Made by a program: the position numbers and the translations under genes | Shown here: positions 1 to 64,000 of the stretch, piece after piece | Layout of the letters: every line of letters starts with the position of its first letter | Numbering within the stretch: the first letter of the stretch is position 1 | DNA from: Mariniblastus fucicola | Lineage (GTDB): Bacteria > Planctomycetota > Planctomycetia > Pirellulales > Pirellulaceae | Assembly: GCF_008087665.1 (NCBI RefSeq) | Contig: NZ_CP042912.1 | Coordinates: 6,076,001-6,140,000, forward strand | DNA length: 64,000 nucleotides | Direction of reading: 5' to 3' | The notes under the pieces: generated by a model | The model's input: only the letters and a program-made list of their open reading frames with translations | Told to the model about the DNA's origin: nothing | The model's database searches: none

Positions 1-1452
1 CGAACCGTGGTCGTGCGTTTCGAGTACCGTGTCAAAAACATCGCAGCCTTCGATCAGATGACCGCCCCAAGTGCCTTCGCTGACGTTGATGCCTGCGCGA
101 GCACAGTCATAGATTGAACAGTCACGTATCGTAATTCTTGACGCCATCGAAATCTGTACTCCCGCAGGCTGTCTTTCAACGCGGCCGATTCCGTTGATCA
201 GACAGTCTTCGACAATGCAGTCAGCCGGATAGTTGTTCGTTTTCGGACCAGGCGTGAGATCAATCTTGCCTAGATCATTCGATCGGCCGTAGCCAAACAA
301 TGGATTTCTCACTGCGCCAGGGTCACCGACGAAACAGATACCCGAAGCACCCGTGCCATGAATGTGACAGCCGCGGACAACGACGTTACGGTTGTAGTTG
401 CTGACAAATATTGCATTGCCTCCAGGCTGATCAAACTCGCAATCGGCGATCGCGACGTCTTCGCAGCCAGTTAGCTTCACACTGCCGCCCCGATAAATCG
501 TCCAATCGCTTCGCAACAGAGGCTCTTTCGTTTTCATGAATGTTCTTGCCGCATGCCGGAATACGAAGCCGTCGAAACTGATGTGCTTGACTGGTGCTTT
601 TTCGGAACCGTTGAGCTCGATCAGGTGCTCCAGTCTGACCACGACCACTTCGACGGTCTTCAGGTCGACGCCATCAGCAGGATAGTAGTAAAGCGTTTCT
701 GTTTTCGCGTCGTGATACCACTCGCCCGGCACATCGAGTTCTTCGAAGACATTTTCAACCATGCGATAGTCTTTGTGCATGGTTGAACCACGGTTGTTCT
801 GCCAACCGCCTTCATACGCCACGGTTCCGTCCGCATTTTTACCAGTGATGCGATAGTGGTATCCGCCCCAGCGTGATTTGTGCATCGCGTGAATAAACGC
901 TCCCTCCGGATCTTTCCATTTGGATGCTCGCTCAACGGAAAAAGCGTCTGCGGAAAAACCTTGCCACGCCCTGGTCGTGCCTGCTGGATCAAAGTCTGGA
1001 TATCTCGCCATGTGCTGACGTTTGCCGGCAACAAAAACTTGATCAATCTCCAATCCAGATGGTACTGTCGTTTTGAAAATGCCATCGCGGAAAGGCTGCC
1101 AATCGGTTTCGAGTAACACTCCACCACTGATGATTGCTCCACCTTCATTCTCTGCCCGCCACGCCACCGGCTTGGCTGCCGAGCCAGAATCCTCAACCGA
1201 AAGCTTGAGTGTTTCACGCAAAAAATACGTTCCATCGCCAACGTGAATGGTGACAGTATCCTTGCCCGCCATTGCCCGGGCCAACATCTGTGCAGCAGCC
1301 AACGTAGCGACGGGCTGATCGCGTGTACCGGGACTCGAATCCTTACCAGACGTTGCAACATACAGGTCCGTTGCAAAACAGACATTGGTGCAAACGAAAA
1401 TGGAAAACCAAAGGAACAGCGACCCAGAAAACAAACCTCGTTGACACGTCAT
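1..1452 (-). CDS. Secreted right-handed parallel beta-helix protein (C-terminus cut by window edge)
   Basis: An open frame of 484 codons runs from an ATG at 1452 off the left edge of the window without a stop. It begins with a signal peptide (MTCQRGLFSG, then a hydrophobic run ending in CFA). The mature start, DLYVATSGKDSSPGT, followed by a segment listing what is repeated, is typical of DUF1565/pectate-lyase-like beta-helix proteins of planctomycetes. Further on it shows short repeating rungs such as VAIADCEFDQPGGNAIFV and VVVRGCHIHGTGASGI. Such proteins usually bind or cleave polysaccharides outside the cytoplasm; no lyase catalytic residues can be assigned. It is divergent from the fucosidase at 1645, with about 190 bases between. 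The specific activity is unknown; the beta-helix fold is fairly sure. Confidence 0.82.
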   Translation of the reverse strand, partial: MTCQRGLFSGSLFLWFSIFVCTNVCFATDLYVATSGKDSSPGTRDQPVATLAAAQMLARAMAGKDTVTIHVGDGTYFLRETLKLSVEDSGSAAKPVAWRAENEGGAIISGGVLLETDWQPFRDGIFKTTVPSGLEIDQVFVAGKRQHMARYPDFDPAGTTRAWQGFSADAFSVERASKWKDPEGAFIHAMHKSRWGGYHYRITGKNADGTVAYEGGWQNNRGSTMHKDYRMVENVFEELDVPGEWYHDAKTETLYYYPADGVDLKTVEVVVVRLEHLIELNGSEKAPVKHISFDGFVFRHAARTFMKTKEPLLRSDWTIYRGGSVKLTGCEDVAIADCEFDQPGGNAIFVSNYNRNVVVRGCHIHGTGASGICFVGDPGAVRNPLFGYGRSNDLGKIDLTPGPKTNNYPADCIVEDCLINGIGRVERQPAGVQISMASRITIRDCSIYDCARAGINVSEGTWGGHLIEGCDVFDTVLETHDHGS

Positions 1453-1644
1453 ATCAGAATTGCCTTATCGTGGATTCGTTGGAATATCTCGTAATCTTTC
1501 GCCCTATTCAGCTAACGTCGCTGTTCGTGAGGCTATGTAAAGGAGTCGAAGGTTGCGCCACAGCCAAGTATATTCGACGACCGAAAAGTTAACTCCGCTC
1601 GACCCAACATATCGCTGAATTAATTCGGCAAATCTCAAGGAATC

Positions 1645-3411
1645 ATGATGCCATCGAAACTCTTCTTGGCCGGACTCGCGGTCTTGTTGATGCATGCGCC
1701 CGGCTTAATTTTTGCACAGGAGCACGTTCAAGCCAAAGCCGTTGAATCAGAATCCGAACGCGACGCACGGATGGCTTGGTGGAAAGAAGCTCGATTCGGA
1801 ATGTTCGTTCACTGGGGCGTCTATTCGGTGGTCGGCGGAAAATACAAGGGGCAGGATTTACCCAACAGCGCCGAGTGGATGATGTGCCGTGGCAAGATTC
1901 CAATTTCCGAGTACCAGCAATATGCGGCTCAGTTCAATCCGATCAAGTTCGACGCCGATGAATTCGTAGGACGTGCAAAACGGGCCGGCATGAAATACAT
2001 CGTCATCACGGCAAAGCATCACGATGGATTTGCGATGTTTGACTCCGCAGCCGGTGACTACAACGTGGTCGACAAGACGCCGTTTGGCCGTGACATCATG
2101 AAAGAATTAGCCGATGCCTGTCAAAAACAGGGAATCAAGTTTGGATTTTACTATTCGCAAGCTCAAGACTGGCATCACCCTGGCGGATTTGGGAACAACT
2201 GGGACAAGTCCATTAAGCGTGTCAGCAGCGACGAGTACGTGATGAACAAAGCCGTTCCGGAAGTCAAACAACTGTTGACTGATTACGGTCCGATTGGCAT
2301 TTTCTGGTGGGATACGCCGCGAAAGATGTCAAAAGAATCGTTCAACGCGTTGCACTCACTAACAGGCCTGCAAAAAGAAACAATTACCAATGATCGGCTT
2401 GGCGATGATTTTCCAGGCGACTACAAAACATTTGAACGTCATATTCCACAACAGGCTCCGGCAGGGAAAGACTGGGAAGTTTGCATGCCGATCAGCGGCA
2501 GTTGGGGCTACAAGATTGGTGACAACAAATTCAAATCGACCACCAAACTGATTCAGAATCTGGTCACGATCTCCAGCATGGGCGGCAACTATTTGCTCAA
2601 CGTGAGCCCAACTGGCGAGGGAACTTTGCTTCCACCAGCTTTGGAGCGACTGGAAGCGATTGGGAAGTGGATGGACGTCAACGGCGAATCGATTTATGGA
2701 ACTAGCGCCAGTCCTTTCGCCGATCTGGAGTGGGGGAAATGCACGCGAAAGGAATTGGATGGAAAAACGAAACTCTATTTGCACGTTTTCGATTGGCCAG
2801 AAGATGGCCAGTTAATTGTTCCCGGACTCAAGAACTCCATCGAAAAAGCATCATTGCTTGATGGCGGTGCGAAACTGGAAACCCGATCAGTTGAGTCCGG
2901 AGTGATTGTTTCTCTTCCGGCAGAGGCAACGGATTCTCACGCGAGTGTGATCGTCCTGGATGTGGCTGGAAAGATGGATGTCGAGCCGCAACTGCCGACA
3001 TTTAACAAAGAAGGTTCACTCTTGCTCACTGCCGACAAGGCTTATATCAACAACAACGAAGGCAGCAAAGACGCGGGCGTGCGGAAACACGATGACATTC
3101 CACATATCGGTTACTGGTTGGACAACGAAGCTTCCGTCGAGTGGCAATTCCGAACGAAAGCCCCCGGGACTTTCGAAGTTCATGCGGAACTCTCAGTAGC
3201 CGAAGAGAAAACCCGATTCGGCGTTGGCTTGGTCGATGCACCGCTGATGGTCGAAGTCGAATCGACTGGCGGCTACGGGAAATACAAGAAGCAGGTCTTG
3301 GGTACCATAGAGATCAAAACGCAAGGCGATCAAATCCTTCGCGTCAAACCCGATCCTTCAGCGTGGAACCCAATCAATCTACGCAGTATTGAATTGCGAC
3401 GAGTGGAGTAG
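1645..3411 (+). CDS. Secreted alpha-L-fucosidase, GH29 family
   Basis: A signal peptide ending in IFAQ precedes a GH29 catalytic domain. The N-terminal GMFVHWGVYS, ITAKHHDGFAMF and FGFYYSQAQDWHHP blocks are the classical fucosidase signatures. The segment GIFWWDTP places the likely Asp nucleophile at residue 223. GH29 enzymes release terminal L-fucose with retention of configuration. A C-terminal region from about residue 445 resembles a carbohydrate-binding beta-sandwich. AAGGA lies 3 bases before the first ATG and 6 before the second at 1648, so either may be used. It is followed 68 bases later by a GH172-type gene, which suggests co-transcription for breakdown of fucosylated, possibly sulfated, algal glycan. 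Confidence 0.92.
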   Translation: MMPSKLFLAGLAVLLMHAPGLIFAQEHVQAKAVESESERDARMAWWKEARFGMFVHWGVYSVVGGKYKGQDLPNSAEWMMCRGKIPISEYQQYAAQFNPIKFDADEFVGRAKRAGMKYIVITAKHHDGFAMFDSAAGDYNVVDKTPFGRDIMKELADACQKQGIKFGFYYSQAQDWHHPGGFGNNWDKSIKRVSSDEYVMNKAVPEVKQLLTDYGPIGIFWWDTPRKMSKESFNALHSLTGLQKETITNDRLGDDFPGDYKTFERHIPQQAPAGKDWEVCMPISGSWGYKIGDNKFKSTTKLIQNLVTISSMGGNYLLNVSPTGEGTLLPPALERLEAIGKWMDVNGESIYGTSASPFADLEWGKCTRKELDGKTKLYLHVFDWPEDGQLIVPGLKNSIEKASLLDGGAKLETRSVESGVIVSLPAEATDSHASVIVLDVAGKMDVEPQLPTFNKEGSLLLTADKAYINNNEGSKDAGVRKHDDIPHIGYWLDNEASVEWQFRTKAPGTFEVHAELSVAEEKTRFGVGLVDAPLMVEVESTGGYGKYKKQVLGTIEIKTQGDQILRVKPDPSAWNPINLRSIELRRVE

Positions 3412-3479
3412 TCGCATTGTGTTAGCGATTTACGGTTAATGGCAATTCGTATTACAAATTTTCGTCAGAAATTCCGTTC

Positions 3480-5138
3480 ATGAAATTACGAAAGCTCAGT
3501 TTTCTCCTTGGTCTGGCATTTGCGCTGTTCTCTTCCGTCGTGATGGCACAAACATCGGTTTCAATTGAATCGTTGCTGGAAGAAATGGTCGATCGCGATG
3601 CGGTTGCCCGCTTTCCAACGAACAACTTTCGCCTGAAGCAACACAGCAGCTACAACCGCGCTTCGAAGTCGCCTGATGAACCCAAAGGATGGTTCGCCAA
3701 CCACGACTATAACCGTAGCCCGAAGGACAAAAACTTCATTCGTATCGAAGAGAAGGATGGCAAGAAAGAATGGGTACTGATGGACCACACAGGAGCAGGG
3801 GCGATCGTGAGATCGTGGATGCCATGGCAAAATCAAACCAAGCCTGGTTCCAATATCACGATGCGCATCTATCTGGATGGCTCCGACGAACCTGCGTTCG
3901 AAGGCAATATGTTGGGCATGTTTGACGGCAACGGCATCATCCCGTTTCCACTTGCACATTCCTCGTTGCGATCGGCAGTAAACTTCTTTCCGATTCCCTA
4001 CGCCAAAAGCTGCAAGGTAACCACTGATGCGATGCCATTCTTCTTTCAGTTTACTTTTCGGGAATACGACGAAGGAACGCAGGTTAAGACGTTCACCATG
4101 AAAGACTTTGAAGCAGCCAAAGCGTTGACCGAGAAAACCGGCCAGTCCCTGTTGAATCCGACGGCGCCAAACGAGGGCGATTCATTTAGCTTCAAAACGA
4201 CGCTTGATGATCAACAGGAAAAGTCCATTGGCTTGCCAAAACGTGTAGCTGCCGTGAGGGAGCTGTCTGTCAAACTGGGGAGTTACGAAAACCCCAATGT
4301 GACACGGCAAGTAATTCTCAAGATGGAGTTTGATGGCAATGAGACTGTGTGGTGTCCGATTGGCGATTTCTTCGGATCCGGAATCGGCCTAAATCCGGTT
4401 CAAGGTTGGTACCGGACTGTGGACGAAGACGGAACATTAAGTTGCCGCTGGGTCATGCCTTACAAATCTGGCGGCAAAGTTACGCTATTGAATCTCAGTG
4501 GGGAAGCAGTTGATGCCGAATTGAAAGTCAGAACAGGCGATTGGGTTTGGGACGAAAACTCCATGTATTTTAACGCTGCATGGCGCGGTCAGTATCCGGT
4601 TCCTACCCAACCCCGGTCCGATTGGAACTACGTTGCGCTCAAAGGTCGAGGCGTCTACGTGGGTGACACGCTGACCATCATGAATCCTGTGAAACAGTGG
4701 TGGGGTGAAGGCGACGAACGAATTTGGGTCGATGGCGAAGATTTTCCATCGATCTTCGGCACCGGAACCGAAGACTACTACGCCTACTCGTGGGGCGGGC
4801 GAAGCACGGACTTCTACGAGCACCCGTTTCATGCTCAGCCACTATGCGGCAAGTACAACAAGTTGAACCGCCAGCCCAAGTCCGACAACGAGAAAAACAC
4901 TCAGGGATTCAGCGTCGAAACACGCAGCCGCGCTCTGGATACGATGCCCTTTGGTAGTTCCTTGCAACTGGATATGGAAGTTTGGTCAGGAACCGATTGC
5001 GATATGGGCTATCAGGTTGGAGCATATTGGTATGGTTTCTCGGGAACCACTTCCAATCGAGAACCAGAACCGCAAGAAGTTCTTAACATTGCTCCGCTGC
5101 CGGCTAATTTAACAACAGCTGCACCAGCAAAGAAGTGA
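3480..5138 (+). CDS. Secreted DUF2961 protein, GH172 family
   Basis: A signal peptide (MKLRKLSFLLGLAFALFSS, ending VVMAQ) is followed by a full DUF2961 domain. The N-terminal region has the family SYNRASKSP and DHTGAGAIVRSWMP segments. The conserved GTGTEDYY block carries Glu431, in the region that holds an acidic catalytic residue in characterised GH172 enzymes. GH172 includes difructose-anhydride synthases and other furanosidases, so the substrate here cannot be named. It is the second gene of the plus-strand glycan cluster, and the decayed sulfatase starts 44 bases after its stop. The length of 552 residues is reasonable for a secreted member. Confidence 0.85.
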   Translation: MKLRKLSFLLGLAFALFSSVVMAQTSVSIESLLEEMVDRDAVARFPTNNFRLKQHSSYNRASKSPDEPKGWFANHDYNRSPKDKNFIRIEEKDGKKEWVLMDHTGAGAIVRSWMPWQNQTKPGSNITMRIYLDGSDEPAFEGNMLGMFDGNGIIPFPLAHSSLRSAVNFFPIPYAKSCKVTTDAMPFFFQFTFREYDEGTQVKTFTMKDFEAAKALTEKTGQSLLNPTAPNEGDSFSFKTTLDDQQEKSIGLPKRVAAVRELSVKLGSYENPNVTRQVILKMEFDGNETVWCPIGDFFGSGIGLNPVQGWYRTVDEDGTLSCRWVMPYKSGGKVTLLNLSGEAVDAELKVRTGDWVWDENSMYFNAAWRGQYPVPTQPRSDWNYVALKGRGVYVGDTLTIMNPVKQWWGEGDERIWVDGEDFPSIFGTGTEDYYAYSWGGRSTDFYEHPFHAQPLCGKYNKLNRQPKSDNEKNTQGFSVETRSRALDTMPFGSSLQLDMEVWSGTDCDMGYQVGAYWYGFSGTTSNREPEPQEVLNIAPLPANLTTAAPAKK

Positions 5139-5181
5139 TTAACAGGCGATTGACAAGCGAAGAATTAGCCAAGGATTGGAA

Positions 5182-5775
5182 ATGGAAACCACCGCCAAAT
5201 CGTACTGGATCGTCTGCCTGTTCCTCTTGCTTTGCACCGCCTCGAACGTTTCTCAGCAACGCCCCAACATTATCGTCATCATGGCGGATGATCTTGGTTA
5301 TGCGGATGTCGGCTGCTATGGCTGCACAGATATTCCAACTCCCAATATCGACCAGCTCGCTTCCGATGGTGTGCGTTTCACGTCAGCCTATGTGACCGGA
5401 AACATGTATGATCCGTCGCGGGCCGAAAATGGAGACCATTGCAAAATACTCGCCGGACAAGATAGCAAAGGTGCCCGGCGTCACTGCCCAAACCCGTTCA
5501 GTCTACGCTGCCATGGTGAACGAAATGGATCAGGGAATCGGCAAGCTGTTGTCCAAAGTCGACGCGATTGGCTTTAAAGACAATACCGTCGCCTGGTTTC
5601 TCAGCGATTATGAATGTATGAAAAGGACCAATGACAATCGACCTTTGCGCGGTCACAACGGCAATAGCCATGAAGGTGGCTTGCGTGTCCGATGATCGTC
5701 AGATGGCCAGGAAATGTCCCAGCCAGCTGGAACGGCTCAGCGTTCAACCGTGGATCACCCGGTGATAACATTTGA
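5182..5775 (+). pseudogene. Decayed sulfatase (internal deletion, frameshifts, catalytic Cys lost)
   Basis: The start is well formed (AAGGA, 6 bases, ATG at 5182) and a signal peptide leads into [20 protein letters not shown], the opening of arylsulfatases. The formylglycine motif C-x-P-S-R reads Y-D-P-S-R, so the catalytic Cys is Tyr. Immediately after it, near 5425, several hundred bases are missing and the reading frame changes. Homology resumes in another frame with [30 protein letters not shown] and PLRGHNGNSHEGGLRV. A second shift near 5693 leads to MIVRWPGNVPASWNG. No frame spans the gene, so it cannot make a working sulfatase. It runs directly into the next pseudogene. Confidence 0.85.
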
Positions 5776-6107
5776 CGGGTCTGTAGATATCGACCCCGAC
5801 GAAGTTCAGGTTCACGGGCGAGAGCCGTACCCAATTTCATTTCGCAGCATCGTTCCAGTGAAAAACGGAATGCGAAAACCTTGATGTGCCCGCTTGCGTT
5901 TCGGCCTCGCAGATTGCGTTTGGTTCGATCCGCATGGAGCCAGTGTCTATGGTGCTGGGCCAGCCCTCTGCTATCGCGGGATCGATGGCGATCGATCGAG
6001 TGATTGCTGTTCGGGATCTTGACCAGGGACAGTTGAAGAATGCTCTACTTGCCGAAGGCCAAGTTTTGAAAAGGCCGCCTCGAAAGAGAGCCAAGCCTCG
6101 AAAGTGA
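5776..6107 (+). pseudogene. C-terminal remnant of an FAD-dependent oxidoreductase
   Basis: In one frame the sequence encodes EVQVHGREPYPISFRSIVP, then after a single-base shift near 5882 VPACVSASQIAFGSIRMEPV and LGQPSAIAGSMAIDRVIAV, ending at TGA 6105-6107. These segments align with the end of the intact oxidoreductase on the opposite strand (6147-8240), which has PYQIAYGSLVP, VPVCVSSSHIAFGSIRMEP and LGQSAATAA. The N-terminal FAD domain is absent. The remnant abuts the decayed sulfatase, so a deletion probably removed the sulfatase end and most of this gene. The two related reading frames converge tail to tail with 39 bases between them. Confidence 0.85.
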
Positions 6108-6146
6108 ACGAGTTCAAAATGGCTGTCGACAGATTGCATTGCAAGT

Positions 6147-8240
6147 CTATTTGACTGGTAACCACTGGACAGCGTCGGCAATGACATAGCCGTCGGTGTC
6201 CTCGTTGCCAATTCGCACAGAACCATTTGCAGCAAACCGAAACTTGCCCAAGGACACGAATGAACCGTCGATTTTGGGTTGGGCGCGTTGGTCAATCAAC
6301 ACTTCGGTCGAGCCATCGGCGTGTGTAATTACTACCGGCACGTTGGAAGCCCGATTCCTGTTAGGTGAATAAGTCATTCGGACCTCGTATCTGCCCGGAT
6401 AGGGGAGTTTCGCGGTAAAGGTTGCACTGGCCGAACCGTCGCGTTTGTCGCCATCATGAAAGTAACACTCACCGTAATAATTCGAGGACGCAGTGCTTCG
6501 GGTCCACGTGCCGATTCTTTTCGCCTCGCGATCGTCAACCATGACACCGGATAGCTTCTTCGCTCCTTTTTTGACGCGAGGCTTTGATAGCTCGTGCTCC
6601 ACAATCTGGCCATCCTTGACCAGTTGCTCAAGCAAAGTCTCGTAGGGCAAGTCCTGAACCGCGATACCTGCGTCGATGGATTGGCAAGCGGCCGTCGCGG
6701 CAGATTGCCCGAGGATCATGAATACTGGCTCCATCCGAATCGACCCGAACGCGATATGGGAACTGGAGACGCAAACCGGGACCAGAAGATTTTGACATTG
6801 CGATTTCCTGGGGACCAATGAGCCGTATGCAATTTGATAGGGTCTGCACTTCACTCCAATATCGCCTTCGTTCTGCACGTAGCCCTCGGCAGTGATGTAT
6901 CGCTGAACATTATGAGAATCGATGGTGTAGCTTCCCATGCCAACCGAATCTGGAGTTGCCTTTCGCTGCAGCAATTCATTTTCCGTCATTACGAATTTGC
7001 CGACCATGCGGCGAGCCTCGCGAATATACAACTGATGCGACCAGTGACCATTGTCGGTGAATTCGTCTTTGGGCAATCCCCATTTTCGCATTTCAGATTG
7101 GATGTCAGACGGAACACGCGGGTCATGGCTTAAAAAGTACAGCCATCCTTTCTGGTACTGTTCATGTTCACGAATGATTTGCTTACGCTTTTCGTAACTG
7201 CCTTCAGGATACTCATAGTTCATACCAATGTTGTCCGTGCTCATCGGCCCATGATTATTGGTATCGGTCTTGTGATTCGGAATCGGATCGAACTTGTCAA
7301 AAACCTCGTTCCATTGAGCCTTCAGAATTCGCAGCAGCAGTTCGTATTGGGCAGGATCGTAGTTGGCTGGTTTCTCGAATGGGATGCGATTTTCAGGTTC
7401 GTTCGTCAGACACATGCGAAAACAGTAGGCCTGAACGCGATGATCTCCTGAATGTTTTTCGCCAGGAGAATCAGGGCTGATGCGAGGCAGCACACCGCTT
7501 GCCGGATCGCCGGGGACGACATAAGGATCGATGCGCTGTTTGTCGGGAATGGCATCGAAGTGGTGTCGGTGGTGGAGCACGCCGGTTTGAACGCCATTGT
7601 ATTCCTCCCCGTAAACATCACGCCCCTCACGACCGACGTGATAGTCAACGCCGCAAGCGGCCATCAGGTCGCCCTCGTACGTGGCGTCGATGAACATCTT
7701 GGCGACGAAGACCTCGCCGTTGGTCATGCGGATACTTTTGATGCGGCCGTTTGACATCGTGACGCCGCCAGGATCACGATCCAACCAATGATCTCGGTAA
7801 ACGGGAATTTCAAACTCACGGACGTAGTCTTCGTAGACCTTCTCGGCGACTCGTGGCTCGAAGATCCACATCGTTCGATTTTCACCATCCACGGCAGGAT
7901 TGCCTTGGCCGCGGCCCCCATAGTCTTCCGATTTTTGAAACTTCCAGGTGTTCGCGTTCTGATATTCCTTCCAGATCCGGTGATAGAAATCCCTGGAAAG
8001 TCCACCGATCACTTCTTTGCGTCCCGTGTCAGTCCAGCCAAGCCCACCGGCGGACAAGCCGCCAAGATGTTTGTCTGGACCAACGATAACAACCTGCTTG
8101 CCCATACGCTTCGCTTGCACCGCAGCGATGACACCCGCGCTCGTGCCGCCGTAAACGACGACGTCGGACTTTGTCTCGGCGCGAACGGTTGAACAGAAAA
8201 CAATCGAAAACAGGGCGAGCGAAAGCAGGCAACGAATCAT
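6147..8240 (-). CDS. Secreted FAD-dependent oxidoreductase with golvesin-like C-terminal domain
   Basis: The protein has 697 residues and a signal peptide ending in VRAE. DVVVYGGTSAGVIAAVQAKR is a Rossmann dinucleotide-binding motif, followed by GGLSAGGLGWTD and GGLSRDFYHRI, typical of the FAD_oxidored (Pfam PF12831) family. The C-terminal 130 residues or so (RIGTWTRS, then AKLPYPGRYEVRMTYSPN and VIADAVQW) look like a golvesin/xanthan-lyase C-terminal beta-sandwich, which is common on exported glycan enzymes. The substrate is unknown; secreted members are usually found beside glycoside hydrolases and sulfatases, as here. A Gfo/Idh/MocA gene lies 40 bases upstream on the same strand and may share its transcript. 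Confidence 0.88.
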   Translation of the reverse strand: MIRCLLSLALFSIVFCSTVRAETKSDVVVYGGTSAGVIAAVQAKRMGKQVVIVGPDKHLGGLSAGGLGWTDTGRKEVIGGLSRDFYHRIWKEYQNANTWKFQKSEDYGGRGQGNPAVDGENRTMWIFEPRVAEKVYEDYVREFEIPVYRDHWLDRDPGGVTMSNGRIKSIRMTNGEVFVAKMFIDATYEGDLMAACGVDYHVGREGRDVYGEEYNGVQTGVLHHRHHFDAIPDKQRIDPYVVPGDPASGVLPRISPDSPGEKHSGDHRVQAYCFRMCLTNEPENRIPFEKPANYDPAQYELLLRILKAQWNEVFDKFDPIPNHKTDTNNHGPMSTDNIGMNYEYPEGSYEKRKQIIREHEQYQKGWLYFLSHDPRVPSDIQSEMRKWGLPKDEFTDNGHWSHQLYIREARRMVGKFVMTENELLQRKATPDSVGMGSYTIDSHNVQRYITAEGYVQNEGDIGVKCRPYQIAYGSLVPRKSQCQNLLVPVCVSSSHIAFGSIRMEPVFMILGQSAATAACQSIDAGIAVQDLPYETLLEQLVKDGQIVEHELSKPRVKKGAKKLSGVMVDDREAKRIGTWTRSTASSNYYGECYFHDGDKRDGSASATFTAKLPYPGRYEVRMTYSPNRNRASNVPVVITHADGSTEVLIDQRAQPKIDGSFVSLGKFRFAANGSVRIGNEDTDGYVIADAVQWLPVK

Positions 8241-8280
8241 CGGCTATCCACGTTTGGCAAAATTAAAAAAACAGGATTTA

Positions 8281-9747
8281 CTACTGGCCTGCGGGATCTT
8301 TCCCATCGATCCACGGGCCAGCCAGCTTCATGTGCTCGGGTTCCTCAAGCGCACTTCCGTAGTCGCCAGCGTTCCAGCCCGGAATGTGATTCGGCTTACC
8401 GCGATCAGCCGAGACCTTTTCCCAACGCGTTGACCACGAATCATCAGCTTCGCCAGCTTTCATTTCTTCGTCGTCGAAGAAGAAGACTTTACCTTGACGA
8501 TAGCTCTGTGCGCCAAGGATCACCGTTGTGATAGCAGCGGCGCCAAGATAAGGATCGTTGTTCACAGCCGAAGGATCGTCTGCAACCATCGCGTCGATCC
8601 AATTCTTGAAGTGAGCGTAAGTTGTGTCCTCAACAGTTTCCGTTTCGATCGTCTGCTCTTTCAATTTGCTGTTGCGAGTTACTTGCGGACGCTCTGGGAC
8701 ATAATCAAACTGGTTGAACTCTTCCCCGTTGCCAAAAACATATGAGCCAAAATGACCACGAATCATTTGGCGAATCGGAGTGTTCTGGCACGCCATCGTC
8801 GCCGTAACCAAGCCCTGAACGCCTTCTTTGAAGTCGGCAACAACTGTTGCCACATCGGGAACCTGACGTCCATCGTACTCGACATACAACCCACCGGCAC
8901 CAACAACTCGGCCAGGAAACCGAAGGCCTGTTGCCTTCAGCATCGAAGTGGTTCGATGCACAAACAGGTCGGTAAACATACCGCTTCCGTACGGCCAAAA
9001 CCGGCGCCACTGACGATATTTTTCACGGTCGAAGTCTTCGTATTCCGCCAACCCTTCGTCAGATCCAAGCCACATTTTCCAGTTGATGTTCTTGGGCGTC
9101 ATTTCTGGATCGAGTCGGTAATATCGCCACTGTCCCATCGCCGAATTTCGAAAGAACTCGGTTTGGTACATCAGTACTTTACCGAGCCTGCCTTCGTTGA
9201 GCAGACCGTTGACTTTACTCCAGACTGGCAGGCTGGTGGATTGAACTCCAACCTGCATGACCTTGCCTGATTTCTTCCACGTGCGATAGACGTTGACGGC
9301 TTCTTCGACCGTCTTGGTCATCGGTTTTTCGCAGTAGACATGCAGCCCCTTGTTCAGCGAATCAACTGTCTGCAGATGGTGCCAGTGATCGGGTGTACCA
9401 ATACAAACAGCATCAAGGTCTTCCTTCTCAAGCATTTCTCGATAGTCGACATACTTCGCAGGAGCCTTCTTGAGGTTCTTTTCGATATGCTTGGCGGTTC
9501 GATCGACATGCACGTTGTAGACATCGGCAACGGCAACCAGTTCAATTGGCTGACCTTCTTTTGCCAGCTTCGTCAGCGTCTTTACATGGGCTCCGAACCC
9601 ACGACTTCCCGGCCCAATGAATCCAATGCGAATTTTCTCAGCGGGCAAATGAACAGGCGTCTCGCCTCGAGAAGTTTGGGTGGTCGTTGCGATTGCTGCG
9701 GAGGCCGCTGATGCCTTGATAAACTGCCGTCGACTGGGCGTGGACAT
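8281..9747 (-). CDS. Tat-exported Gfo/Idh/MocA family oxidoreductase
   Basis: The ATG at 9747 is preferred over a longer frame from 9852 because it puts a twin-arginine signal (SRRQFIKASAASAAIATTT) at the N-terminus. The product has 488 residues. RIGFIGPGSRGFGAHV is the NAD(P)-binding motif and VYCEKPMTK is the family EKP motif, whose Lys is catalytic. The C-terminal half is the Gfo/Idh/MocA substrate-binding beta-sheet domain. These enzymes oxidise or epimerise sugars or cyclitols; the substrate cannot be assigned. It is the likely first gene of a two-gene unit with the FAD oxidoreductase and probably works in the same exported sugar-oxidising pathway. Confidence 0.9.
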   Translation of the reverse strand: MSTPSRRQFIKASAASAAIATTTQTSRGETPVHLPAEKIRIGFIGPGSRGFGAHVKTLTKLAKEGQPIELVAVADVYNVHVDRTAKHIEKNLKKAPAKYVDYREMLEKEDLDAVCIGTPDHWHHLQTVDSLNKGLHVYCEKPMTKTVEEAVNVYRTWKKSGKVMQVGVQSTSLPVWSKVNGLLNEGRLGKVLMYQTEFFRNSAMGQWRYYRLDPEMTPKNINWKMWLGSDEGLAEYEDFDREKYRQWRRFWPYGSGMFTDLFVHRTTSMLKATGLRFPGRVVGAGGLYVEYDGRQVPDVATVVADFKEGVQGLVTATMACQNTPIRQMIRGHFGSYVFGNGEEFNQFDYVPERPQVTRNSKLKEQTIETETVEDTTYAHFKNWIDAMVADDPSAVNNDPYLGAAAITTVILGAQSYRQGKVFFFDDEEMKAGEADDSWSTRWEKVSADRGKPNHIPGWNAGDYGSALEEPEHMKLAGPWIDGKDPAGQ

Positions 9748-10344
9748 ATTGAACTCTTGTCTGATGAACACCTGAATTAGCCAAACCAACATTTTAGCCA
9801 GGATCACAAACTCATGATGAAAGGCGTCAGGTTTTCGATTGCAAAAAAGCAATTTCGCGTAGGCTGTTTTTCCAGTTTTTTACACGGAATCCGACTAACC
9901 ACTCAAGCCTTGAGACGCAACAAACAATTTCTATCCGTCGCTCGTTTCAGACTGGACTAGCCAATATCTCGTGGACTCCGGATGAAGGCCAAGACAGCCA
10001 ATTTTGCCACTCTTTTGCGTTGACCCAAGAGCTCGTGACAGTGCGACGCTTCCGGGATGTATTTTCACTGGAACGTCGCAGCCTGAATTCGAGCATCTCA
10101 AGTTTTTCTTCGAATTGTCGACGGACGTCCCTCTTCACACACTCCAGTTCCACCACTATCCAAGTTAGGTCCGGACTGCTGGCGCCCCCTTCAATGTGTC
10201 GTCAAAAAGTCCGCCTGACATGTTAGTCGGGCAATCCTTGACGATATTCGCGGCCGGATACTTGACATTGATCAGACGCGGAGTGACTATTGATTTCAGG
10301 CCGAGCCGGAAGTTGACGCCTTTCAATACGAAAATTTGAAATTG
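9748..10344. other. Intergenic region upstream of the metal-efflux genes
   Basis: No convincing gene is present; the short frames at 9947-10226 lack family resemblance and overlap each other on both strands. TTGACA at 10262-10267, with GACTAT 17 bases downstream at 10285-10290, is a weak sigma-70-like promoter candidate facing the small gene at 10345. Confidence 0.4.
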
Positions 10345-10737
10345 ATGAATCAAAACGTTCTATCACCACTATTTGCACTACTGCTATTCGTTGCGCATCT
10401 GAATTGCGTTCTCGAACACCAGCTTGTGTCCACTAGCGCCGATGGAATCGTCGATTCAACTTTAGCCACTTCAGAATCCCATACGCCGTCGCCCGGCGAA
10501 TCCAACAGCTGTGAGCACGGTGGCTGCATCTGCGAAGGTGCGACGCTTGCGGTTGAATTCGAGTTCACCAGCTTTGAAGAAGTCACTTTTGGGTTCGATT
10601 TCCTTAGCGTCTATCTCCTCGTTTCAAGAACGAAACAAACCGGGAACGCCGCGCACCATTTTAGCAAAAAACCGGCTTGCCGTTTGCCGCTGCGCGCTTC
10701 GGATCGCTGCGCCGCCTTGCAAACATTCTTGATCTAG
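10345..10737 (+). CDS. Small exported Cys-containing protein preceding the RND operon
   Basis: The ATG at 10345 (the frame can be extended to 10336) gives 130 residues. A hydrophobic start (VLSPLFALLLFVAHLNCVL) could be a signal peptide or anchor. A central CEHGGCICEGA motif holds three closely spaced cysteines and a His and could bind a soft metal. The C-terminal part is basic and also contains Cys. No known domain is recognised. It sits 133 bases before the periplasmic adaptor gene on the same strand, and small Cys-motif proteins in front of heavy-metal RND genes suggest a periplasmic metal sensor or chaperone; that is inference from context only. Confidence 0.5.
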   Translation: MNQNVLSPLFALLLFVAHLNCVLEHQLVSTSADGIVDSTLATSESHTPSPGESNSCEHGGCICEGATLAVEFEFTSFEEVTFGFDFLSVYLLVSRTKQTGNAAHHFSKKPACRLPLRASDRCAALQTFLI

Positions 10738-10870
10738 CCGACTCACTCTCTCAAGAGTCGATGTTCATTGGTTCTCCGATTGAATTCGTGGCGACCGCTG
10801 CGCATTTGATTGATCCATGTCACGTTTCAGCATTCTGCTGATTTGAAACACCATCTTTCCGAAGTTTCCC

Positions 10871-12364
10871 ATGTCAAATCCTGTCCGCTCAAGTCGTCTC
10901 AATTGGTCTCCTTTTCTTGAACTGCTGCAACGTTTTGGTTCCATCATCACAGTTGCCGCGATCGCCGTATTCGGTTTCTGGGGCGGACACTTCCTGTTGC
11001 CCGGACAAGAACATGCAGACAGTGAAACGGAATCGGCAGAAGCCTTCAGTTCCGTCGAATCAAGCTCGTTGACGCTACCCGAGGCGAAATCTACGGCGGC
11101 AGACCTCAAGACCATGGCGGTCAAGAGCGAGACATTTCAAGCTCACAAAGCAGTTCCTGGAACGATCGTTTATGACGCCACCAAAAAAGTTGAGCTACGT
11201 GCGACGGTCGATTGCGTCGTCAAGGAAACGCTTGTATGCCCGGCCCAGCAAGTCGAGCAAGGTCAGCCAATGCTCCGTTTGACAGGCCCTGCGGTTGGTG
11301 CAGCCCGAAGTGAAATCAGCCAGTGTGAATCGAGCGTCGGCTTGCTCGAAAGTGAATATACGTGGACGCAGGAAACTCATTCGAATATTCGAGAGTTGTT
11401 GTCGTTTCTGGAACAATCGCCATCATCAGAGCAAGCCAGATCACGATTCGAGAACAAAAATCTTGGCGAGCACCGAAACGAAATTCTCTCTGCATACGCC
11501 GAACTTGCATTGGCGAAACAACTTGACGCTCGAACAAACCGCTTGCAGTCTCAAGGCGCGATTTCCGGCAAGGAAGCCGACAAACGGAAAAGCGGTTTGG
11601 ACGTCGCGTCTGCGAAATTTAACTCCATCCGCGAAGAGATGACGTTTCAGACTTCGCAACAGCTAGTGCGTGGCAAAGCGAATCTTGAAGCTGAAAAAAA
11701 ACAGCTGGAAATGTGCCGTGAGAAACTTGCCGCCTTGCTTGGGCCGCAAAATCGTCTGGACGATTCCGCCAAACAAGGTGTCGCCGATTTCGTCGTGACC
11801 GCACCAAGGTCAGGCCAAATCGTGTCGCTGCCGGCAGTCAGCTCATCAAGGTTCGAACCGGGCGAAGTCATGGCGGAGATTGCTGACATCAGTGATGTTT
11901 GGGTTGAAGCTCAAATCAGTCAGCGCGACTGGCATTCGCTAAGGCTGGATAAATTTCAAACACTGTCCGTTCGTGTTCCGGCTTTGCCAAATACCAAATT
12001 CACTGCCGTCGTCAAACACATCGGAACCTCCGTTTCCGAGTCCACGATGGCGATTCCTCTGGTCGCTGAACTTGGCAACCCGGAAGGGCGTTTCCGCCCC
12101 GGCATGTCAGTTTGGGTCGAGCTCCCGACCAGCAATGCGCGAGCGGCAATGGCAGTGCCGGAGGGTGCCGTACAAAGAAACGAATCAGAATCGTTTGTCT
12201 TTGTTCAAACGGGTGAAAGAACGTTTGAAAAACGGGATGTTGTCGTTGGCGAGCAATCGGAAGATCGAATCGAGATCAAATCTGGAATTAACTCAGGCGA
12301 CAAAGTGGTTGTCGAAGGTGCCTTCTTTTTAAAGTCCGAGTTGCTGCTGGCGGAGGAAGAATAA
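10871..12364 (+). CDS. RND efflux periplasmic adaptor (membrane-fusion protein, CusB/CzcB type)
   Basis: The protein has 497 residues, with an N-terminal membrane anchor at about residues 20-46 (ITVAAIAVFGFWGGHFLLPG). A lipoyl/beta-barrel half follows (FQAHKAVPGTIVYDATKKVE), then a long alpha-helical hairpin rich in Glu, Lys and Gln, then the second lipoyl half (VTAPRSGQIVSLPAV) and a beta-barrel/membrane-proximal domain ending GDKVVVEGAFFLKSELL. This order is that of HlyD-type adaptors of heavy-metal pumps. It links the inner-membrane pump to an outer-membrane channel. The pump gene follows 54 bases later, so the two form an operon. No His-rich metal-binding extension is seen, so the metal is uncertain. 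Confidence 0.9.
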   Translation: MSNPVRSSRLNWSPFLELLQRFGSIITVAAIAVFGFWGGHFLLPGQEHADSETESAEAFSSVESSSLTLPEAKSTAADLKTMAVKSETFQAHKAVPGTIVYDATKKVELRATVDCVVKETLVCPAQQVEQGQPMLRLTGPAVGAARSEISQCESSVGLLESEYTWTQETHSNIRELLSFLEQSPSSEQARSRFENKNLGEHRNEILSAYAELALAKQLDARTNRLQSQGAISGKEADKRKSGLDVASAKFNSIREEMTFQTSQQLVRGKANLEAEKKQLEMCREKLAALLGPQNRLDDSAKQGVADFVVTAPRSGQIVSLPAVSSSRFEPGEVMAEIADISDVWVEAQISQRDWHSLRLDKFQTLSVRVPALPNTKFTAVVKHIGTSVSESTMAIPLVAELGNPEGRFRPGMSVWVELPTSNARAAMAVPEGAVQRNESESFVFVQTGERTFEKRDVVVGEQSEDRIEIKSGINSGDKVVVEGAFFLKSELLLAEEE

Positions 12365-12418
12365 CCCCTTCGCGCAGCTCGCTTGTTCAGGCCAATTTGA
12401 CATCAAACGAAAAACATC

Positions 12419-15400
12419 ATGCTCACCAAACTAATCGAGTTTTCACTCAACAACCGCTTCCTGATTATCATCGGCGTTCTGCTGGTGGCAGGCTTGGGCG
12501 TGTACAACGCGTTACAAATACCGATCGACGCCGTTCCCGACATGACCAACACGCAAGTCCAAATCCTGACCGATGCGGGTTCGCTTTCGCCAATCGAAGT
12601 CGAACAATACGTTTCCTACCCTGTCGAAGCAACCATGGCAGGGCTGCCAGACGTCATCGAGATCCGAAGCATTTCAAAACTGGGACTGTCCGTCGTCACC
12701 GTCGTCTTCGAAGAGAAAACGGATCTCTTCCACGCACGAAACCTGATCAACGAACGCCTGGCCGACGCGAAATCTCGAATTGGCGGATACGGCGACCCGC
12801 AGATCGGCACGCTCACCACCGCTCTTGGTGAAATCCTTCAGTTTGAAGTTCGTGGCGAAGACTACTCGCCGATGGAACTGCGCACAGTACTCGAATGGCA
12901 AGTCGCTCCACGCTTGCGTGACACTCCCGGCGTGACGGAAATCAATTCGATGGGAGGCTTCTACAAAACGTTTGAAGTCCAGGTCAATCCAGAGGAACTG
13001 ACCAGTTATGAACTCACGATTGGCGACGTCACCACGGCTTTAAGAAACAACAACATGACTGCTGGCGGAGGATATATCGTTCACCACGGCGAGCAGCGGT
13101 TTGTTCGAGGCGAAGCCATGTTAAAGACCGTCGAAGACATTGCCAACGTCGTGGTGAAGACTCGTTCTGGCGGATTGCCGATTCTGATCCGCGACATTGG
13201 AGCCGTTGAACTGGTTCCATTGACGCGTCAGGGCGTGGTGACACGCGATGGTCGCGGAGAAATCGTGACCGGCATGGTGATGATGTTGCGAGGAGAAAAC
13301 TCGAGAACGGTGGTCGAAGCTGCGAAAGAGAAACTGGCTGAGATCGAACTCTCGATGCCACCGGGTGTGAAGCTCGACATCATCTACGATCGCTCTGAAC
13401 TGATAAACCGCACTTTGCACACCGTACTGAAAAACCTGCTCGAAGGCGGCACACTTGTAATTGTCATTTTGTTCCTGATGCTGGGAAACTTCCGGGCCGG
13501 CCTGATTGTGGCGCTCGCGATTCCGCTTTCAATGCTATTTGCGTCGAACTTCATGATGTTTGCGGCAATCAGTGCCAGCCTGATGAGTCTCGGAGCAATC
13601 GACTTTGGATTGATCGTCGACAGTAGCGTCATCATGATCGAAAACTGTATTCGCCGGTTATCGGAACGATCGCATGATCTTCCCGAAGGCCAGTTTCTTT
13701 CACCTGTCCAGCGAATGCAAACAATCAAAGACGCGGCGATCGAAGTTCGCAAGCCGACGATGTTCGGTGAACTGATTATCGCGGTCGTCTACTTGCCCAT
13801 TCTTTTTTTGGAAGGAACCGAAGGCAAACTGTTTAAGCCGATGGCGTTGACGGTTCTTTTTGCACTTGGCGGTTCACTCATTCTTTCTCTGACACTAATG
13901 CCCGTTTTGGCTTACATCGGATTGCCCAAACGAATGGAAGAGAAGGACGTCTTTTTGATTCGAATCATCAAGAAAGCTTACCGCCCGATCGTGAAACTCG
14001 CGGTGAAAACTCCCGCGGTAACGTTTGGCATCGCCCTCGCGGTTCTCACGTGTAGCATTCCACTTGGCCAACACCTGGGGGCTGAATTCATGCCGCGACT
14101 GGAAGAAGGTGACTTGTTGGTAGAAGCGTCCCGATTGCCAAGTGCTTCATTGGAAGACGCTGTTCCTCGTTCAACAGAAATTGAAAACGTCATTGGAAAG
14201 TTTCCTGAAGTTAAAACGGTCTTTTGCAAAACCGGTCGACCGGAAATCGCCAACGATGTCATGGGCGTGCACCAAACCGACGTATGGGTGATGCTTAAAC
14301 CTGTCTCACATTGGCCGGAACCGAAAACACGCGACGAATTAATCGAAGCGTTGTCCGTCGAGCTGAACGAGAACGTTCCCGGCGTTGCGTTCGGGTTTAC
14401 GCAGCCGATTGAAATGCGAGTCGACGAATTGGTTGCTGGCGTCAAAGCCGATGTCGCGTTACTGCTCTACGGCGACGACATGCAGATACTGGGCGAAAAA
14501 GGACGCGAGATAGAAACTCTCCTGAGGACAATTGACGGCGCGGTTGACGTTAAAGCGGACTATCAAGCGAACATACCGACGCTCGCCGTTAGCACAAATC
14601 CGGAACAGTTAGCTCGTTACGGAATTCCCGCTTCTGAAGTGATGGCCGCCGTTGAGGCCGTCGGTGGAACTCCAGTCGGGAAAATCTACGAAGGCCGTGC
14701 TCGATTTCCGATCATGGTCAGGCTTCCGGAAGCGTGGCGCCAAGACGCCACGTTGCTGCAACAGGTACCGGTCAAACAGGTTGCCGGCCATCCAATTACA
14801 TTGGGCATGTTAGCTGATATCCAATTGGAAGAATCGCCTCCAGGAATCGAGCACGAAGCGGGCCGACGCCGCACGTTCGTGAGCGTCAATGTCCGCGGAC
14901 GCGACGTGGCAAGCTTTGTCCAGGAAGCAAAGCGCCGCGTTCAGGCAGAAATCAGTTTGCCTGCCGGTTATGCGATTGAATGGGGCGGCGACTTCGAGAA
15001 CCTTCAGTCAGCGAGCTTGCGGTTGGCCATCATTACCCCCGTCGTGCTACTGCTAATTTGGATCTTGCTTTACAGCACATTCAGTTCGATGCGTTTGGCG
15101 CTACTGATCTTTCTGGCTGTCCCGATCGCTGCTTCCGGTGGCGTGATTGCTCTGTGGTGGCGTAAAATGCCATTTAGCATTTCAGCAGGAGTCGGTTTTA
15201 TCGCACTGTTTGGCGTTGCTGTTCTCAACGGACTTGTGTGGGTCAGCGCCGCAGAAGCCAATCGCAAAAACGGGCTTTCGGCAAAAGACGCCGCACTTGA
15301 TGCGGCAGAAAATCGCCTACGTCCGGTTTTGATGACGGCTTTGGTCGCCAGCTTCGGTTTCCTCCCAATGGCACTCAGCACAACCGCCGGCGCGGAGATC

Positions 15401-15511
15401 CAGCGCCCTCTCGCGACTGTTGTGATTGGCGGGCTAATTACTTCGACGCTACTTACGGCAGTTGTTGTTCCGGCCATCTATCCCTGGTTTGCGGGTGCAG
15501 CTCGCGAATAA
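12419..15511 (+). CDS. Heavy-metal RND efflux pump, CusA/CzcA family
   Basis: The 1030-residue length is typical for the HAE/HME pumps. It starts with the cytoplasmic-to-TM1 segment LIEFSLNNRFLIIIGVLLV and contains QIPIDAVPDMTNTQVQILT, a CusA/CzcA hallmark. The TM4 proton-relay motif DFGLIVDSSVIMIEN supplies Asp395, Asp401 and Glu408, matching the D-D-E set of CzcA. Two large periplasmic loops and twelve hydrophobic segments fit the RND fold. It exports divalent or monovalent metal cations using the proton gradient, together with the adaptor upstream. No outer-membrane channel gene lies nearby, so that partner must be encoded elsewhere. A stem-loop follows the stop. Confidence 0.94.
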   Translation: MLTKLIEFSLNNRFLIIIGVLLVAGLGVYNALQIPIDAVPDMTNTQVQILTDAGSLSPIEVEQYVSYPVEATMAGLPDVIEIRSISKLGLSVVTVVFEEKTDLFHARNLINERLADAKSRIGGYGDPQIGTLTTALGEILQFEVRGEDYSPMELRTVLEWQVAPRLRDTPGVTEINSMGGFYKTFEVQVNPEELTSYELTIGDVTTALRNNNMTAGGGYIVHHGEQRFVRGEAMLKTVEDIANVVVKTRSGGLPILIRDIGAVELVPLTRQGVVTRDGRGEIVTGMVMMLRGENSRTVVEAAKEKLAEIELSMPPGVKLDIIYDRSELINRTLHTVLKNLLEGGTLVIVILFLMLGNFRAGLIVALAIPLSMLFASNFMMFAAISASLMSLGAIDFGLIVDSSVIMIENCIRRLSERSHDLPEGQFLSPVQRMQTIKDAAIEVRKPTMFGELIIAVVYLPILFLEGTEGKLFKPMALTVLFALGGSLILSLTLMPVLAYIGLPKRMEEKDVFLIRIIKKAYRPIVKLAVKTPAVTFGIALAVLTCSIPLGQHLGAEFMPRLEEGDLLVEASRLPSASLEDAVPRSTEIENVIGKFPEVKTVFCKTGRPEIANDVMGVHQTDVWVMLKPVSHWPEPKTRDELIEALSVELNENVPGVAFGFTQPIEMRVDELVAGVKADVALLLYGDDMQILGEKGREIETLLRTIDGAVDVKADYQANIPTLAVSTNPEQLARYGIPASEVMAAVEAVGGTPVGKIYEGRARFPIMVRLPEAWRQDATLLQQVPVKQVAGHPITLGMLADIQLEESPPGIEHEAGRRRTFVSVNVRGRDVASFVQEAKRRVQAEISLPAGYAIEWGGDFENLQSASLRLAIITPVVLLLIWILLYSTFSSMRLALLIFLAVPIAASGGVIALWWRKMPFSISAGVGFIALFGVAVLNGLVWVSAAEANRKNGLSAKDAALDAAENRLRPVLMTALVASFGFLPMALSTTAGAEIQRPLATVVIGGLITSTLLTAVVVPAIYPWFAGAARE

Positions 15512-15524
15512 AGTCTTGTGGAAA

Positions 15525-15552
15525 CGAGGATCAGGCGTCTCATTGATCCTCG
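15525..15552 (+). terminator. Stem-loop after the RND pump gene
   Basis: CGAGGATCA and TGATCCTCG form a perfect 9-base-pair stem with a 10-base loop, starting 14 bases after the pump stop codon. No T-tract follows, so this is a candidate terminator or transcript end in a convergent intergenic gap. Confidence 0.55.
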
Positions 15553-15665
15553 CTCACAGGGTTGTTGACGGAGGTTGCCCAAGTCAAGTTCGTGGACCGA
15601 CGGCGGATTTCGCGAGCCTAAATCTACGAAATGTCACCATCTGCGCGTCCTGAACAGCGACCGCC

Positions 15666-16943
15666 CTAGCTGCGAGCCGCTGAGACTTCCAGTGCATCGT
15701 CATTTTTCGAAACACGATCTTCAACGCGTAGCGAATCGGCGAAAGTGAGCGTTCGATACGGGAAAGGGATCTCGATGTTGGCATTGTCCAAAGCGGATTT
15801 AATTGCGGCAATCACTTCATCGCGGCTTTTGCGGATCTCAAGCGGTGCTGCGCCTGTCCACCAGGCGACTTCAAAGTTGATGCTCGAATCGGCAAACTCG
15901 CTGGCGAACACCTCGACTGATTTTGGTCCGCTTATCGACTCGCAATCCGCAACCGCATTGCGAATCACCTCGCGAGACCTGTCGACATCTTCTCCATAGC
16001 CAACCCCACAGTTAATTCGGACACGACGCTTGGGACGGTTGGTCAGGACTTCAACATTTGATTTGAAGAGCTGGCCGTTAGGTATGACTACCAATTCCCC
16101 GTCGGTGCGGCGGAGCATCGTATTTCGAATCGTGATCTCCTCAACTTTCCCGACCACGTCTCCGTTCTGGATGAAGTCACCTTTCTCAATTGGGTAGCGC
16201 CACAAGATCAACACGCCGGCGAAGAAGTTTTCAAAAATGTCCTTGAACGCGAAACCGATGGCAACTGATCCGAGCCCCAGTACCGCCAGCGCTCGTGCCG
16301 GCGTCATTCCGGGAAAGACGACGACTGTGGCGATCAGAAAGCCAACTACCCAGATCGAAATCGAAGCAAGTTGTTTGATCAGGTCGCGAAGGCTGGCGCG
16401 AATCGTTTCACGATTCTCCAGAACACGCGAAAACACAAACGCAAACAGTCTTGAGACGATCCATGTCAGCGCGATCACGACGATGCCGGCGATGATAAAC
16501 GGCACGCGAAGCAAAAAGTCGCGATAGAGTTTGTCCAAGCTCTTGCCAACGACACTCATGGACTGCCCGAAATCAATTCTGGATTTGACTTCAAGGTTGT
16601 TGCTGACACCGATCACATCGGTAGTCCGCGAGGCGATTTCTGTTGCCCAGTCACTGTTTTCGTCGCTGATTGCGAAACCATTGATATTTACGAACCCGTT
16701 CTGCGAGGTCACTTCGACTTCTTCGAACCAACCTGAAGATTCAAGTATCCCTTGAAGCCGTTGTACGATTTTGGAGTCATCTGCCACATCTTCTACCGCG
16801 ACGGTGTTGGGAGTAGTGGCAACTGCATCATTTGATTCCTCCGATCCGCCTGATCCGTCATCCTGAGCGATCGACGCATTGGCCATCATCATGGACAGCA
16901 GTATCACAAGCGTCATTTGGAACATGATGTTTCTTGGTCGCAT
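15666..16943 (-). CDS. Mechanosensitive channel (MscS family) with N-terminal BON domain
   Basis: A signal peptide (ending NASIAQ) is followed by a BON-like domain at about residues 55-120 (IVQRLQGILESSGWFEEVEV, then VNINGFAISDENSDWATEIA and VIGVSNNLEVKS). Three hydrophobic segments follow (VPFIIAGIVVIALTWIVSRL; ISIWVVGFLIATVVVF; ALAVLGLGSVAIGFAFKDIF), the last being the Ala/Gly-rich pore helix TM3 of MscS. The cytoplasmic beta domain has the signature RYPIEKGDFIQNGDVVGKVE. MscS channels release solutes on hypo-osmotic shock. BON domains bind phospholipids, and their fusion to MscS places this domain on the periplasmic side. The gene converges on the RND operon. Confidence 0.92.
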   Translation of the reverse strand: MRPRNIMFQMTLVILLSMMMANASIAQDDGSGGSEESNDAVATTPNTVAVEDVADDSKIVQRLQGILESSGWFEEVEVTSQNGFVNINGFAISDENSDWATEIASRTTDVIGVSNNLEVKSRIDFGQSMSVVGKSLDKLYRDFLLRVPFIIAGIVVIALTWIVSRLFAFVFSRVLENRETIRASLRDLIKQLASISIWVVGFLIATVVVFPGMTPARALAVLGLGSVAIGFAFKDIFENFFAGVLILWRYPIEKGDFIQNGDVVGKVEEITIRNTMLRRTDGELVVIPNGQLFKSNVEVLTNRPKRRVRINCGVGYGEDVDRSREVIRNAVADCESISGPKSVEVFASEFADSSINFEVAWWTGAAPLEIRKSRDEVIAAIKSALDNANIEIPFPYRTLTFADSLRVEDRVSKNDDALEVSAARS

Positions 16944-17346
16944 GGTGAGTTCTGCTTTGAATAGAGAGTTGATCTGGTGAGTCAGGCCTCTGCCTTCGGA
17001 CGGCTTCGGCGGTCATTGCAATCGGCTTGGTGGGGATCACCCACACCCAAAAAGCATTTACTGTGCCGTATTGAAAACCAATGAAATCATGAGTCCAATT
17101 CATCAATCGGTGATGTGAAAGAGACCGGAATGGTTGCTTCTCAACCAGCGTTTGCGCACAGCGGCCGTGTTTAGCGAGTTTTTGAGCCTATGCCCTGCCG
17201 CGAGCCTTCGCCATTTTACGGCGATGCTCATTGCGAATCGTGCCGCGGCAAGTCGAGCAAAGCAGTCGCGACCGATTGCAAAGACGTTCGACTGGTCGGT
17301 CGATGCCTTTGCCAAAAATAGATCCAGGAACAAGAACAGGAACCCA
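16944..17346. other. Divergent intergenic region between MscS and PAP2-like genes
   Basis: The plus-strand frame continues upstream to 17134, but the extension is Arg-rich with no domain, so I treat it as noncoding. No other element is seen. Confidence 0.4.
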
Positions 17347-17991
17347 ATGCAGCAGCAAAAGCGAAGAATCATTCTAGCGTCAATCTTCCTTGCGATCGGT
17401 ATCGCTGGCGGCGCCGCCAGTGTTGTGTCACAAGGCCCGCTACCGGCAGATATTGCGATTACGAGGTTTCTGCAATCTACCCTGGGTTCGGAGCCATCGT
17501 GGGCAGGTCCGATCACTCAGAGCGCCAAGCCCCCGACCGTGTGGTTGCTGCTGGTTGGCGGACTGGGACTCGTATGGATCCGAACCGGTTGGCGTGGCCC
17601 GGTCGCCGTGCTAACGGCGTTCCTTTCCATCAAGCTGGTGGACTTCATCCTGCGGGCATCGGTTCACACGCCGAAGCCAATCGCTGACCTCGTTGCCGTC
17701 GCGTCGCCAAGTGAATCATCCGGCTTTCCATCTACTTTCGGATTGGTCTACGGGGCTGTCTTTGGCTGCATCGTTTTCGCCAGATCAAGCGACGATTGGA
17801 AATCGACCGCGGCCCTGGTCACTTCGATTGGCATGATCCTGATCGGAGCCATCTCAAGAATCGTACTCGGCGGCCACTGGACCAGCCAAATGGTTGCCAG
17901 CCTGTGCCTGGCGTTCGCGATCGTTCTTGTGGTTTACTTCGGTTTGGAACACAAACGCGAGACATCATCGCTGCTGACTGCTGAAGATTAA
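17347..17991 (+). CDS. PAP2-like membrane protein with degenerate active site
   Basis: The ATG at 17347 is chosen because AGGAA precedes it and the first membrane helix (IILASIFLAIGIAGGAASVV) begins right after; the frame itself extends to 17134. The 214-residue product has about six membrane segments and the layout of a PAP2 phosphatase. Motif 1 is KLVDFILRASVHTPKP, motif 2 is SSGFPSTF and motif 3 is SRIVLGGHWTSQM. The His of motif 3 is present, but the His of the PSGH motif is replaced (PSTF) and the final Asp is Gln. It may be an inactive or altered family member. Lipid phosphate would be the expected substrate if it is active. Confidence 0.7.
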   Translation: MQQQKRRIILASIFLAIGIAGGAASVVSQGPLPADIAITRFLQSTLGSEPSWAGPITQSAKPPTVWLLLVGGLGLVWIRTGWRGPVAVLTAFLSIKLVDFILRASVHTPKPIADLVAVASPSESSGFPSTFGLVYGAVFGCIVFARSSDDWKSTAALVTSIGMILIGAISRIVLGGHWTSQMVASLCLAFAIVLVVYFGLEHKRETSSLLTAED

Positions 17992-18036
17992 ACCTGGACA
18001 TCCCACCAACGCATCGAAGCTACCATTGCGGGATTC

Positions 18037-18894
18037 TCACTCTGTTCGCCGTGGCGTTGCCGCAACTTGTTTCCACGTGAACCAGACAGCAGGTACAACA
18101 ACGAGCAGCCCGGCAAGCGTTGCGAGCAAGAACCCTGTTGGTGTCACAAGCTGGAACCGCGCAAATCCACTAGCGGTTTGATAGACGGCAAACGCGATCT
18201 GCAAACCAAATGAAGCGGCAACGCAGTAGATTGCAACTTTGATGTGCGCGTGCTGAATTTTGAATTGTCTTAGCAACCAAACGATCGCCGGCAGAATCTG
18301 CAACGCATGAATCGCGACGCCGTGAGGGAACTTTGCGACTCCATTTTCGCCGACAGTTTCTGGCGGCAGATTCGCGGCGACTTTTTGGTATCCAAAAGAT
18401 GAAATGACGAATCCGATCAGGCACGACACGACAAGCAACAACATGCCTGACCTAGCCGCGACGACGTAGTCAGATTCCATACGAATCTTACCGAGGCACC
18501 TGACAAAGAAGTAAACGATGCCTGCAAACGCAATACAAATCAAAATCACCATCGCCATATCGACGCGGGAATCGAAGGCGGAATCCCGATTGAAATGAGA
18601 AGCAACGCCTCGCCACTGTTGCATTGTGATTAGGCCCACTTCGATAACGAGCGATATCGACGTTAGCCATCCGACGACGCGATCCAGCAAATTACGTACT
18701 AAATGATCTGTCACCCAACCAAGCGAACACAGGGTCATACCGGTCGAGATACCAAAGAGAATTGGCTTCCGCCACGAAATGCTGCCTTCCCAACCACCGC
18801 CGCTGATCAGCCAAACGGGAACATGCAACAGTCCCAACAGAATGAGTAGAAACCCTGAATACCAAAGCAACTTTGACAAATAGTTCTTTGACAT
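18037..18894 (-). CDS. Polytopic membrane protein of unknown function
   Basis: The ATG at 18894 (MSKNYLSKLLWYSGFLL) places the first helix at the N-terminus; a longer frame begins at 18963 with a basic stretch. The 285 residues contain about seven hydrophobic segments, including LLILLGLLHVPVWLI, MAMVILICIAFAGIVYFFV and GFLLATLAGLLVVVPAVW. HVPVW and SWRKPILFG in the first loop are distinctive, but I do not recognise a characterised family. It has no evident operon partner; the PAP2-like gene converges on it. Confidence 0.7.
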   Translation of the reverse strand: MSKNYLSKLLWYSGFLLILLGLLHVPVWLISGGGWEGSISWRKPILFGISTGMTLCSLGWVTDHLVRNLLDRVVGWLTSISLVIEVGLITMQQWRGVASHFNRDSAFDSRVDMAMVILICIAFAGIVYFFVRCLGKIRMESDYVVAARSGMLLLVVSCLIGFVISSFGYQKVAANLPPETVGENGVAKFPHGVAIHALQILPAIVWLLRQFKIQHAHIKVAIYCVAASFGLQIAFAVYQTASGFARFQLVTPTGFLLATLAGLLVVVPAVWFTWKQVAATPRRTE

Positions 18895-19133
18895 AAGAGT
18901 GCAGTTTACTTCATCGCCGCTGTAGTGAGGCAGTCGACGCCGACGCCATTTCGATTGCTTCACGGAGAACCGTTAAAATACTCTCCGCGCAACTACGCCC
19001 CGTGCCAGTGGAAGCAGAACTGCGATTGCAATTGTCCACAACCAAAACTTGGCGCTGAAGTCCTCAATTGAAACCGTTGCAATGGGCACGCGAACAGGTG
19101 AACTACGGTCCTGCACAACAAGAAACGCGGTGA

Positions 19134-19292
19134 CTACTCTTTGCAGAGTGCTTTCGGCTTGCAAAGGGCTTTCTTCGAACACGCGAGCCGATCACATTTC
19201 TTGCACTGATACGTCGCGATATCCTCAAAGCGTTCGAGGTTGCGCTTCTTGCACTTTTTCTTCTTGCACTTCTGCTTGCAAAGAGTCTTCAT
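19134..19292 (-). CDS. Small Cys/Lys-rich protein (52 residues)
   Basis: The ATG at 19292 gives MKTLCKQKCKKKKCKKRN at the start, then ERFEDIATYQCKKCDRLACS, and finally a CKPKALCK tail. Nine Cys and about eighteen Lys occur in 52 residues. The YQCKKC-x5-C-x5-C arrangement resembles very small zinc-ribbon-like proteins seen in several phyla, in which CKKC is followed by a basic LCKP tail. The non-random composition and spacing argue that this is a real gene although it is very short and has only a weak ribosome-binding site (GGCGAG). Metal or nucleic-acid binding is a guess. No operon partner is clear. Confidence 0.55.
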   Translation of the reverse strand: MKTLCKQKCKKKKCKKRNLERFEDIATYQCKKCDRLACSKKALCKPKALCKE

Positions 19293-19602
19293 AGTCGCTC
19301 GCCACCGTTTGAAATGGACACAAACTATCAACCACTTTTGGTGTGGCCAATGAGCACCCGTTGACGCCATCGAGCTTCAATTCGGAAGCGATGGCGGACT
19401 ACCTTTGCGTGGCTGGCTAGATCGAGAAAAAGACTCGAGTCAGTGTGGCTTGCTGCGATTTTGGTAATCAGAAATATTGTCAGGCTTTCGCCGACTTCCA
19501 TCGTAGCACGTGATGATCCTCGCAAAAACCCGGAAAAACGGGAGGTTTCCATGGCATTGGGATCGCCACTCAGGTTGCCCTGCCCCGCAGAATGCTGCCG
19601 AC
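19293..19602. other. Intergenic region without recognisable gene
   Basis: Only short overlapping frames occur between the Cys/Lys-rich gene and the YetF-like gene; nothing supports coding, an RNA gene or a repeat. Confidence 0.4.
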
Positions 19603-20124
19603 TCAATCGCCAATGGTTTTAGTTCCGAGCAACAAGTCTTCCTCCAACGTATCGCCATGCATGACGGAGATGTCGCCCGTGGTCTCGAGAATGACCGCTC
19701 GAACTTTGGAAAGTTCCAGTACGTTTGACTCCCGAAGCTTGGCGATCAGATCGCTCTCAGTGACTCGTGTCGCAAACAGAGCCTCTTCGATAAACGCGCC
19801 GTCCCGCATCAGTAGCAGAGGTCTATTCTGAACCAGAGTTTCGAATGTGCTGGAACTCTTTCTCATTCGCGCAGCGGTGTATTGCACAAGGAACAAACCA
19901 ACCATGGCGACCAAAGCCTGCATGAATCCTTTCCAGCCAGTGGCCTGGCTTGCCCCGGCGAGCAACGATCCAACTGCGACCGTCATCACAAAATCGAAGT
20001 TTGTCATTTTGGAAAATGATCGCAGACCGTTTATGCGAGTCAACAACACGACCCAGACCATGGCGGTTGCTGTCAGAATCAGACCGCGAAGGAACAGGTC
20101 CAGTGCAGGATCATTTACAAACAT
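19603..20124 (-). CDS. DUF421/YetF-like membrane protein
   Basis: The ATG at 20124 (MFVNDPALDLFLRGLILTAT) is the natural start; the frame extends nine residues further to 20151. Three N-terminal membrane segments carry the family features RINGLRSFSKMTNFDFVMTV and AVGSLLAGA. A soluble C-terminal YetF-like domain follows (RPLLLMRDGAFIEEALFATRV, then ESDLIAKLRESNVLELSKV and AVILETTGDISVM). DUF421 proteins are common in bacterial inner membranes and their biochemical role is largely unknown; spore-associated relatives exist in Bacillus. The 173-residue length suits the family. Confidence 0.88.
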   Translation of the reverse strand: MFVNDPALDLFLRGLILTATAMVWVVLLTRINGLRSFSKMTNFDFVMTVAVGSLLAGASQATGWKGFMQALVAMVGLFLVQYTAARMRKSSSTFETLVQNRPLLLMRDGAFIEEALFATRVTESDLIAKLRESNVLELSKVRAVILETTGDISVMHGDTLEEDLLLGTKTIGD

Positions 20125-20464
20125 CGTCGCATTATCTTTCCGTAGGGACAAACGGGCGCAGAATAATTTTGCTGCTGAAACCCGGTTGGTTGATCGCGTT
20201 CTGGCTGCTTGCAGAGCAAAGATCTGCCAGAGCCTGCGACGGATCTTTGCAAAGCGTGTGCCAGTTTCCAGACCTTGGCGCGAAAGCGAATCTCATCGAT
20301 TCCGCAGCACTCATTATGGCGTTTCCAAACCATTCAACGGTCGCCGCGATCACAGAACGACCAATCTGCCTGAATCAAGCCCAATCAAAATCATAGAGCT
20401 GCAAGTCGCTGGTCCGGCAGGCCAAAAGGCATCCGGCTGAATACTTGGAATCGAAACAGCCAAC
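20125..20464. other. Intergenic region upstream of the YetF-like gene
   Basis: Plus-strand frames here run on from the antisense of the YetF-like gene and show no domain. No RNA gene or repeat is seen; the region should hold the promoter of the minus-strand gene. Confidence 0.4.
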
Positions 20465-20890
20465 TTAGTCGACTAAAAAATCAGCGACCGATACGTTAGC
20501 GATTCGAAGCAACGACAGAACCAGAGCCCATACGAGAAACGAAATGGCGACTGCGAAAAAGCGGTGTCTGCCGTGAGCCCGTTTCACCGAAAGCTGCAAC
20601 GGGGCGAACAGGATTACCAAGACAGGGCTGCCGACAATCGTCAATAGAATGACTACGTAGATGCTTTGCATCACAAAGCCCGCCGCACCGAAATATCGAT
20701 CATGATGCATCGCAGAAACACTGGTTCCAGAAATTCTGAATAGCGACGCCGTGGCACAGACCATCGCTCCAGCCACAACTGGGTGCATCCAAGTCACGAA
20801 GTCGACAACGCGCGGACGAAAAGGCACCTTGTCTGTGGCTCTGGAATATCGAGGAGGTGATGCAAATGGATTGTTCAACGTATCAATCAA
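20465..20890 (-). CDS. Small membrane protein of unknown function
   Basis: The 141-residue product begins MIDTLNNPFASPPRYS, a short polar leader of the NPF-SPP type often seen on small planctomycete membrane proteins. Three hydrophobic segments follow (VVAGAMVCATASLF, AAGFVMQSIYVVILLTIVG continuing into PVLVILFAPL, and FFAVAISFLVWALVLSLL). No family or catalytic residues are recognised. It is divergent from the kinase gene. Confidence 0.6.
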   Translation of the reverse strand: MIDTLNNPFASPPRYSRATDKVPFRPRVVDFVTWMHPVVAGAMVCATASLFRISGTSVSAMHHDRYFGAAGFVMQSIYVVILLTIVGSPVLVILFAPLQLSVKRAHGRHRFFAVAISFLVWALVLSLLRIANVSVADFLVD

Positions 20891-21177
20891 TAGATCAAAA
20901 CAGGTTCTTCAAGTACCTGGCAAGTACGATAGGCGATTGCCGCTCAGGCTGGACCACCACTGGGATCTCAATCAGTATGAGTTAGACAAAAAAGCTCGCA
21001 AGTATCGGACAACAGGGCGAGGGACGCTCACCAACAGTTTGCAATCGCGGTTATTGCGGACAACAATACGTCCGACTTCGGCATCTCACGTTCGTGCGAG
21101 TTCGACCAAGCCGTTATCATTACACGCTGCTCTCAGCGAACTACTCCAAATATTCTGATCACGACCGAGGCTCTCAG

Positions 21178-24100
21178 GTGGACGGCAAGAACCGGCAGCA
21201 TCGCATTAATGAGCTCGTGATCGAAGCGCGCAAGATTTCCGCGAATTCCCTCGACGCGTTTCTTCAACAGCACTGTGCCGACGATGCCGAACTTCGAGCC
21301 GCGGTTGAAAAGGAACTGGGGATTGATCCTGAGCATCAACTCAGCGAATTCGAATCAACCGCCGACGGTATTCGAGACTCTGCCCTTAGTCCAGAACAGC
21401 CTATACATGAACTGAGTGCCAGCGCTGCTGACCGCAATCTACTTTTCGGAATCGTTGCTCTGCAAATGAACTTCATCGATCGCGACTCTCTGATTGTCGC
21501 GATGAACTCATGGGCTCTGAAGAAAACCGAGCCAATTGAGGAGATTCTGGTTGAGCAAGGTGCGATGGACGCTGCGGCGAAAGTTTTACTAAGTGCGTTG
21601 GTCGACAAACACCTGGAGCATCACGGACACAGCGCAGAAGAAAGTCTGGGAGCTTTGAGCTCGGGAAGTGATGATTTGAGAGCATCGCTGCTGGAAATTA
21701 AGGACGCGGAACTGGGCCAGTCAGTCATTCACCTCGGTTCCAACATTCAGGACTCCCAATCGGATGAACGCACCGCGGCTCTTGGAGCTCGTTCTACAAA
21801 GTCCGGACGGTTTCGAATTCTCAGACCTCACAAGAATGGAGGGCTCGGGGCGGTCTCGGTTGCTCTGGATGAAGAACTGAATCGAGAGGTCGCACTCAAG
21901 GAAGTTCTTCCGAAGTATTCCGACTACCAGATGGCTCATGACCGATTGCGCGTCGAAGCCGAAATCACCGGTGGGCTGGAGCATCCCGGAATCGTGCCCG
22001 TCTACGGCCTTGGAAGTCATCCAAACGGCAGCCCGTTTTATTGCATGCGGTTCATCCAGGGCGATAGCCTCAAAGGAGCCATCCGGAGATACCATGAATC
22101 GAAAGATACTATGACGACGTCGGATCGCAATCTCGAATTGCGTTCGTTGCTGCGACGTTTCATCGACGTCTGCGACGCGGTCAGCTATGCGCACAGTCGA
22201 CGTGTCCTGCATCGCGACTTGAAGCCGGGCAACATCATGCTCGGAAAATATGGCGAAACGCTGGTCGTCGACTGGGGCTTGGCCAAGGCGACAGGCAAAC
22301 GCGAAGAGGCCTCGGACCGAACAGAGATGCCGATTGTTCCCCGGTCAGGAAGCACTGCAGCGCCGACGATCGCGGGCTCAGCCATTGGGACTCCGGAGTA
22401 CATGAGTCCGGAACAGGCCGAAGGGCGCGTTGACCAATTGGGGCCGACAACTGACGTCTATAGTCTTGGCGCTACGATGTTTTGTTTGCTGACTGGCCGT
22501 CCACCAATCGTCGCTGACGGAATCACGGAAAAACTGGACAAGGTTAAGCATGGAGACTTTCCAAAACCAACCGATCTGGACAAGTCGATCCCAAGACCAC
22601 TGGAGGCCATTTGCCTCAAAGCGATGCGGACCTATCCAAGTCGCCGCTACTCTACGGCGAGCGATTTGTCTGATGACGTCGAACGATGGTTAGCCGACGA
22701 AACCGTTTCTGCATTCCCCGAACCGCTGTTGCAGCGAGCCACGAGGGCTATCCGTAAGAATCGAACTGCTGCGACGGCAGTGGCAGCCGCGACAGTGATG
22801 GCTCTGTTGGGATTGCTCGGAATGAACCTTGTGACTCGTTCAAAAAATCGTGAGATCCAGGCGAGAAACACAGAAATTGAGCTTCGCAACGAACAGTTGG
22901 CCGGGCTGAACAATGACCTGACCAAATCGAATGAAGCACTCAACGAGAGCTACAAGACTTTCCGATCTGTGACTGCCGAGATGATCCAAAAGGCGGAAAG
23001 TGAATTGTCTCAAATGCCCGGCATGGAAGAGACTCGCAAGTGGCTAACGAGGACGACTGCTGAGACGTTCGAAGAATTCATAGACAATGAACCAGATTCG
23101 TTGAATGTCACCAACTCTGAAAACTCACAGATATGGCTGGCTCAATTGCTCCGTATTGACGCCAACAACCTCCGCAACGATAACCAGATTGAAGCGGCGG
23201 TTGAGAAACATCGAAATGCAGTATCAATTTTTGAAGGTGTCGTCGAGAAAAACCCTGAAGGCGCTCAAGGGATCGGAATGCTGTCGGAAAGCTATCGTGA
23301 CTACGCCGTCACACTTGCACGCCACGGTCAACTGGAACGCAGTGAAGAAGTCTTTGAAGAAACAATCCGTCTGAGCCAACAGCTTCTTTCCAAATATCCA
23401 GACTCCAAGAACTGTCAGCTTCTAATGGCGATCAACTATCTCGACTTTTCAGGCCTCAAGGAAAAACTCGGTGACTTTGAGGGCGCGAAATCAATGGCGA
23501 CGAAGTCAGCCGATCTATTCACCGCGTTGCTCGGCAAGAATGATTTAAAGTTAAAGAACCGCCGGATGGGTGCTCTCGCACTGGGTAAAATTGCATCGTT
23601 TCAACGCAAGTCTGGGGATTTCGAACTGGCGCGAACTTCTGTCGAGGAAGCGGCACGAATCGCGCGAGCCAACGCCGCGGAAAGCGACATGCGAGCCGAT
23701 CAACACGTCCTGGCCAAGGTGTTGCTTGAGTCGGTAAGAATCGACCTCGATCGCACAACCGTGAACGAGGAAACCGTAGCACTGATCAAAGAAGCAATTG
23801 GATTTTGGGAACAACTGCATGAACAATATCGTGAGTTCTCAGCCTATCATCATTATCTGGTTGCCTCCCATACGACATATGGTCAAACACTATCTCAAAA
23901 CGATGAGATCGAAAGAGCAACAGTCCAATTTGAGAATGCGATTCGACTGGGAGATGCTTTCTACAAACGAAACCCCAAAAGCACTCGCGGATTGGAGCGA
24001 ATCGGTGACGCATTGCTCGTCTATTCCAAACACGAACTGAAGAACGGGAACAGAGAGGAGTCACTGGATCTGGCCCGTCGAGCATTGGTCAGATTTCAGG

Positions 24101-24192
24101 AAGCAGTACTGATCCAACCAAAATCAGCACTGCTTAAAGAACAACTGGCGGAAGCTCGCGAACTCGTCGAGACCGCCGAAAAAACAAATTGA
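21178..24192 (+). CDS. Membrane-anchored Ser/Thr protein kinase with helical (TPR-like) C-terminal repeat region
   Basis: GTG at 21178 is preferred because GAGG lies 7 bases before it; the frame opens further upstream at 21094. In the 1004-residue product, residues 80-150 hold a planctomycete kinase-associated segment (DRNLLFGIVALQMNFIDRDS). The kinase domain covers about 210-505, with a glycine-rich loop NGGLGAVSVA, Lys241, HRD at 345-347 (LHRDLKPGN) and DWG in place of DFG at 365-367. TPEYMSPEQAEG is the activation-segment end. A membrane helix lies at 530-552, then a Glu/Asn-rich coiled coil and about 380 residues of helical repeats, presumably periplasmic. It should phosphorylate Ser/Thr in the cytoplasm while sensing or binding partners outside. 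Confidence 0.93.
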   Translation: MDGKNRQHRINELVIEARKISANSLDAFLQQHCADDAELRAAVEKELGIDPEHQLSEFESTADGIRDSALSPEQPIHELSASAADRNLLFGIVALQMNFIDRDSLIVAMNSWALKKTEPIEEILVEQGAMDAAAKVLLSALVDKHLEHHGHSAEESLGALSSGSDDLRASLLEIKDAELGQSVIHLGSNIQDSQSDERTAALGARSTKSGRFRILRPHKNGGLGAVSVALDEELNREVALKEVLPKYSDYQMAHDRLRVEAEITGGLEHPGIVPVYGLGSHPNGSPFYCMRFIQGDSLKGAIRRYHESKDTMTTSDRNLELRSLLRRFIDVCDAVSYAHSRRVLHRDLKPGNIMLGKYGETLVVDWGLAKATGKREEASDRTEMPIVPRSGSTAAPTIAGSAIGTPEYMSPEQAEGRVDQLGPTTDVYSLGATMFCLLTGRPPIVADGITEKLDKVKHGDFPKPTDLDKSIPRPLEAICLKAMRTYPSRRYSTASDLSDDVERWLADETVSAFPEPLLQRATRAIRKNRTAATAVAAATVMALLGLLGMNLVTRSKNREIQARNTEIELRNEQLAGLNNDLTKSNEALNESYKTFRSVTAEMIQKAESELSQMPGMEETRKWLTRTTAETFEEFIDNEPDSLNVTNSENSQIWLAQLLRIDANNLRNDNQIEAAVEKHRNAVSIFEGVVEKNPEGAQGIGMLSESYRDYAVTLARHGQLERSEEVFEETIRLSQQLLSKYPDSKNCQLLMAINYLDFSGLKEKLGDFEGAKSMATKSADLFTALLGKNDLKLKNRRMGALALGKIASFQRKSGDFELARTSVEEAARIARANAAESDMRADQHVLAKVLLESVRIDLDRTTVNEETVALIKEAIGFWEQLHEQYREFSAYHHYLVASHTTYGQTLSQNDEIERATVQFENAIRLGDAFYKRNPKSTRGLERIGDALLVYSKHELKNGNREESLDLARRALVRFQEAVLIQPKSALLKEQLAEARELVETAEKTN

Positions 24193-24217
24193 ACTTCTTA
24201 CCCTTTGAAAGTTAGCG

Positions 24218-24553
24218 ATGCACGACTTGGACCTAAATAAAAAACCGATTGTAACAACGGCAGAACATGTCATCTCGTTCAGCCCTGGCATGACGATTAA
24301 GTTGCGATTGAATGGTCGAAGATTGAAAGATATTACCCAAATAGACATTGTCGGGAGGAGAGGTCAGGATCAATCACCGGCGATTCGAGTGGCCCCCGAA
24401 GACACGATCCAGATATCTCAGGATGAATTGATCATAACGTTCACTATCCCTGAAAACGGCTTTTGGAAGAAAGAGCCAGAAATTGACGAATCTGAGGAGT
24501 TGGAGATCACGGTTACAACCAATGAAGGCGACGACTCAACAATCTACCCCTAA
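24218..24553 (+). CDS. Hypothetical protein downstream of the kinase
   Basis: The 111-residue product has no signal peptide or membrane segment. Alternating beta-type stretches (VISFSPGMTIKLRLNGRRL, ITQIDIVGRRG, ELIITFTIP, ELEITVTTNEGD) suggest a small immunoglobulin/IPT-like beta-sandwich. It starts 25 bases after the kinase stop on the same strand, so it is probably co-transcribed and may be a partner or substrate of the kinase; this rests on position alone. Confidence 0.6.
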   Translation: MHDLDLNKKPIVTTAEHVISFSPGMTIKLRLNGRRLKDITQIDIVGRRGQDQSPAIRVAPEDTIQISQDELIITFTIPENGFWKKEPEIDESEELEITVTTNEGDDSTIYP

Positions 24554-24638
24554 CCCCTCAAAGAATTGCTTCGGCTCACGCTACCTGCCTATCGATATCA
24601 AGGGTCCTTCGCCTCCAACTGAGCCCGACAAACCGCAG

Positions 24639-24684
24639 CCCGATCGCCCTGCGGTCGGGATTGCTTGGCGGTCGAACTGACCGC
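24639..24684. terminator. Two adjacent stem-loops between convergent genes
   Basis: CCCGATCGC/GCGGTCGGG (24639-24659, 3-base loop, one wobble pair) and GCGGTC/GACCGC (24668-24684, 5-base loop) lie just beyond the stop of cysM and between two converging genes. They fit a bidirectional transcription end, although no T-tract is present. Confidence 0.5.
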
Positions 24685-25625
24685 TAAGAAAGTTCGAGTT
24701 TCTCAATCGTCTGCTGCTCGCCGGAGTCCGCGAAAACTGTGGAACTCAGATAGCGGTCGCCGCGATCGCAAATGATCGTCACCACAATGCCGGATTCCAG
24801 TTCCGCGCAGATTTGCTGTGCCACCAACGTTGCTCCCGCCGCGGAGATGCCGCAAAACATTCCGTATTCCGAAGCCAGCCATCGAGCCTGAACTTCGGCG
24901 TCCGCCTGGCTCACGTCGACGATTCGGTCGACTCGTTCCGGCTCGAAGAACTTGGGCAAGTACTCCTGGGGCCAGCGGCGAATGCCCGGAATTCGCGAAC
25001 CCTTCGTCGGCTGGCACCCCACAATGGTCACGTCAGGGTTCTGCTCTTTGAGAAAACGGCTGACGCCCATTATCGTTCCAGTGGTTCCCATTGCTGACAC
25101 AAAATGCGTGATCTGCCCATCGGTGTCTCGCCAAATTTCCGGCCCCGTCGTTTCATAATGAGCCAGCGGATTGTCGGTGTTGGCAAACTGATCCAACATG
25201 AAGTAACCATCCTGTTTCGCTCGATGCCGGGCAAAATCAATCGCTCCTTCGATGGTTCGCTCACCCGGCGTCAGGATGACTTTCGCGCCAAACGCTCGCA
25301 TCGTTCGCACCCGTTCGGCGGTGCTGTTGGCAGGCATGACCAGTTCAATCGGATAGCCTTTCGAGGCTGCGATCATCGCCAGTGCGATTCCCGTGTTGCC
25401 ACTGGTCGGCTCAATCAGCGTCATCCCGGGTTTCAGATCTCCACGGTCTTCGGCGCGCTGGATCATCGAACGCGCCGCGCGGTCCTTAACGCTGCTGGCC
25501 GGATTGTTGCCTTCCAGTTTTCCAAACAGGCGAACCTTTGGATTGTCTGAACCGGTCGGAATCTCAACCAATGGCGTGTTGCCGACCAGGCCCACCATGG
25601 CGGACGACGCGTTGATTTTGTGCAT
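24684..25625 (-). CDS. cysM: Cysteine synthase B (O-acetylserine sulfhydrylase)
   Basis: The ATG at 25625 (MHKINASSAMVGLVGNTPLV) is taken as the start; ten further upstream residues are possible. The PLP lysine is Lys47 in NNPASSVKDRAA, and the phosphate- and substrate-binding loops are EPTSGNTGIALA and VSAMGTTGTIMG. The segment PQEYLPKFFEPERVDRIVDV matches CysM rather than CysK. The enzyme makes cysteine from O-acetylserine and sulfide, and CysM can also use thiosulfate. The gene is divergent from the exported-methyltransferase operon across an AT-rich gap with inverted repeats that could control both. Confidence 0.92.
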   Translation of the reverse strand: MHKINASSAMVGLVGNTPLVEIPTGSDNPKVRLFGKLEGNNPASSVKDRAARSMIQRAEDRGDLKPGMTLIEPTSGNTGIALAMIAASKGYPIELVMPANSTAERVRTMRAFGAKVILTPGERTIEGAIDFARHRAKQDGYFMLDQFANTDNPLAHYETTGPEIWRDTDGQITHFVSAMGTTGTIMGVSRFLKEQNPDVTIVGCQPTKGSRIPGIRRWPQEYLPKFFEPERVDRIVDVSQADAEVQARWLASEYGMFCGISAAGATLVAQQICAELESGIVVTIICDRGDRYLSSTVFADSGEQQTIEKLELS

Positions 25626-25694
25626 GATGAAGCCTGTTTCGTTAAAGCCAGTCAAGCTTGCTCGGCGGAGTTGAAACGGCCTCCCAACCGAGCA

Positions 25695-25731
25695 TGCATT
25701 CTATATGCAAATATATCGATTAATGTCGATA
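25695..25731. promoter_or_regulatory. Two AT-rich inverted repeats between divergent cysM and methyltransferase genes
   Basis: TGCAT-N5-ATGCA (25695-25709) and TATCGATTAATGTCGATA (25714-25731, TATCGA-N6-TCGATA) sit side by side in the most AT-rich part of the 190-base divergent gap. The 18-base site has the size and symmetry of ArsR- or Rrf2-type operators, which often control sulfur genes. No regulator gene is nearby. Confidence 0.4.
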
Positions 25732-25814
25732 CTTCTATTCCATCTTCACGGAAATCGGCTAAATTTGGTGAAGTTGGTTTTCCCCGCACTGTCAAAGTAC
25801 ACGAAAGAGAGACG

Positions 25815-26573
25815 ATGCAAACGAATACGATGCGTCTGGCCATGCTGCTGATCTTGGCATTCCCAATCGGGCTTTGTGCTCAAACGGAAACGGCCAACGA
25901 GACCGAACAGAAGTCTTCGAGCAGCGAATCGTCGTCGATGGGCGGCGAAAAGAGCGTCAAGCCAGGAGTCAACAAGAACTTCGTCGATCCGAATCTGGAT
26001 GTCGATTCTTATGTGAAACGTTTTGAGATCGAAAGTCGTGAGGTGTACCTGACCCGGGAACGAATCCTGGCGGCTTGCGACATCGAAAAAGGTGACTCGG
26101 TCGCTGACGTTGGAGCAGGTACAGGGCTGTTCTCCCGAATGTTCTCAACCATGGTGGGCGATGAAGGCTGGGTATACTCCGTCGATATCTCGCCCAGATT
26201 CCTTGAGCATATTAACCGCGAGTCGGCCAAACATCAGATCAGCAACATCACCGGTGTGCTGTGTGCCGAAAACAGCGTCAGCCTTCCGCCCAATTCCGTT
26301 GATGTCGTTTTCATTTGCGACACGTATCACCATTTCGAGTATCCGCAATCGACTTTGGCTTCGATCAAACGCGCCCTCAAACCTGGCGGCCACATGATCG
26401 TGATTGATTTTGAGCGGATCGAGGGCGTCAGTCGCGATTGGACGATGGGTCATGTCCGTGCCGGAAAAGAAGTGTTTCAGGCGGAGATCCTTGATGCCGG
26501 ATTCAAGCTGGCTGAAGAGAAGAAGATCGACGGCTTTCAGGAGAACTACTTCCTGAAGTTTACGAAAGAGTAA
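25815..26573 (+). CDS. Exported SAM-dependent methyltransferase
   Basis: The ATG at 25815, with GAGAG just upstream, is preferred over the frame opening at 25620 because it yields a signal peptide (MQTNTMRLAMLLILAFPIGL, cleavage after CAQ). After a Ser/Glu-rich linker comes a class I methyltransferase fold: motif I VADVGAGTGLFSRMF, motif II VYSVDISPRF, motif IV VDVVFICDTYHHF and post-motif LKPGGHMIVIDF. The export of an enzyme that needs cytoplasmic SAM is unusual but recurs in planctomycetes. The substrate is unknown. The permease start codon follows one base after the stop, so the genes are translationally linked. Confidence 0.88.
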   Translation: MQTNTMRLAMLLILAFPIGLCAQTETANETEQKSSSSESSSMGGEKSVKPGVNKNFVDPNLDVDSYVKRFEIESREVYLTRERILAACDIEKGDSVADVGAGTGLFSRMFSTMVGDEGWVYSVDISPRFLEHINRESAKHQISNITGVLCAENSVSLPPNSVDVVFICDTYHHFEYPQSTLASIKRALKPGGHMIVIDFERIEGVSRDWTMGHVRAGKEVFQAEILDAGFKLAEEKKIDGFQENYFLKFTKE

Positions 26574-26574
26574 C

Positions 26575-27921
26575 ATGCCGGAATCCGAGTCGGAAACTTC
26601 GACAACTGGCAGACCATTTGGATTGTGGTCGGCAACATTCCTGGTCGTCGCCAACATGATCGGCGCGGGCGTGTTTACAACCAGCGGATTCTCTTTCGCT
26701 GATTTGGGAGACCGCCAGTTCGTAATGTACGCGTGGCTGATCGGTTCGCTGATCGCGGTCTGCGGTGCGATCAGCTACGGTCAGCTCGCTCAGCGAATTA
26801 CCGAATCCGGCGGAGAATATCTTTTCCTCAGCCGAATGGTTCACCCATCAATCGGATTCATTGCGGGTTGGGTTTCGTTGCTGGCGGGTTTCACCGGAGC
26901 GATTGCGTTTGCAGCAACGGCATTTGAGTCGTACGCGATTCCTGAATCGATTCGCCCCGGCTGGTTTCAACCCGGCATAGCCGCGATCGCCTCGATCGTG
27001 CTGTTCGGCATGTTGCATTCGTTTGTATTAAAGACGGGCGTGGTTGCACAAAACCTGGTGGTGGTTCTCAAGCTCGTGTTGCTGGCCGCGTTTGTTGCGA
27101 TCGCGTTCGCAAAGTTCCCCAGCGGCTGGGAGGGCATGCAGATTGAAACAGAGACGGTGACTTTCTCCGTTTATGCCATCGCTTCGACGCTGGTTTGGAT
27201 CTCGCTTAGCTTCAGCGGATTCAACGCAGCGGTTTATATCACTGGAGAAGTCGAAAACCCCAAGACCAATGTTCCTCGTGCTTTGCTGCTGGGCACTTTG
27301 ATCGTATCGGGTTTCTATTTGGCTTTGAATTTTGCCTTTCTGTTTGGGCCGGAGCCAGACAAGATTCGGGCCGTTCCCGATGTGGCTGCGGCGGCTTCGC
27401 AAGCCATCGGCGGCAACTGGATGGCAACGCTTATTCGCGTCATCGTCAGCGTTGCTTTGCTCAGCTCCGTTTCTTCGATGGTGATCGCGGGCCCGAGAGT
27501 CTACGCCAAGATGGCTGAAGACGGAGTGTTCCCCAAATTGTTTAACGCTTCAAAGGGTAAACACCACGCGGTGCCCGTAACGGCGATATGGCTGCAAGTC
27601 GCAATGGCTTCGGTCGTCGTGTATTTCTCGTCGCTGAAATCGTTGCTGGACTACCTCGGCTTCACGCTCTCGGTCAGCGCTGCGGTCGCTGTGGCATGTA
27701 TCTTTTGGACTCGGCGCACCAACGATACGGGGCTTCAGCGTATCTTCTTTTCGGCGATTGCAATGCTGTACGTTCTGGCAACGATCGTGCTGGCCGTGCT
27801 TTCAGCGATCAATCGCCCGCAACAGTTGATTGGCTTTGCGGTGACGATTATTAGTGGACTCGTGTTGTATTATGCATTGAGTACCATTGGAAAATCAGAC
27901 AACCCATCCAGAAATGAGTAA
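26575..27921 (+). CDS. Amino acid permease (APC superfamily)
   Basis: The 448-residue protein has about twelve membrane segments. The N-terminal SATFLVVANMIGAGVFTTSGF matches the APC TM1 helix break (GxG substrate-binding region), and the TM6 segment WISLSFSGFNAAVYITGEVE carries the family Glu-containing motif ending in NPKTNVPRAL. Transport of an amino acid or amine by proton exchange is expected; the substrate is not predictable. It lies between the exported methyltransferase and the OsmC gene with gaps of 1 and 3 bases, forming a tight three-gene operon. Confidence 0.9.
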   Translation: MPESESETSTTGRPFGLWSATFLVVANMIGAGVFTTSGFSFADLGDRQFVMYAWLIGSLIAVCGAISYGQLAQRITESGGEYLFLSRMVHPSIGFIAGWVSLLAGFTGAIAFAATAFESYAIPESIRPGWFQPGIAAIASIVLFGMLHSFVLKTGVVAQNLVVVLKLVLLAAFVAIAFAKFPSGWEGMQIETETVTFSVYAIASTLVWISLSFSGFNAAVYITGEVENPKTNVPRALLLGTLIVSGFYLALNFAFLFGPEPDKIRAVPDVAAAASQAIGGNWMATLIRVIVSVALLSSVSSMVIAGPRVYAKMAEDGVFPKLFNASKGKHHAVPVTAIWLQVAMASVVVYFSSLKSLLDYLGFTLSVSAAVAVACIFWTRRTNDTGLQRIFFSAIAMLYVLATIVLAVLSAINRPQQLIGFAVTIISGLVLYYALSTIGKSDNPSRNE

Positions 27922-27924
27922 ACG

Positions 27925-28362
27925 ATGAAGGCACGAGTTAAATGGCTTGACCACATGAGTTTCGTTGGTGAATCCGGCAGCGGTCACAGCGTCGTGATGG
28001 ATGGCTCACCGGACCACGGTGGACGTGACCTTGGCGTTCGGCCGATGGAAATGGTGTTGCTCGGACTCGGTGGCTGTTCCGCGTTCGACGTCATCAGTAT
28101 CCTGAAGAAGTCACGCCAGAACGTCGACGACTGCGAGGTCCATCTGGAAGCCGAACGCGCCGACGATGTTCCTGCCGTGTTTACGAAAATCAAACTGACT
28201 TACGTCGTAACCGGCAAAGATCTTTCGCAGACACAAGTCGATCGAGCGGTCAGCCTGTCGATGGACAAGTATTGCTCGGTCACAAAGATGCTTGAGGGAT
28301 CGGTCGACATCAGCTACGAAACACAGCTCGTATCGAGCGAAGAAAAACAAACGGGCCAGTAG
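27925..28362 (+). CDS. OsmC family protein (peroxide-reducing type)
   Basis: The 145-residue protein shows the OsmC fold with the two catalytic cysteines Cys51 (LGGCSAFDVISIL) and Cys117 (KYCSVTKML). RDLGVRPMEMVLLGLGG matches the YhfA-like subgroup. These proteins reduce organic hydroperoxides through the Cys pair. It is the last gene of the methyltransferase-permease operon, starting 3 bases after the permease stop. Its presence beside cysM and a possible sulfur-type operator points to thiol or peroxide stress. Confidence 0.9.
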   Translation: MKARVKWLDHMSFVGESGSGHSVVMDGSPDHGGRDLGVRPMEMVLLGLGGCSAFDVISILKKSRQNVDDCEVHLEAERADDVPAVFTKIKLTYVVTGKDLSQTQVDRAVSLSMDKYCSVTKMLEGSVDISYETQLVSSEEKQTGQ

Positions 28363-28586
28363 GCCAACCGAGGCATCCGAGGATTCTGCTCGCCGTGTTC
28401 CGCGAAAAGAGACCTGCCTGCTCTGCTACTAGCAAACATCTTTCTTCTTCCTTTTGGCCTCAAGGTAAACTCCTGGCCTTGCCTCCTTGCCGTTTTGCTA
28501 ACCCACTTCCCAGTTCCGTAAACGATCCGCGTCCGCCTCCAATCGAAAACGTCGCGGCGCCGCCTTCAATGCGTTTGCCGCGGTTT

Positions 28587-29222
28587 CTAAGCCGAGATTT
28601 CTTTTAGCAGGCTGGTGGTTTCTGCCGTCAGACGAACAATCTCGTCAAAGCGACCTTCGGCGATCAGATTCGATTTCGCCAGCCAGCTACCACCACAGGC
28701 GACGACCCAGGGTAGCGAGAGGTAATCCGCAAGGTTGGACATCGAGATGCCGCCAGTGGGCATGAAACGGATCGATTGATAGGGACCGTGGAAAGCCTTC
28801 AGCGTCTTGATCCCGCCCATCGCTTCGGCGGGAAAGAACTTGACTACCTCCAGTTCAAATTCCAGCGCCATCTCCAGATCGGTCGGACTGGAAATACCAG
28901 GGAACACTGGCAGGTCATGATCCTTACACCAGGCTACGGTTTTTGGATTGAAACCAGGGCTCACCACAAACCGGGCTCCGGCGTCGGCAACGGCAGCCGC
29001 CTGTTGGTCACTGTGAACGGTGCCTGCGCCGACGAGAAATTCTGGGCGTTTCGACAGCGCTTCAATCGCTTTGAGTCCGCCGGCGGTCCGCAACGTGATC
29101 TCCGCGCAGGGGATGCCTCCTTCGAGCAACGCATCTGCCAAACGGTTGGCATCGTCCGGATTTTCGATCGCCACAACGGGCACCACTTTGAGTGCTTCGA
29201 TTTCCCCTATAATCCCGTCCAT
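28587..29222 (-). CDS. eda: 2-dehydro-3-deoxy-phosphogluconate aldolase (KDPG/KHG aldolase)
   Basis: The 211-residue product has the KDPG-aldolase motifs: Glu41 and Arg45 in AEITLRT, FLVGAGTV, VSPGFNPKTV, and Lys128 in VVKFFPAE as the Schiff-base lysine. These correspond in order to Glu45, Arg49 and Lys133 of the E. coli enzyme. MPTGGIS is the phosphate-binding loop. It cleaves KDPG to pyruvate and glyceraldehyde-3-phosphate. It is divergent, 60 bases away, from a glycosidase-SDR-flavin oxidoreductase set, supporting a role at the end of uronate or sugar-acid breakdown. No KDG kinase is seen here. Confidence 0.93.
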   Translation of the reverse strand: MDGIIGEIEALKVVPVVAIENPDDANRLADALLEGGIPCAEITLRTAGGLKAIEALSKRPEFLVGAGTVHSDQQAAAVADAGARFVVSPGFNPKTVAWCKDHDLPVFPGISSPTDLEMALEFELEVVKFFPAEAMGGIKTLKAFHGPYQSIRFMPTGGISMSNLADYLSLPWVVACGGSWLAKSNLIAEGRFDEIVRLTAETTSLLKEISA

Positions 29223-29282
29223 TAAATGGCTTACTCCAATGTTTAACAGATTGCACCGGACCCAATCCGGCGGAAACCAGGC

Positions 29283-30635
29283 ATGATACTCGACACTGCG
29301 ATTGAAACAAAAGATTTATTGCCCGCACTGGAGCGGTTCTGGAAAGTCTCTGCTCAAAAAATCGAGCTGATTAACAATGAATACGACGACTCGCAAGGAT
29401 CGCCCGTCTTCACCATCGAAGGCAAGTATTCGACTCGCGGCTGGACTGAATGGACGCAAGGGTTCCAGTATGGATCCGAAATCCTGCAGTTCGATGCAAC
29501 CGGCGATACGTCATTCCTGGAAATGGGAAAACGAAACACCGTCGAAAAGATGGCTCCTCACGTGACGCATTTCGGAGTCCATGATCATGGATTCAACAAC
29601 GTCAGCACGTACGGAAACCTGCTGCGTTTGATGAATGAGGGACGGATTCCCGAAAGCGAATGGGAGCGAAATTTCTACGTGATGGCGTTGCAGGCATCGA
29701 GCGCTGTGCAAGCCAAACGCTGGACTTCTATTCCATCGGGCGGCTATATCTATTCCTTCAACGGGCCGCACTCGTTGTTCGCTGACACGATCCGTTCGCT
29801 GCGGGCCCTCGCCATCGGTCATCAACTTGGCCATTCGATTATGGGGGAGCACGACAGGAAAACAAGCTTGTTGGAACGGTTGGTGCAACACGCAAAGGCA
29901 ACTGCGGAATTCGCAGTTTACTATGGCGAAGGCCGTGACTTTTACGATGTGTGGGGCCGGACGGCTCACGAGAGCATCTTCAACCTCAACGACGGAAACT
30001 ATCGCTGCCCGAACTCGCAGCAGGGCTTCTCGCCGTTCACGACCTGGACGCGCGGCTTGGCGTGGATCATGGTTGGTGCTCCAGAGCAACTGGAGTTTTT
30101 AAAGACTGTTGACGACACCGAACTGGAACCTCTCGGGGGACGCGACACGATCGAAGCGATGTTGCTGAAGATGACCACAGCGACTTGCGACTTCTATATC
30201 GAGAATACGCCGACGGATGGTATTCCGTATTGGGACACAGGAGCATTGAACTCGCATAAGCTTGGCGAAGACGTTTACGAGCGTGAGTCGGAACCGTTCA
30301 ACGATGCCGAACCGGTGGATTCTTCAGCGGCGGCGATTGGCGCGCAGGGGCTGCTTCGATTGGGGCGTTATCTCAACGAGCCCCGGTACACGCAGGCCGG
30401 TCTGACGGTGATGAAGACTCTCCTCAGTGACAAATATCTGAGCCGCGACAAATCGCACCAGGGCCTGATTTTGCATTCGGTATATCATCGGCCCAACGGT
30501 TGGGACCATATTCCGGACGGACAGTCTGTGCCGTGCGGCGAGTCGTGCATGTGGGGTGACTACCACGCTCGGGAAACTGCCCTCTATATTCAACGGCTGG
30601 CAAACGATGAACCGTACTACAAATTTTACCTGTAA
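29283..30635 (+). CDS. Cytoplasmic GH88/GH105-like unsaturated glucuronyl hydrolase-type protein
   Basis: The 450-residue protein has no signal peptide. It shows (alpha/alpha)6-barrel features of the six-hairpin glycosidases: HDHGFNNVSTYGNLLRL, FSPFTTWTRGLAWIMVG, TDGIPYWDTGA and PVDSSAAAIGAQGLLRLGRY, followed by CGESCMWGDYHARETAL. The Asp residues of HDHGF and PYWDTG are candidates for the catalytic and binding acids of GH88-type hydrolases, which hydrate the 4,5-double bond of unsaturated uronic acids. It heads a plus-strand cluster opposite KDPG aldolase, agreeing with use of unsaturated oligouronides left by polysaccharide lyases. The exact substrate is inferred. Confidence 0.78.
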   Translation: MILDTAIETKDLLPALERFWKVSAQKIELINNEYDDSQGSPVFTIEGKYSTRGWTEWTQGFQYGSEILQFDATGDTSFLEMGKRNTVEKMAPHVTHFGVHDHGFNNVSTYGNLLRLMNEGRIPESEWERNFYVMALQASSAVQAKRWTSIPSGGYIYSFNGPHSLFADTIRSLRALAIGHQLGHSIMGEHDRKTSLLERLVQHAKATAEFAVYYGEGRDFYDVWGRTAHESIFNLNDGNYRCPNSQQGFSPFTTWTRGLAWIMVGAPEQLEFLKTVDDTELEPLGGRDTIEAMLLKMTTATCDFYIENTPTDGIPYWDTGALNSHKLGEDVYERESEPFNDAEPVDSSAAAIGAQGLLRLGRYLNEPRYTQAGLTVMKTLLSDKYLSRDKSHQGLILHSVYHRPNGWDHIPDGQSVPCGESCMWGDYHARETALYIQRLANDEPYYKFYL

Positions 30636-30645
30636 GTAGACCGAG

Positions 30646-31422
30646 ATGAGCAAGAGAGTAGCGTTGGTAACCGGCGGTGGACGCGGCATTGGTTTTGGAA
30701 TCTGCGAGAAACTTGCAGCCGAAGGATTTGATCTTGTATTGAGCGGCCGTTCGGATGCATCGAAAGTTTTCGATGCGGTTTCAAAACTCGAAGGCCTGGG
30801 CGCAGAAGTTCTTTACTGTTCTGGCGACGTGTCGTCAGCCGAAGACCGTGCGGCGATGCTGAAAGAGATTGATCGTCGATTCGGACGGCTGGATGTACTG
30901 GTGAATAACGCCGGCGTTGCACCGAAGGAACGAGCCGACATCCTCGAAGCGACCGAAGACAGCTTTGAGTGGATCATGAAAATCAATTTGCAAGGGCCCT
31001 ACTTCCTGACTCAGGCCTGTGCCAACTGGATGGTTGAACAGAAACAGGCCAACGAAAATTTCGAAGGTTGTATCATCAATATCGGCTCCATTTCGGCGAC
31101 GGTTGTTTCCCCAAATCGCGGCGACTACTGTATTTCGAAAGCTGGCATGGGGATGATGAGCTCCCTGTTTGCGGCGCGGCTTGGCGAATTCTCCATTCCG
31201 GTTTTTGAAATCCGCCCTGGCATCATCAAAACCAACATGACTTCCGGCGTTACCGAAAAGTATGACAATCTGATCAACAATACAGAACTGTTGGTCGAAA
31301 AACGCTGGGGCGTGCCAGAAGATATCGGCAAGCTGGCTGCCGCGATGGCACGGGGTGACATGCCTTACGCATCCGGGCAAGTGATTTACGTCGATGGTGG
31401 ACTGACGATGAATCGGTTGTAG
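30646..31422 (+). CDS. Short-chain dehydrogenase/reductase (classical SDR)
   Basis: The 258-residue protein has the classical SDR set: cofactor motif TGGGRGIG at 9-16, NNAG at 87-90, catalytic Ser148 in IINIGSIS, and Tyr161/Lys165 in DYCISKAG. The C-terminus ASGQVIYVDGGLTM is the family tail. It starts 10 bases after the glycosidase stop. In a uronate setting it could reduce or oxidise a deoxy-ketouronate, as KduD or DehR do, but SDR specificity cannot be read from the sequence. Confidence 0.9.
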   Translation: MSKRVALVTGGGRGIGFGICEKLAAEGFDLVLSGRSDASKVFDAVSKLEGLGAEVLYCSGDVSSAEDRAAMLKEIDRRFGRLDVLVNNAGVAPKERADILEATEDSFEWIMKINLQGPYFLTQACANWMVEQKQANENFEGCIINIGSISATVVSPNRGDYCISKAGMGMMSSLFAARLGEFSIPVFEIRPGIIKTNMTSGVTEKYDNLINNTELLVEKRWGVPEDIGKLAAAMARGDMPYASGQVIYVDGGLTMNRL

Positions 31423-31524
31423 TTTGCCCTGCTGGCTGAACCTGTAATCCGGCGACAGCCGTCGATAATCGGTGCTGCAAACCACGCAGTGAAACTTACT
31501 CAACATTCAAACGAAGATTAAACG

Positions 31525-32970
31525 ATGTCGAAATATCCCAAAGTCGTCAAACTTAAGACCGTCGAAGACTTTCGTGCTCGCCTTCAGGAACTGGAGATCG
31601 AGATGCCAGTCGACGACGCGATCCTGACGTCTGAGCAGAATTCACCCTTGGCTGACGCGTTCAAGATTGGCGACTTCGACGTTGGTAATCGTTGGTGCAT
31701 TCATCCGATGGAGGGCTGGGATGCCAATCGCGATGGCACGGCTACAGAGTTAACGGAACGCCGTTGGCGACGATTCGGCGAAAGTGGTGCCAAGCTAATT
31801 TGGGGCGGCGAAGCGATGGCGGTTCAGCCCGACGGTCGCGCGAACGCAAACCAGTTGATGGCGCTCGAGTCCAGCCGGGATTCGATTCGAAGCTTGCGTG
31901 AAACTTTGGAGTCCGCCCATCTTGAGGCCTTCGGCACGACCGATGACCTGCTGGTCGGTGCGCAGTTGACTCACTCCGGGCGCTTTTGCCGTCCCAACAC
32001 GCATGAACTTGAGCCGCGCATCGCGTACCACCATCCGTTGCTGAACGAGAAATACGGAATCGACAGCAACGATGACTCGATCGTCTGGACCGATGAAGAT
32101 CTGGAAAAGCTGATCGACGCGTACGTAGCGTCCGCAAAACTGATGAGCGAAATTGGCTTTCGATTCGTCGACGTCAAAGCCTGTCATGGCTATCTGTTGC
32201 ACGAATTCCTGAGTGCACGGACTCGTCCAGGAAAGTTCGGCGGCGACCTCGAAGGCCGATCCAGGATTCTGACGACCATCATCGAAAGAATTCGTGCCGA
32301 GATCCCGGGCTTGATGGTTTTCGTTCGCCTAAGCGTTTTTGACATCCTGCCGTACAAAACGAGCCAAGAAGTTGGTCAACCGATGGATTCTGAAACGCCG
32401 TACCAATTCGGATTTGGAACATCGGCTGACGATCCGCTTGCCTACGATCTTACCGAGCCACTGAAGTTGCTTGGCATCCTGAAAGAAAAAGGGGTCGCAG
32501 CGGTCAACTTGAGTTGTGGAAGTCCGTACTACAATCCGCACATTCAACGGCCGGCAATTTTCCCGCCTTCCGATGGATACTTGCCACCAGAAGATCCGCT
32601 CGTTGGTGTGGCCAGGCAATTGAAAGTCGTGCACGAATGCAAAACGGCGTTTCCAGATCTTCCTTTCGTCGGATCAGGTTACAGCTACTTGCAGGATTAC
32701 TTGCCGCATGTCGCTCAGGCTGCCGTCCGCGATGGCTGGGTTGATTCCGTTGGACTTGGCCGTATGGTGCTGTCGTTCCCTGACTTGCCGGCGAGCACTC
32801 TTTCCAATGGTGAAATGAAACGCAAGTTGATCTGCCGCACGTTTAGCGACTGCACGACTGCGCCTCGAAACGGAATCGTATCCGGTTGTTATCCGTTGGA
32901 TAAATTCTACAAGGATATGCCCGAAGGAAAGCAATTGGTTGAGCTAAAGAAGGCGGCCAGGAAGGGCTAG
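31525..32970 (+). CDS. NADH:flavin oxidoreductase (Old Yellow Enzyme family)
   Basis: The 481-residue protein is a TIM-barrel FMN reductase. FDVGNRWCIHPMEGWDANRD, RWRRFGESGAKLIWGGEAMA, LVGAQLTHSGRF, VDVKACHGYLLHEFLS and VNLSCGSPYYNPH are the OYE-type barrel motifs; the HG of CHGYLLHEF lies in the usual substrate-binding block. KFGGDLEGRSRILTTIIERI is also typical. These enzymes reduce activated C=C bonds or related groups with NAD(P)H. It follows the SDR gene by about 100 bases and probably belongs to the same unit. The substrate is unknown. Confidence 0.87.
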   Translation: MSKYPKVVKLKTVEDFRARLQELEIEMPVDDAILTSEQNSPLADAFKIGDFDVGNRWCIHPMEGWDANRDGTATELTERRWRRFGESGAKLIWGGEAMAVQPDGRANANQLMALESSRDSIRSLRETLESAHLEAFGTTDDLLVGAQLTHSGRFCRPNTHELEPRIAYHHPLLNEKYGIDSNDDSIVWTDEDLEKLIDAYVASAKLMSEIGFRFVDVKACHGYLLHEFLSARTRPGKFGGDLEGRSRILTTIIERIRAEIPGLMVFVRLSVFDILPYKTSQEVGQPMDSETPYQFGFGTSADDPLAYDLTEPLKLLGILKEKGVAAVNLSCGSPYYNPHIQRPAIFPPSDGYLPPEDPLVGVARQLKVVHECKTAFPDLPFVGSGYSYLQDYLPHVAQAAVRDGWVDSVGLGRMVLSFPDLPASTLSNGEMKRKLICRTFSDCTTAPRNGIVSGCYPLDKFYKDMPEGKQLVELKKAARKG

Positions 32971-33073
32971 CCAGGTTTGAACCTGACGCAAGCAAACATC
33001 TTGCCGAACTCAGTTTCCGAATTCGGCTCCAACCCCAGTCGGTGATCGCAGCCGACAATCGTGACTGAGCACC

Positions 33074-34552
33074 TCACATCTTCCTGTTCGAATCCGGTGC
33101 GACGCCTTTTTTGACGGTCAGACCAAGGTCGCTGATTTTTGAACGCAGGGTACTGCGGGCGATCCCCAACAGTTCGCTCGCTTGTGCCTGATTGCCGTCG
33201 ACTTCATTCAACACTGCGGGCAGCAAAATTCGGTCAACTTCGTTGTGCAGGTGATAGTAGATCTCGGGCTGGCTCTTCTCAAGTAGCTCAGCAACGCAAC
33301 TGCGAATGCTTTCGAGATCAAGCGTCCCGGTTGAATCGGAATCGGGCTCCTGCACCAACTCAGGCATCGAAACGCAACTCGCCGGCAGCGAATTGGCGAC
33401 CAGAATGTCACCGACGTTTCGAACAAGCGCATACTTGATTGCACTCTGAAGCTCACGCACGTTGCCGGGCCAGGAATGCTGGGCGATTCTGTCCATCGTT
33501 TCGGTTGAAATCGAGCTGACGTTTTTGCCAAGCTCCCGATTGCCGAGCCGGACAAAGTGCTCCACAAGGTGCCTCAGATCATCACGTCGATCCCGAAGCG
33601 CGGGCAACTCGATCAGGAAAACTCGCAGACGGTAGAACAGGTCTTCACGAAAGTCTCCTGCTTTGACATGCGCTTCGAGGTCCCGATTGGTCGCGGCAAT
33701 AACCCGAACATCGACCTGGATCGTTTCGTTGCTACCGACCCGTTCAAACGTTCCGTTTTGCAACAGCCGCAGAATTTTCGACTGAGTTGCAGGCGTCATG
33801 TCGCCGATTTCGTCCAGAAAGATTGTCCCACCGTTGACCTGCTCGAACTTGCCGATCCTTCGTTTATCAGCCCCGGTGAACGATCCTTTTTCATGACCGA
33901 AGAGTTCACTTTCGAGAAGCGACTCTGGCAAAGCGGCGCAGTTGATCGCCAGAAAAGGCCCTTGGCTGCGGTGGCTGTGCTGAAAAATCGCCCGCGCCAC
34001 CATCTCCTTTCCTGTTCCACTCTCCCCCAGGATTAACACGTTGACGTCCTGGCCGGCAACTTGCCCGATCGCTTTGTAAACCTCCTGCATCGACTCCGAA
34101 CGACCGACGATCAAATCGGCTGTGTTTTCACTGTCCGGTTCCGCAATATTGTCATCGTCCAGACTGAACACGGCCGGAACGCGACTCATGTGGCTGGTTT
34201 CGAGAGCACGATCGACGGTCGTCAAAAGCCTTTCAAACTCGACCGGTTTCAACAGATACTCAAACGCACCGCGTTTGGTTGCTTTAATCGCAGTTTCCGT
34301 TGTGGAAAAAGCAGTGATGATAATGACCGGCAGCCTCGCATCGATTCGATGAATTGCGTCGAACGTTTCCAGACCGGACATGTCGGGTAAACGCAAATCA
34401 AGAATTACCGCATCCGGTTTCTGCTTGCGGACCGCGGCGATTCCACGTTCAGCAGTCGCCGCGGTGATGACTTCGAGTGTGTCGGTTTGAAGACTCTTCT
34501 TGAGCGAGTACAGCAAATTGGGTTCATCATCAATGATCAGAAGTTTTGGCAC
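33074..34552 (-). CDS. Sigma-54-dependent response regulator, NtrC family
   Basis: A receiver domain (residues 1-120; phospho-acceptor Asp52 in VILDLRLPDMSG) is followed by an AAA+ domain with Walker A GESGTGKE, the sigma-54 contact loop GSFTGA and FLDEIGDM as Walker B. A Fis-type HTH ends the protein (NQAQASELLGIARSTLRSKI). When phosphorylated it should drive open-complex formation by sigma-54 RNA polymerase. Its start overlaps the end of the histidine kinase by 16 bases, so the pair is coupled. A -24/-12 candidate lies in the divergent gap on the far side of the kinase gene. Confidence 0.95.
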   Translation of the reverse strand: MPKLLIIDDEPNLLYSLKKSLQTDTLEVITAATAERGIAAVRKQKPDAVILDLRLPDMSGLETFDAIHRIDARLPVIIITAFSTTETAIKATKRGAFEYLLKPVEFERLLTTVDRALETSHMSRVPAVFSLDDDNIAEPDSENTADLIVGRSESMQEVYKAIGQVAGQDVNVLILGESGTGKEMVARAIFQHSHRSQGPFLAINCAALPESLLESELFGHEKGSFTGADKRRIGKFEQVNGGTIFLDEIGDMTPATQSKILRLLQNGTFERVGSNETIQVDVRVIAATNRDLEAHVKAGDFREDLFYRLRVFLIELPALRDRRDDLRHLVEHFVRLGNRELGKNVSSISTETMDRIAQHSWPGNVRELQSAIKYALVRNVGDILVANSLPASCVSMPELVQEPDSDSTGTLDLESIRSCVAELLEKSQPEIYYHLHNEVDRILLPAVLNEVDGNQAQASELLGIARSTLRSKISDLGLTVKKGVAPDSNRKM

Positions 34553-36072
34553 GTCTCATTCCCTTTCGTCAAATCGACAGAATCATCGGCAACCGGCGGC
34601 AGCTTTACGGTAAAGACGGCTCCTCCATCATCGCCGTTTACACCGATCAGTTCTCCTCCGTGATCTTCGATGATCCGCTTGGAGATCGGTAGCCCCAGCC
34701 CGAGCCCCAAATCCTTGGTGCTGAAGAACGGCTCGAAAATCCGGTTTCTCTCAAGCGGCAATCCGCAACCGTTGTCGGTCACCGTTAGTTGAAAGCATTT
34801 CTTCGTATCGGCCTTTCCATCGTTCTCGGAGCCAGGGTCGCAAAGCTCTATCGCGACCTTGCCACCGTTGGGTACCGCGTCAAATGCGTTGAGCAACAGG
34901 TTCAGCAGCACCTGTCTAATTTGAGTCTCGTCACCCGAAGTCGCCAGGGACTCGGTCGGCATTTGGCAGTCGATAGTGATGTCGCGCGATTCAGCGCGGC
35001 TGGTCACCAACGCGACCGTTTGCCGAATAATTGAGGTCAGTTCCAGTCGCTTGAATTCCAACTTTCCGGGCCGGGAGAAGTCCAGAAACTTTTGCAACAG
35101 TCCGGACATCCGCGTGATCTCTTCGTCGAGAACTGCCAGGTCGTCCGCATTCAAAATCGCCTGATCCTTGCTGCGTCTGGCAGATTGCACCAGAGTCCGC
35201 ATGCACATCAAGGGGTTGCGGAGTTCGTGAGCCAAGCCCGCGCCAAGTTTTCCAACGGCCGCCAGTTGATCAGCTCGAATCACTTCGTGATGCCTTTCAT
35301 GAAGTTGATCCACAACCGTTCCAACTCGACTGGAGACAACCTCAAGCACCGATTGCAAGTCCTGTTCGCTCGGATCTGCGGCGACGCTCACCGGACCGAC
35401 GACAGCTTCCAACTTTCCCGCAACGTCACGTATTGGCACCGACAACTGAAACATTGTCCGGTTGATCGCGCGAGCCACGCTATAGCCGGCCTGCAGTCCG
35501 AAGATCGCGCCACACGTTCCCAGCAAGGCGATACCGATGGCCAGATTTCTTGCCATCGATTGATTCAGCTGATCAGTTTGCTCAAGCTCCTGCTCGTTGA
35601 GGTCAAGATAGCGATGCGCTGCAACGAGAACCTGTTTGGACAGCGTTTCATCTTCCAGTCGTTCTACGGCTTCCGCTGAAAATTGAGCGTTGGGGTCATC
35701 AACCAACTGATGCAGTTGCACGAAATATTCGTCCAGGCCACGCTTGATGTCACCGACCAACCTTTGCTCTTTTCCAGATCGGGACAACTCGGTCGCTTGC
35801 TCAAGCCATCGGTTGGCGTCCTTCTGATTGCGCAGCGCCTGAGAAAGATGAATGCGGTTCTCTGTTAGCAGATAGCGGTCCAGTTCATACCGCATCTCCC
35901 GAACAATCATTTCCAACTCTTCGGCAGCTCGAATGCTGGCCACGTTTACATTCAGAATGCGGGAGTTCTGCTGCTGGAGGTGGAGCACGTACCAGGCACT
36001 CGACAGCCCGAGACTCAGCAGCAGAAGTCCGAAAACTACCGGCAGGAACGCTCGTCTACTTGGTAGCTTCAT
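34537..36072 (-). CDS. Membrane sensor histidine kinase (partner of the sigma-54 regulator)
   Basis: Two membrane segments (VVFGLLLLSLGLSSAWYVL and LAIGIALLGTCGAIFGLQAG) flank a periplasmic helical sensor region of about 140 residues, CHASE3-like in length. The HisKA motif is AHELRNPLMCMRTL with His282. The ATPase boxes are LLNLLLNAFDAVPNGG (N), TVTDNGCGLP (G1) and GLGLGLPISKRI (G2). It should phosphorylate the response regulator whose coding region overlaps its 3' end. The signal is unknown; the divergent stress protein and Na+/H+ antiporter genes suggest ion, pH or energy stress. Confidence 0.93.
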   Translation of the reverse strand: MKLPSRRAFLPVVFGLLLLSLGLSSAWYVLHLQQQNSRILNVNVASIRAAEELEMIVREMRYELDRYLLTENRIHLSQALRNQKDANRWLEQATELSRSGKEQRLVGDIKRGLDEYFVQLHQLVDDPNAQFSAEAVERLEDETLSKQVLVAAHRYLDLNEQELEQTDQLNQSMARNLAIGIALLGTCGAIFGLQAGYSVARAINRTMFQLSVPIRDVAGKLEAVVGPVSVAADPSEQDLQSVLEVVSSRVGTVVDQLHERHHEVIRADQLAAVGKLGAGLAHELRNPLMCMRTLVQSARRSKDQAILNADDLAVLDEEITRMSGLLQKFLDFSRPGKLEFKRLELTSIIRQTVALVTSRAESRDITIDCQMPTESLATSGDETQIRQVLLNLLLNAFDAVPNGGKVAIELCDPGSENDGKADTKKCFQLTVTDNGCGLPLERNRIFEPFFSTKDLGLGLGLPISKRIIEDHGGELIGVNGDDGGAVFTVKLPPVADDSVDLTKGNETCQNF

Positions 36073-36592
36073 CGGTCGATTTCCTGTTGAGTCGGAAGTT
36101 CCTCTTGTGGATCAAAATCAGTCACGGTGAGAGAATTTCGCCACCTTGCCGCCTTTAACCATTTCAGATTTGTTGCTGCCAGCATTCAGGGGCGACATCA
36201 ATGACAAATGATTTCCACCACCACCGGAGTTGGCAAGACCCGTGCCCTATTCACCGACGTCCGGGACTTTCATTGGCACATCGATTGCTTTCTATGTTGT
36301 GCGTTTTCTGATTCGCAAATGTGAAACCGGAATCATGACGCTGACGAACTCCATCGCAGCAAAACCAATCCACGCGATTATGAATAATCAGGAAAACAAT
36401 ACAACGGACTCGACGCGCTCATCGCGGATTGTTTCCGGACGTGTCGTGGGCGCGGTTAATAGCCTGGCAGTTGGACGAATCGAATTTTAACAGTGGACAC
36501 GATTCCCATTCTGAGAGAACCGCAACTGGCAGTTGCTTTGAGAATTAACAGGACGACGAAAGCTACTAAACGATGTAAGCAGGAGACAAACG
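36073..36592. other. Divergent intergenic region with a sigma-54 promoter candidate
   Basis: This 520-base gap has no convincing gene. It holds the -24/-12 candidate at 36230-36245, which faces the stress-protein and antiporter genes. A frame at 36230-36490 begins inside that promoter and lacks a recognisable product. Confidence 0.45.
36230..36245 (+). promoter_or_regulatory. Candidate sigma-54 (-24/-12) promoter upstream of the stress-protein/antiporter genes
   Basis: TTGGCAAGACCCGTGC matches TTGGCACG-N4-TTGC with the invariant GG and GC exactly 10 bases apart. It points toward the universal stress protein gene at 36593, in the gap opposite a sigma-54 two-component system. The transcript leader would be about 340 bases. 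Confidence 0.5.
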
Positions 36593-37105
36593 ATGGTTGC
36601 CAAAACGAAACGCGGCACGATTGTTGTGCCGTGGAACTTTACGGAATCTTGCAGACAAGCGTTGGACTTTTCACTTGATCTGACTGCTGAGCCTTCTTTG
36701 GTTCGAGTCGTTCATATTGAAAGCCCGAGGTCGGTTCCCCGCATGAATTTTGATCCGGATTGCACCGAGAGCACCGAAATGAAGGGGCTCCAGGAGAAAT
36801 TTCGCGACCAGCTACCTGACGAGGAACCCTATTGCGACATACAGTTATATGTTGCCTATGGTCCGACTGCCAGCGAGATCGCTGCGTTCGCTCACCGATG
36901 TCGAGCAGGATTGATTGTCCTGGGCCACGGAGACAAACCGAGCCTGACTCGACTGATCATCGGCAGCCTTGCATCACGAATCGTAAAATTCGCCCGATGC
37001 CCCGTCCTTGTCCTCAAAGGTGAACTCGACGAAGGTAATCCATTGGCGGTTGGAAGGTTCGCGTGCCGAGGGAATAATTTACGGGCAGCTCCATCGTCCG
37101 AATAA
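36593..37105 (+). CDS. Universal stress protein (UspA family)
   Basis: AGGAG lies 7 bases before the ATG. The 170-residue product has the USP fold: a first beta strand with GTIVVPWNFTESCRQALDFS, then ASEIAAFAHRCRAGLIVLGHGD followed by the nucleotide-loop region TRLIIGSLASRIVKFARCPV, which matches the G-x2-G-x9-G-S/T pattern only approximately. USPs often bind ATP and modulate ion transporters. The antiporter gene follows 22 bases later, so the two are probably one operon and the USP may regulate the antiporter. Confidence 0.9.
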   Translation: MVAKTKRGTIVVPWNFTESCRQALDFSLDLTAEPSLVRVVHIESPRSVPRMNFDPDCTESTEMKGLQEKFRDQLPDEEPYCDIQLYVAYGPTASEIAAFAHRCRAGLIVLGHGDKPSLTRLIIGSLASRIVKFARCPVLVLKGELDEGNPLAVGRFACRGNNLRAAPSSE

Positions 37106-37127
37106 ACGGCTTTGCCGAACTTGATTG

Positions 37128-39314
37128 ATGCACTCTCACGAACTTTTACTCACCTTCACAACAGCCGCCGCATTGGGTGTGGGCCTGTTTACACTCGCGC
37201 GATACCTACGGGTGTCAGCGATCGTCATTCTGTTGATCGGAGGCGTGATCGCGGGGCCTCAGGTGCTGGGAATCGTGAACCCCGAATCACTGGGCGATGG
37301 CCTTGGCACCATCATTTCGCTTGCCGTCGCAATCATCCTGTTCGAAGGTGGACTTACGCTTGACCTGAAAGGCTACCGAACAGTCAGCAAAGAAATTTGG
37401 CGGGTCCTGACGATTGGCGTACTGGTTACGTGGTTGGGAACTGCGCTTCTGTTGAATCTGCTGTTTAGGTTCAACTGGCCGTTTTGCTTTTTGGCGGCGA
37501 GCCTGATTATTGTCACTGGCCCAACCGTGATCGGCCCTTTGCTGCATCGCATCCGAGTCAACTCAAGGCTGCATCACATTTTGCACTGGGAAGGCGTGTT
37601 GATCGATCCGATCGGCGTTTTCATTGCGCTGTTGAGTTTTGAGTATTTCGTCAGCACCGATGGCTCGCACCAACCGGTACTGACGGATTTTCTGTTGCGA
37701 TTTGCAGCCGGTGCGCTGCTTGGCGTCGCGTTCGGATACTTGTTGGACTTCCTGCTGCGGCGCGAGTGGATCAGTCGCGATCATACGAACATCTTTGTGC
37801 TCGCGATGGCGATGCTGAATTTTGCGATCGCGGACCAGATCATTTCGGAGTGCGGATTGCTGAGCGTGACGGTCGCCGGGTTGGTTCTGGGAAGTCTGAA
37901 AACGCCGCAGTTGCGAGGGATCGTCAGCTACAAAGTCGAACTAAAGGACTTCCTGATCGGATTGCTGTTCGTCCTGTTGGCGGCGAATCTGGACCTGCAT
38001 GCCTTTCTGGATTACGGCTGGAAGCTGGTTGCAGTGGTCGCCGGCATCATGTTGATCATTCGACCGCTGAACATTTTCGGTTCGATGCAAGGGACATCGC
38101 TTGACCAGAATGAGAAGCTGTTTCTCAGTTGGATTGCGCCACGCGGGATCGTTGCTGCTTCGATGGCTTCTGTTTTCGCGCACGAGTTAAAACAGAGCGG
38201 CGTTGAAAACGCGATCTTTCTGGAAACGTTTGCCTATTCCGTGATCGCAGGAACGGTCATTGTGCAGGGCTTCACGGCCGGAGTGGTCGGGCGTTACCTT
38301 GGAGTTGTGCAACCTGATCCGACGGGCTGGGTAATCGTCGGGGCACACTCAATTGCGCGACAGGTCGCCGGGTTCTTTGCCAGACACGGCGTCGATGTGG
38401 TTCTTATTGACACCAACGCCAGAGACGTGCGGTCTGCCAGACGCGAAGGGCTTGCTGCGATCAGTGAGGACGCGATGCTGCTCAACCCGGACGACCATGT
38501 TGAGCTGTATGAATGCGGGAACATGCTGGCACTGACTTCCAACCCCGATCTCAACCGGATGCTCTGTCGCCGTTGGACCGAACTGATCGATGGAGCGACT
38601 TTTCGTTGGGAGAAAAACGGATACGAGACCGAAGACAACCGACACTTGCTCGTCGGCTCGCGGATCTGGGACGGGCTTCCATTGAACCGCTGGGTGCAGG
38701 CGGAAAGTACGGCACCGACTCTGCAAATCAAGAACGGCGGCAATGAACAATCGCCCGACGCCAGCCAAATCATGCTGACCCTGCGCGGCAAAACGGTGGT
38801 GCCTGGAACTCCAGCGGAGATTCGTTCGGACGACGAAGAGTGGCTTGTTTTCCAACCGGAAAAAGAGGCCTCGTTTGAACTTCCGCTGACAAAGGACAAT
38901 GTTCAGTTCAGTTCCCAGACGAATCTGCTGGAACTCTATCGCGAAATGCTGCTTCACCTGAAATCGCAATTGCCCTCGATCGATCCTGAACAATTGCTGA
39001 GCGAAATGTGGAAGCATGAAGATGATTATGCCAGCCTGCTTGGGCATGGAGTCGCGCTGCCACATTCACGGACCAGCGATGTGATCGAGCCGATCGTTAT
39101 GGTGACGCGATTACAAGATGAAATTGCGTGTCCGCTCACAGGCCTTCCTGTGGAGATTGTTTTTATGTTGCTTAGCCCGGATGGGAATCCTGAGGAACAT
39201 TTAACCCAGCTTTCGCACATCGCCCACCTCGTTGGGACGGAACAACAGCGTCAAAGAATCCTCCATGCGTCCAACCACTCTGAACTGTTTCAGACGATTG
39301 AGTCGTCGGTATAG
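37128..39314 (+). CDS. CPA-type Na+/H+ antiporter fused to a TrkA-N-like domain and a PTS EIIA domain
   Basis: The ATG at 37128 (MHSHELLLTFTTAAALG) is chosen over TTG at 37125. Residues 1-395 form about twelve membrane helices of a cation:proton antiporter (LFEGGLTLDLKGYRTV; EGVLIDPIGVFIALLSFEY). Residues 400-520 hold a Rossmann TrkA-N-like segment (GWVIVGAHSIARQVAGFFAR; VVLIDTNARDVRSARREGL). The C-terminal 145 residues are a PTS EIIA type-2 (PtsN-like) domain with the phospho-His646 in HGVALPHSR. The domain order implies that ion exchange is gated by nucleotide binding and by PTS phosphorylation. The gene ends just before a hairpin and the IS element. Confidence 0.92.
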   Translation: MHSHELLLTFTTAAALGVGLFTLARYLRVSAIVILLIGGVIAGPQVLGIVNPESLGDGLGTIISLAVAIILFEGGLTLDLKGYRTVSKEIWRVLTIGVLVTWLGTALLLNLLFRFNWPFCFLAASLIIVTGPTVIGPLLHRIRVNSRLHHILHWEGVLIDPIGVFIALLSFEYFVSTDGSHQPVLTDFLLRFAAGALLGVAFGYLLDFLLRREWISRDHTNIFVLAMAMLNFAIADQIISECGLLSVTVAGLVLGSLKTPQLRGIVSYKVELKDFLIGLLFVLLAANLDLHAFLDYGWKLVAVVAGIMLIIRPLNIFGSMQGTSLDQNEKLFLSWIAPRGIVAASMASVFAHELKQSGVENAIFLETFAYSVIAGTVIVQGFTAGVVGRYLGVVQPDPTGWVIVGAHSIARQVAGFFARHGVDVVLIDTNARDVRSARREGLAAISEDAMLLNPDDHVELYECGNMLALTSNPDLNRMLCRRWTELIDGATFRWEKNGYETEDNRHLLVGSRIWDGLPLNRWVQAESTAPTLQIKNGGNEQSPDASQIMLTLRGKTVVPGTPAEIRSDDEEWLVFQPEKEASFELPLTKDNVQFSSQTNLLELYREMLLHLKSQLPSIDPEQLLSEMWKHEDDYASLLGHGVALPHSRTSDVIEPIVMVTRLQDEIACPLTGLPVEIVFMLLSPDGNPEEHLTQLSHIAHLVGTEQQRQRILHASNHSELFQTIESSV

Positions 39315-39334
39315 GATGAAGACGATTGGTCCAA

Positions 39335-39416
39335 GCACTGTTTGGTAAATGTGAGCGGCAAGGCGCTCATGTTTGGCCGCGTTGACGACATGAAAATCGA
39401 TTTGTCAAACAGTGCC
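39335..39416. repeat. Imperfect inverted repeat (hairpin or MITE-like) between antiporter and IS element
   Basis: GCACTGTTTG at 39335 and CAAACAGTGC ending at 39416 form the outer arms, with the next six bases partly matching (GTAAAT against ACAAAT when folded). Inside lies a smaller stem GAGCG/CGCTC at 39353-39369. It follows the antiporter stop by 20 bases and can be a terminator for converging genes or a small mobile element of 82 bases. Confidence 0.45.
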
Positions 39417-39420
39417 TAGT
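39417..39420. repeat. Target-site duplication CTAG, left of IS701-family element
   Basis: CTAG occurs directly outside the left terminal repeat and again at 40953-40956, as expected for the 4-base YTAR target of IS701-family elements. Confidence 0.75.
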
Positions 39421-40952
39421 ACTACAGCGCTAGGTTGAATCCCAATAGCATCGTTTGATTTTGCTTACTTTGATGCCAATTCTCCGGAGTTTTTTGCGAG
39501 TTCTTTTGGTGTGTGATCTTGTTGCTTTTGCGTTTCGTTGTTGGTGGTACTGAATCGTAGCGGCAACCCGGTCCAGTAGCGCCGACGATGCCCGCCCCTT
39601 AAGCCACCAAGTCTGGACCAGTGCCGATACGGCGTCGTGAACCTGATAGACGGTGAACCCAGATTTTTTTTCCCCCGAGCTTTTCTCGCATCTTCGTCAA
39701 GAACAGGTAGCTTACGCACGACAGAATCATGTGTCGTTTGAGCCCGAGATACTTCCGGCCCTCCCAGGCGTCGAGTCCAATGTCCTGCTTTTGATCCTGG
39801 AAGCAACGTTCGACATGCCAGCGGCTGAAGGCAACGAGCAACAACTTTTGAACGCTTGTTGCAGCCGGCGCGTTGCTGAGAAAGTACTTGATTTCATCCG
39901 GCTTGAGTGGGTTACGAGCCACCAACAAGTGCCAACGCTTGCTCGAAACACACTTGCCGTCAGGACGATAGATCATCGCATGCTTGACTTCCCAGACCAT
40001 GGGACCTTTATCTCCATCTTTGACGCGATAACGCTCCCATGACTGATTCGTGAACCGCGTGGATTCTTCCAGCAGTTTGCGAAACGGCTGAGCTTTGGGA
40101 TTGTCTTTGGCAACTCGCGCACCTTTTTGCGGCCGACCACGACACGGATCTTTGGGAGGATGTTGGAGCCCGGGTTTCTTGATCCAGCCGGTCATTGAAA
40201 CTGGAACCTCGCCGATGAATAACTGTGCTTTGGCATCAAGAGCTCGTAAAAACGGGCCTTTGGAGCCGTAGCCTTCGTCAAAGGTGATCCACTCAAACTC
40301 CAGACCGTTGGACAGCGCGCGATCGTAAAGCTCCAGTGCGATCTTCCACTTTGGCTGATACACCATTTCGTCGGGGATCCCGGCAACGCGACAACGCTCG
40401 CGATCTTCAGACCAGCTCTCAGGAAGGAACAACTCACCATCAAGCAAGCAGTGAAAGTCATCCTGAGCAAAAGCAAGATGAACCGTCACCATGCAGTTAT
40501 CGGTCTTGCCAACCTTGCCACACCACTGACGCTGAACGCCAGGCGTCTTGGTGCCTTTCTTGACATCGCTCGTTTCGTCAAACACGCCGATGGCACGCTT
40601 GCTACCGCGCTCCGTTGCCACCATCTGTTGCAGACGATCTCGCACGGCGTCTTCATTCCATGCGTATTGAGCAAGAAACTCCTGAAGCGTGCGAACGGGA
40701 ACTCCGGCAGCCAGTGCAATGGGCTCAACACTCTTGCGAGCAAGGTTTGATAGCTGACCCTGAACATACGTTGGCATATGAGCACGGGTATCTTTTCGAC
40801 TAAAACAATCGGAGAACCGATTCAGAAAACGTGTCAAAGCTGGTTTCATCTGACGAATCCAAGTACCATCCATCAAAGCACCTCCTTGTGCATGAACGAT
40901 ATAGAATCCCAAATTTCAACTAATTCTCAAATATCAACCTAGCGCTGTAGTA
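39421..40952. mobile_element. Complete IS701-family insertion sequence, 1532 bases
   Basis: A perfect 19-base terminal inverted repeat, TACTACAGCGCTAGGTTGA, begins at 39421 and its complement ends at 40952. Both ends are flanked by CTAG. The single transposase gene lies inside on the minus strand. The intact repeats, duplication and full-length transposase point to recent insertion and probable mobility. Confidence 0.88.
39599..40912 (-). CDS. IS701-family DDE transposase
   Basis: The frame is 437 codons; the true start is probably the Met at residue 14 (MDGTWIRQMKPALTRFLNRF, 40873). DUF/DDE_5-type features of IS701 transposases are present: AIGVFDETSDVKKGTKTPGV carries the first Asp, FEWITFDEGYGSKGPFL the second, and the C-terminal WHVERCFQDQKQDIGLDAW segment carries the Glu region. 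It would move the surrounding element by cut-and-paste. It fills nearly the whole element and has no accessory genes. No frameshift is seen. Confidence 0.9.
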   Translation of the reverse strand: MGFYIVHAQGGALMDGTWIRQMKPALTRFLNRFSDCFSRKDTRAHMPTYVQGQLSNLARKSVEPIALAAGVPVRTLQEFLAQYAWNEDAVRDRLQQMVATERGSKRAIGVFDETSDVKKGTKTPGVQRQWCGKVGKTDNCMVTVHLAFAQDDFHCLLDGELFLPESWSEDRERCRVAGIPDEMVYQPKWKIALELYDRALSNGLEFEWITFDEGYGSKGPFLRALDAKAQLFIGEVPVSMTGWIKKPGLQHPPKDPCRGRPQKGARVAKDNPKAQPFRKLLEESTRFTNQSWERYRVKDGDKGPMVWEVKHAMIYRPDGKCVSSKRWHLLVARNPLKPDEIKYFLSNAPAATSVQKLLLVAFSRWHVERCFQDQKQDIGLDAWEGRKYLGLKRHMILSCVSYLFLTKMREKLGGKKIWVHRLSGSRRRIGTGPDLVA

Positions 40953-42377
40953 CTAGATTGATTCGGTTTCGGAACCTTTTTTTCGAAAGCTGTTTACATC
41001 AATACCATGACGTTTGAGCAGTTTGTGCATCCCCTGGCGTGAGAGTCCAGCCTGGCGTGCCGCACTGGCAATGACTCCACCGTGTTTCTCCAACAAGTTG
41101 GTTAAGTACGCTCGGTCCGCGCTATCAAGTGCCTCGTCGCGAGAGACTTCAGCCAACTCCGACATTTCGACATTCCGTTCTTCGGCTGGATTGCGGATCG
41201 GCGCTGGTAAATCAACAGGATGAATCGTCTTGCCGCGTGCCAACGTGATCGCGCGTTCGATGACGTTACGCATTTCGCGAACGTTACCAGGCCATCTGTA
41301 TCGCCGAAAACAATCGATCGTCTCATCAGAGAATCCGTTGATCCTTGAATCCGCCGGACGCAGTTTCTGAAGAAAACCTTCTGCCAACAGAATTACATCG
41401 TCGCCACGGTCTCGTAGCGGCGGAAGTTCGATATGGATAATCGCAAGTCGAAAGAACAGGTCCTGCCGAAATGTTCCTGCATTGACTTCCGCCTGCAAGT
41501 CCCGATTGGTTGCAGAGATGAATCGAGTGTCTACTGTGACAGACTTGTTATCGCCGACTGGCGTGAAGGTTTGCTCCTGAATCACCCGCAACAGTTTTGC
41601 CTGAGACGACGCCGGCAGTTCGCCCAACTCATCAAGGAACGCGGTTCCCCCGTCGCAAGCACGCAGCAACCCGGCTTGATCAGTGACCGCACCGGTGAAC
41701 GACCCTTTGATGTGACCGAACAGGACCGACTCAAAAAGCGATTCTGGAATCGCAGTGCAATCGATAACCTGAAACGCGCTCTGGCGCCGCAGACTGTGGT
41801 GGTGAATCGCACTGGCAATGACTTCCTTTCCGGTGCCGCTTTCGCCCGTGATCAGAACATTGGTGTTACTATTTGCGACCCGATCAACGACGTCCAAAAG
41901 CTCGTTCATCGCAGAGCTGTTGCCAATGATTTCCGGACACTTTTCCCGCAAAACAGGGACATCTGCCGGAGTTGCATTGATTTTGACCGGCGCGGGCGCC
42001 TGTTGTAGCACCCGCCTGACGGCAGTCAATAATTCTTCAAACTTAACCGGTTTGAGCAGGTAGTCTGCGATGCCAATCCGCACGCTTTCGATCGCAGAAG
42101 GAATCGAAGGCACACCTGTGACAACAATCACCGGGATATGAGAATATTTTGCTCGCCCCTGTTTCAGCAGCTCCAGTTTCAAGTTGCCGGGCATGTTGAG
42201 ATCCGACAAGATTAAATCGAAAGAGTGTTCCTGCAAAACGGCGAACGCGTCGTCAGCGTCCTCAACGCAAACGCACTCATAGCCTTCGTCACCCAACAGT
42301 TCCGCCGTCGTATTGCGATATAACGGCTCGTCATCGGCAATGAGAATACGCTGTGGTTTTGTGACGGATTGATTCAT
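40953..42377 (-). CDS. Second sigma-54-dependent response regulator, NtrC family
   Basis: The ATG at 42377 ([20 protein letters not shown]) is preferred over a frame from 42440. The 474-residue protein has a receiver with Asp59 (LSDLNMPGN), an AAA+ domain with Walker A GESGTGKE and the sigma-54 loop GSFTGAV, and a Fis-type HTH ([20 protein letters not shown]). Its stop codon TAG lies inside the CTAG duplicated by the IS element, so the gene end was conserved by the insertion. The histidine kinase gene is 87 bases upstream on the same strand. It probably acts on the -24/-12 candidate before nhaA. Confidence 0.94.
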
Positions 42378-42464
42378 GTACGCAATTCTAACGAAAGTAA
42401 CTGGTAACAACGATTCGAATCGAGAATGGCCAGAGCCCACAAAACTGTCGTTCGAGCGGTATCA

Positions 42465-43667
42465 CTATTCTAACTGTCGGGGAAGTCGCACAACAAAACT
42501 GGTGCCCTGATCCGGGTCGCTGCTTGCTTCGATCGTCCCCTTCATTGCCTCAATGATTCCACGAGACACCGACAGCCCCAAGCCCATCCCTTGGCCGATG
42601 GCGACTGACTTTGTGCTGAAGAATGGGTCGAAAATTTTATCGATCACTGATGCCGCAATACCGTGGCCATGGTCCGTCACGTTGATCGTGATATCATCGG
42701 GATCGGTGCGAACGGAAACGGTGACTTTCTGTTTGGCTCCCGACGCCTGAATGGCATTGCGAACAAGATTCAACAGCACTTGCTTCAGTTCACCCGATCG
42801 CAACCGGACTTCATCATCCGCAAGCGACTTCGAAGCTTGAAGAGAATCGAACTTCGCCACGACCTCAACGTCGGTTTTGCGCGAGAGTGGAAGTGTCAGT
42901 GCGATGACCTCTCCAATGACTTTGCGAACTGAGAACCGTGTCGCATACTGTTGGCTTGGTCGATAGAGCTGGTACATCTGATGCGTAATCCCGCTGATGC
43001 GGTCGATCTCGCCATCGATCAAATCCAGTTTCTCGTAGTGTTTGACGTCGCTGGGGAGGTGACGTCTGAACAACGCAAAAGCGTTTCGGATTCCGGCTAG
43101 TGGATTGTTGATCTCGTGAGCAACTCCGGCCGCCAGTTCACCCAACGCGGCAAGCTTTTCCACTTTCAACCGGTGCTCTTTGAGCCTGGCGATCTGAGCG
43201 GTACGCTCTTGAACGAGCTGCTCCAGATGCTCGTTGTGCACGCGCAGCTGCTCTCGCATCCGCCGTTTGTCAGAGACATCCCGAACGCTGGCACGGAACC
43301 CCAGCGACCGTCCGTCGGAATCGATCATCGGTTGCCACGAAACTGCGCACCAGCCCTGCGTTCCGTCGCGACACTGCGTCCGAAACTCAACGTTGTTTGC
43401 AGTGCTTGAGGCATTTCCTTCGCCAACGAAACCAGCAACTTTCTGGTGGTGCTCAGTCGCAACCAACGGCAACGGGTAGTCGTCCATCTTCAGGCACTCT
43501 TGCGGTGTGTAGCCCGTAAACCGTTGGACAGCATCGTTCACCCAGAGTAGCTCGCCGTCTGCGGAGAGCCAACTTTCCCAGTCGTAGGTGAAGTCGGCGA
43601 TCAAACGGAAAAACTGTTCGGGGATCGGTTCACCACGTTGCGGCGTTTGATACGAGTGCGTGTTCAT
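42465..43667 (-). CDS. PAS-domain histidine kinase, soluble (partner of the second sigma-54 regulator)
   Basis: The 400-residue protein has no membrane segment. A PAS/PAC domain covers about residues 15-145 (WLSADGELLWVNDAVQRFTG; GWCAVSWQPMIDSDGRSLGF), then a coiled coil. The HisKA motif is AHEINNPLAGIRNAFALFR with His184. ATPase boxes are LLNLVRNAIQASG (N), VTDHGHGI (G1) and GMGLGLSVSRGI (G2). A cytoplasmic PAS sensor suggests redox, ligand or energy sensing. It is transcribed ahead of its response regulator and divergently from nhaA. Confidence 0.93.
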   Translation of the reverse strand: MNTHSYQTPQRGEPIPEQFFRLIADFTYDWESWLSADGELLWVNDAVQRFTGYTPQECLKMDDYPLPLVATEHHQKVAGFVGEGNASSTANNVEFRTQCRDGTQGWCAVSWQPMIDSDGRSLGFRASVRDVSDKRRMREQLRVHNEHLEQLVQERTAQIARLKEHRLKVEKLAALGELAAGVAHEINNPLAGIRNAFALFRRHLPSDVKHYEKLDLIDGEIDRISGITHQMYQLYRPSQQYATRFSVRKVIGEVIALTLPLSRKTDVEVVAKFDSLQASKSLADDEVRLRSGELKQVLLNLVRNAIQASGAKQKVTVSVRTDPDDITINVTDHGHGIAASVIDKIFDPFFSTKSVAIGQGMGLGLSVSRGIIEAMKGTIEASSDPDQGTSFVVRLPRQLE

Positions 43668-44024
43668 TCAGATATTTTAATCATGTTGATGGCCACCGCG
43701 ACTGGATTGACTAATTGTTCAGCCATTGCGCAACCATGCAAACGCCGAGCCACTGATAAATCTTCACATGTGTAGCGACAACCCGGAACTAACAGCAGTC
43801 GGTGTAAACCCGAGTTGACACTTCCTGTTTCGCGTCGAGGCAGTATCGCGAAGAAAACCAATTTATAGCGGTGAGGCCATTAAGATTTCACGACTGGTCT
43901 GCATGTTGCCTAGTCTCCTGAAGACAACCAACGGACTCAGGCAGCATACACATTTGTTCAGGTTCGCGACGGTCTGTCTCTCCAGATATGGATGAGGGTT
44001 TTACTCCGACATCAACGAGGTTGA
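43668..44024. other. Divergent intergenic region between the PAS kinase and nhaA
   Basis: No gene is present. It contains the sigma-54 promoter candidate at 43895-43909 and would also hold the kinase promoter. Confidence 0.45.
43895..43909 (+). promoter_or_regulatory. Candidate sigma-54 (-24/-12) promoter of nhaA
   Basis: TGGTCTGCATGTTGC keeps the GG-N10-GC spacing and the TTGC -12 block of the sigma-54 consensus; the -24 half is TGG followed by TCTG instead of CACG. The predicted start is about 100 bases before the nhaA ATG. Confidence 0.45.
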
Positions 44025-45362
44025 ATGAACCATTCCAATCAGAACTTGCCGCTGCCGCTTCAACCCATCGACAGATGGTTGCGTCCGCTTGCCCGATTCC
44101 TGCACATTGAAGCGACCAGCGGCATACTTCTTCTGACCTGCACCGCCATCGCTTTGATCGCAGCCAACTCGTACTGGGCTGCGTCGTACCTTGCGATATG
44201 GGAAACCGATATCACGCTGGGCTTTGGTGAGTTTGCCTTTCATCATTCGCTGCACCACGTTATCAACGACGGCTTGATGGCGATTTTCTTCTTTGTCATT
44301 GGACTGGAAGTCAAACGCGAACTCGTCCACGGTTCGCTGTCAGACCTAAAGCAAGCTTCGCTTCCAATCGCCGCCGCCGTCGGTGGAATGATCTTTCCAG
44401 CTGGCCTGTATCTGTCGATGCAATACGGCGAACCGGGAATGCGCGGCTGGGGAATCCCCATGGCCACCGATATCGCGTTCGTGGTTGGATGTCTGGCGAT
44501 TCTGGGCTCAAGAGTGCCGCATAGTTTGAGAATCCTGCTGCTTTCGATTGCGATCGTCGATGACATCGGAGCGATCCTCGTCATCGCAATCGGCTATACA
44601 GAATCGCTCGACGGTCGATTTTTAATGCTGGCTGTGGTTGCGATCGCCATCGTGCATCTGTTTTCTCGCATCGGCGTGCGACGGTTTCCTCCATATATTG
44701 TTGCAGGAGCTCTGGCATGGATTGCGTTTCATGAATCGGGTGTGCATGCGACTCTGATCGGAGTGATTCTGGGTCTGATGACACCTGCCAAATCCACGTT
44801 GGTTCCTGAACGGTTCCGCGAATACTTGCACGAGAAGAAAGAAGAGTTTCAGAAGCGGCGTTGGGCCAAGCGGCGACATCGAGCCGAAGTCGTCAAAGAA
44901 GTTCAACGAATATCGCGAGAAACGGTCTCGCCGCTGGAGTATCTGGAGATGACGCTGCATCCTTGGACCGCGTACGTCATCATGCCAATCTTCGCGCTGG
45001 CAAATGCGGGAGTGTTGTTCGAGCCAGCTAACTTGAGCGATCCTGTTGCGCTGGCCGTTGTGCTCGGTTTGGTGATTGGCAAGCCCGTCGGGATCGTGCT
45101 TCTAAGCTGGATCGTGATTCGAGCGGGCATCGCAAAGCTACCGGTCGACATCCCTTGGCCGGTTCTGATCGCGGGCAGCTGCCTCGCAGGAATCGGGTTC
45201 ACGATGTCATTGTTTATCGACGGACTGGCATTCGGCGCTCAAGGACTCAACACGGCGAAGACCGGCGTACTTGTCGGTTCCGCCATGAGCGCCGTTGCTG
45301 GAATTGGATTGCTGTTGTGGACCTTGCCAAAACAATCAGCAGTACAGCAATCAACAAAATAG
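44025..45362 (+). CDS. nhaA: Na+/H+ antiporter NhaA
   Basis: The 445-residue protein has eleven to twelve membrane segments and the NhaA signatures: FFFVIGLEVKREL, GWGIPMATDIAFVVGCLAIL and SIAIVDDIGAILVIA. Asp149, Asp179 and Asp180 correspond in position to Asp133, Asp163 and Asp164 of E. coli NhaA, of which the last two bind Na+ and protons. GEFAFHHSLHHVINDGLMAI is the N-terminal block. An extra cytoplasmic basic loop near residues 265-295 (EKKEEFQKRRWAKRRH) is longer than in the E. coli protein. It should export Na+ in exchange for H+. GAGG precedes the ATG. Confidence 0.95.
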   Translation: MNHSNQNLPLPLQPIDRWLRPLARFLHIEATSGILLLTCTAIALIAANSYWAASYLAIWETDITLGFGEFAFHHSLHHVINDGLMAIFFFVIGLEVKRELVHGSLSDLKQASLPIAAAVGGMIFPAGLYLSMQYGEPGMRGWGIPMATDIAFVVGCLAILGSRVPHSLRILLLSIAIVDDIGAILVIAIGYTESLDGRFLMLAVVAIAIVHLFSRIGVRRFPPYIVAGALAWIAFHESGVHATLIGVILGLMTPAKSTLVPERFREYLHEKKEEFQKRRWAKRRHRAEVVKEVQRISRETVSPLEYLEMTLHPWTAYVIMPIFALANAGVLFEPANLSDPVALAVVLGLVIGKPVGIVLLSWIVIRAGIAKLPVDIPWPVLIAGSCLAGIGFTMSLFIDGLAFGAQGLNTAKTGVLVGSAMSAVAGIGLLLWTLPKQSAVQQSTK

Positions 45363-45412
45363 CAATGTATTGCACCGAATCAAACAGGCTTCCGCAACAA
45401 TGCGATTCTGAA

Positions 45413-45553
45413 CTAGCTCAACAGAACCGCGATCACGAACAGCAGCAGTAGTGCGACGTGACCGACAAGCATCTCGCGTGGCGAGAGAGCGTCGCCTGGT
45501 GAATTGTTCGTTCGCTCAACAACGACTTTCTTGTGCGGATTCTTCAAAAACAT
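45413..45553 (-). CDS. Small single-span membrane protein (46 residues)
   Basis: An ATG at 45553 preceded by AGGGA encodes MFLKNPHKKVVVERTNNSPG, then ALSPREMLVGHVALLLLFVI and a short hydrophobic end before TAG at 45413. The layout is a basic N-terminus followed by one membrane helix. A clear ribosome-binding site and a clean basic-then-hydrophobic pattern argue for a real small gene. The function is unknown. It converges on nhaA, with 50 bases between. Confidence 0.5.
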   Translation of the reverse strand: MFLKNPHKKVVVERTNNSPGDALSPREMLVGHVALLLLFVIAVLLS

Positions 45554-45924
45554 GATTTGAGTTCCCTAGAGGAGACAATCAGTGACCTCATCCCTGACTG
45601 CACTCATATCAATGCAACCACTATGCCACGCAAGACTCCGCGCCGGAAATCACACTTTCAGGTCGCATTGTTCCAATTTCGACCATATTCGTTTTGAAAA
45701 CATGAGGACCACCGTCAACTCACGTACGCATGTCGTCAACTGGCGTTGACGTTTCAGGACGCCTCCAATCGAGCTGAAGACTTCAGAAATGTGATCGCAA
45801 AAAACTGGCCCGGAAAGCATATCCTTCCGAGCCTTTCTCAATTCTGCAACTTACATCGATCGTTTCTGTTCACTCCGACCAACCATGTCGAGCGATTCAA
45901 CGAAATCTTTCAGCAAACCCAAAA
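45554..45924. other. Intergenic region, no supported gene
   Basis: A plus-strand frame from 45746 runs antisense into the 72-residue gene and has no recognised domain. No RNA gene, repeat or operator stands out. Confidence 0.35.
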
Positions 45925-46143
45925 CTACCTGCGGCGCCCACCAGCACGCTTGAGTCCCTTGGCGACGAAGTCAAATGCTTCGGCGGCCTTGTAGTCTTCG
46001 AGTACGTCGAAGAAACAGGCGATAACCCGCTTCGTTTCAGCGACGTTAATCTTGACGCCTGCGGTGTCTGCTTTCCTGGCGACCTCATTGTAGAGATCGT
46101 TGAGGCTTGAAGTCTTTTTCTTGACGGATTTCTTCTTGGCCAT
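45925..46143 (-). CDS. Small basic protein of 72 residues, unknown function
   Basis: An ATG at 46143 has a strong AAAGGA ribosome-binding site 6 bases upstream. The product starts with a Lys-rich tail (MAKKKSVKKKTSS) followed by a helical segment (LNDLYNEVARKADTAGVKIN, then TKRVIACFFDVLEDYKAAEA) and ends in a basic GLKRAGGRRR. The composition resembles small helical DNA-binding proteins with basic ends, but no known fold can be asserted. A good start signal and a balanced composition support a true gene. Confidence 0.72.
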   Translation of the reverse strand: MAKKKSVKKKTSSLNDLYNEVARKADTAGVKINVAETKRVIACFFDVLEDYKAAEAFDFVAKGLKRAGGRRR

Positions 46144-46445
46144 GTTGTATCCTTTAAACTTGAAATTCGATTTTCGAAATGCGCGTTTTACAGTTCTGCC
46201 GGCTTCTTGAGAACACCGGTTTGAGTCGAATCGTCGGCCCTATCGTACCGAAATGCCTACGCCAGCGAAAATTACGTTCCGACGTACAACTTTCATTGAT
46301 CGAACTATTATTCAAAATGCCGACACCGTTTCAAATGCCTCTATTCAAGTAGCAAACAAGAGTGGGTCAGTCAGGAACGTCCGAGCATTCAACTTGATTT
46401 CTGCTCTTGTGGAACGCTAAAATTCAAACCACGCAGGAAGCCACG
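46144..46445. other. Divergent intergenic region
   Basis: This stretch separates the 72-residue gene from the PAS-AraC regulator and holds promoters for both; no gene, RNA or repeat is visible. Confidence 0.4.
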
Positions 46446-47192
46446 ATGGCCAAGAACAACAATCCGTCCTCGCTCGACGATGCGATATTGGAGATATCGC
46501 CATTCATGGGTGACGTCCTGTTCGAGTCGCTTCCCGATGTTCAGTTTTTCGTAAAAGATTCCCAAGGTCTGTACATCAAAGTCAACCAAGCTTTAAAGAA
46601 CAACTACCTGATGGCTACGGACGATGAGATCCTGGGCAAAACAGATCGTGAACTGTTCCCAAATTATCTTGCCGACAACTACATCCGCGACGACCAGCAA
46701 GTGCTACGTGGCACATTGATCAAGAATCGAATCGAACTGGTTGGCCGACACGATGGCTCCGCGTCCTGGTCGACTACAACCAAGGCGCCGCTGCGAAATG
46801 CTCAAGGGCAGATCATCGGCCTGGCTGGAATCACCCGCGACATGGGCCAGGCAAGCTTGGCGTTGCAGCCATTTCAACGCCTTGCTGCTGTGACTCAACA
46901 TATCGAAGAGAACTTTTCCCGACCAATTACAATGGCTGAACTTGCAGAAATTGCTGAGCTCAACGTTCGTTCATTGCAACGAAAGTTTAGAACGACGTTT
47001 CGAATGACTCCCAGCCAGTACATCGCTCGAATCCGTGTGATCAAGGCGTCCAAGCTTTTGGCCACAACGGAGTTGGCAATCGCAGTTGTCGCAGACGCCA
47101 CCTGTTTCGCTGATCAAAGTCACCTGACACGAACTTTCTCCGAGATCGTTGGGGAAACTCCTGGGGCGTTTCGCCATCGCTACCATCGCTGA
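46446..47192 (+). CDS. AraC-type regulator with N-terminal PAS domain
   Basis: The ATG at 46446, with AGGAAG just upstream, is preferred over the frame opening at 46407. The 248-residue product has a PAS/PAC domain at about 15-130 (LFESLPDVQFFVKDSQGLYI; GKTDRELFPNYLADNY; LRNAQGQIIGLAGITRDM) and an AraC HTH domain at the C-terminus (FSRPITMAELAEIAELNVRS; TPSQYIARIRVIKASKLLAT; ADQSHLTRTFSEIVGETPGA). It should respond to a ligand or redox signal through the PAS domain. The large secreted protein gene at 47328 follows on the same strand and is a natural target. Confidence 0.9.
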   Translation: MAKNNNPSSLDDAILEISPFMGDVLFESLPDVQFFVKDSQGLYIKVNQALKNNYLMATDDEILGKTDRELFPNYLADNYIRDDQQVLRGTLIKNRIELVGRHDGSASWSTTTKAPLRNAQGQIIGLAGITRDMGQASLALQPFQRLAAVTQHIEENFSRPITMAELAEIAELNVRSLQRKFRTTFRMTPSQYIARIRVIKASKLLATTELAIAVVADATCFADQSHLTRTFSEIVGETPGAFRHRYHR

Positions 47193-47327
47193 CGATGTCG
47201 CAATTGTTCAAAAGCACGTCGCGAAGATTCTATCTGGCTCAAGGCATCTGCTTTAGAATTGAAGTGGGCAAATGAGGGTTCACAACCCGAACTGCCATAC
47301 GACTTCCACCAAAGCACATCGGATCAG

Positions 47328-50300
47328 ATGAACGACATGACCTACTCAAAGCTCCTGTTTCTCACATTGATTTTCGTCGCGATGCCACTGCACGCGCAAA
47401 CGCCGGAAAATTTCAAGCGAGAGAATTTGGTTGCCTGGTGCATCGTCCCGTTCGACGCAAAGAAACGCGACGCTCACGATCGTGCCAGCATGCTCAAAGA
47501 ACTGGGACTGCGGCGTTCTGCCTACGATTGGCGACAGGAGCATGTGCCTTTCTTCGAAGATGAAATCGAACAGTACAAGGCATTCGGCATCGAGTACTTT
47601 GCGTTCTGGGGACAGCACGATCAGACGTCAGCTCTGTTCGAGAAACATAGACTCCAGCCGCAGTTGTGGCAGATGATTCCCGATGTTGGGACGGGAGAAC
47701 CAGAAGAACTTCCTGCCATCGCCGTCGAGAAATTGATGCCTGTTGTCGAGAAAGCTGCATCGCAAGGTTGCCGCCTGGGGCTATACAACCACGGTGGCTG
47801 GGGCGGCGAACCTGAGAACATGGTTGCGGTTTGCAAGTTGCTCCACGCGGCCGGCCACACTCATGTTGGCATTGTCTACAACATGCATCATGGACACGGC
47901 CACATCGCCGACTTTGCTGAATCGCTGGAGATCATGCAGCCCTATCTGCATTGCCTCAACATCAACGGCATGGTCGATTTGAATTCGCCAACCTATCGTG
48001 GCAAATCGGTTTCGCACAAAATCCTACCTGTCGGTGCCGGCGATCATGAAACAGAGATGATCCAAACCATTATCGTCAGCGGCTATAACGGACCGATTGG
48101 AATTCTGGGGCATGTTGCAGAGCGGGACGTCGCCGAAGTCCTCAAGGAGAATATCGAAGGGCTCGAGTGGATTCTTGGCGGCGGCGAGAAACCAAAATGG
48201 TTGCAGGAACGAGAGCAATCCGAAGCCGAAATGGAAACGGAAGTGAAAGCCGATCAGCCGTTGGTCGAGATTGAAGCGGACAACAATGCTTTCGATGCTC
48301 GAACCGGATTCCTGAGCATCGAGGCGCCGCAACAGTTCAACCAGGGCAACTTCCAAATCGAATGCCGCGCGAAGTTTTTGGACAGAAGCAATTTCAACAT
48401 TTTGCTCGCCAAAAACCCCAAGAGCAGTTTTAACCACTGGGAGTTCTATAGTTATGCGGCGACGGGAAATTTAAGCTTCTACGCCCCCGGAGTGATTCCT
48501 TCGGAGATCAAGTCGGAGTTTAGCGTGGCCGACGGAAAGTGGCACGATCTGGCAGTGAAGTTCGAGCTCGATTCCGATACGGGTACCGGAACTGTGACGC
48601 TGCTAGTCGATGACGATGAAGTCCGCACACAAAACGTTGATCTTCGCAAAGAAAAAAAGTCATCAGAAGGACCGCTTACGATCGGTGGACTGGCTTCGCG
48701 GCAGTTCGGCTGCAACGGCCTGATCGATTTCGCTCGCATATCGAGTCTTGCTGAACACGAAACGGATTCGAAGAGACTCGACGCGGCGTGGACATTCGAT
48801 GGCGTCAGCGAATCCGATCAGATCGGCGACGAATCGCCCAGCCAACGCAAAACCAGTTTCGTGCCGACTCATCTGGATTCAGATTACTTGTCCAAATGGA
48901 CGCCCAAGCATCGCAAAGACAGTCGTTTCCCGTACGAGAATGAGACCGATGCTGATTGGGTGGATGATCGTTTTTCGAGAATGGACACCGGTCCGTTTTT
49001 CTGTCAGTCAATCCGCGTTCCCGGTCGAGGCGTTGTGCCGAAAGCGATCGCGGTCAAAGCTCAAGGCAACGATGGGGCGCACCTGATACTCGATTCGGAA
49101 ACGCTGAACATCAAGGCCGCCTGGTCGGGCGAGTTCGTTGCTCTTCCACCGACCCGCTTCGGAATCTTGCAAACACCTTCGGTCGCTGGGGCTTTGGAAC
49201 TTACGGGTCCGAAAAACGCGACCTGGATGAACGCTGGCGATTGGACACCAGTCGATTCGCTACACTTGTCGGCGATCACGCTTCAGGGGCACAAAACTGG
49301 ATTCAGCTACGACGTCGCGGGCGAGTCATTGACCGAATACCCGTCTGCAAAAATGCTTGGCGATGTTTGCGTGGTGACCAGAAAGTTTCCCAATCCGTCC
49401 AGCAAGAAAAGCTTCGCCGTCCCGCTATTCGAGGTCTCCGGAAACATGGAGAACGTTGATGTCGTTGCGGGTAGCGATGCCGAATCTGAGATTAACGAGA
49501 CGACACATGTGTTCAAGGACAACAAGACTGCCTTCGTCTTGCGGACCAACTCCGGTTGGAAGAATCGCGATGGGCAAGTGTGGCTGACGTTGAGCGGCGA
49601 CGAGAACCGCCAGTCTAATTTCGCTGCCGTGCGGTACGCAAAAATGCCACTCGACAAACTGCCTGATTTCCTCAAAGCGTTTGGCGGCATGCCAGACGTC
49701 GCCCTGGAATCCAATGAACGTATCGGAACCGAGGACTTCGCGCAAAAACGCTGGGGCGATCCGATTGCGACTGAGGGAATTCGTTCCGATGCGGATAAAC
49801 CGTTTGTCATCGACACGATCACGGTTCCGTACCAAAACCAATTCAATGCGTTGATGTTCACCAGCGGACTCGACTTCCTGCCCGACGGCCGCGCTGCCGT
49901 TTGCACGGTTCACGGAGACGTTTGGCTGGTGTCCGGAATCGATGACGATCTGAAGAACATTTCGTGGCAACGATTTGCGACTGGACTGTATCAACCGCTT
50001 GGGTTGAAGATTATCGACAGTGACGAGCCGTCGAAACCGGCTTCGATTTTCGTCCTGTGCCGCGATCGCATTTTGGAACTTCGCGACCTGAATACGGATG
50101 GCGAAGCTGACGTGTACGCGAACTACTGTGACGAGTTGAAGATCACCGGACAGAATCATGGATACGCGATGAGCCTGGAGTCGGATCCGGAAGGCAATTT
50201 CTACTTCATCAAATCCGGCAGCACTCCTCCGCACGGTGGATCGATGCTGAAAGTCGACCATGAAACCAGAAAGCTGAGCGTTTTCGCGACCGGCTATCGC

Positions 50301-51146
50301 CATGCAAACGGCCTGGGCGTGAGCCCGACAGGAATGGTGACCTCGGCCGACAATGAAGGCAATTGGGTTCCGTCGACGCGAATCGATGCTGTTCAGGAAG
50401 GCGGATTTTACGGTCACATGCCGACGCATTGGCAAACGCCGCCGCCAACAACTTACGATTTGCCGATGATGTGGATGCCTCGCTCGATGGACAATTCGGC
50501 TGGCGGTCAGGCCTGGATCAACGGAGGCGATCAATGGGGTCGGCTCGACGGAGCAATGATTCATTTCTCGTTTGGACGCTGCTCAGCGAACGTCGTGATG
50601 CCGCAAAAAACCGAGGACGGCACATATCAAGCCGCGGCCTACAAACTGGATTTGCCGAACTTTCTGTCGGGAGCCATGCGAGGACGTTTTCGCGCCAAAG
50701 ATCAGTGTATGTACGTTTGCGGACTTGACGGTTGGCAAACAGCCGCGATCCGGGACGGTTGCCTTCAACGCATTCGGGCAACGGGAATCAAGTTTTGCTT
50801 ACCGGTTGGCTTCAACGTTGACGGCAACGAAATTGAGATCGCGTTCTCTCAGCCGCTGGACCCGAAATCGGCTAACGAAGTGGATAAGTGGAAGGTTGAT
50901 CAGTGGAACTATCGTTGGACAGCCGACTATGGATCGGAGCACTATTCCGTTTCTGACCCTGACCGAATTGGCCATGATCCGGTTGTCGTCCAGTCAGTCA
51001 AACTGAATGAAGACAAGACAAAGGTCTCGCTATTGATCGAAAACCTGAAGCCTGTGATGCAAATGAACATTCGCGGCGAGTTCAAATCTGCTACGGGAGA
51101 GCCATTGACCGTCAACCTGTTCAACACGATCAATCGAATGAACTGA
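47328..51146 (+). CDS. Large secreted multidomain protein (TIM barrel, LamG, DUF6797-like, beta-propeller)
   Basis: The ATG at 47328 (or 47337) gives a signal peptide ending MPLHAQ; the frame opens upstream at 47259. Of about 1272 residues, about 30-290 resemble a xylose-isomerase-like TIM barrel (WCIVPFDAKKRD; HVGIVYNMHHGHGHIADF; GYNGPIGILGHV). Residues 326-472 are a LamG/concanavalin domain (FNQGNFQIECRAKF). Residues 510-725 look like DUF6797. Residues 824-1157 form a sorbosone-dehydrogenase-like beta-propeller (GLDFLPDGRAAVCTVHGDVW; YRHANGLGVSPTG). A C-terminal beta domain ends it. Planctomycetes often combine these domains on carbohydrate-handling proteins. The catalytic role is unknown. 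Confidence 0.85.
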   Translation: MNDMTYSKLLFLTLIFVAMPLHAQTPENFKRENLVAWCIVPFDAKKRDAHDRASMLKELGLRRSAYDWRQEHVPFFEDEIEQYKAFGIEYFAFWGQHDQTSALFEKHRLQPQLWQMIPDVGTGEPEELPAIAVEKLMPVVEKAASQGCRLGLYNHGGWGGEPENMVAVCKLLHAAGHTHVGIVYNMHHGHGHIADFAESLEIMQPYLHCLNINGMVDLNSPTYRGKSVSHKILPVGAGDHETEMIQTIIVSGYNGPIGILGHVAERDVAEVLKENIEGLEWILGGGEKPKWLQEREQSEAEMETEVKADQPLVEIEADNNAFDARTGFLSIEAPQQFNQGNFQIECRAKFLDRSNFNILLAKNPKSSFNHWEFYSYAATGNLSFYAPGVIPSEIKSEFSVADGKWHDLAVKFELDSDTGTGTVTLLVDDDEVRTQNVDLRKEKKSSEGPLTIGGLASRQFGCNGLIDFARISSLAEHETDSKRLDAAWTFDGVSESDQIGDESPSQRKTSFVPTHLDSDYLSKWTPKHRKDSRFPYENETDADWVDDRFSRMDTGPFFCQSIRVPGRGVVPKAIAVKAQGNDGAHLILDSETLNIKAAWSGEFVALPPTRFGILQTPSVAGALELTGPKNATWMNAGDWTPVDSLHLSAITLQGHKTGFSYDVAGESLTEYPSAKMLGDVCVVTRKFPNPSSKKSFAVPLFEVSGNMENVDVVAGSDAESEINETTHVFKDNKTAFVLRTNSGWKNRDGQVWLTLSGDENRQSNFAAVRYAKMPLDKLPDFLKAFGGMPDVALESNERIGTEDFAQKRWGDPIATEGIRSDADKPFVIDTITVPYQNQFNALMFTSGLDFLPDGRAAVCTVHGDVWLVSGIDDDLKNISWQRFATGLYQPLGLKIIDSDEPSKPASIFVLCRDRILELRDLNTDGEADVYANYCDELKITGQNHGYAMSLESDPEGNFYFIKSGSTPPHGGSMLKVDHETRKLSVFATGYRHANGLGVSPTGMVTSADNEGNWVPSTRIDAVQEGGFYGHMPTHWQTPPPTTYDLPMMWMPRSMDNSAGGQAWINGGDQWGRLDGAMIHFSFGRCSANVVMPQKTEDGTYQAAAYKLDLPNFLSGAMRGRFRAKDQCMYVCGLDGWQTAAIRDGCLQRIRATGIKFCLPVGFNVDGNEIEIAFSQPLDPKSANEVDKWKVDQWNYRWTADYGSEHYSVSDPDRIGHDPVVVQSVKLNEDKTKVSLLIENLKPVMQMNIRGEFKSATGEPLTVNLFNTINRMN

Positions 51147-51220
51147 TGGAGTCCTGGCATTTCGGAGAAGCCATGCGACGGCTGCCAACTTCAGTCCTTT
51201 TACGAATTGAGAACCCTACG

Positions 51221-52759
51221 ATGCGAGTCACCTATTCGCTGTTCGTCATTCTGATCGCGTTTCTACAAGCAGCTTCGGCGTCAGGCAACGATTATGAAAT
51301 TGAGTTTTCGACAATGCTCGGCGGTTCCAGTTGGGAGCACGCTCGGGACGTATTCGTGGACTCAAAAGGAGACATCTATCTGGTCGGCGGCACTCGATCG
51401 AGCGATTTCCCGACGACCGAAGGAGCGTCACAGCGGCATCACGACAAATCGGGAAAACGAATCGGCAGCGGTGGCTACTGCGATGCTTTCGTCTGCAAAT
51501 TTTCTGCCAGCGGCGATCTGATCTGGTCGACGCTCCTGGGTGGACCGAACTACGATCGAGCCTACGCTGTCGAGGTTGATGATGCAGGATTCGTCTACGT
51601 GAGCGGTAGAGGCGGGCTCGGATTTCCGGTGACCAAAGACGCGATTCAAACCGAGTTTCAGGGAACGGACAACGGCATTTATGGCATGCAAAATTCGTTT
51701 GTCGCCAAGCTCAAGCCCGATGGCTCAGCACTTGAGTGGGCCAGCTATGTAGGCGTCGGTCAGTTGTGCCGCGACCTGTCGATTGATCGCGATGGGGACA
51801 TTTACGTGCCGCTGCACTACACAGGAAAAGGCCCGTTGCCGCCAAAGGAGTGGTTCCAGAATGGGATTCAGAAATCTCCCGCTGGCGGCGTCGAAATTGG
51901 AGCGATGAAAATCGCTGGCGACGGTCAGTCCGTGCGCTGGGCGACATGGTTCGGTGGCTCAGGCGATGAAGTCCCGAACTGTGGTTTGCGGCTTGGCGAA
52001 GATCGAAGCGTCTATCTGAATTTCACGACTCGGTCGGACGACGTGCCCACCACCGCGAACGTGCATGACTCGACCTACAACGGCAAAACCGATGCGTTTG
52101 TGGCGAGACTGGCACCGGACGGTTCAAAGCTGATGTTCGGAACGTATTTCGGCGGTGTCGGCGACGAGTTCGGAAACAGTACTCACAACCTCGCGGTCGA
52201 TGCGTCTGGCAATTCATATCTGGTCACGGAGACGTCCGGGGACGACATGCCTGTCACTGCGGGTGCGTTTCAAAAAACGGTGGCAGGAAAAGGAGACGTT
52301 GTCGCGGCGAAGTTTTCTCCGACCGGAAAATTGATGCATTGCACGTACGTCGGAGGAAGCGACCAGGACGGAATCGACGGTGTTTACGTGAGCAAGTCGG
52401 GTGAACTGATTTTTGCAGGGAAAACTTTGTCGAGCGATTTTCCGGTGACCTCAAACGCGATTCAGGACTCACGGTCGAAACAGAGCGATGCAACGATTGT
52501 GGCTCTTTCGCCCGATTTCTCGCGACTGAGTTTTTGCAGTTATCTGGGCGCGGAGAGTTACGATGACGGACGGTCCTGCTTCGTCGACGCGAACGAGAAC
52601 ATCTACATTGTTGGTTCAACAAATGGACCGGGCTGGCCAGCAATCAACTCGCATCAGCCAAACTTCGCCGGCGGCGGTGGAGGCAAGGAGTTGTGCTATC
52701 AGGGAGGATGCTACGCGGGCGATACGATCCTTGCGAAACTCAAGAAGACTTCGGACTGA
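51221..52759 (+). CDS. Secreted SBBP-repeat beta-propeller protein
   Basis: The ATG at 51221 gives a signal peptide (MRVTYSLFVILIAFLQAASA); the open frame begins earlier, at 51146. The 512 residues are made of about eight SBBP repeats with the pattern ATxLGG-x-DxA-x2-V-x-VD-x-GxIYVxGxTxS-x-DFP, for example STMLGGSSWEHARDVFVDSK and GGTRSSDFPTTEGA. The Asp/Gly-rich repeats suggest a calcium- or sugar-binding beta-propeller exported to the surface. It follows the 1272-residue protein gene and could be co-transcribed with it. No catalytic motif is seen. Confidence 0.86.
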   Translation: MRVTYSLFVILIAFLQAASASGNDYEIEFSTMLGGSSWEHARDVFVDSKGDIYLVGGTRSSDFPTTEGASQRHHDKSGKRIGSGGYCDAFVCKFSASGDLIWSTLLGGPNYDRAYAVEVDDAGFVYVSGRGGLGFPVTKDAIQTEFQGTDNGIYGMQNSFVAKLKPDGSALEWASYVGVGQLCRDLSIDRDGDIYVPLHYTGKGPLPPKEWFQNGIQKSPAGGVEIGAMKIAGDGQSVRWATWFGGSGDEVPNCGLRLGEDRSVYLNFTTRSDDVPTTANVHDSTYNGKTDAFVARLAPDGSKLMFGTYFGGVGDEFGNSTHNLAVDASGNSYLVTETSGDDMPVTAGAFQKTVAGKGDVVAAKFSPTGKLMHCTYVGGSDQDGIDGVYVSKSGELIFAGKTLSSDFPVTSNAIQDSRSKQSDATIVALSPDFSRLSFCSYLGAESYDDGRSCFVDANENIYIVGSTNGPGWPAINSHQPNFAGGGGGKELCYQGGCYAGDTILAKLKKTSD

Positions 52760-52816
52760 CTCGTGAAATGAAGCTTTCCATACGACCAAGCCGACGCTGA
52801 TTCGCGGCACGCAAGA

Positions 52817-53584
52817 CTACTTCGAGCCGCAGACCTTACAGTTTTCGTCTGGCGAGATTGCGAGCTTCTCAAACACCATCGTGCGAAGATTGAAGTGCAG
52901 GATCTGGCTGTGCAGCGGCTGACCGAATCCGGCCAGCAACTTGATCGCTTCCATCGCACCGATACAAGCGACCGTTCCGGAAGTCGCTCCGAAAACCGGG
53001 AACTCACGCTTCCAATACTTCGGTAGCTCGGGCGTCAGGCATCGCAAACACGGAACGCCGCTCGCAGGAAACGTGGTGATCGTTGCTTCGGTGTCAAACA
53101 TCGCGCAATTGACATGCGGTTTACCGTGCCGAACACAGGCATCGTTCATCGCGAACCGCTCTTTGAATAGCGGCGCCGCACCTACGCAAACGTCGGATTG
53201 CGGGACCCATTTTTCAGCCAGTTCATCGTCCAGGTTTGCGGCAATCGGAACAATCTCGATTCGCGGATTGAGGTCCTTCAACCGGCGTTCGATCGTTTCG
53301 ATTCGTGGCTTACCCAACCAGTCGTGCGTCATCAGCAGCTGGCGGTTGAGGTCAGAGTGCTTCACGTTTCCGCCGTGAGCAATGATCAGCCGGCCAACAC
53401 CTGCCGCAGCAAGCTCGTAGGCAACGACGCTGCCCAGTCCACCGCATCGAGAAATCAATACGGTGCTGTTCTTGAGTCGCCGTTGGCCTTCTTCGCCGAA
53501 ATCTTCTGTCCAAATCTGCCACTCATAAGTTGACTTCTCTTCTTCGGTCAACGACGGGGCGGGTGTCTTCGGTAATTCGCTCAT
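52817..53584 (-). CDS. ThiF/MoeB-fold protein with altered adenylation site
   Basis: The 255-residue protein has the E1-like fold of MoeB/ThiF/HesA, with both zinc-binding pairs (Cys179-x2-Cys182 and Cys249-x2-Cys252) and Arg81 of the SNLxRQ motif (SDLNRQ). The nucleotide loop is RCGGLGS instead of GxGGLG, so its first Gly is Arg46. The D-x-D pair before SNL is His70-Gly71-Gly72-Asn73. The catalytic Asp of the DCTDN motif (Asp130 in E. coli MoeB) falls in GAAPLF at 135-140 and is missing. The Lys86 equivalent is Arg94. It may be a pseudoenzyme or use other chemistry. Its start overlaps the ATPase gene by 62 bases. Confidence 0.8.
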   Translation of the reverse strand: MSELPKTPAPSLTEEEKSTYEWQIWTEDFGEEGQRRLKNSTVLISRCGGLGSVVAYELAAAGVGRLIIAHGGNVKHSDLNRQLLMTHDWLGKPRIETIERRLKDLNPRIEIVPIAANLDDELAEKWVPQSDVCVGAAPLFKERFAMNDACVRHGKPHVNCAMFDTEATITTFPASGVPCLRCLTPELPKYWKREFPVFGATSGTVACIGAMEAIKLLAGFGQPLHSQILHFNLRTMVFEKLAISPDENCKVCGSK

Positions 53585-54248
53585 TCAGTTTCTCGACACT
53601 GTCTTTGTCAACATGTTGTATCTGTTTGTTCGGCATGAATCGGAAGTGAGTCGTGCCCAGCCGAACCGCATCGTCGGCATTGTGCGTAATGTGAAGCACC
53701 GTCACCTGTTCCTGTTGGTGAATCGTTTGCAACAGTTCAGCGATCCTGATTCGAGTCGTATCGTCGAGCGCACTTAGCGGTTCATCAAGGCACATCAATC
53801 GCGGCCGAAACGACAACGCTCTGGCCAAAGCGATCCTCTGGCATTCACCGCCGGAAAGCCCTTGCGGATAGCGATTGAGCAAACTTGTGATCCCGGTTAG
53901 CTCCGCAAGTTCATCCACTCGACGTTGGCGAGCCTTTCCACTCGCCCCACGAACCAGCAGACCGAATTCAATCTGTTTGTCAATTCGCATCGTCGGAAAC
54001 AACGCCCGATCTTGCGGCACGTAGCCGATCCCACGCCTCGCCGGCGGAAAACCGGTTACATCCACGCCATCGAGTTCGACCGTGCCCGATTTGATTCTGG
54101 TTAGCCCGCAAATCACTTCCAAAATCGTCGTTTTACCGCAACCCGTCGGGCCCATCAGCACGGCGTATTCACCGGCGTCGATTGAAAAATTGAGGCCGGA
54201 GAGTTCAAAGTCTCCTTGCCGAATGTGGACGTTGGAAAGTTCGATCAT
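53523..54248 (-). CDS. Molybdate/tungstate-type ABC transporter ATP-binding protein (ModC-like)
   Basis: The 241-residue ABC ATPase has Walker A GPTGCGKTT, the signature LSGGECQRIALAR, Walker B CLDEPLSALD and the H-loop LHITHNADDAV. FPPARRGIGYVPQDRALFP is the usual Q-loop region of the ModC/CysA group. It lacks the C-terminal MOP domain of classical ModC, as the tungstate and archaeal-type members do. Its start overlaps the end of the permease by 4 bases (ATGA), and its end overlaps the ThiF-like gene, so all three are translationally coupled. It should power uptake through the ModB-like permease. Confidence 0.9.
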   Translation of the reverse strand: MIELSNVHIRQGDFELSGLNFSIDAGEYAVLMGPTGCGKTTILEVICGLTRIKSGTVELDGVDVTGFPPARRGIGYVPQDRALFPTMRIDKQIEFGLLVRGASGKARQRRVDELAELTGITSLLNRYPQGLSGGECQRIALARALSFRPRLMCLDEPLSALDDTTRIRIAELLQTIHQQEQVTVLHITHNADDAVRLGTTHFRFMPNKQIQHVDKDSVEKLNERITEDTRPVVDRRREVNL

Positions 54249-55195
54249 GCGATGACTCCCCGCTGGCTACCGCCGCCCAGAGTCAAAAATCGGGTCGCGA
54301 TCAGGACGATAATGGCCAGTGTAACGAGAATCAGTGAGGCCACGACCGCGCCGCGCAAATTGCCGAATTGAAAGTTCAGGTAAACGGTCGTCGAAAGAAC
54401 TTCGGTCTTCATTCGCGCCGTTCCGGCAAAGATCAGAATTGGTCCAAACTCACCAAGTGATCGTGCCCACGCGAGCGTAAACGCAGCCACGGTCCCGCGC
54501 CACGCTTGCGGCAATGCCACATCGGCGAAGGCGCGAAAGCGACTCGCTCCCAGAGTACAGGCAACGCGTTCAGGTCGCTCATTGATCTGCTCAAACGTGT
54601 CACGCATGGTCCGAATCGCAAACGCGGCAGCGACTGTAAACTGAGCCAAAATCACGGCCGGGATTTCGTAAGTGATCCCGCGAATTCCTGGAAATCCAAT
54701 GCCGGAAAACAAAGACGTCGCTCCGTCGTCAGCAATTCTTCCCAACGGCGTTTGCATCAGAACCAGCAGGCTGATTCCGACGACCAACGGTGGCAAGACG
54801 ATAGGAATATCCAGCAACGTATCGATGCAATAGCGAGCGCAAATCGCCAATCGCCCAAGGACCGAACCATGAGGAAAACGTCGTCCGATGGCGTCCCGCC
54901 CCAACCGCGCGAGAACGTATCCGGTCGGCACGGCGACCCAAATCGACAGAATTGCCGAAATCGTGCACGAGATCAGGCTTAACCAGATCGAATACCGAAC
55001 TTTCTCATCACCCAACAACTCGCGGAAGTCGGACCAGTCTGCGAATCGGAAGTCCGCTAACAGCATCGCGACGATCAGAGCGATATACAGTCCGCCCAGC
55101 AACGACATCGCGGCCCAGAAAGATTTGTTCCAGTGCGAAGGAAGTTTCAGATTCTCCGAGCCATCGCTCCGGTTTGCAGTGGGTTCGTTTTTCAA
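54245..55195 (-). CDS. Molybdate/tungstate-type ABC transporter permease (ModB-like)
   Basis: The 316-residue protein has about six membrane segments with a cytoplasmic N-terminal extension. The BPD inner-membrane signature EAA-loop is RVACTLGASRFRAFADVALP-QAWRG, and PIVLPPLVVGISLLVLMQTP with RSLGEFGPILIFAG are diagnostic of the ModB/CysT group. It should form the channel that takes oxyanion from ModA-type binding domains, here fused to the next upstream protein. It starts 11 bases after the stop of the fusion gene. Confidence 0.9.
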   Translation of the reverse strand: MKNEPTANRSDGSENLKLPSHWNKSFWAAMSLLGGLYIALIVAMLLADFRFADWSDFRELLGDEKVRYSIWLSLISCTISAILSIWVAVPTGYVLARLGRDAIGRRFPHGSVLGRLAICARYCIDTLLDIPIVLPPLVVGISLLVLMQTPLGRIADDGATSLFSGIGFPGIRGITYEIPAVILAQFTVAAAFAIRTMRDTFEQINERPERVACTLGASRFRAFADVALPQAWRGTVAAFTLAWARSLGEFGPILIFAGTARMKTEVLSTTVYLNFQFGNLRGAVVASLILVTLAIIVLIATRFLTLGGGSQRGVIA

Positions 55196-55206
55196 AATGA
55201 ATCGCG

Positions 55207-57522
55207 TCAGTCTAGAGTTTTTCGTCCAAGCGTTTCACGAAAGCCGAACTGGGTAAACCGACTGCGAATTTTGTCACGCGAAATCCACTCGTGGAGGCGA
55301 TTCATCAATTGCGAGTTACCCGTCTGTTTCGAGATCGCCCACGGTTGCCGTGCAGTTGCTCGCTCGGATTCGATCTCGACCAATTCTAGCAGAGATGCCC
55401 CTTTTTCGTCGGCAAGAACATTGGATCGATACACGATTGCCGCGTCGAGCCCTTCGGCCATTAGCTGACTGATTAACGTCGGTCCGACATCCACGATCAC
55501 GCTGGCTTTCTCGTAAATCTGCTCATAGAGATCTTCGTAGGGCGGATGAACCAGCAGCTCTCGGGTCAGCGCACCCAAAGCCGATTGCTGCGGATCGCAA
55601 ATTCCAAACCGCACATCTCCCGAGAGCAAATCTGAAGGAGACTTGATTTTTGATGCATACCCTTTTCGAACAACGATCACGATGTCGTTGGAGCTCACCA
55701 TCGTGTGAGGCTCGAAGTAGTTTTCGACTTTGTGCAGAAACGAGATATCGCACGCCAGGAAAGCGTCGGGAAACAGGTCTGGATCTTCGGTGCCTTCGAT
55801 CGAAGCCACCAGCTTTCCACAGCCTTGCCAACGCGGGTAAATGTTCACTCCTTCACGCGTAGCGAATTCTCGCACCGAATCTTCGAGCACGGGCGTGAAC
55901 ATGGAACCGCAGTACAGATGCACTTCGGGAACTTCCTCCCATCGATCACCCTGAACAAAGTTGAAACCGAATTGCTCGAACGCGTTCTTTGAATCCGTCG
56001 CGCCGGAGAGGAATCGGCAAAACTTGAGCGCCGGCGTGGGTTGAGAAGTCGTACTCAAAACGCCGATCGCAATTTTGCTTTTCAGCTCATTACTTTCGTC
56101 AGCGAAAGCAGCGATTCTCAGCACCGGCGAGTCGTCGACCTGATTCAACTGATTCACGGTCGTGTCCCAAATGATCGCCGCATCGAGGCTGCCAGTCGCC
56201 AGGGCTTGAGCCAGCGTCATGACATTTTCTGCGTCGGTTGTTTTGCGCGTCTCCAAATCGTCGAGCACGCCTTCACGCTGTGCAATTTTACGCACGATTT
56301 TCCCGACGGCGGCACGATCAGAAGCCAAACCGTACTTGATGTCGTCGGTGGAGATCAGCTTTTGCAACGAGCTCAAATCACGCGATTCGTCGGCTCGAAC
56401 TGCGATCACAGGACGCTGCTCAGCAACCGGAAAACGTTCGGCGATCACGCCATCGTCGTGAGCTTTCTCAAGCAAAACATCGTCGGCCGAAAGATACAGA
56501 TCAGCCGCGGCTTTGACGCCCGTTTCGAACTCTGTTTTGACTTGACCCGCCAGCTCGCCCGAACCGCCTGTTCGCACGATTTCGACGTTGCCGCCGAACT
56601 GACTGTTGTACTTTTCGATGGCTTTTTCGACTGGCTTGGCGACACCGGCTGCACAGTAAACCCGAACAGTTTGCGATGAAACACGATCGCTGCGTGCAGC
56701 TTCCGGACGAAGGTTCAAGGCCGCGACGCCGAGTGCCGCGACCGACAGAATCGAGCCGATCACGAATAACATCAAACGGGAAACCGATCCAGTTCGTGCA
56801 GCCGGTTTTGGAGCACCGACAATCGTGTCTGGCTTTTCGATCGCAGCAGCGGGTTCGGTCGTCTTGTCGTCTTTCACGTTCGTCGCTTTCCCCAAACTCA
56901 ACACTTCGTCGGCCAATGAATCGACAGCCGCATCATGGCTGGCAATCAGAACGGATCCACCATCGTCGGCGAATTCTCGCAACGCGCCGAAAACGATTTG
57001 GGCATTCTCATCGTCAAGGTTTCCTGTTGGCTCATCACAAATCAGCAGCGAAGGTTTGTGCGCGATCGAACGCGCCAACGCGACTCGTTGACGTTCGCCG
57101 TGACTCAGAGCGTTTGGCTTGTGCGACATCCGGTCTTCGAGCCCCAATCGTGTTAGCCAATGCCGGGCCACATCATCTTTGACTCCACGAGCCAACTTTA
57201 CGTTCTGCAAAACCGACAGGTAGGGAATCAGCTCGAGCGTCTGAAAAAGGTACCCCAGTTTTTGCGAACGAAACTTCACGCGGGCTGATGCTGACATGCC
57301 GTACAGGTTGATACCGTCAAGCATGACTTCGCCTTTCGACGGTGACCTCATGCCACCGCAAATCAGCAACAACGTGGTTTTCCCGCAGCCACTTTCGCCA
57401 CGAGCCGCGACGATTTTTGATTTCTGGATCTCGAAGCTCAAGTCTTCAAATGGAGTCACTTCGCCGTTGGCACTGCTGAACGAATGAGACAGGTTTTTGG
57501 CGATCAGCACAGAATCGGACAT
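55207..57522 (-). CDS. Fusion of LolD/MacB-type ATPase, membrane anchor and two ModA-like binding domains
   Basis: This 771-residue protein has an unusual order. Residues 1-215 are a MacB/LolD-type ATPase: Walker A GESGCGKTT (42-50), signature LSHGERQ (139-145, His replacing Gly), Walker B LLICDEP (159-165) and His196. A linker leads to one membrane helix at 249-270 (RLMLFVIGSILSVAALGVAA). Residues 285-525 are a ModA-like domain (VRVYCAAGVAKPVEKAIEKY; ADLYLSADDVLLEKA). Residues 530-771 are a second such domain (VHLYCGSMFTPVLEDSVREF; DIVIVVRKG). Both end in F-x-QFGF. The ATPase would be cytoplasmic and both binding domains periplasmic. The start codon shares one base with the FtsX-type permease stop. 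Confidence 0.9.
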   Translation of the reverse strand: MSDSVLIAKNLSHSFSSANGEVTPFEDLSFEIQKSKIVAARGESGCGKTTLLLICGGMRSPSKGEVMLDGINLYGMSASARVKFRSQKLGYLFQTLELIPYLSVLQNVKLARGVKDDVARHWLTRLGLEDRMSHKPNALSHGERQRVALARSIAHKPSLLICDEPTGNLDDENAQIVFGALREFADDGGSVLIASHDAAVDSLADEVLSLGKATNVKDDKTTEPAAAIEKPDTIVGAPKPAARTGSVSRLMLFVIGSILSVAALGVAALNLRPEAARSDRVSSQTVRVYCAAGVAKPVEKAIEKYNSQFGGNVEIVRTGGSGELAGQVKTEFETGVKAAADLYLSADDVLLEKAHDDGVIAERFPVAEQRPVIAVRADESRDLSSLQKLISTDDIKYGLASDRAAVGKIVRKIAQREGVLDDLETRKTTDAENVMTLAQALATGSLDAAIIWDTTVNQLNQVDDSPVLRIAAFADESNELKSKIAIGVLSTTSQPTPALKFCRFLSGATDSKNAFEQFGFNFVQGDRWEEVPEVHLYCGSMFTPVLEDSVREFATREGVNIYPRWQGCGKLVASIEGTEDPDLFPDAFLACDISFLHKVENYFEPHTMVSSNDIVIVVRKGYASKIKSPSDLLSGDVRFGICDPQQSALGALTRELLVHPPYEDLYEQIYEKASVIVDVGPTLISQLMAEGLDAAIVYRSNVLADEKGASLLELVEIESERATARQPWAISKQTGNSQLMNRLHEWISRDKIRSRFTQFGFRETLGRKTLD

Positions 57523-58700
57523 CAGTTTTCCTTTCCAATCAAATCAGCCGGATGTTGCGACGCCGACCAGAGAGCGGGAATCGCCGAGGCCATGACTGAC
57601 AACGCAATCGCAACCAGGCCGATCGTCAGCCCCGCATTCCAGTCAATCGCAAACTTCTTTCCCGTCGCTGCGAAAAGCTGTTTGCTCTGCCAGAGCGATC
57701 CGAGCGACCCAACACCGATGCCGATGATGCAGCCGAACACACCAAGGATCAGCGACCGCAGCACGAACAGTGTCGCGACTTTCATTTGGCCAAATCCAAC
57801 CGATTGAAGGACTCCGATTTCTGGCTGGCGTTGAATCGTGTTCAAAGTCGCCAATGCGATCATCGAACAGGCCAGGAACGTCCACATGAGATTCTTCAAC
57901 AGAGCCAAGTTCTGCTGACTTAAGGCGCGAACATTCAACCGGGCACTTGCCATTTGCTCGCGGCGAAGCAACGCTGCCTGGTCGGTGATTCGAGCAAACT
58001 CGTTGGTCAGCACGACATCCGATTGAAGGCCCGTTTCCTCGCATTTTTCCTGTGTGCATTCGATGGCTTCGATGCGACTGACTTGATCAGGCAACCCAAA
58101 CAATTCCTGAGCCGAATGCAGTTCCATGAAGACCGCCGAGTCTTGCCAGGTGCCGTTGCCACGATTCACGCGATCGACTGGAAACGACTTTCCAGAGATT
58201 GAAATCGTGGCGTTTTTGTTCTCGCGAGAAATCTTGAGCCGCATTGCAAGCGCCGATCCGATTTGGACTTTGCCTTTCGCGATCGCCTTCTGCATCGGCG
58301 CCTTCGGTCGACCGGGAACAGGGATGGATGCCGAGAGCCCGACGACTCGAGCTTCCACAGTTTCATTTTCTGATTGGCATTGAGCATTGCGCTCGAGCAT
58401 CGGAATCAGATGGTTCAACGAAGCTCGAAACTCGACCAGTTGATCCACGACCGCGTAGGGCATCGTCTCTTCGTTGATGCCGCCTTGCTGATGGTAAGCG
58501 AACTGATCGACGTCTGCCGGAAGGATCACGATGTTTGATCCGATGTCGCGAACGTTGCGGCCGATTTCTTTTTCAAAGCCTTTGCTGTTGACGACAAAGA
58601 ACGTGATCGTGCCCGTGATGACCGCGACCAGCAACACGGTCAGCAGACTCGAGTTCTTTCGGTGAAAGATCTCCTGAATTGTCAGCGTAAATGGATTCAC
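57522..58700 (-). CDS. FtsX/MacB-type ABC transporter permease
   Basis: The 392-residue protein has an N-terminal membrane helix at about 18-37 (LLTVLLVAVITGTITFFVVN), a periplasmic domain of about 230 residues and three C-terminal helices (LMWTFLACSMIALATLN; VLRSLILGVFGCIIGIGVGS; IGLVAIALSVMASAIPALWS), the topology of FtsX/MacB. QRQPEIGVLQSVGFGQMKVA is the coupling-helix region. It should pair with the LolD-like ATPase of the next gene. Stop and start codons overlap as TGATG, so synthesis is coupled. MacB-type permeases transmit force across the membrane rather than simply importing ligand. Confidence 0.9.
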   Translation of the reverse strand: MNPFTLTIQEIFHRKNSSLLTVLLVAVITGTITFFVVNSKGFEKEIGRNVRDIGSNIVILPADVDQFAYHQQGGINEETMPYAVVDQLVEFRASLNHLIPMLERNAQCQSENETVEARVVGLSASIPVPGRPKAPMQKAIAKGKVQIGSALAMRLKISRENKNATISISGKSFPVDRVNRGNGTWQDSAVFMELHSAQELFGLPDQVSRIEAIECTQEKCEETGLQSDVVLTNEFARITDQAALLRREQMASARLNVRALSQQNLALLKNLMWTFLACSMIALATLNTIQRQPEIGVLQSVGFGQMKVATLFVLRSLILGVFGCIIGIGVGSLGSLWQSKQLFAATGKKFAIDWNAGLTIGLVAIALSVMASAIPALWSASQHPADLIGKEN

Positions 58701-58800
58701 GATTTCACAAATTGTTTCTTGAATTGGCGGTTGTTTGATCTGAGGACTGAATTCCGAGGCAAGCTCACGAAAGCACGGAGGTATGGCATCGACTGATTAA

Positions 58801-60153
58801 TTATCCATCGCGGCGCATCCGAACCACGACGACGACTAGAGCTACCAACGCCAGTCCGCCGAACAAAAACCATGGCATTTCCGAGGATGATTCGGTTGTA
58901 TCGACTTCCGAATCGGAATCGTCGATCGGTGAATCGGCGACTGGTTTTGCTGCAGCGTGATCGGCATCGGTCGTGGTTTCTGATACGTCTGCGTCTACGT
59001 TTACTTCAGGTTCAACGTCCGAATCCGCTTCAGGTTCCGGTTCGTCCAGATTGTGGATCATCAATCCGGCTCCCAGATCAATCAAACCGCTTTCGGAAAC
59101 GCTGCCGCTGTTCTTTTGCAAAATTTGAGCAACTTCGGCCATCACGAACGCTGACCGAGGATCAAAATCGAGGCCTTCTTCCGTTCGACGTTCAAGTTCA
59201 ATCGGCCAATCGTGAAGCATTTGGTCGCCGTAGAGCCACTCACGATCCAGTTCGCACTCGCAATCGCTACCGCAAATCGAAGCCAACGAAACCAGCTTCT
59301 GTTTTTCGATTTGGTCGTGAGGAATCAGATCACCCAATCGTCTGGCCTGACCGAACATGATCGCGACGGCAGGGAAAGTTCCATCGGCGTCCGGATCGAT
59401 CCCGATTGACTTTAGCGTCAGAATTTCGGCGGCATCATCAAAGTCAACTTCGACGACAGAAGGACCATTGTCCGAAGCCTTATCCATCATCCACATCTGC
59501 TTTTCAGTCTGCTCAATCGCGGCGGTGATTGTTTCCTTGGCGGCTTCGTTTTTCGAGACATCGTTGCCTCGAATGAGCATGAACACGCAAAGCGATTCCG
59601 AAAGTTGGTGCAGCAGTTTTTTTCGAACAGGAGAATGAACCAGACGATCAACCCGTTGTTCAAATGGCTCGCCTCCGTCGGCGACAGGAATGACGTGGCC
59701 TTGCGAGTTGGTCAAAAACATTTTTGGCGTCGAATCTAAATCGGGATCGCCGCCCACCAAGCGGATGGCTTCCGCTGAATCACTTTCGTGCCACGCGTAG
59801 CCCAGATTCGTGGTTGGCAATTTGGCTTTCAACACCGTATTCCAATTCTGGAAATCCACATCAGAAACGCCGTCGGGCTTGACCAAATCCAGTTGCCAGG
59901 TTTTGCCGTGCACGTTGACAAAAGCAACGTCGCGGACGCTGTACTTGCATCGCGGTGCTGGTTGATTGTTTGATGCTGATGATTCGCCAACGCCTATGCA
60001 GACGAACAGCAGAACGCAAGCCATCATGCCAAAACGGTGCACGAGGTACGGACTCACGCGACGGCCTTTCGCGATTGTACGCTTGCCGGTTCTGCCCAGA
60101 CGGATCATCTGCTCTCTGAGGATGTTGCGCCGAATCAACTTTCGCTCACTCAT
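58801..60153 (-). CDS. Exported membrane-anchored protein of unknown function
   Basis: The ATG at 60153 (MSERKLIRRNILREQMIRLG) overlaps the end of the PQQ gene by 8 bases; the frame opens earlier at 60234. A basic start and a hydrophobic stretch (MMACVLLFVCIGVG) act as a signal or anchor. The body of about 320 residues holds a Cys-rich ICGSDCECELD motif and no recognised domain. An acidic linker of Asp, Glu and Ser near the end precedes a C-terminal membrane helix (FLFGGLALVALVVVVV) and a RMRRDG tail, so the body faces the periplasm. It lies 100 bases ahead of the FtsX-type permease gene and is probably in the same operon. Confidence 0.75.
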   Translation of the reverse strand: MSERKLIRRNILREQMIRLGRTGKRTIAKGRRVSPYLVHRFGMMACVLLFVCIGVGESSASNNQPAPRCKYSVRDVAFVNVHGKTWQLDLVKPDGVSDVDFQNWNTVLKAKLPTTNLGYAWHESDSAEAIRLVGGDPDLDSTPKMFLTNSQGHVIPVADGGEPFEQRVDRLVHSPVRKKLLHQLSESLCVFMLIRGNDVSKNEAAKETITAAIEQTEKQMWMMDKASDNGPSVVEVDFDDAAEILTLKSIGIDPDADGTFPAVAIMFGQARRLGDLIPHDQIEKQKLVSLASICGSDCECELDREWLYGDQMLHDWPIELERRTEEGLDFDPRSAFVMAEVAQILQKNSGSVSESGLIDLGAGLMIHNLDEPEPEADSDVEPEVNVDADVSETTTDADHAAAKPVADSPIDDSDSEVDTTESSSEMPWFLFGGLALVALVVVVVRMRRDG

Positions 60154-63100
60154 CGTCAGGTAGATCCTCGTCCACGTTTCGCGGCAAAAATCCAAGTGAA
60201 GTTTCCAGCCACGATCCACACGAACAGCCGCCACCGCCTTCGGCCGAAATCAACATGCCTTGAGCCGGAATGACGCTCAACCAACAGTCGGTTCGAATCC
60301 GCTTGAAACGATTGACCTTCTGCGTTCTCGCGTCCCACCATGTCGTCTCGCCAAGCCGCGTGAAAATTCCATTGGAACTTGCAGTGTAACTCGAACAACC
60401 GTGCCCGCCAGGAAATCCGCGGTGCATCGTTTCGCCGTCAGCCAATTGCAAAACCTCAGGACGAAGGTAGATCAAGTCGCCCTGAATCGCCGGGCGAGAA
60501 ATATGTTTCCCGTGATGCGTGGCCTCCCAATCGATTTCCGTCGACCAACGATTCTCTCCGGTGGAAGGATCGAAAGCCTGAGCCGTGAAGATCTTCTTCG
60601 TTGCCTCCGACGCGACCAACACCAACGCCCGAATGTCTTTCTTGCCACCGCCGGCAAGGTACAGACTCGACAGGTGGCCTGCGAACGGATCCAGCTGGTA
60701 ACGCCACAGTTCTGCACCTGAATCGGCGTCCAGGCAAACGATGTCGTGGTCCTGTTTTCCGTCGAGCGAAAGCCTTCGCTTCTTTCCATCCAGATGAGCC
60801 TGAGTTTTGCTTTCGATGAAGTAAATCCGGTCATCCATGATTGTGATTGTCGGATGAATCACCAATCCATCGTGTTCCCAATCCAGCTTTCCAGTTTCGG
60901 CATTCATGGAAAACAGCTTGTCGCCGGCGACCACATGCGTGTCGTTTCCTCCGGTCGAATCGAACCACATCGATGCGCCCCACCAACGCGTGTAGACGGC
61001 GGAAGCTTTCACCACGCTGCCGATCAGAGACGTCTTGTGACGAGCGATGTAGCCCCAATGGTTTTGCTCTTTGTCGGTTGCAGGAATGTCAAACTGCCGA
61101 TCGATTTCGCCAGACTTTCCGTCGACAAACCAGGCTTGATGTTCCGCCGCAACGAAAACGCCGTCGTCATCCGCACACCAGTTGGAACAATCGTGCGGAA
61201 CGTTCCATCGCATCACAGTCGGCGATTCCACGCTCCACAAAACGGCACCGCTGTAGTTGTCCAGCGCGATCATCCGCTGTTGGCCCTGAAGAAAGATTCT
61301 CCCTCCGGCCGCAAGCGGCGATGGCTTTCGGTTCTGGCGATCGGTTTGGTAACGAGGCCCTGGCCGGCCGATCCACTGAGTCCTGAGTTGGTTGCGATCT
61401 GAAATTCCCGACAGAGCTTCACCGCCGTAAGCACTGTTGTCAGCACTTCCGTACATGTGGCTCCACGTTCCCGATCCCTTCAAGCCGCCGCGTTGCCAGA
61501 CCACGGATTCGCCGTCATGCAACAGTCCGCCTTGAGGTCGAACCAAACGACGAACTTCGCTGTTGGTTTTCGCGGCAACGACCGTCGACGCAAACGCAGA
61601 AGGCAAGTCATCCAAAGATCGGTTGACGACGCAAAATTTCGGACCGTAAACGACCTCCGCGTCCTGCGACCATTCGTCTTTCAGCTTCGTCGCCTTGTCT
61701 TCATCAGGCTCAACAAGGACGACCAGAAAGTCCGACTGTTTCGCGATATCCTTCGCCTTTTGCTGCTGATCGGCACCGACGACCAACACCATTCCACGCG
61801 TGTTTGGACCTTTCTCGATCAGTTCACTGACAAAAGCGTTCGGAGTCGCCATTGGCAGTGTTTCCGTCCAATCGAAATGCGTATCGATCAGAAACGATTC
61901 CGTCTTTTCAGCCGCGTCATCCGCGCTTTGAGATATTTGAAACTGAAGTTGGCGTTTGTGCGGCAAATCCTTGATAATGACCCGATGGTTCGTCGTCTGG
62001 TCATCGTTTTTGATCCGACGCACACCGGATTCCATGATCACGTCAACGACAGAAGGCCCATTTTCGTGCGTTCCAAAGTTGACTTCGATTTCTCCTGGGC
62101 GGACGAACTTCGTATACGGTCCCCAGGCAAGAAAGTTCTGCGGCAACTCATCAACAGGCTTCGTCGCTGTCTTTGTTTTCTTGCTCGCGCCCAACGTTAC
62201 TCCGAATTCGTTCGCCGAGGCCTCAAACAACCTCGTCACATCGGAAGCCGAAATGGCTTTGCCGTAAACGCGAACTTCCTGGAGCGCGCCCTGCAATGGA
62301 AAATCTTCGTCGGAATCGCGATAGCTGCCAACGGTAAAGAAACAGCTGTCGGAATAGCTGATCGGGCCTTGCTCCGAATTCGTCGATCCGGCCAACGAAC
62401 CGTTAACGTAGATTCGAGTTTCGTTCCCGTTGTACGTGCCGACGACATGGTTCCAACTGCGAGACTCGAACGCGTTGTTGGAAGTCAAATAAGTCATTCC
62501 GCTGCCGCCACCCGCAACCGCCATGTAAAACTGGTCGTTTTTGTAGCCCAACGTCCAACCATGTTCCGTGTTGCCGTCATCCTGAAAACATCCGATCACA
62601 CTGCCCCACTGTTGCGGAACGTCGACTCGAACCCAGGCTTCCACGGTGATCGCATCGCGTGGAAGTGATTCCGTGTTTTCAATTTTGTGAGGAAAGTAGC
62701 CACCGGACATGGCGACGCCTTCAAGCTTTTCTGAATCGTTGATTCGAATCGCGGTTCCAGTTCCTTTGAGCGTCAGGTCGACGCCGGACGCATGATCTTT
62801 AACGACAGCGCCTTGCAGATTTCGATCCTCAACCGCGGCGCCGTCTTTCGTCATGCCAGCCCGATGAAACACCCAGCGGTGAAGCAAATTTTTCTTGCGA
62901 ACCTTGGGAACCGGCGGCGATTTCCAGGCTTTGTTTTCTGTATTGGAACTATCTTTTTCGCTCGCGATTTCCAGCTTTGAGTTCACCAACTCGAAAGCGT
63001 GAATGTGGCCCTGATCCGTGGAAACCATCAGATGATTTTTCGCGAATGACAGGCCGAAAGCTCGACCAACGACTTCCGCCGACCACAGCACCGAGCCATC

Positions 63101-64000
63101 AAACGCGTTGACGCCGGTGACATGACGATCGCCACCAACGATGATCGCGTTGCCGACTTTGATCAGCTCCAATGGCTCATCAACTTCACAGCTCCAACGC
63201 AGTTCATTCGTGTCCCGACTGGCAGCAAACAGCTTCTGCCCATCAATCACAAAGAAATCGCTGCCCGAAATTGCGATCGCCCGTCCGCGAGGGAATGAGG
63301 CCACTCTTTCTTTCCCCTGGAACACTGCCATTTGGCCAGCGCGAGATGGCTTGCCGCCTTCGGCCCGGACAACGTCACCTTCATCGGTCACGACCGCCGT
63401 CACGCCGCCGCCACCCGGCAAGCTGCCTTTTTTTGCACCTGTGGAACGATCGAAAAGCAATGGAGCAATTCGGCCTTGAGGGACAATCAAGCGATCATCC
63501 GCGATCAGCAGGTTGCCTTCCAACGTCGCGTCTTCATGTCGCGTCACGTAAGTCGATTTTGATTCGTCGTCTTTTCCGGTTTCGACATTGATCGCACAGA
63601 GATACGATTCCCGCCATGGCAGCATCGATGCTCCGAAGTACGCGATATTGTCACGCACAATCACACCCGTGCGGATCGGGTAGTAACTGATCAAACGATC
63701 GTTGTTGATCAGCATCAGTTGCTCGGCACCCTGATCGATTGAAGGGCTGAATTTCCAGATTTGCTTGCCGTTTGATTTGTTCAGGCAGTATGCGAACCCA
63801 TCGTCGCACCCAAAAAGCACTTTGTCGCCATCGATCGTCGGAGCCAATCGCACGGGTCCGCCGGCATTGAATTGCCAAATCAGTTTTCCAGTCTGCAAGT
63901 CGACTGCTTTGACGAAGTCCTGGCTGGAAGATCCAAAGACAGCGATCTTGCCGTCGCTCACCGGATAGAAACAGGCATCGTACTGCCGCATCGCAGGCAG
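60146..64000 (-). CDS. Large PQQ-propeller/LamG/Rossmann-domain protein (N-terminus outside window)
   Basis: The frame is open at base 64000, so the start and any signal peptide lie beyond the window; the visible part has 1284 residues, ending LPRNVDEDLPDDE. Two PQQ-like beta-propeller regions flank the middle: residues 1-340 (VDLQTGKLIWQFNAG; NVETGKDDESK) and about 820 to the end (ALDNYSGAVLWSVESP; CLDADSGAELWRYQ). A LamG domain sits near 435-590 (RDAITVEAWVRVD). A Rossmann-type segment lies near 705-815 (RGMVLVVGADQQQKAKDIAK). This combination recurs in planctomycete outer proteins. The Cys-rich tail (GGGGCSCGSW) is notable. It is the first visible gene of the transport run. Confidence 0.85.
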   Translation of the reverse strand: MPAMRQYDACFYPVSDGKIAVFGSSSQDFVKAVDLQTGKLIWQFNAGGPVRLAPTIDGDKVLFGCDDGFAYCLNKSNGKQIWKFSPSIDQGAEQLMLINNDRLISYYPIRTGVIVRDNIAYFGASMLPWRESYLCAINVETGKDDESKSTYVTRHEDATLEGNLLIADDRLIVPQGRIAPLLFDRSTGAKKGSLPGGGGVTAVVTDEGDVVRAEGGKPSRAGQMAVFQGKERVASFPRGRAIAISGSDFFVIDGQKLFAASRDTNELRWSCEVDEPLELIKVGNAIIVGGDRHVTGVNAFDGSVLWSAEVVGRAFGLSFAKNHLMVSTDQGHIHAFELVNSKLEIASEKDSSNTENKAWKSPPVPKVRKKNLLHRWVFHRAGMTKDGAAVEDRNLQGAVVKDHASGVDLTLKGTGTAIRINDSEKLEGVAMSGGYFPHKIENTESLPRDAITVEAWVRVDVPQQWGSVIGCFQDDGNTEHGWTLGYKNDQFYMAVAGGGSGMTYLTSNNAFESRSWNHVVGTYNGNETRIYVNGSLAGSTNSEQGPISYSDSCFFTVGSYRDSDEDFPLQGALQEVRVYGKAISASDVTRLFEASANEFGVTLGASKKTKTATKPVDELPQNFLAWGPYTKFVRPGEIEVNFGTHENGPSVVDVIMESGVRRIKNDDQTTNHRVIIKDLPHKRQLQFQISQSADDAAEKTESFLIDTHFDWTETLPMATPNAFVSELIEKGPNTRGMVLVVGADQQQKAKDIAKQSDFLVVLVEPDEDKATKLKDEWSQDAEVVYGPKFCVVNRSLDDLPSAFASTVVAAKTNSEVRRLVRPQGGLLHDGESVVWQRGGLKGSGTWSHMYGSADNSAYGGEALSGISDRNQLRTQWIGRPGPRYQTDRQNRKPSPLAAGGRIFLQGQQRMIALDNYSGAVLWSVESPTVMRWNVPHDCSNWCADDDGVFVAAEHQAWFVDGKSGEIDRQFDIPATDKEQNHWGYIARHKTSLIGSVVKASAVYTRWWGASMWFDSTGGNDTHVVAGDKLFSMNAETGKLDWEHDGLVIHPTITIMDDRIYFIESKTQAHLDGKKRRLSLDGKQDHDIVCLDADSGAELWRYQLDPFAGHLSSLYLAGGGKKDIRALVLVASEATKKIFTAQAFDPSTGENRWSTEIDWEATHHGKHISRPAIQGDLIYLRPEVLQLADGETMHRGFPGGHGCSSYTASSNGIFTRLGETTWWDARTQKVNRFKRIRTDCWLSVIPAQGMLISAEGGGGCSCGSWLETSLGFLPRNVDEDLPDDE

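Follow-up and report, generated by a model that had tools for sequence, protein, structure and literature searches.

An ABC ATPase and two ModA-like binding domains in a single frame of Mariniblastus fucicola, encoded by two separate genes in its relatives

Introduction

NrtC of the nitrate importer is alike to CmpC of the cyanobacterial bicarbonate importer. According to PMC11349869, CmpC is an ATPase whose solute-binding C-terminal domain resembles NrtA, lies on the cytoplasmic side and is taken to be regulatory. The same source describes a mutant, obtained by selection, whose two proteins were fused when the spacing between cmpC and cmpD was lost. In GlnPQ, according to the description in PMC8025302, tandem receptors are joined to the permease. 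Two other kinds of system are also compared here, the type I importers ModABC/WtpABC and the FtsX systems of the LolCDE/MacB type.

The locus considered in this study lies in a stretch of 64,000 nucleotides from Mariniblastus fucicola (the window), within which all positions are counted. An initial annotation of the window had reported one protein that combines an ATPase, a membrane anchor and two tandem binding domains, and had held that known families do not predict this architecture. The latter claim is too strong, given the union of ATPase and NrtA-like domain that PMC11349869 describes for CmpC. The chain, its parts and the adjoining transporter genes are as follows.

55207..57522, minus strand: joined frame of 771 codons (ATPase, helix and two ModA-fold domains), a single frame in M. 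fucicola only
56890..57522, minus strand: ATPase part, residues 1-211, the ortholog of a stand-alone ATPase gene adjoining FtsX in same-genus relatives
56713..56790, minus strand: membrane-anchor helix, residues ~245-270, from hydropathy and the AlphaFold2 model
55948..56667, minus strand: binding domain 1, residues ~286-525, ModA fold, with Cys290 and with Ser321 at the position of ModA Ser39
55222..55926, minus strand: binding domain 2, residues ~533-767, ModA/WtpA-like fold, with Cys591 and with Cys568 at the position of ModA Ser39
57522..58700, minus strand: FtsX-family permease (PF02687), likely partner of the ATPase, adjoining the ATPase gene in relatives
54245..55195, minus strand: ModB/WtpB-like importer permease
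53523..54248, minus strand: ModC/WtpC-like importer ATPase, with a tail that exceeds those of several relatives and shares 62 nt with the next gene

With CmpC the chain shares an ABC ATPase and a solute-binding-like domain in one polypeptide, here in this assembly only. It is nonetheless not a protein of the CmpC kind: instead of a cytoplasmic domain of the NrtA type, there is a helix (residues 245-270) between the parts and then two ModA-type domains. With GlnPQ it shares two binding domains in tandem, but those of GlnPQ are joined to a permease and serve amino acids, whereas these are of the ModA type and joined to an ATPase; ModB is a separate gene, so the chain does not belong with GlnPQ either. 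The best Foldseek match of the tandem is nevertheless SBD1-SBD2 of GlnPQ (6h30, E 8.7e-19), at an rmsd near 20 A, which means that no single superposition fits both domains.

The genes around the chain resemble the other two systems. ModABC/WtpABC have their counterparts in the ModA/WtpA fold of both binding domains and in the ModB/WtpB-like permease and ModC/WtpC-like ATPase of the operon, but here two binding domains stand in one anchored chain, and the second has invariant cysteines (Cys568, Cys591). A LolD/FtsE-like ATPase beside an FtsX-family permease recalls LolCDE/MacB, but the scores are far under the cut-offs for LolD, FtsE, MacB and LolCE, and no Pfam match to a MacA-like family was found among the six operon proteins scanned. 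A search of the open literature found no ATPase joined via a helix to two ModA-type receptors and no paper on this fusion or on the Planctomycetota cluster that surrounds it.

Results

The open frame and its domains

The frame runs on the minus strand, a detail to be added to the initial annotation, from an ATG at 57522 to a stop at 55207. The single frame of 771 residues claimed there, containing an ATPase, a helix and two binding domains, is confirmed by the reading frame itself, by Pfam (ABC_tran at residues 26-166 and two stretches of SBP_bac_11), by hydropathy (which peaks at residues 250-269) and by the AlphaFold2 model (a helix at residues 245-270). The ATPase motifs, all of which were said to be visible, can indeed be located: Walker A at 42-50 (GESGCGKTT), Walker B at 159-170 and the H-loop at 194-197, with a signature at 139-145 that reads LSHGERQ rather than the canonical LSGGQ. 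The ending F-x-QFGF is, as reported, common to both binding domains (FEQFGF at 515-520 in domain 1, FTQFGF at 756-761 in domain 2). An open frame with such motifs, domains and folds is well above chance.

The tandem binding domains

The tandem binding part was modelled by AlphaFold2 together with 13 genus-level relatives; the mean pLDDT of 85.2 and the pTM of 0.57 indicate that the domains are well modelled but their mutual placement is not. A mixed alignment of ATPase and binding-protein rows was set aside: judging by its consensus, rows of the ATPase seemed to have been drawn into columns of the binding domains. Domain 1 matches ModA (3gzg_A, Z 25.7, rmsd 2.6, 225 aligned). The best structural match of domain 2 is 6lkg_A, the binding protein of a two-component system (Z 22.9, rmsd 2.7, 232 aligned), with ModA/WtpA 3cfx_A (Z 22.1, rmsd 3.1, 226 aligned) and the sulfate-binding protein 1sbp (Z 22.0) tied with it. 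Both domains have the ModA fold, for domain 2 in a tie with 6lkg_A and 1sbp.

By sequence, a 17-row profile of the tandem reaches ModA over domain 1 (best E 3.4e-25); its matches are mostly to domain 1, so that the absence of a family from them is uninformative. It took this profile to reach ModA: when single sequences were searched against the PDB, domain 1 had no match at E<=0.01 and domain 2 matched only WtpA/ModA, at E 0.009-0.06. The modA equivalog TIGR01256 was narrowly missed (60.9 bits against a cut-off of 62.5). The two domains are similar to each other (hhalign E 6.5e-34 over 229 columns, 21% identity), and the earlier idea that they arose by duplication holds to the extent that such profile homology is consistent with duplication or common origin.

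To compare the binding sites, residues were counted in 64 sequences (that of the window and those of 63 fetched loci, 14 loci having been left out as repeats) at the oxyanion residues of ModA, which I take to be Ser12, Ser39 and Tyr170. At the Ser39 position domain 1 has serine in 63 of 64 sequences, while domain 2 has Cys568, which starts a helix in the AlphaFold2 model and, like Cys591, is cysteine in 64/64. At the Tyr170 position domain 1 varies (Trp 44, Tyr 16, Phe 3, Leu 1) and domain 2 is tyrosine in every sequence (64/64). At the Ser12 position domain 1 has Gly in 44, Ser in 18 and Asn in 2 (Gly in the window), and for domain 2 the alignments disagree. In domain 1, Cys290 is kept in 62/64. 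The initial annotation had judged the domains different enough to bind different ligands, and this looks probable: with serine against an invariant cysteine at one site and Trp/Tyr against tyrosine at another, they probably differ in ligand or affinity.

One frame or two genes in relatives

The single chain does not recur. Among relatives, 24 distinct genomes have an ATPase gene directly before a tandem binding-protein gene, and the two are separate in 24 of 24 (23 neighbouring pairs with a gap of -60 to 400 nt and one from further loci that were read), and a conserved fusion is thereby rejected. With the start codon in relatives taken as the most upstream ATG, GTG or TTG, the two genes overlap by exactly 4 nt in 17 of the 24 pairs, and the letters are ATGA, TTGA or GTGA in all 17. 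This overlap is present in 13/13 side-by-side pairs from the same genus, in which the binding-protein gene starts with ATG (5), TTG (7) or GTG (1). As called, the stand-alone ATPase gene of same-genus relatives encodes 221-263 aa, mostly 223. Identity to the closest relative amounts to 59% for the binding part and ~52-54% for the ATPase.

A joined gene would escape a count of pairs, and so the lengths of open frames were checked as well. Sixty-two of the 63 tandem frames longer than 450 aa measure 491-598 aa, and the exception (L059 in genome G035, 700 aa) has an extra N-terminus that is not the ATPase. A search of 241 genomes of the family gave a match in 118 (E<=1e-50), among which M. fucicola alone is stop-free over residues 1-771. 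Twelve other family rows with an open frame above 700 aa were all examined, and none joins the ATPase. Matches in two genomes (G031, G134) span both parts, but with stops between them and separate genes (L050, L147), and ten long frames, that of G035 included, are without the ATPase, ModB being a separate frame in all ten. An even draw of 392 genomes from the phylum gave 67 matches to the tandem profile at E<=1e-40, that of M. fucicola included; the others that reach both binding domains all have open frames of 615 aa or less. A search of plasmids by protein, in which no place among the 5000 best-scoring records covers 80% of the query, is uninformative.

That one chain is an established architecture is not supported, the genes being separate in every adjacent pair, and the domain order that the initial annotation proposed to look for was found as a single chain only in the M. 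fucicola assembly. The single-chain reading is a property of one assembly; the relatives examined all have two genes.

The junction

The DNA between the two parts retains what appears to be the old gene boundary. In the frame +1 to the open frame, TGA occurs at 56900-56898 and again at 56876-56874, the latter overlapping the GTG of codon 216. This GTG is the sole in-frame ATG, GTG or TTG between residue 211 and the conserved R243-x-G (residues 243-245) of the binding-protein N-terminus, and in relatives with the overlap the ATPase stop has the same phase as the +1-frame TGA of the window. Two features are therefore added.

56874..56877, minus strand: GTGA overlap, formed by the GTG of codon 216 and the +1-frame TGA that is the predicted former ATPase stop
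56877..56897, minus strand: interval of 21 nt, from three-frame translation, in which the net frame change would lie, supposing that TGA 56876-56874 was once the ATPase stop

The interval includes TTTGGGGAAA, with GGGG at 56890-56893, and holds TTTGGGGAAAGCGACGAAC between 56897 and 56877. Since GTGA is kept in the expected phase, a net change of one base within the 21 nt would explain the joining, although GTGA would stand in this phase by chance in an estimated ~1/4 of cases. I conclude, with a probability of about 0.85, that two normally separate neighbouring genes read as one in this assembly because the frame has changed by a net one base where they overlap by 4 nt, whatever the cause.

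A slip in this stretch may be either biological or technical. Ribosomal frameshifting at TTTGGGG, yielding both products, was also considered and found no support in anything tested.

The neighbouring genes

The permease upstream and the ATPase part form an FtsX-type ABC pair (PF02687 at 40.8 bits with a cut-off of 25.5, PF00005 at 104.4 bits with a cut-off of 25). The profiles nearest to the ATPase are LolD, DevA, a bacteriocin-export model and FtsE, but all 25 models shown have cut-offs above its score, including the equivalogs for LolD (TIGR02211, 163.8 against 307.75 bits) and MacB (PRK10535, 127.2 against 966 bits). FtsX is present in 13/13 of the closest loci (12 from the same genus, one from another genus of the family).

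Two more genes of the locus recur around the tandem gene elsewhere.

52817..53584, minus strand: MoeB/ThiF-like adenylyltransferase (PF00899)
58801..60234, minus strand: probably exported protein of thioredoxin-like fold with invariant cysteines (hydrophobic N-terminus by eye; fold from a model)

Within 9 kb of the tandem gene, on either strand, 50 other loci contain ModB (45), ModC (40), the Cys-rich, probably exported protein (33), the MoeB/ThiF-like protein (25), a small MoaD/ThiS-like protein (20) and the ATPase (17, a recognised FtsX being present in 12 of these), although the loci were chosen from the best hits and the counts are not population frequencies. Of the small proteins two were scanned; ThiS is above its cut-off in both and the MoaD family below its cut-off in one. 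The Cys-rich protein matches nothing in Pfam or NCBIfam. In its model (mean pLDDT 68.2), a thioredoxin-like domain matches thioredoxin (Z 10.4, rmsd 2.5, 101 residues); that a second such domain precedes the first is suggested only by how strands and helices follow one another and by tandem rows of the PDI type with low TM-scores. Three of its cysteines, including a CxC, are kept in 51/51 sequences.

In some members of the genus the parts of the locus occur separately. Two (G022, G025) have FtsX, ATPase and ThiF together without the binding protein; elsewhere they carry a tandem that is more distant (32% identity) and has a ModB and a ModC of its own (L060, L061, L063, L054). In two others (G004, G013), ModB and ModC are preceded by a relative with one domain only, which is nearest to domain 1 (L062, L066).

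Discussion

Since the ATPase goes with FtsX and the binding protein with the importer genes, the locus holds two neighbouring transporters, and the chain joins one part of each. In the mechanism I would propose, the ATPase would stay in the cytoplasm and likely pair with FtsX, in a LolD/MacB-like system of export or mechanotransmission, the helix would span the inner membrane, and the two binding domains would capture an oxyanion and feed ModB, with ModC driving import. If the fusion is real, the binding domains of the importer would be tethered to the FtsX pump, though translation from GTG216 could still yield binding protein in free form.

The weakest step of this mechanism is the ligand. 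Molybdate or tungstate, the most likely oxyanion, has about even odds, because the invariant cysteine of domain 2 takes the place of Ser39, presumably a ligand of molybdate in ModA. The genome of M. fucicola contains a MoaE gene and no second match to SBP_bac_11 at E<=0.01, and a sole gene of that family together with MoaE supports, without proving, a molybdenum or tungsten role. Observations of the opposite tendency are the missed modA cut-off, the weak single-sequence matches in the PDB and the tie of domain 2 with 6lkg_A and a sulfate-binding protein. Given the cysteines, the ligand may instead be a thiol-dependent one. Thiamine, sulfate, iron or phosphonate, which have low profile scores and the shared fold in their favour, appear less likely but may still be the ligand.

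As to how the genes came to be joined, I lean towards a real, species-specific fusion, which I regard as somewhat more likely than a base-call error; this weighting is a judgement and was not computed. An error of sequencing or assembly, which the initial annotation named as a refutation of its claim, is neither shown nor excluded and is a strong contender: the genome would have two overlapping genes, joined in the assembly through a single wrong base call in a short homopolymer. Nothing more is needed for this than a net change of one base in the 21 nt that contain TTTGGGGAAA, the type of overlap found in relatives (GTGA) is still there in M. fucicola, and the tail of ModC, in the same operon and two genes downstream, also runs beyond the end found in several relatives. 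Against this, no stop or frame break interrupts any of the genome's 63 listed matches to ABC ATPases, the one TGA among them (in L003) being a natural end, and 56 of 66 sulfatase matches cover nearly the whole profile in one frame, the remainder being three pairs within single frames (6 matches) and 4 partial matches, of which the one examined, at 5176-5577 in the window, is a short remnant. A reading as two genes, moreover, would end the ATPase ~7 residues before the end seen in L038 (judged by eye) and would give the binding protein a longer and less basic N-terminal tail than in relatives (also by eye, unscored). Finally, my crude prior is that genes become joined in a single lineage more often than an error is left behind in any particular 21 nt of a clean assembly.

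Whether a real fusion would also have a function of its own is a separate matter. On the pattern of CmpC, the tethered binding domains might control the ATPase that is coupled to FtsX, or might link the two transporters to each other, but I consider this unlikely. The topology would permit it, with the ATPase inside, one helix, and the binding domains outside, and the CmpC described in PMC11349869 offers a precedent for a solute-binding domain to which a regulatory role is ascribed. On the other hand, the extra domain of CmpC is cytoplasmic while these lie across the membrane, and the arrangement is absent from every relative examined. That the ATPase part powers ModB, the fusion being an importer subunit on its own, is suggested by its adjoining ModB in the operon but is very improbable, as a ModC gene adjoins ModB, the ATPase is nearest to profiles of the LolD/DevA/FtsE type, and it still sits beside FtsX when the binding protein lies at another place (L060, L063).

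To return to the reading of two normally separate genes joined at their overlap, its most far-reaching form is unlikely but may be worth stating. The fusion would be real and expressed, coupling an FtsX pump to a Mod-type importer by a transmembrane tether, and Planctomycetota would have a thiol-dependent uptake system (with the thioredoxin-fold Cys protein and MoeB-/MoaD-like genes) whose second receptor binds a thio-oxyanion, a metal or a redox-controlled oxyanion via its invariant pair of cysteines.

If the fusion is real, the receptor and the ABC motor of two different transporters have been joined across the membrane, and a gene fusion has been caught early. In the case of an error, the locus illustrates cleanly that a single base, where two genes overlap by 4 nt, can make a false architecture. 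The more durable lead is the cluster around the chain, widespread in Planctomycetota, which brings together a tandem ModA-like receptor with invariant cysteines, an FtsX pair, MoeB-/MoaD-like genes and a thioredoxin-fold protein.

Genes accompanying the tandem binding protein

The genes around the tandem binding protein, and others of the window, include the following.

58801-60234 (-): Cys-rich thioredoxin-fold protein, probably exported
60146-64000 (-): large PQQ-propeller and laminin-G protein, upstream
53523-53584 (-): overlap of 62 nt between ModC and the ThiF-like gene
5176-5577 (+): short sulfatase remnant, its match to PF00884 confined to profile positions 1-54

The protein at 58801-60234 is a member of an undescribed family, and searches of Pfam and NCBIfam with it gave no match. 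Its predicted structure contains a thioredoxin-like fold, and a Cys and a CxC motif are invariant in all 51 of the 51 family sequences. All 13 of the closest loci, and 33 of 50 others, have a member of the family no more than 9 kb from the tandem binding protein. As for the PQQ-propeller and laminin-G protein, relatives from the genus occupy the same place, and distant relatives lie near the cluster elsewhere.

In four loci from other lineages (L127, L128, L136, L142), a gene between those for ModC and the ThiF-like protein encodes a small MoaD/ThiS-like product with GG at its C-terminus. In the 12 loci from the same genus (L038-L049), no such gene was recognised within 9 kb. ModC is 241 aa long in the window, as compared to 212-223 aa in several relatives, and its long tail possibly reflects a second change of frame or of stop codon in the operon that holds the joined ORF (55207-57522, minus strand). 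The sulfatase remnant looks like a decayed gene.

Single-domain binding proteins

In two further loci from same-genus genomes, the gene before ModB and ModC encodes just one binding domain, which is closest to domain 1 of the tandem (locus coordinates):

L062, 1235-2266: single-binding-domain gene
L066, 1691-2725: single-binding-domain gene

The tandem is therefore not universal even within the genus.
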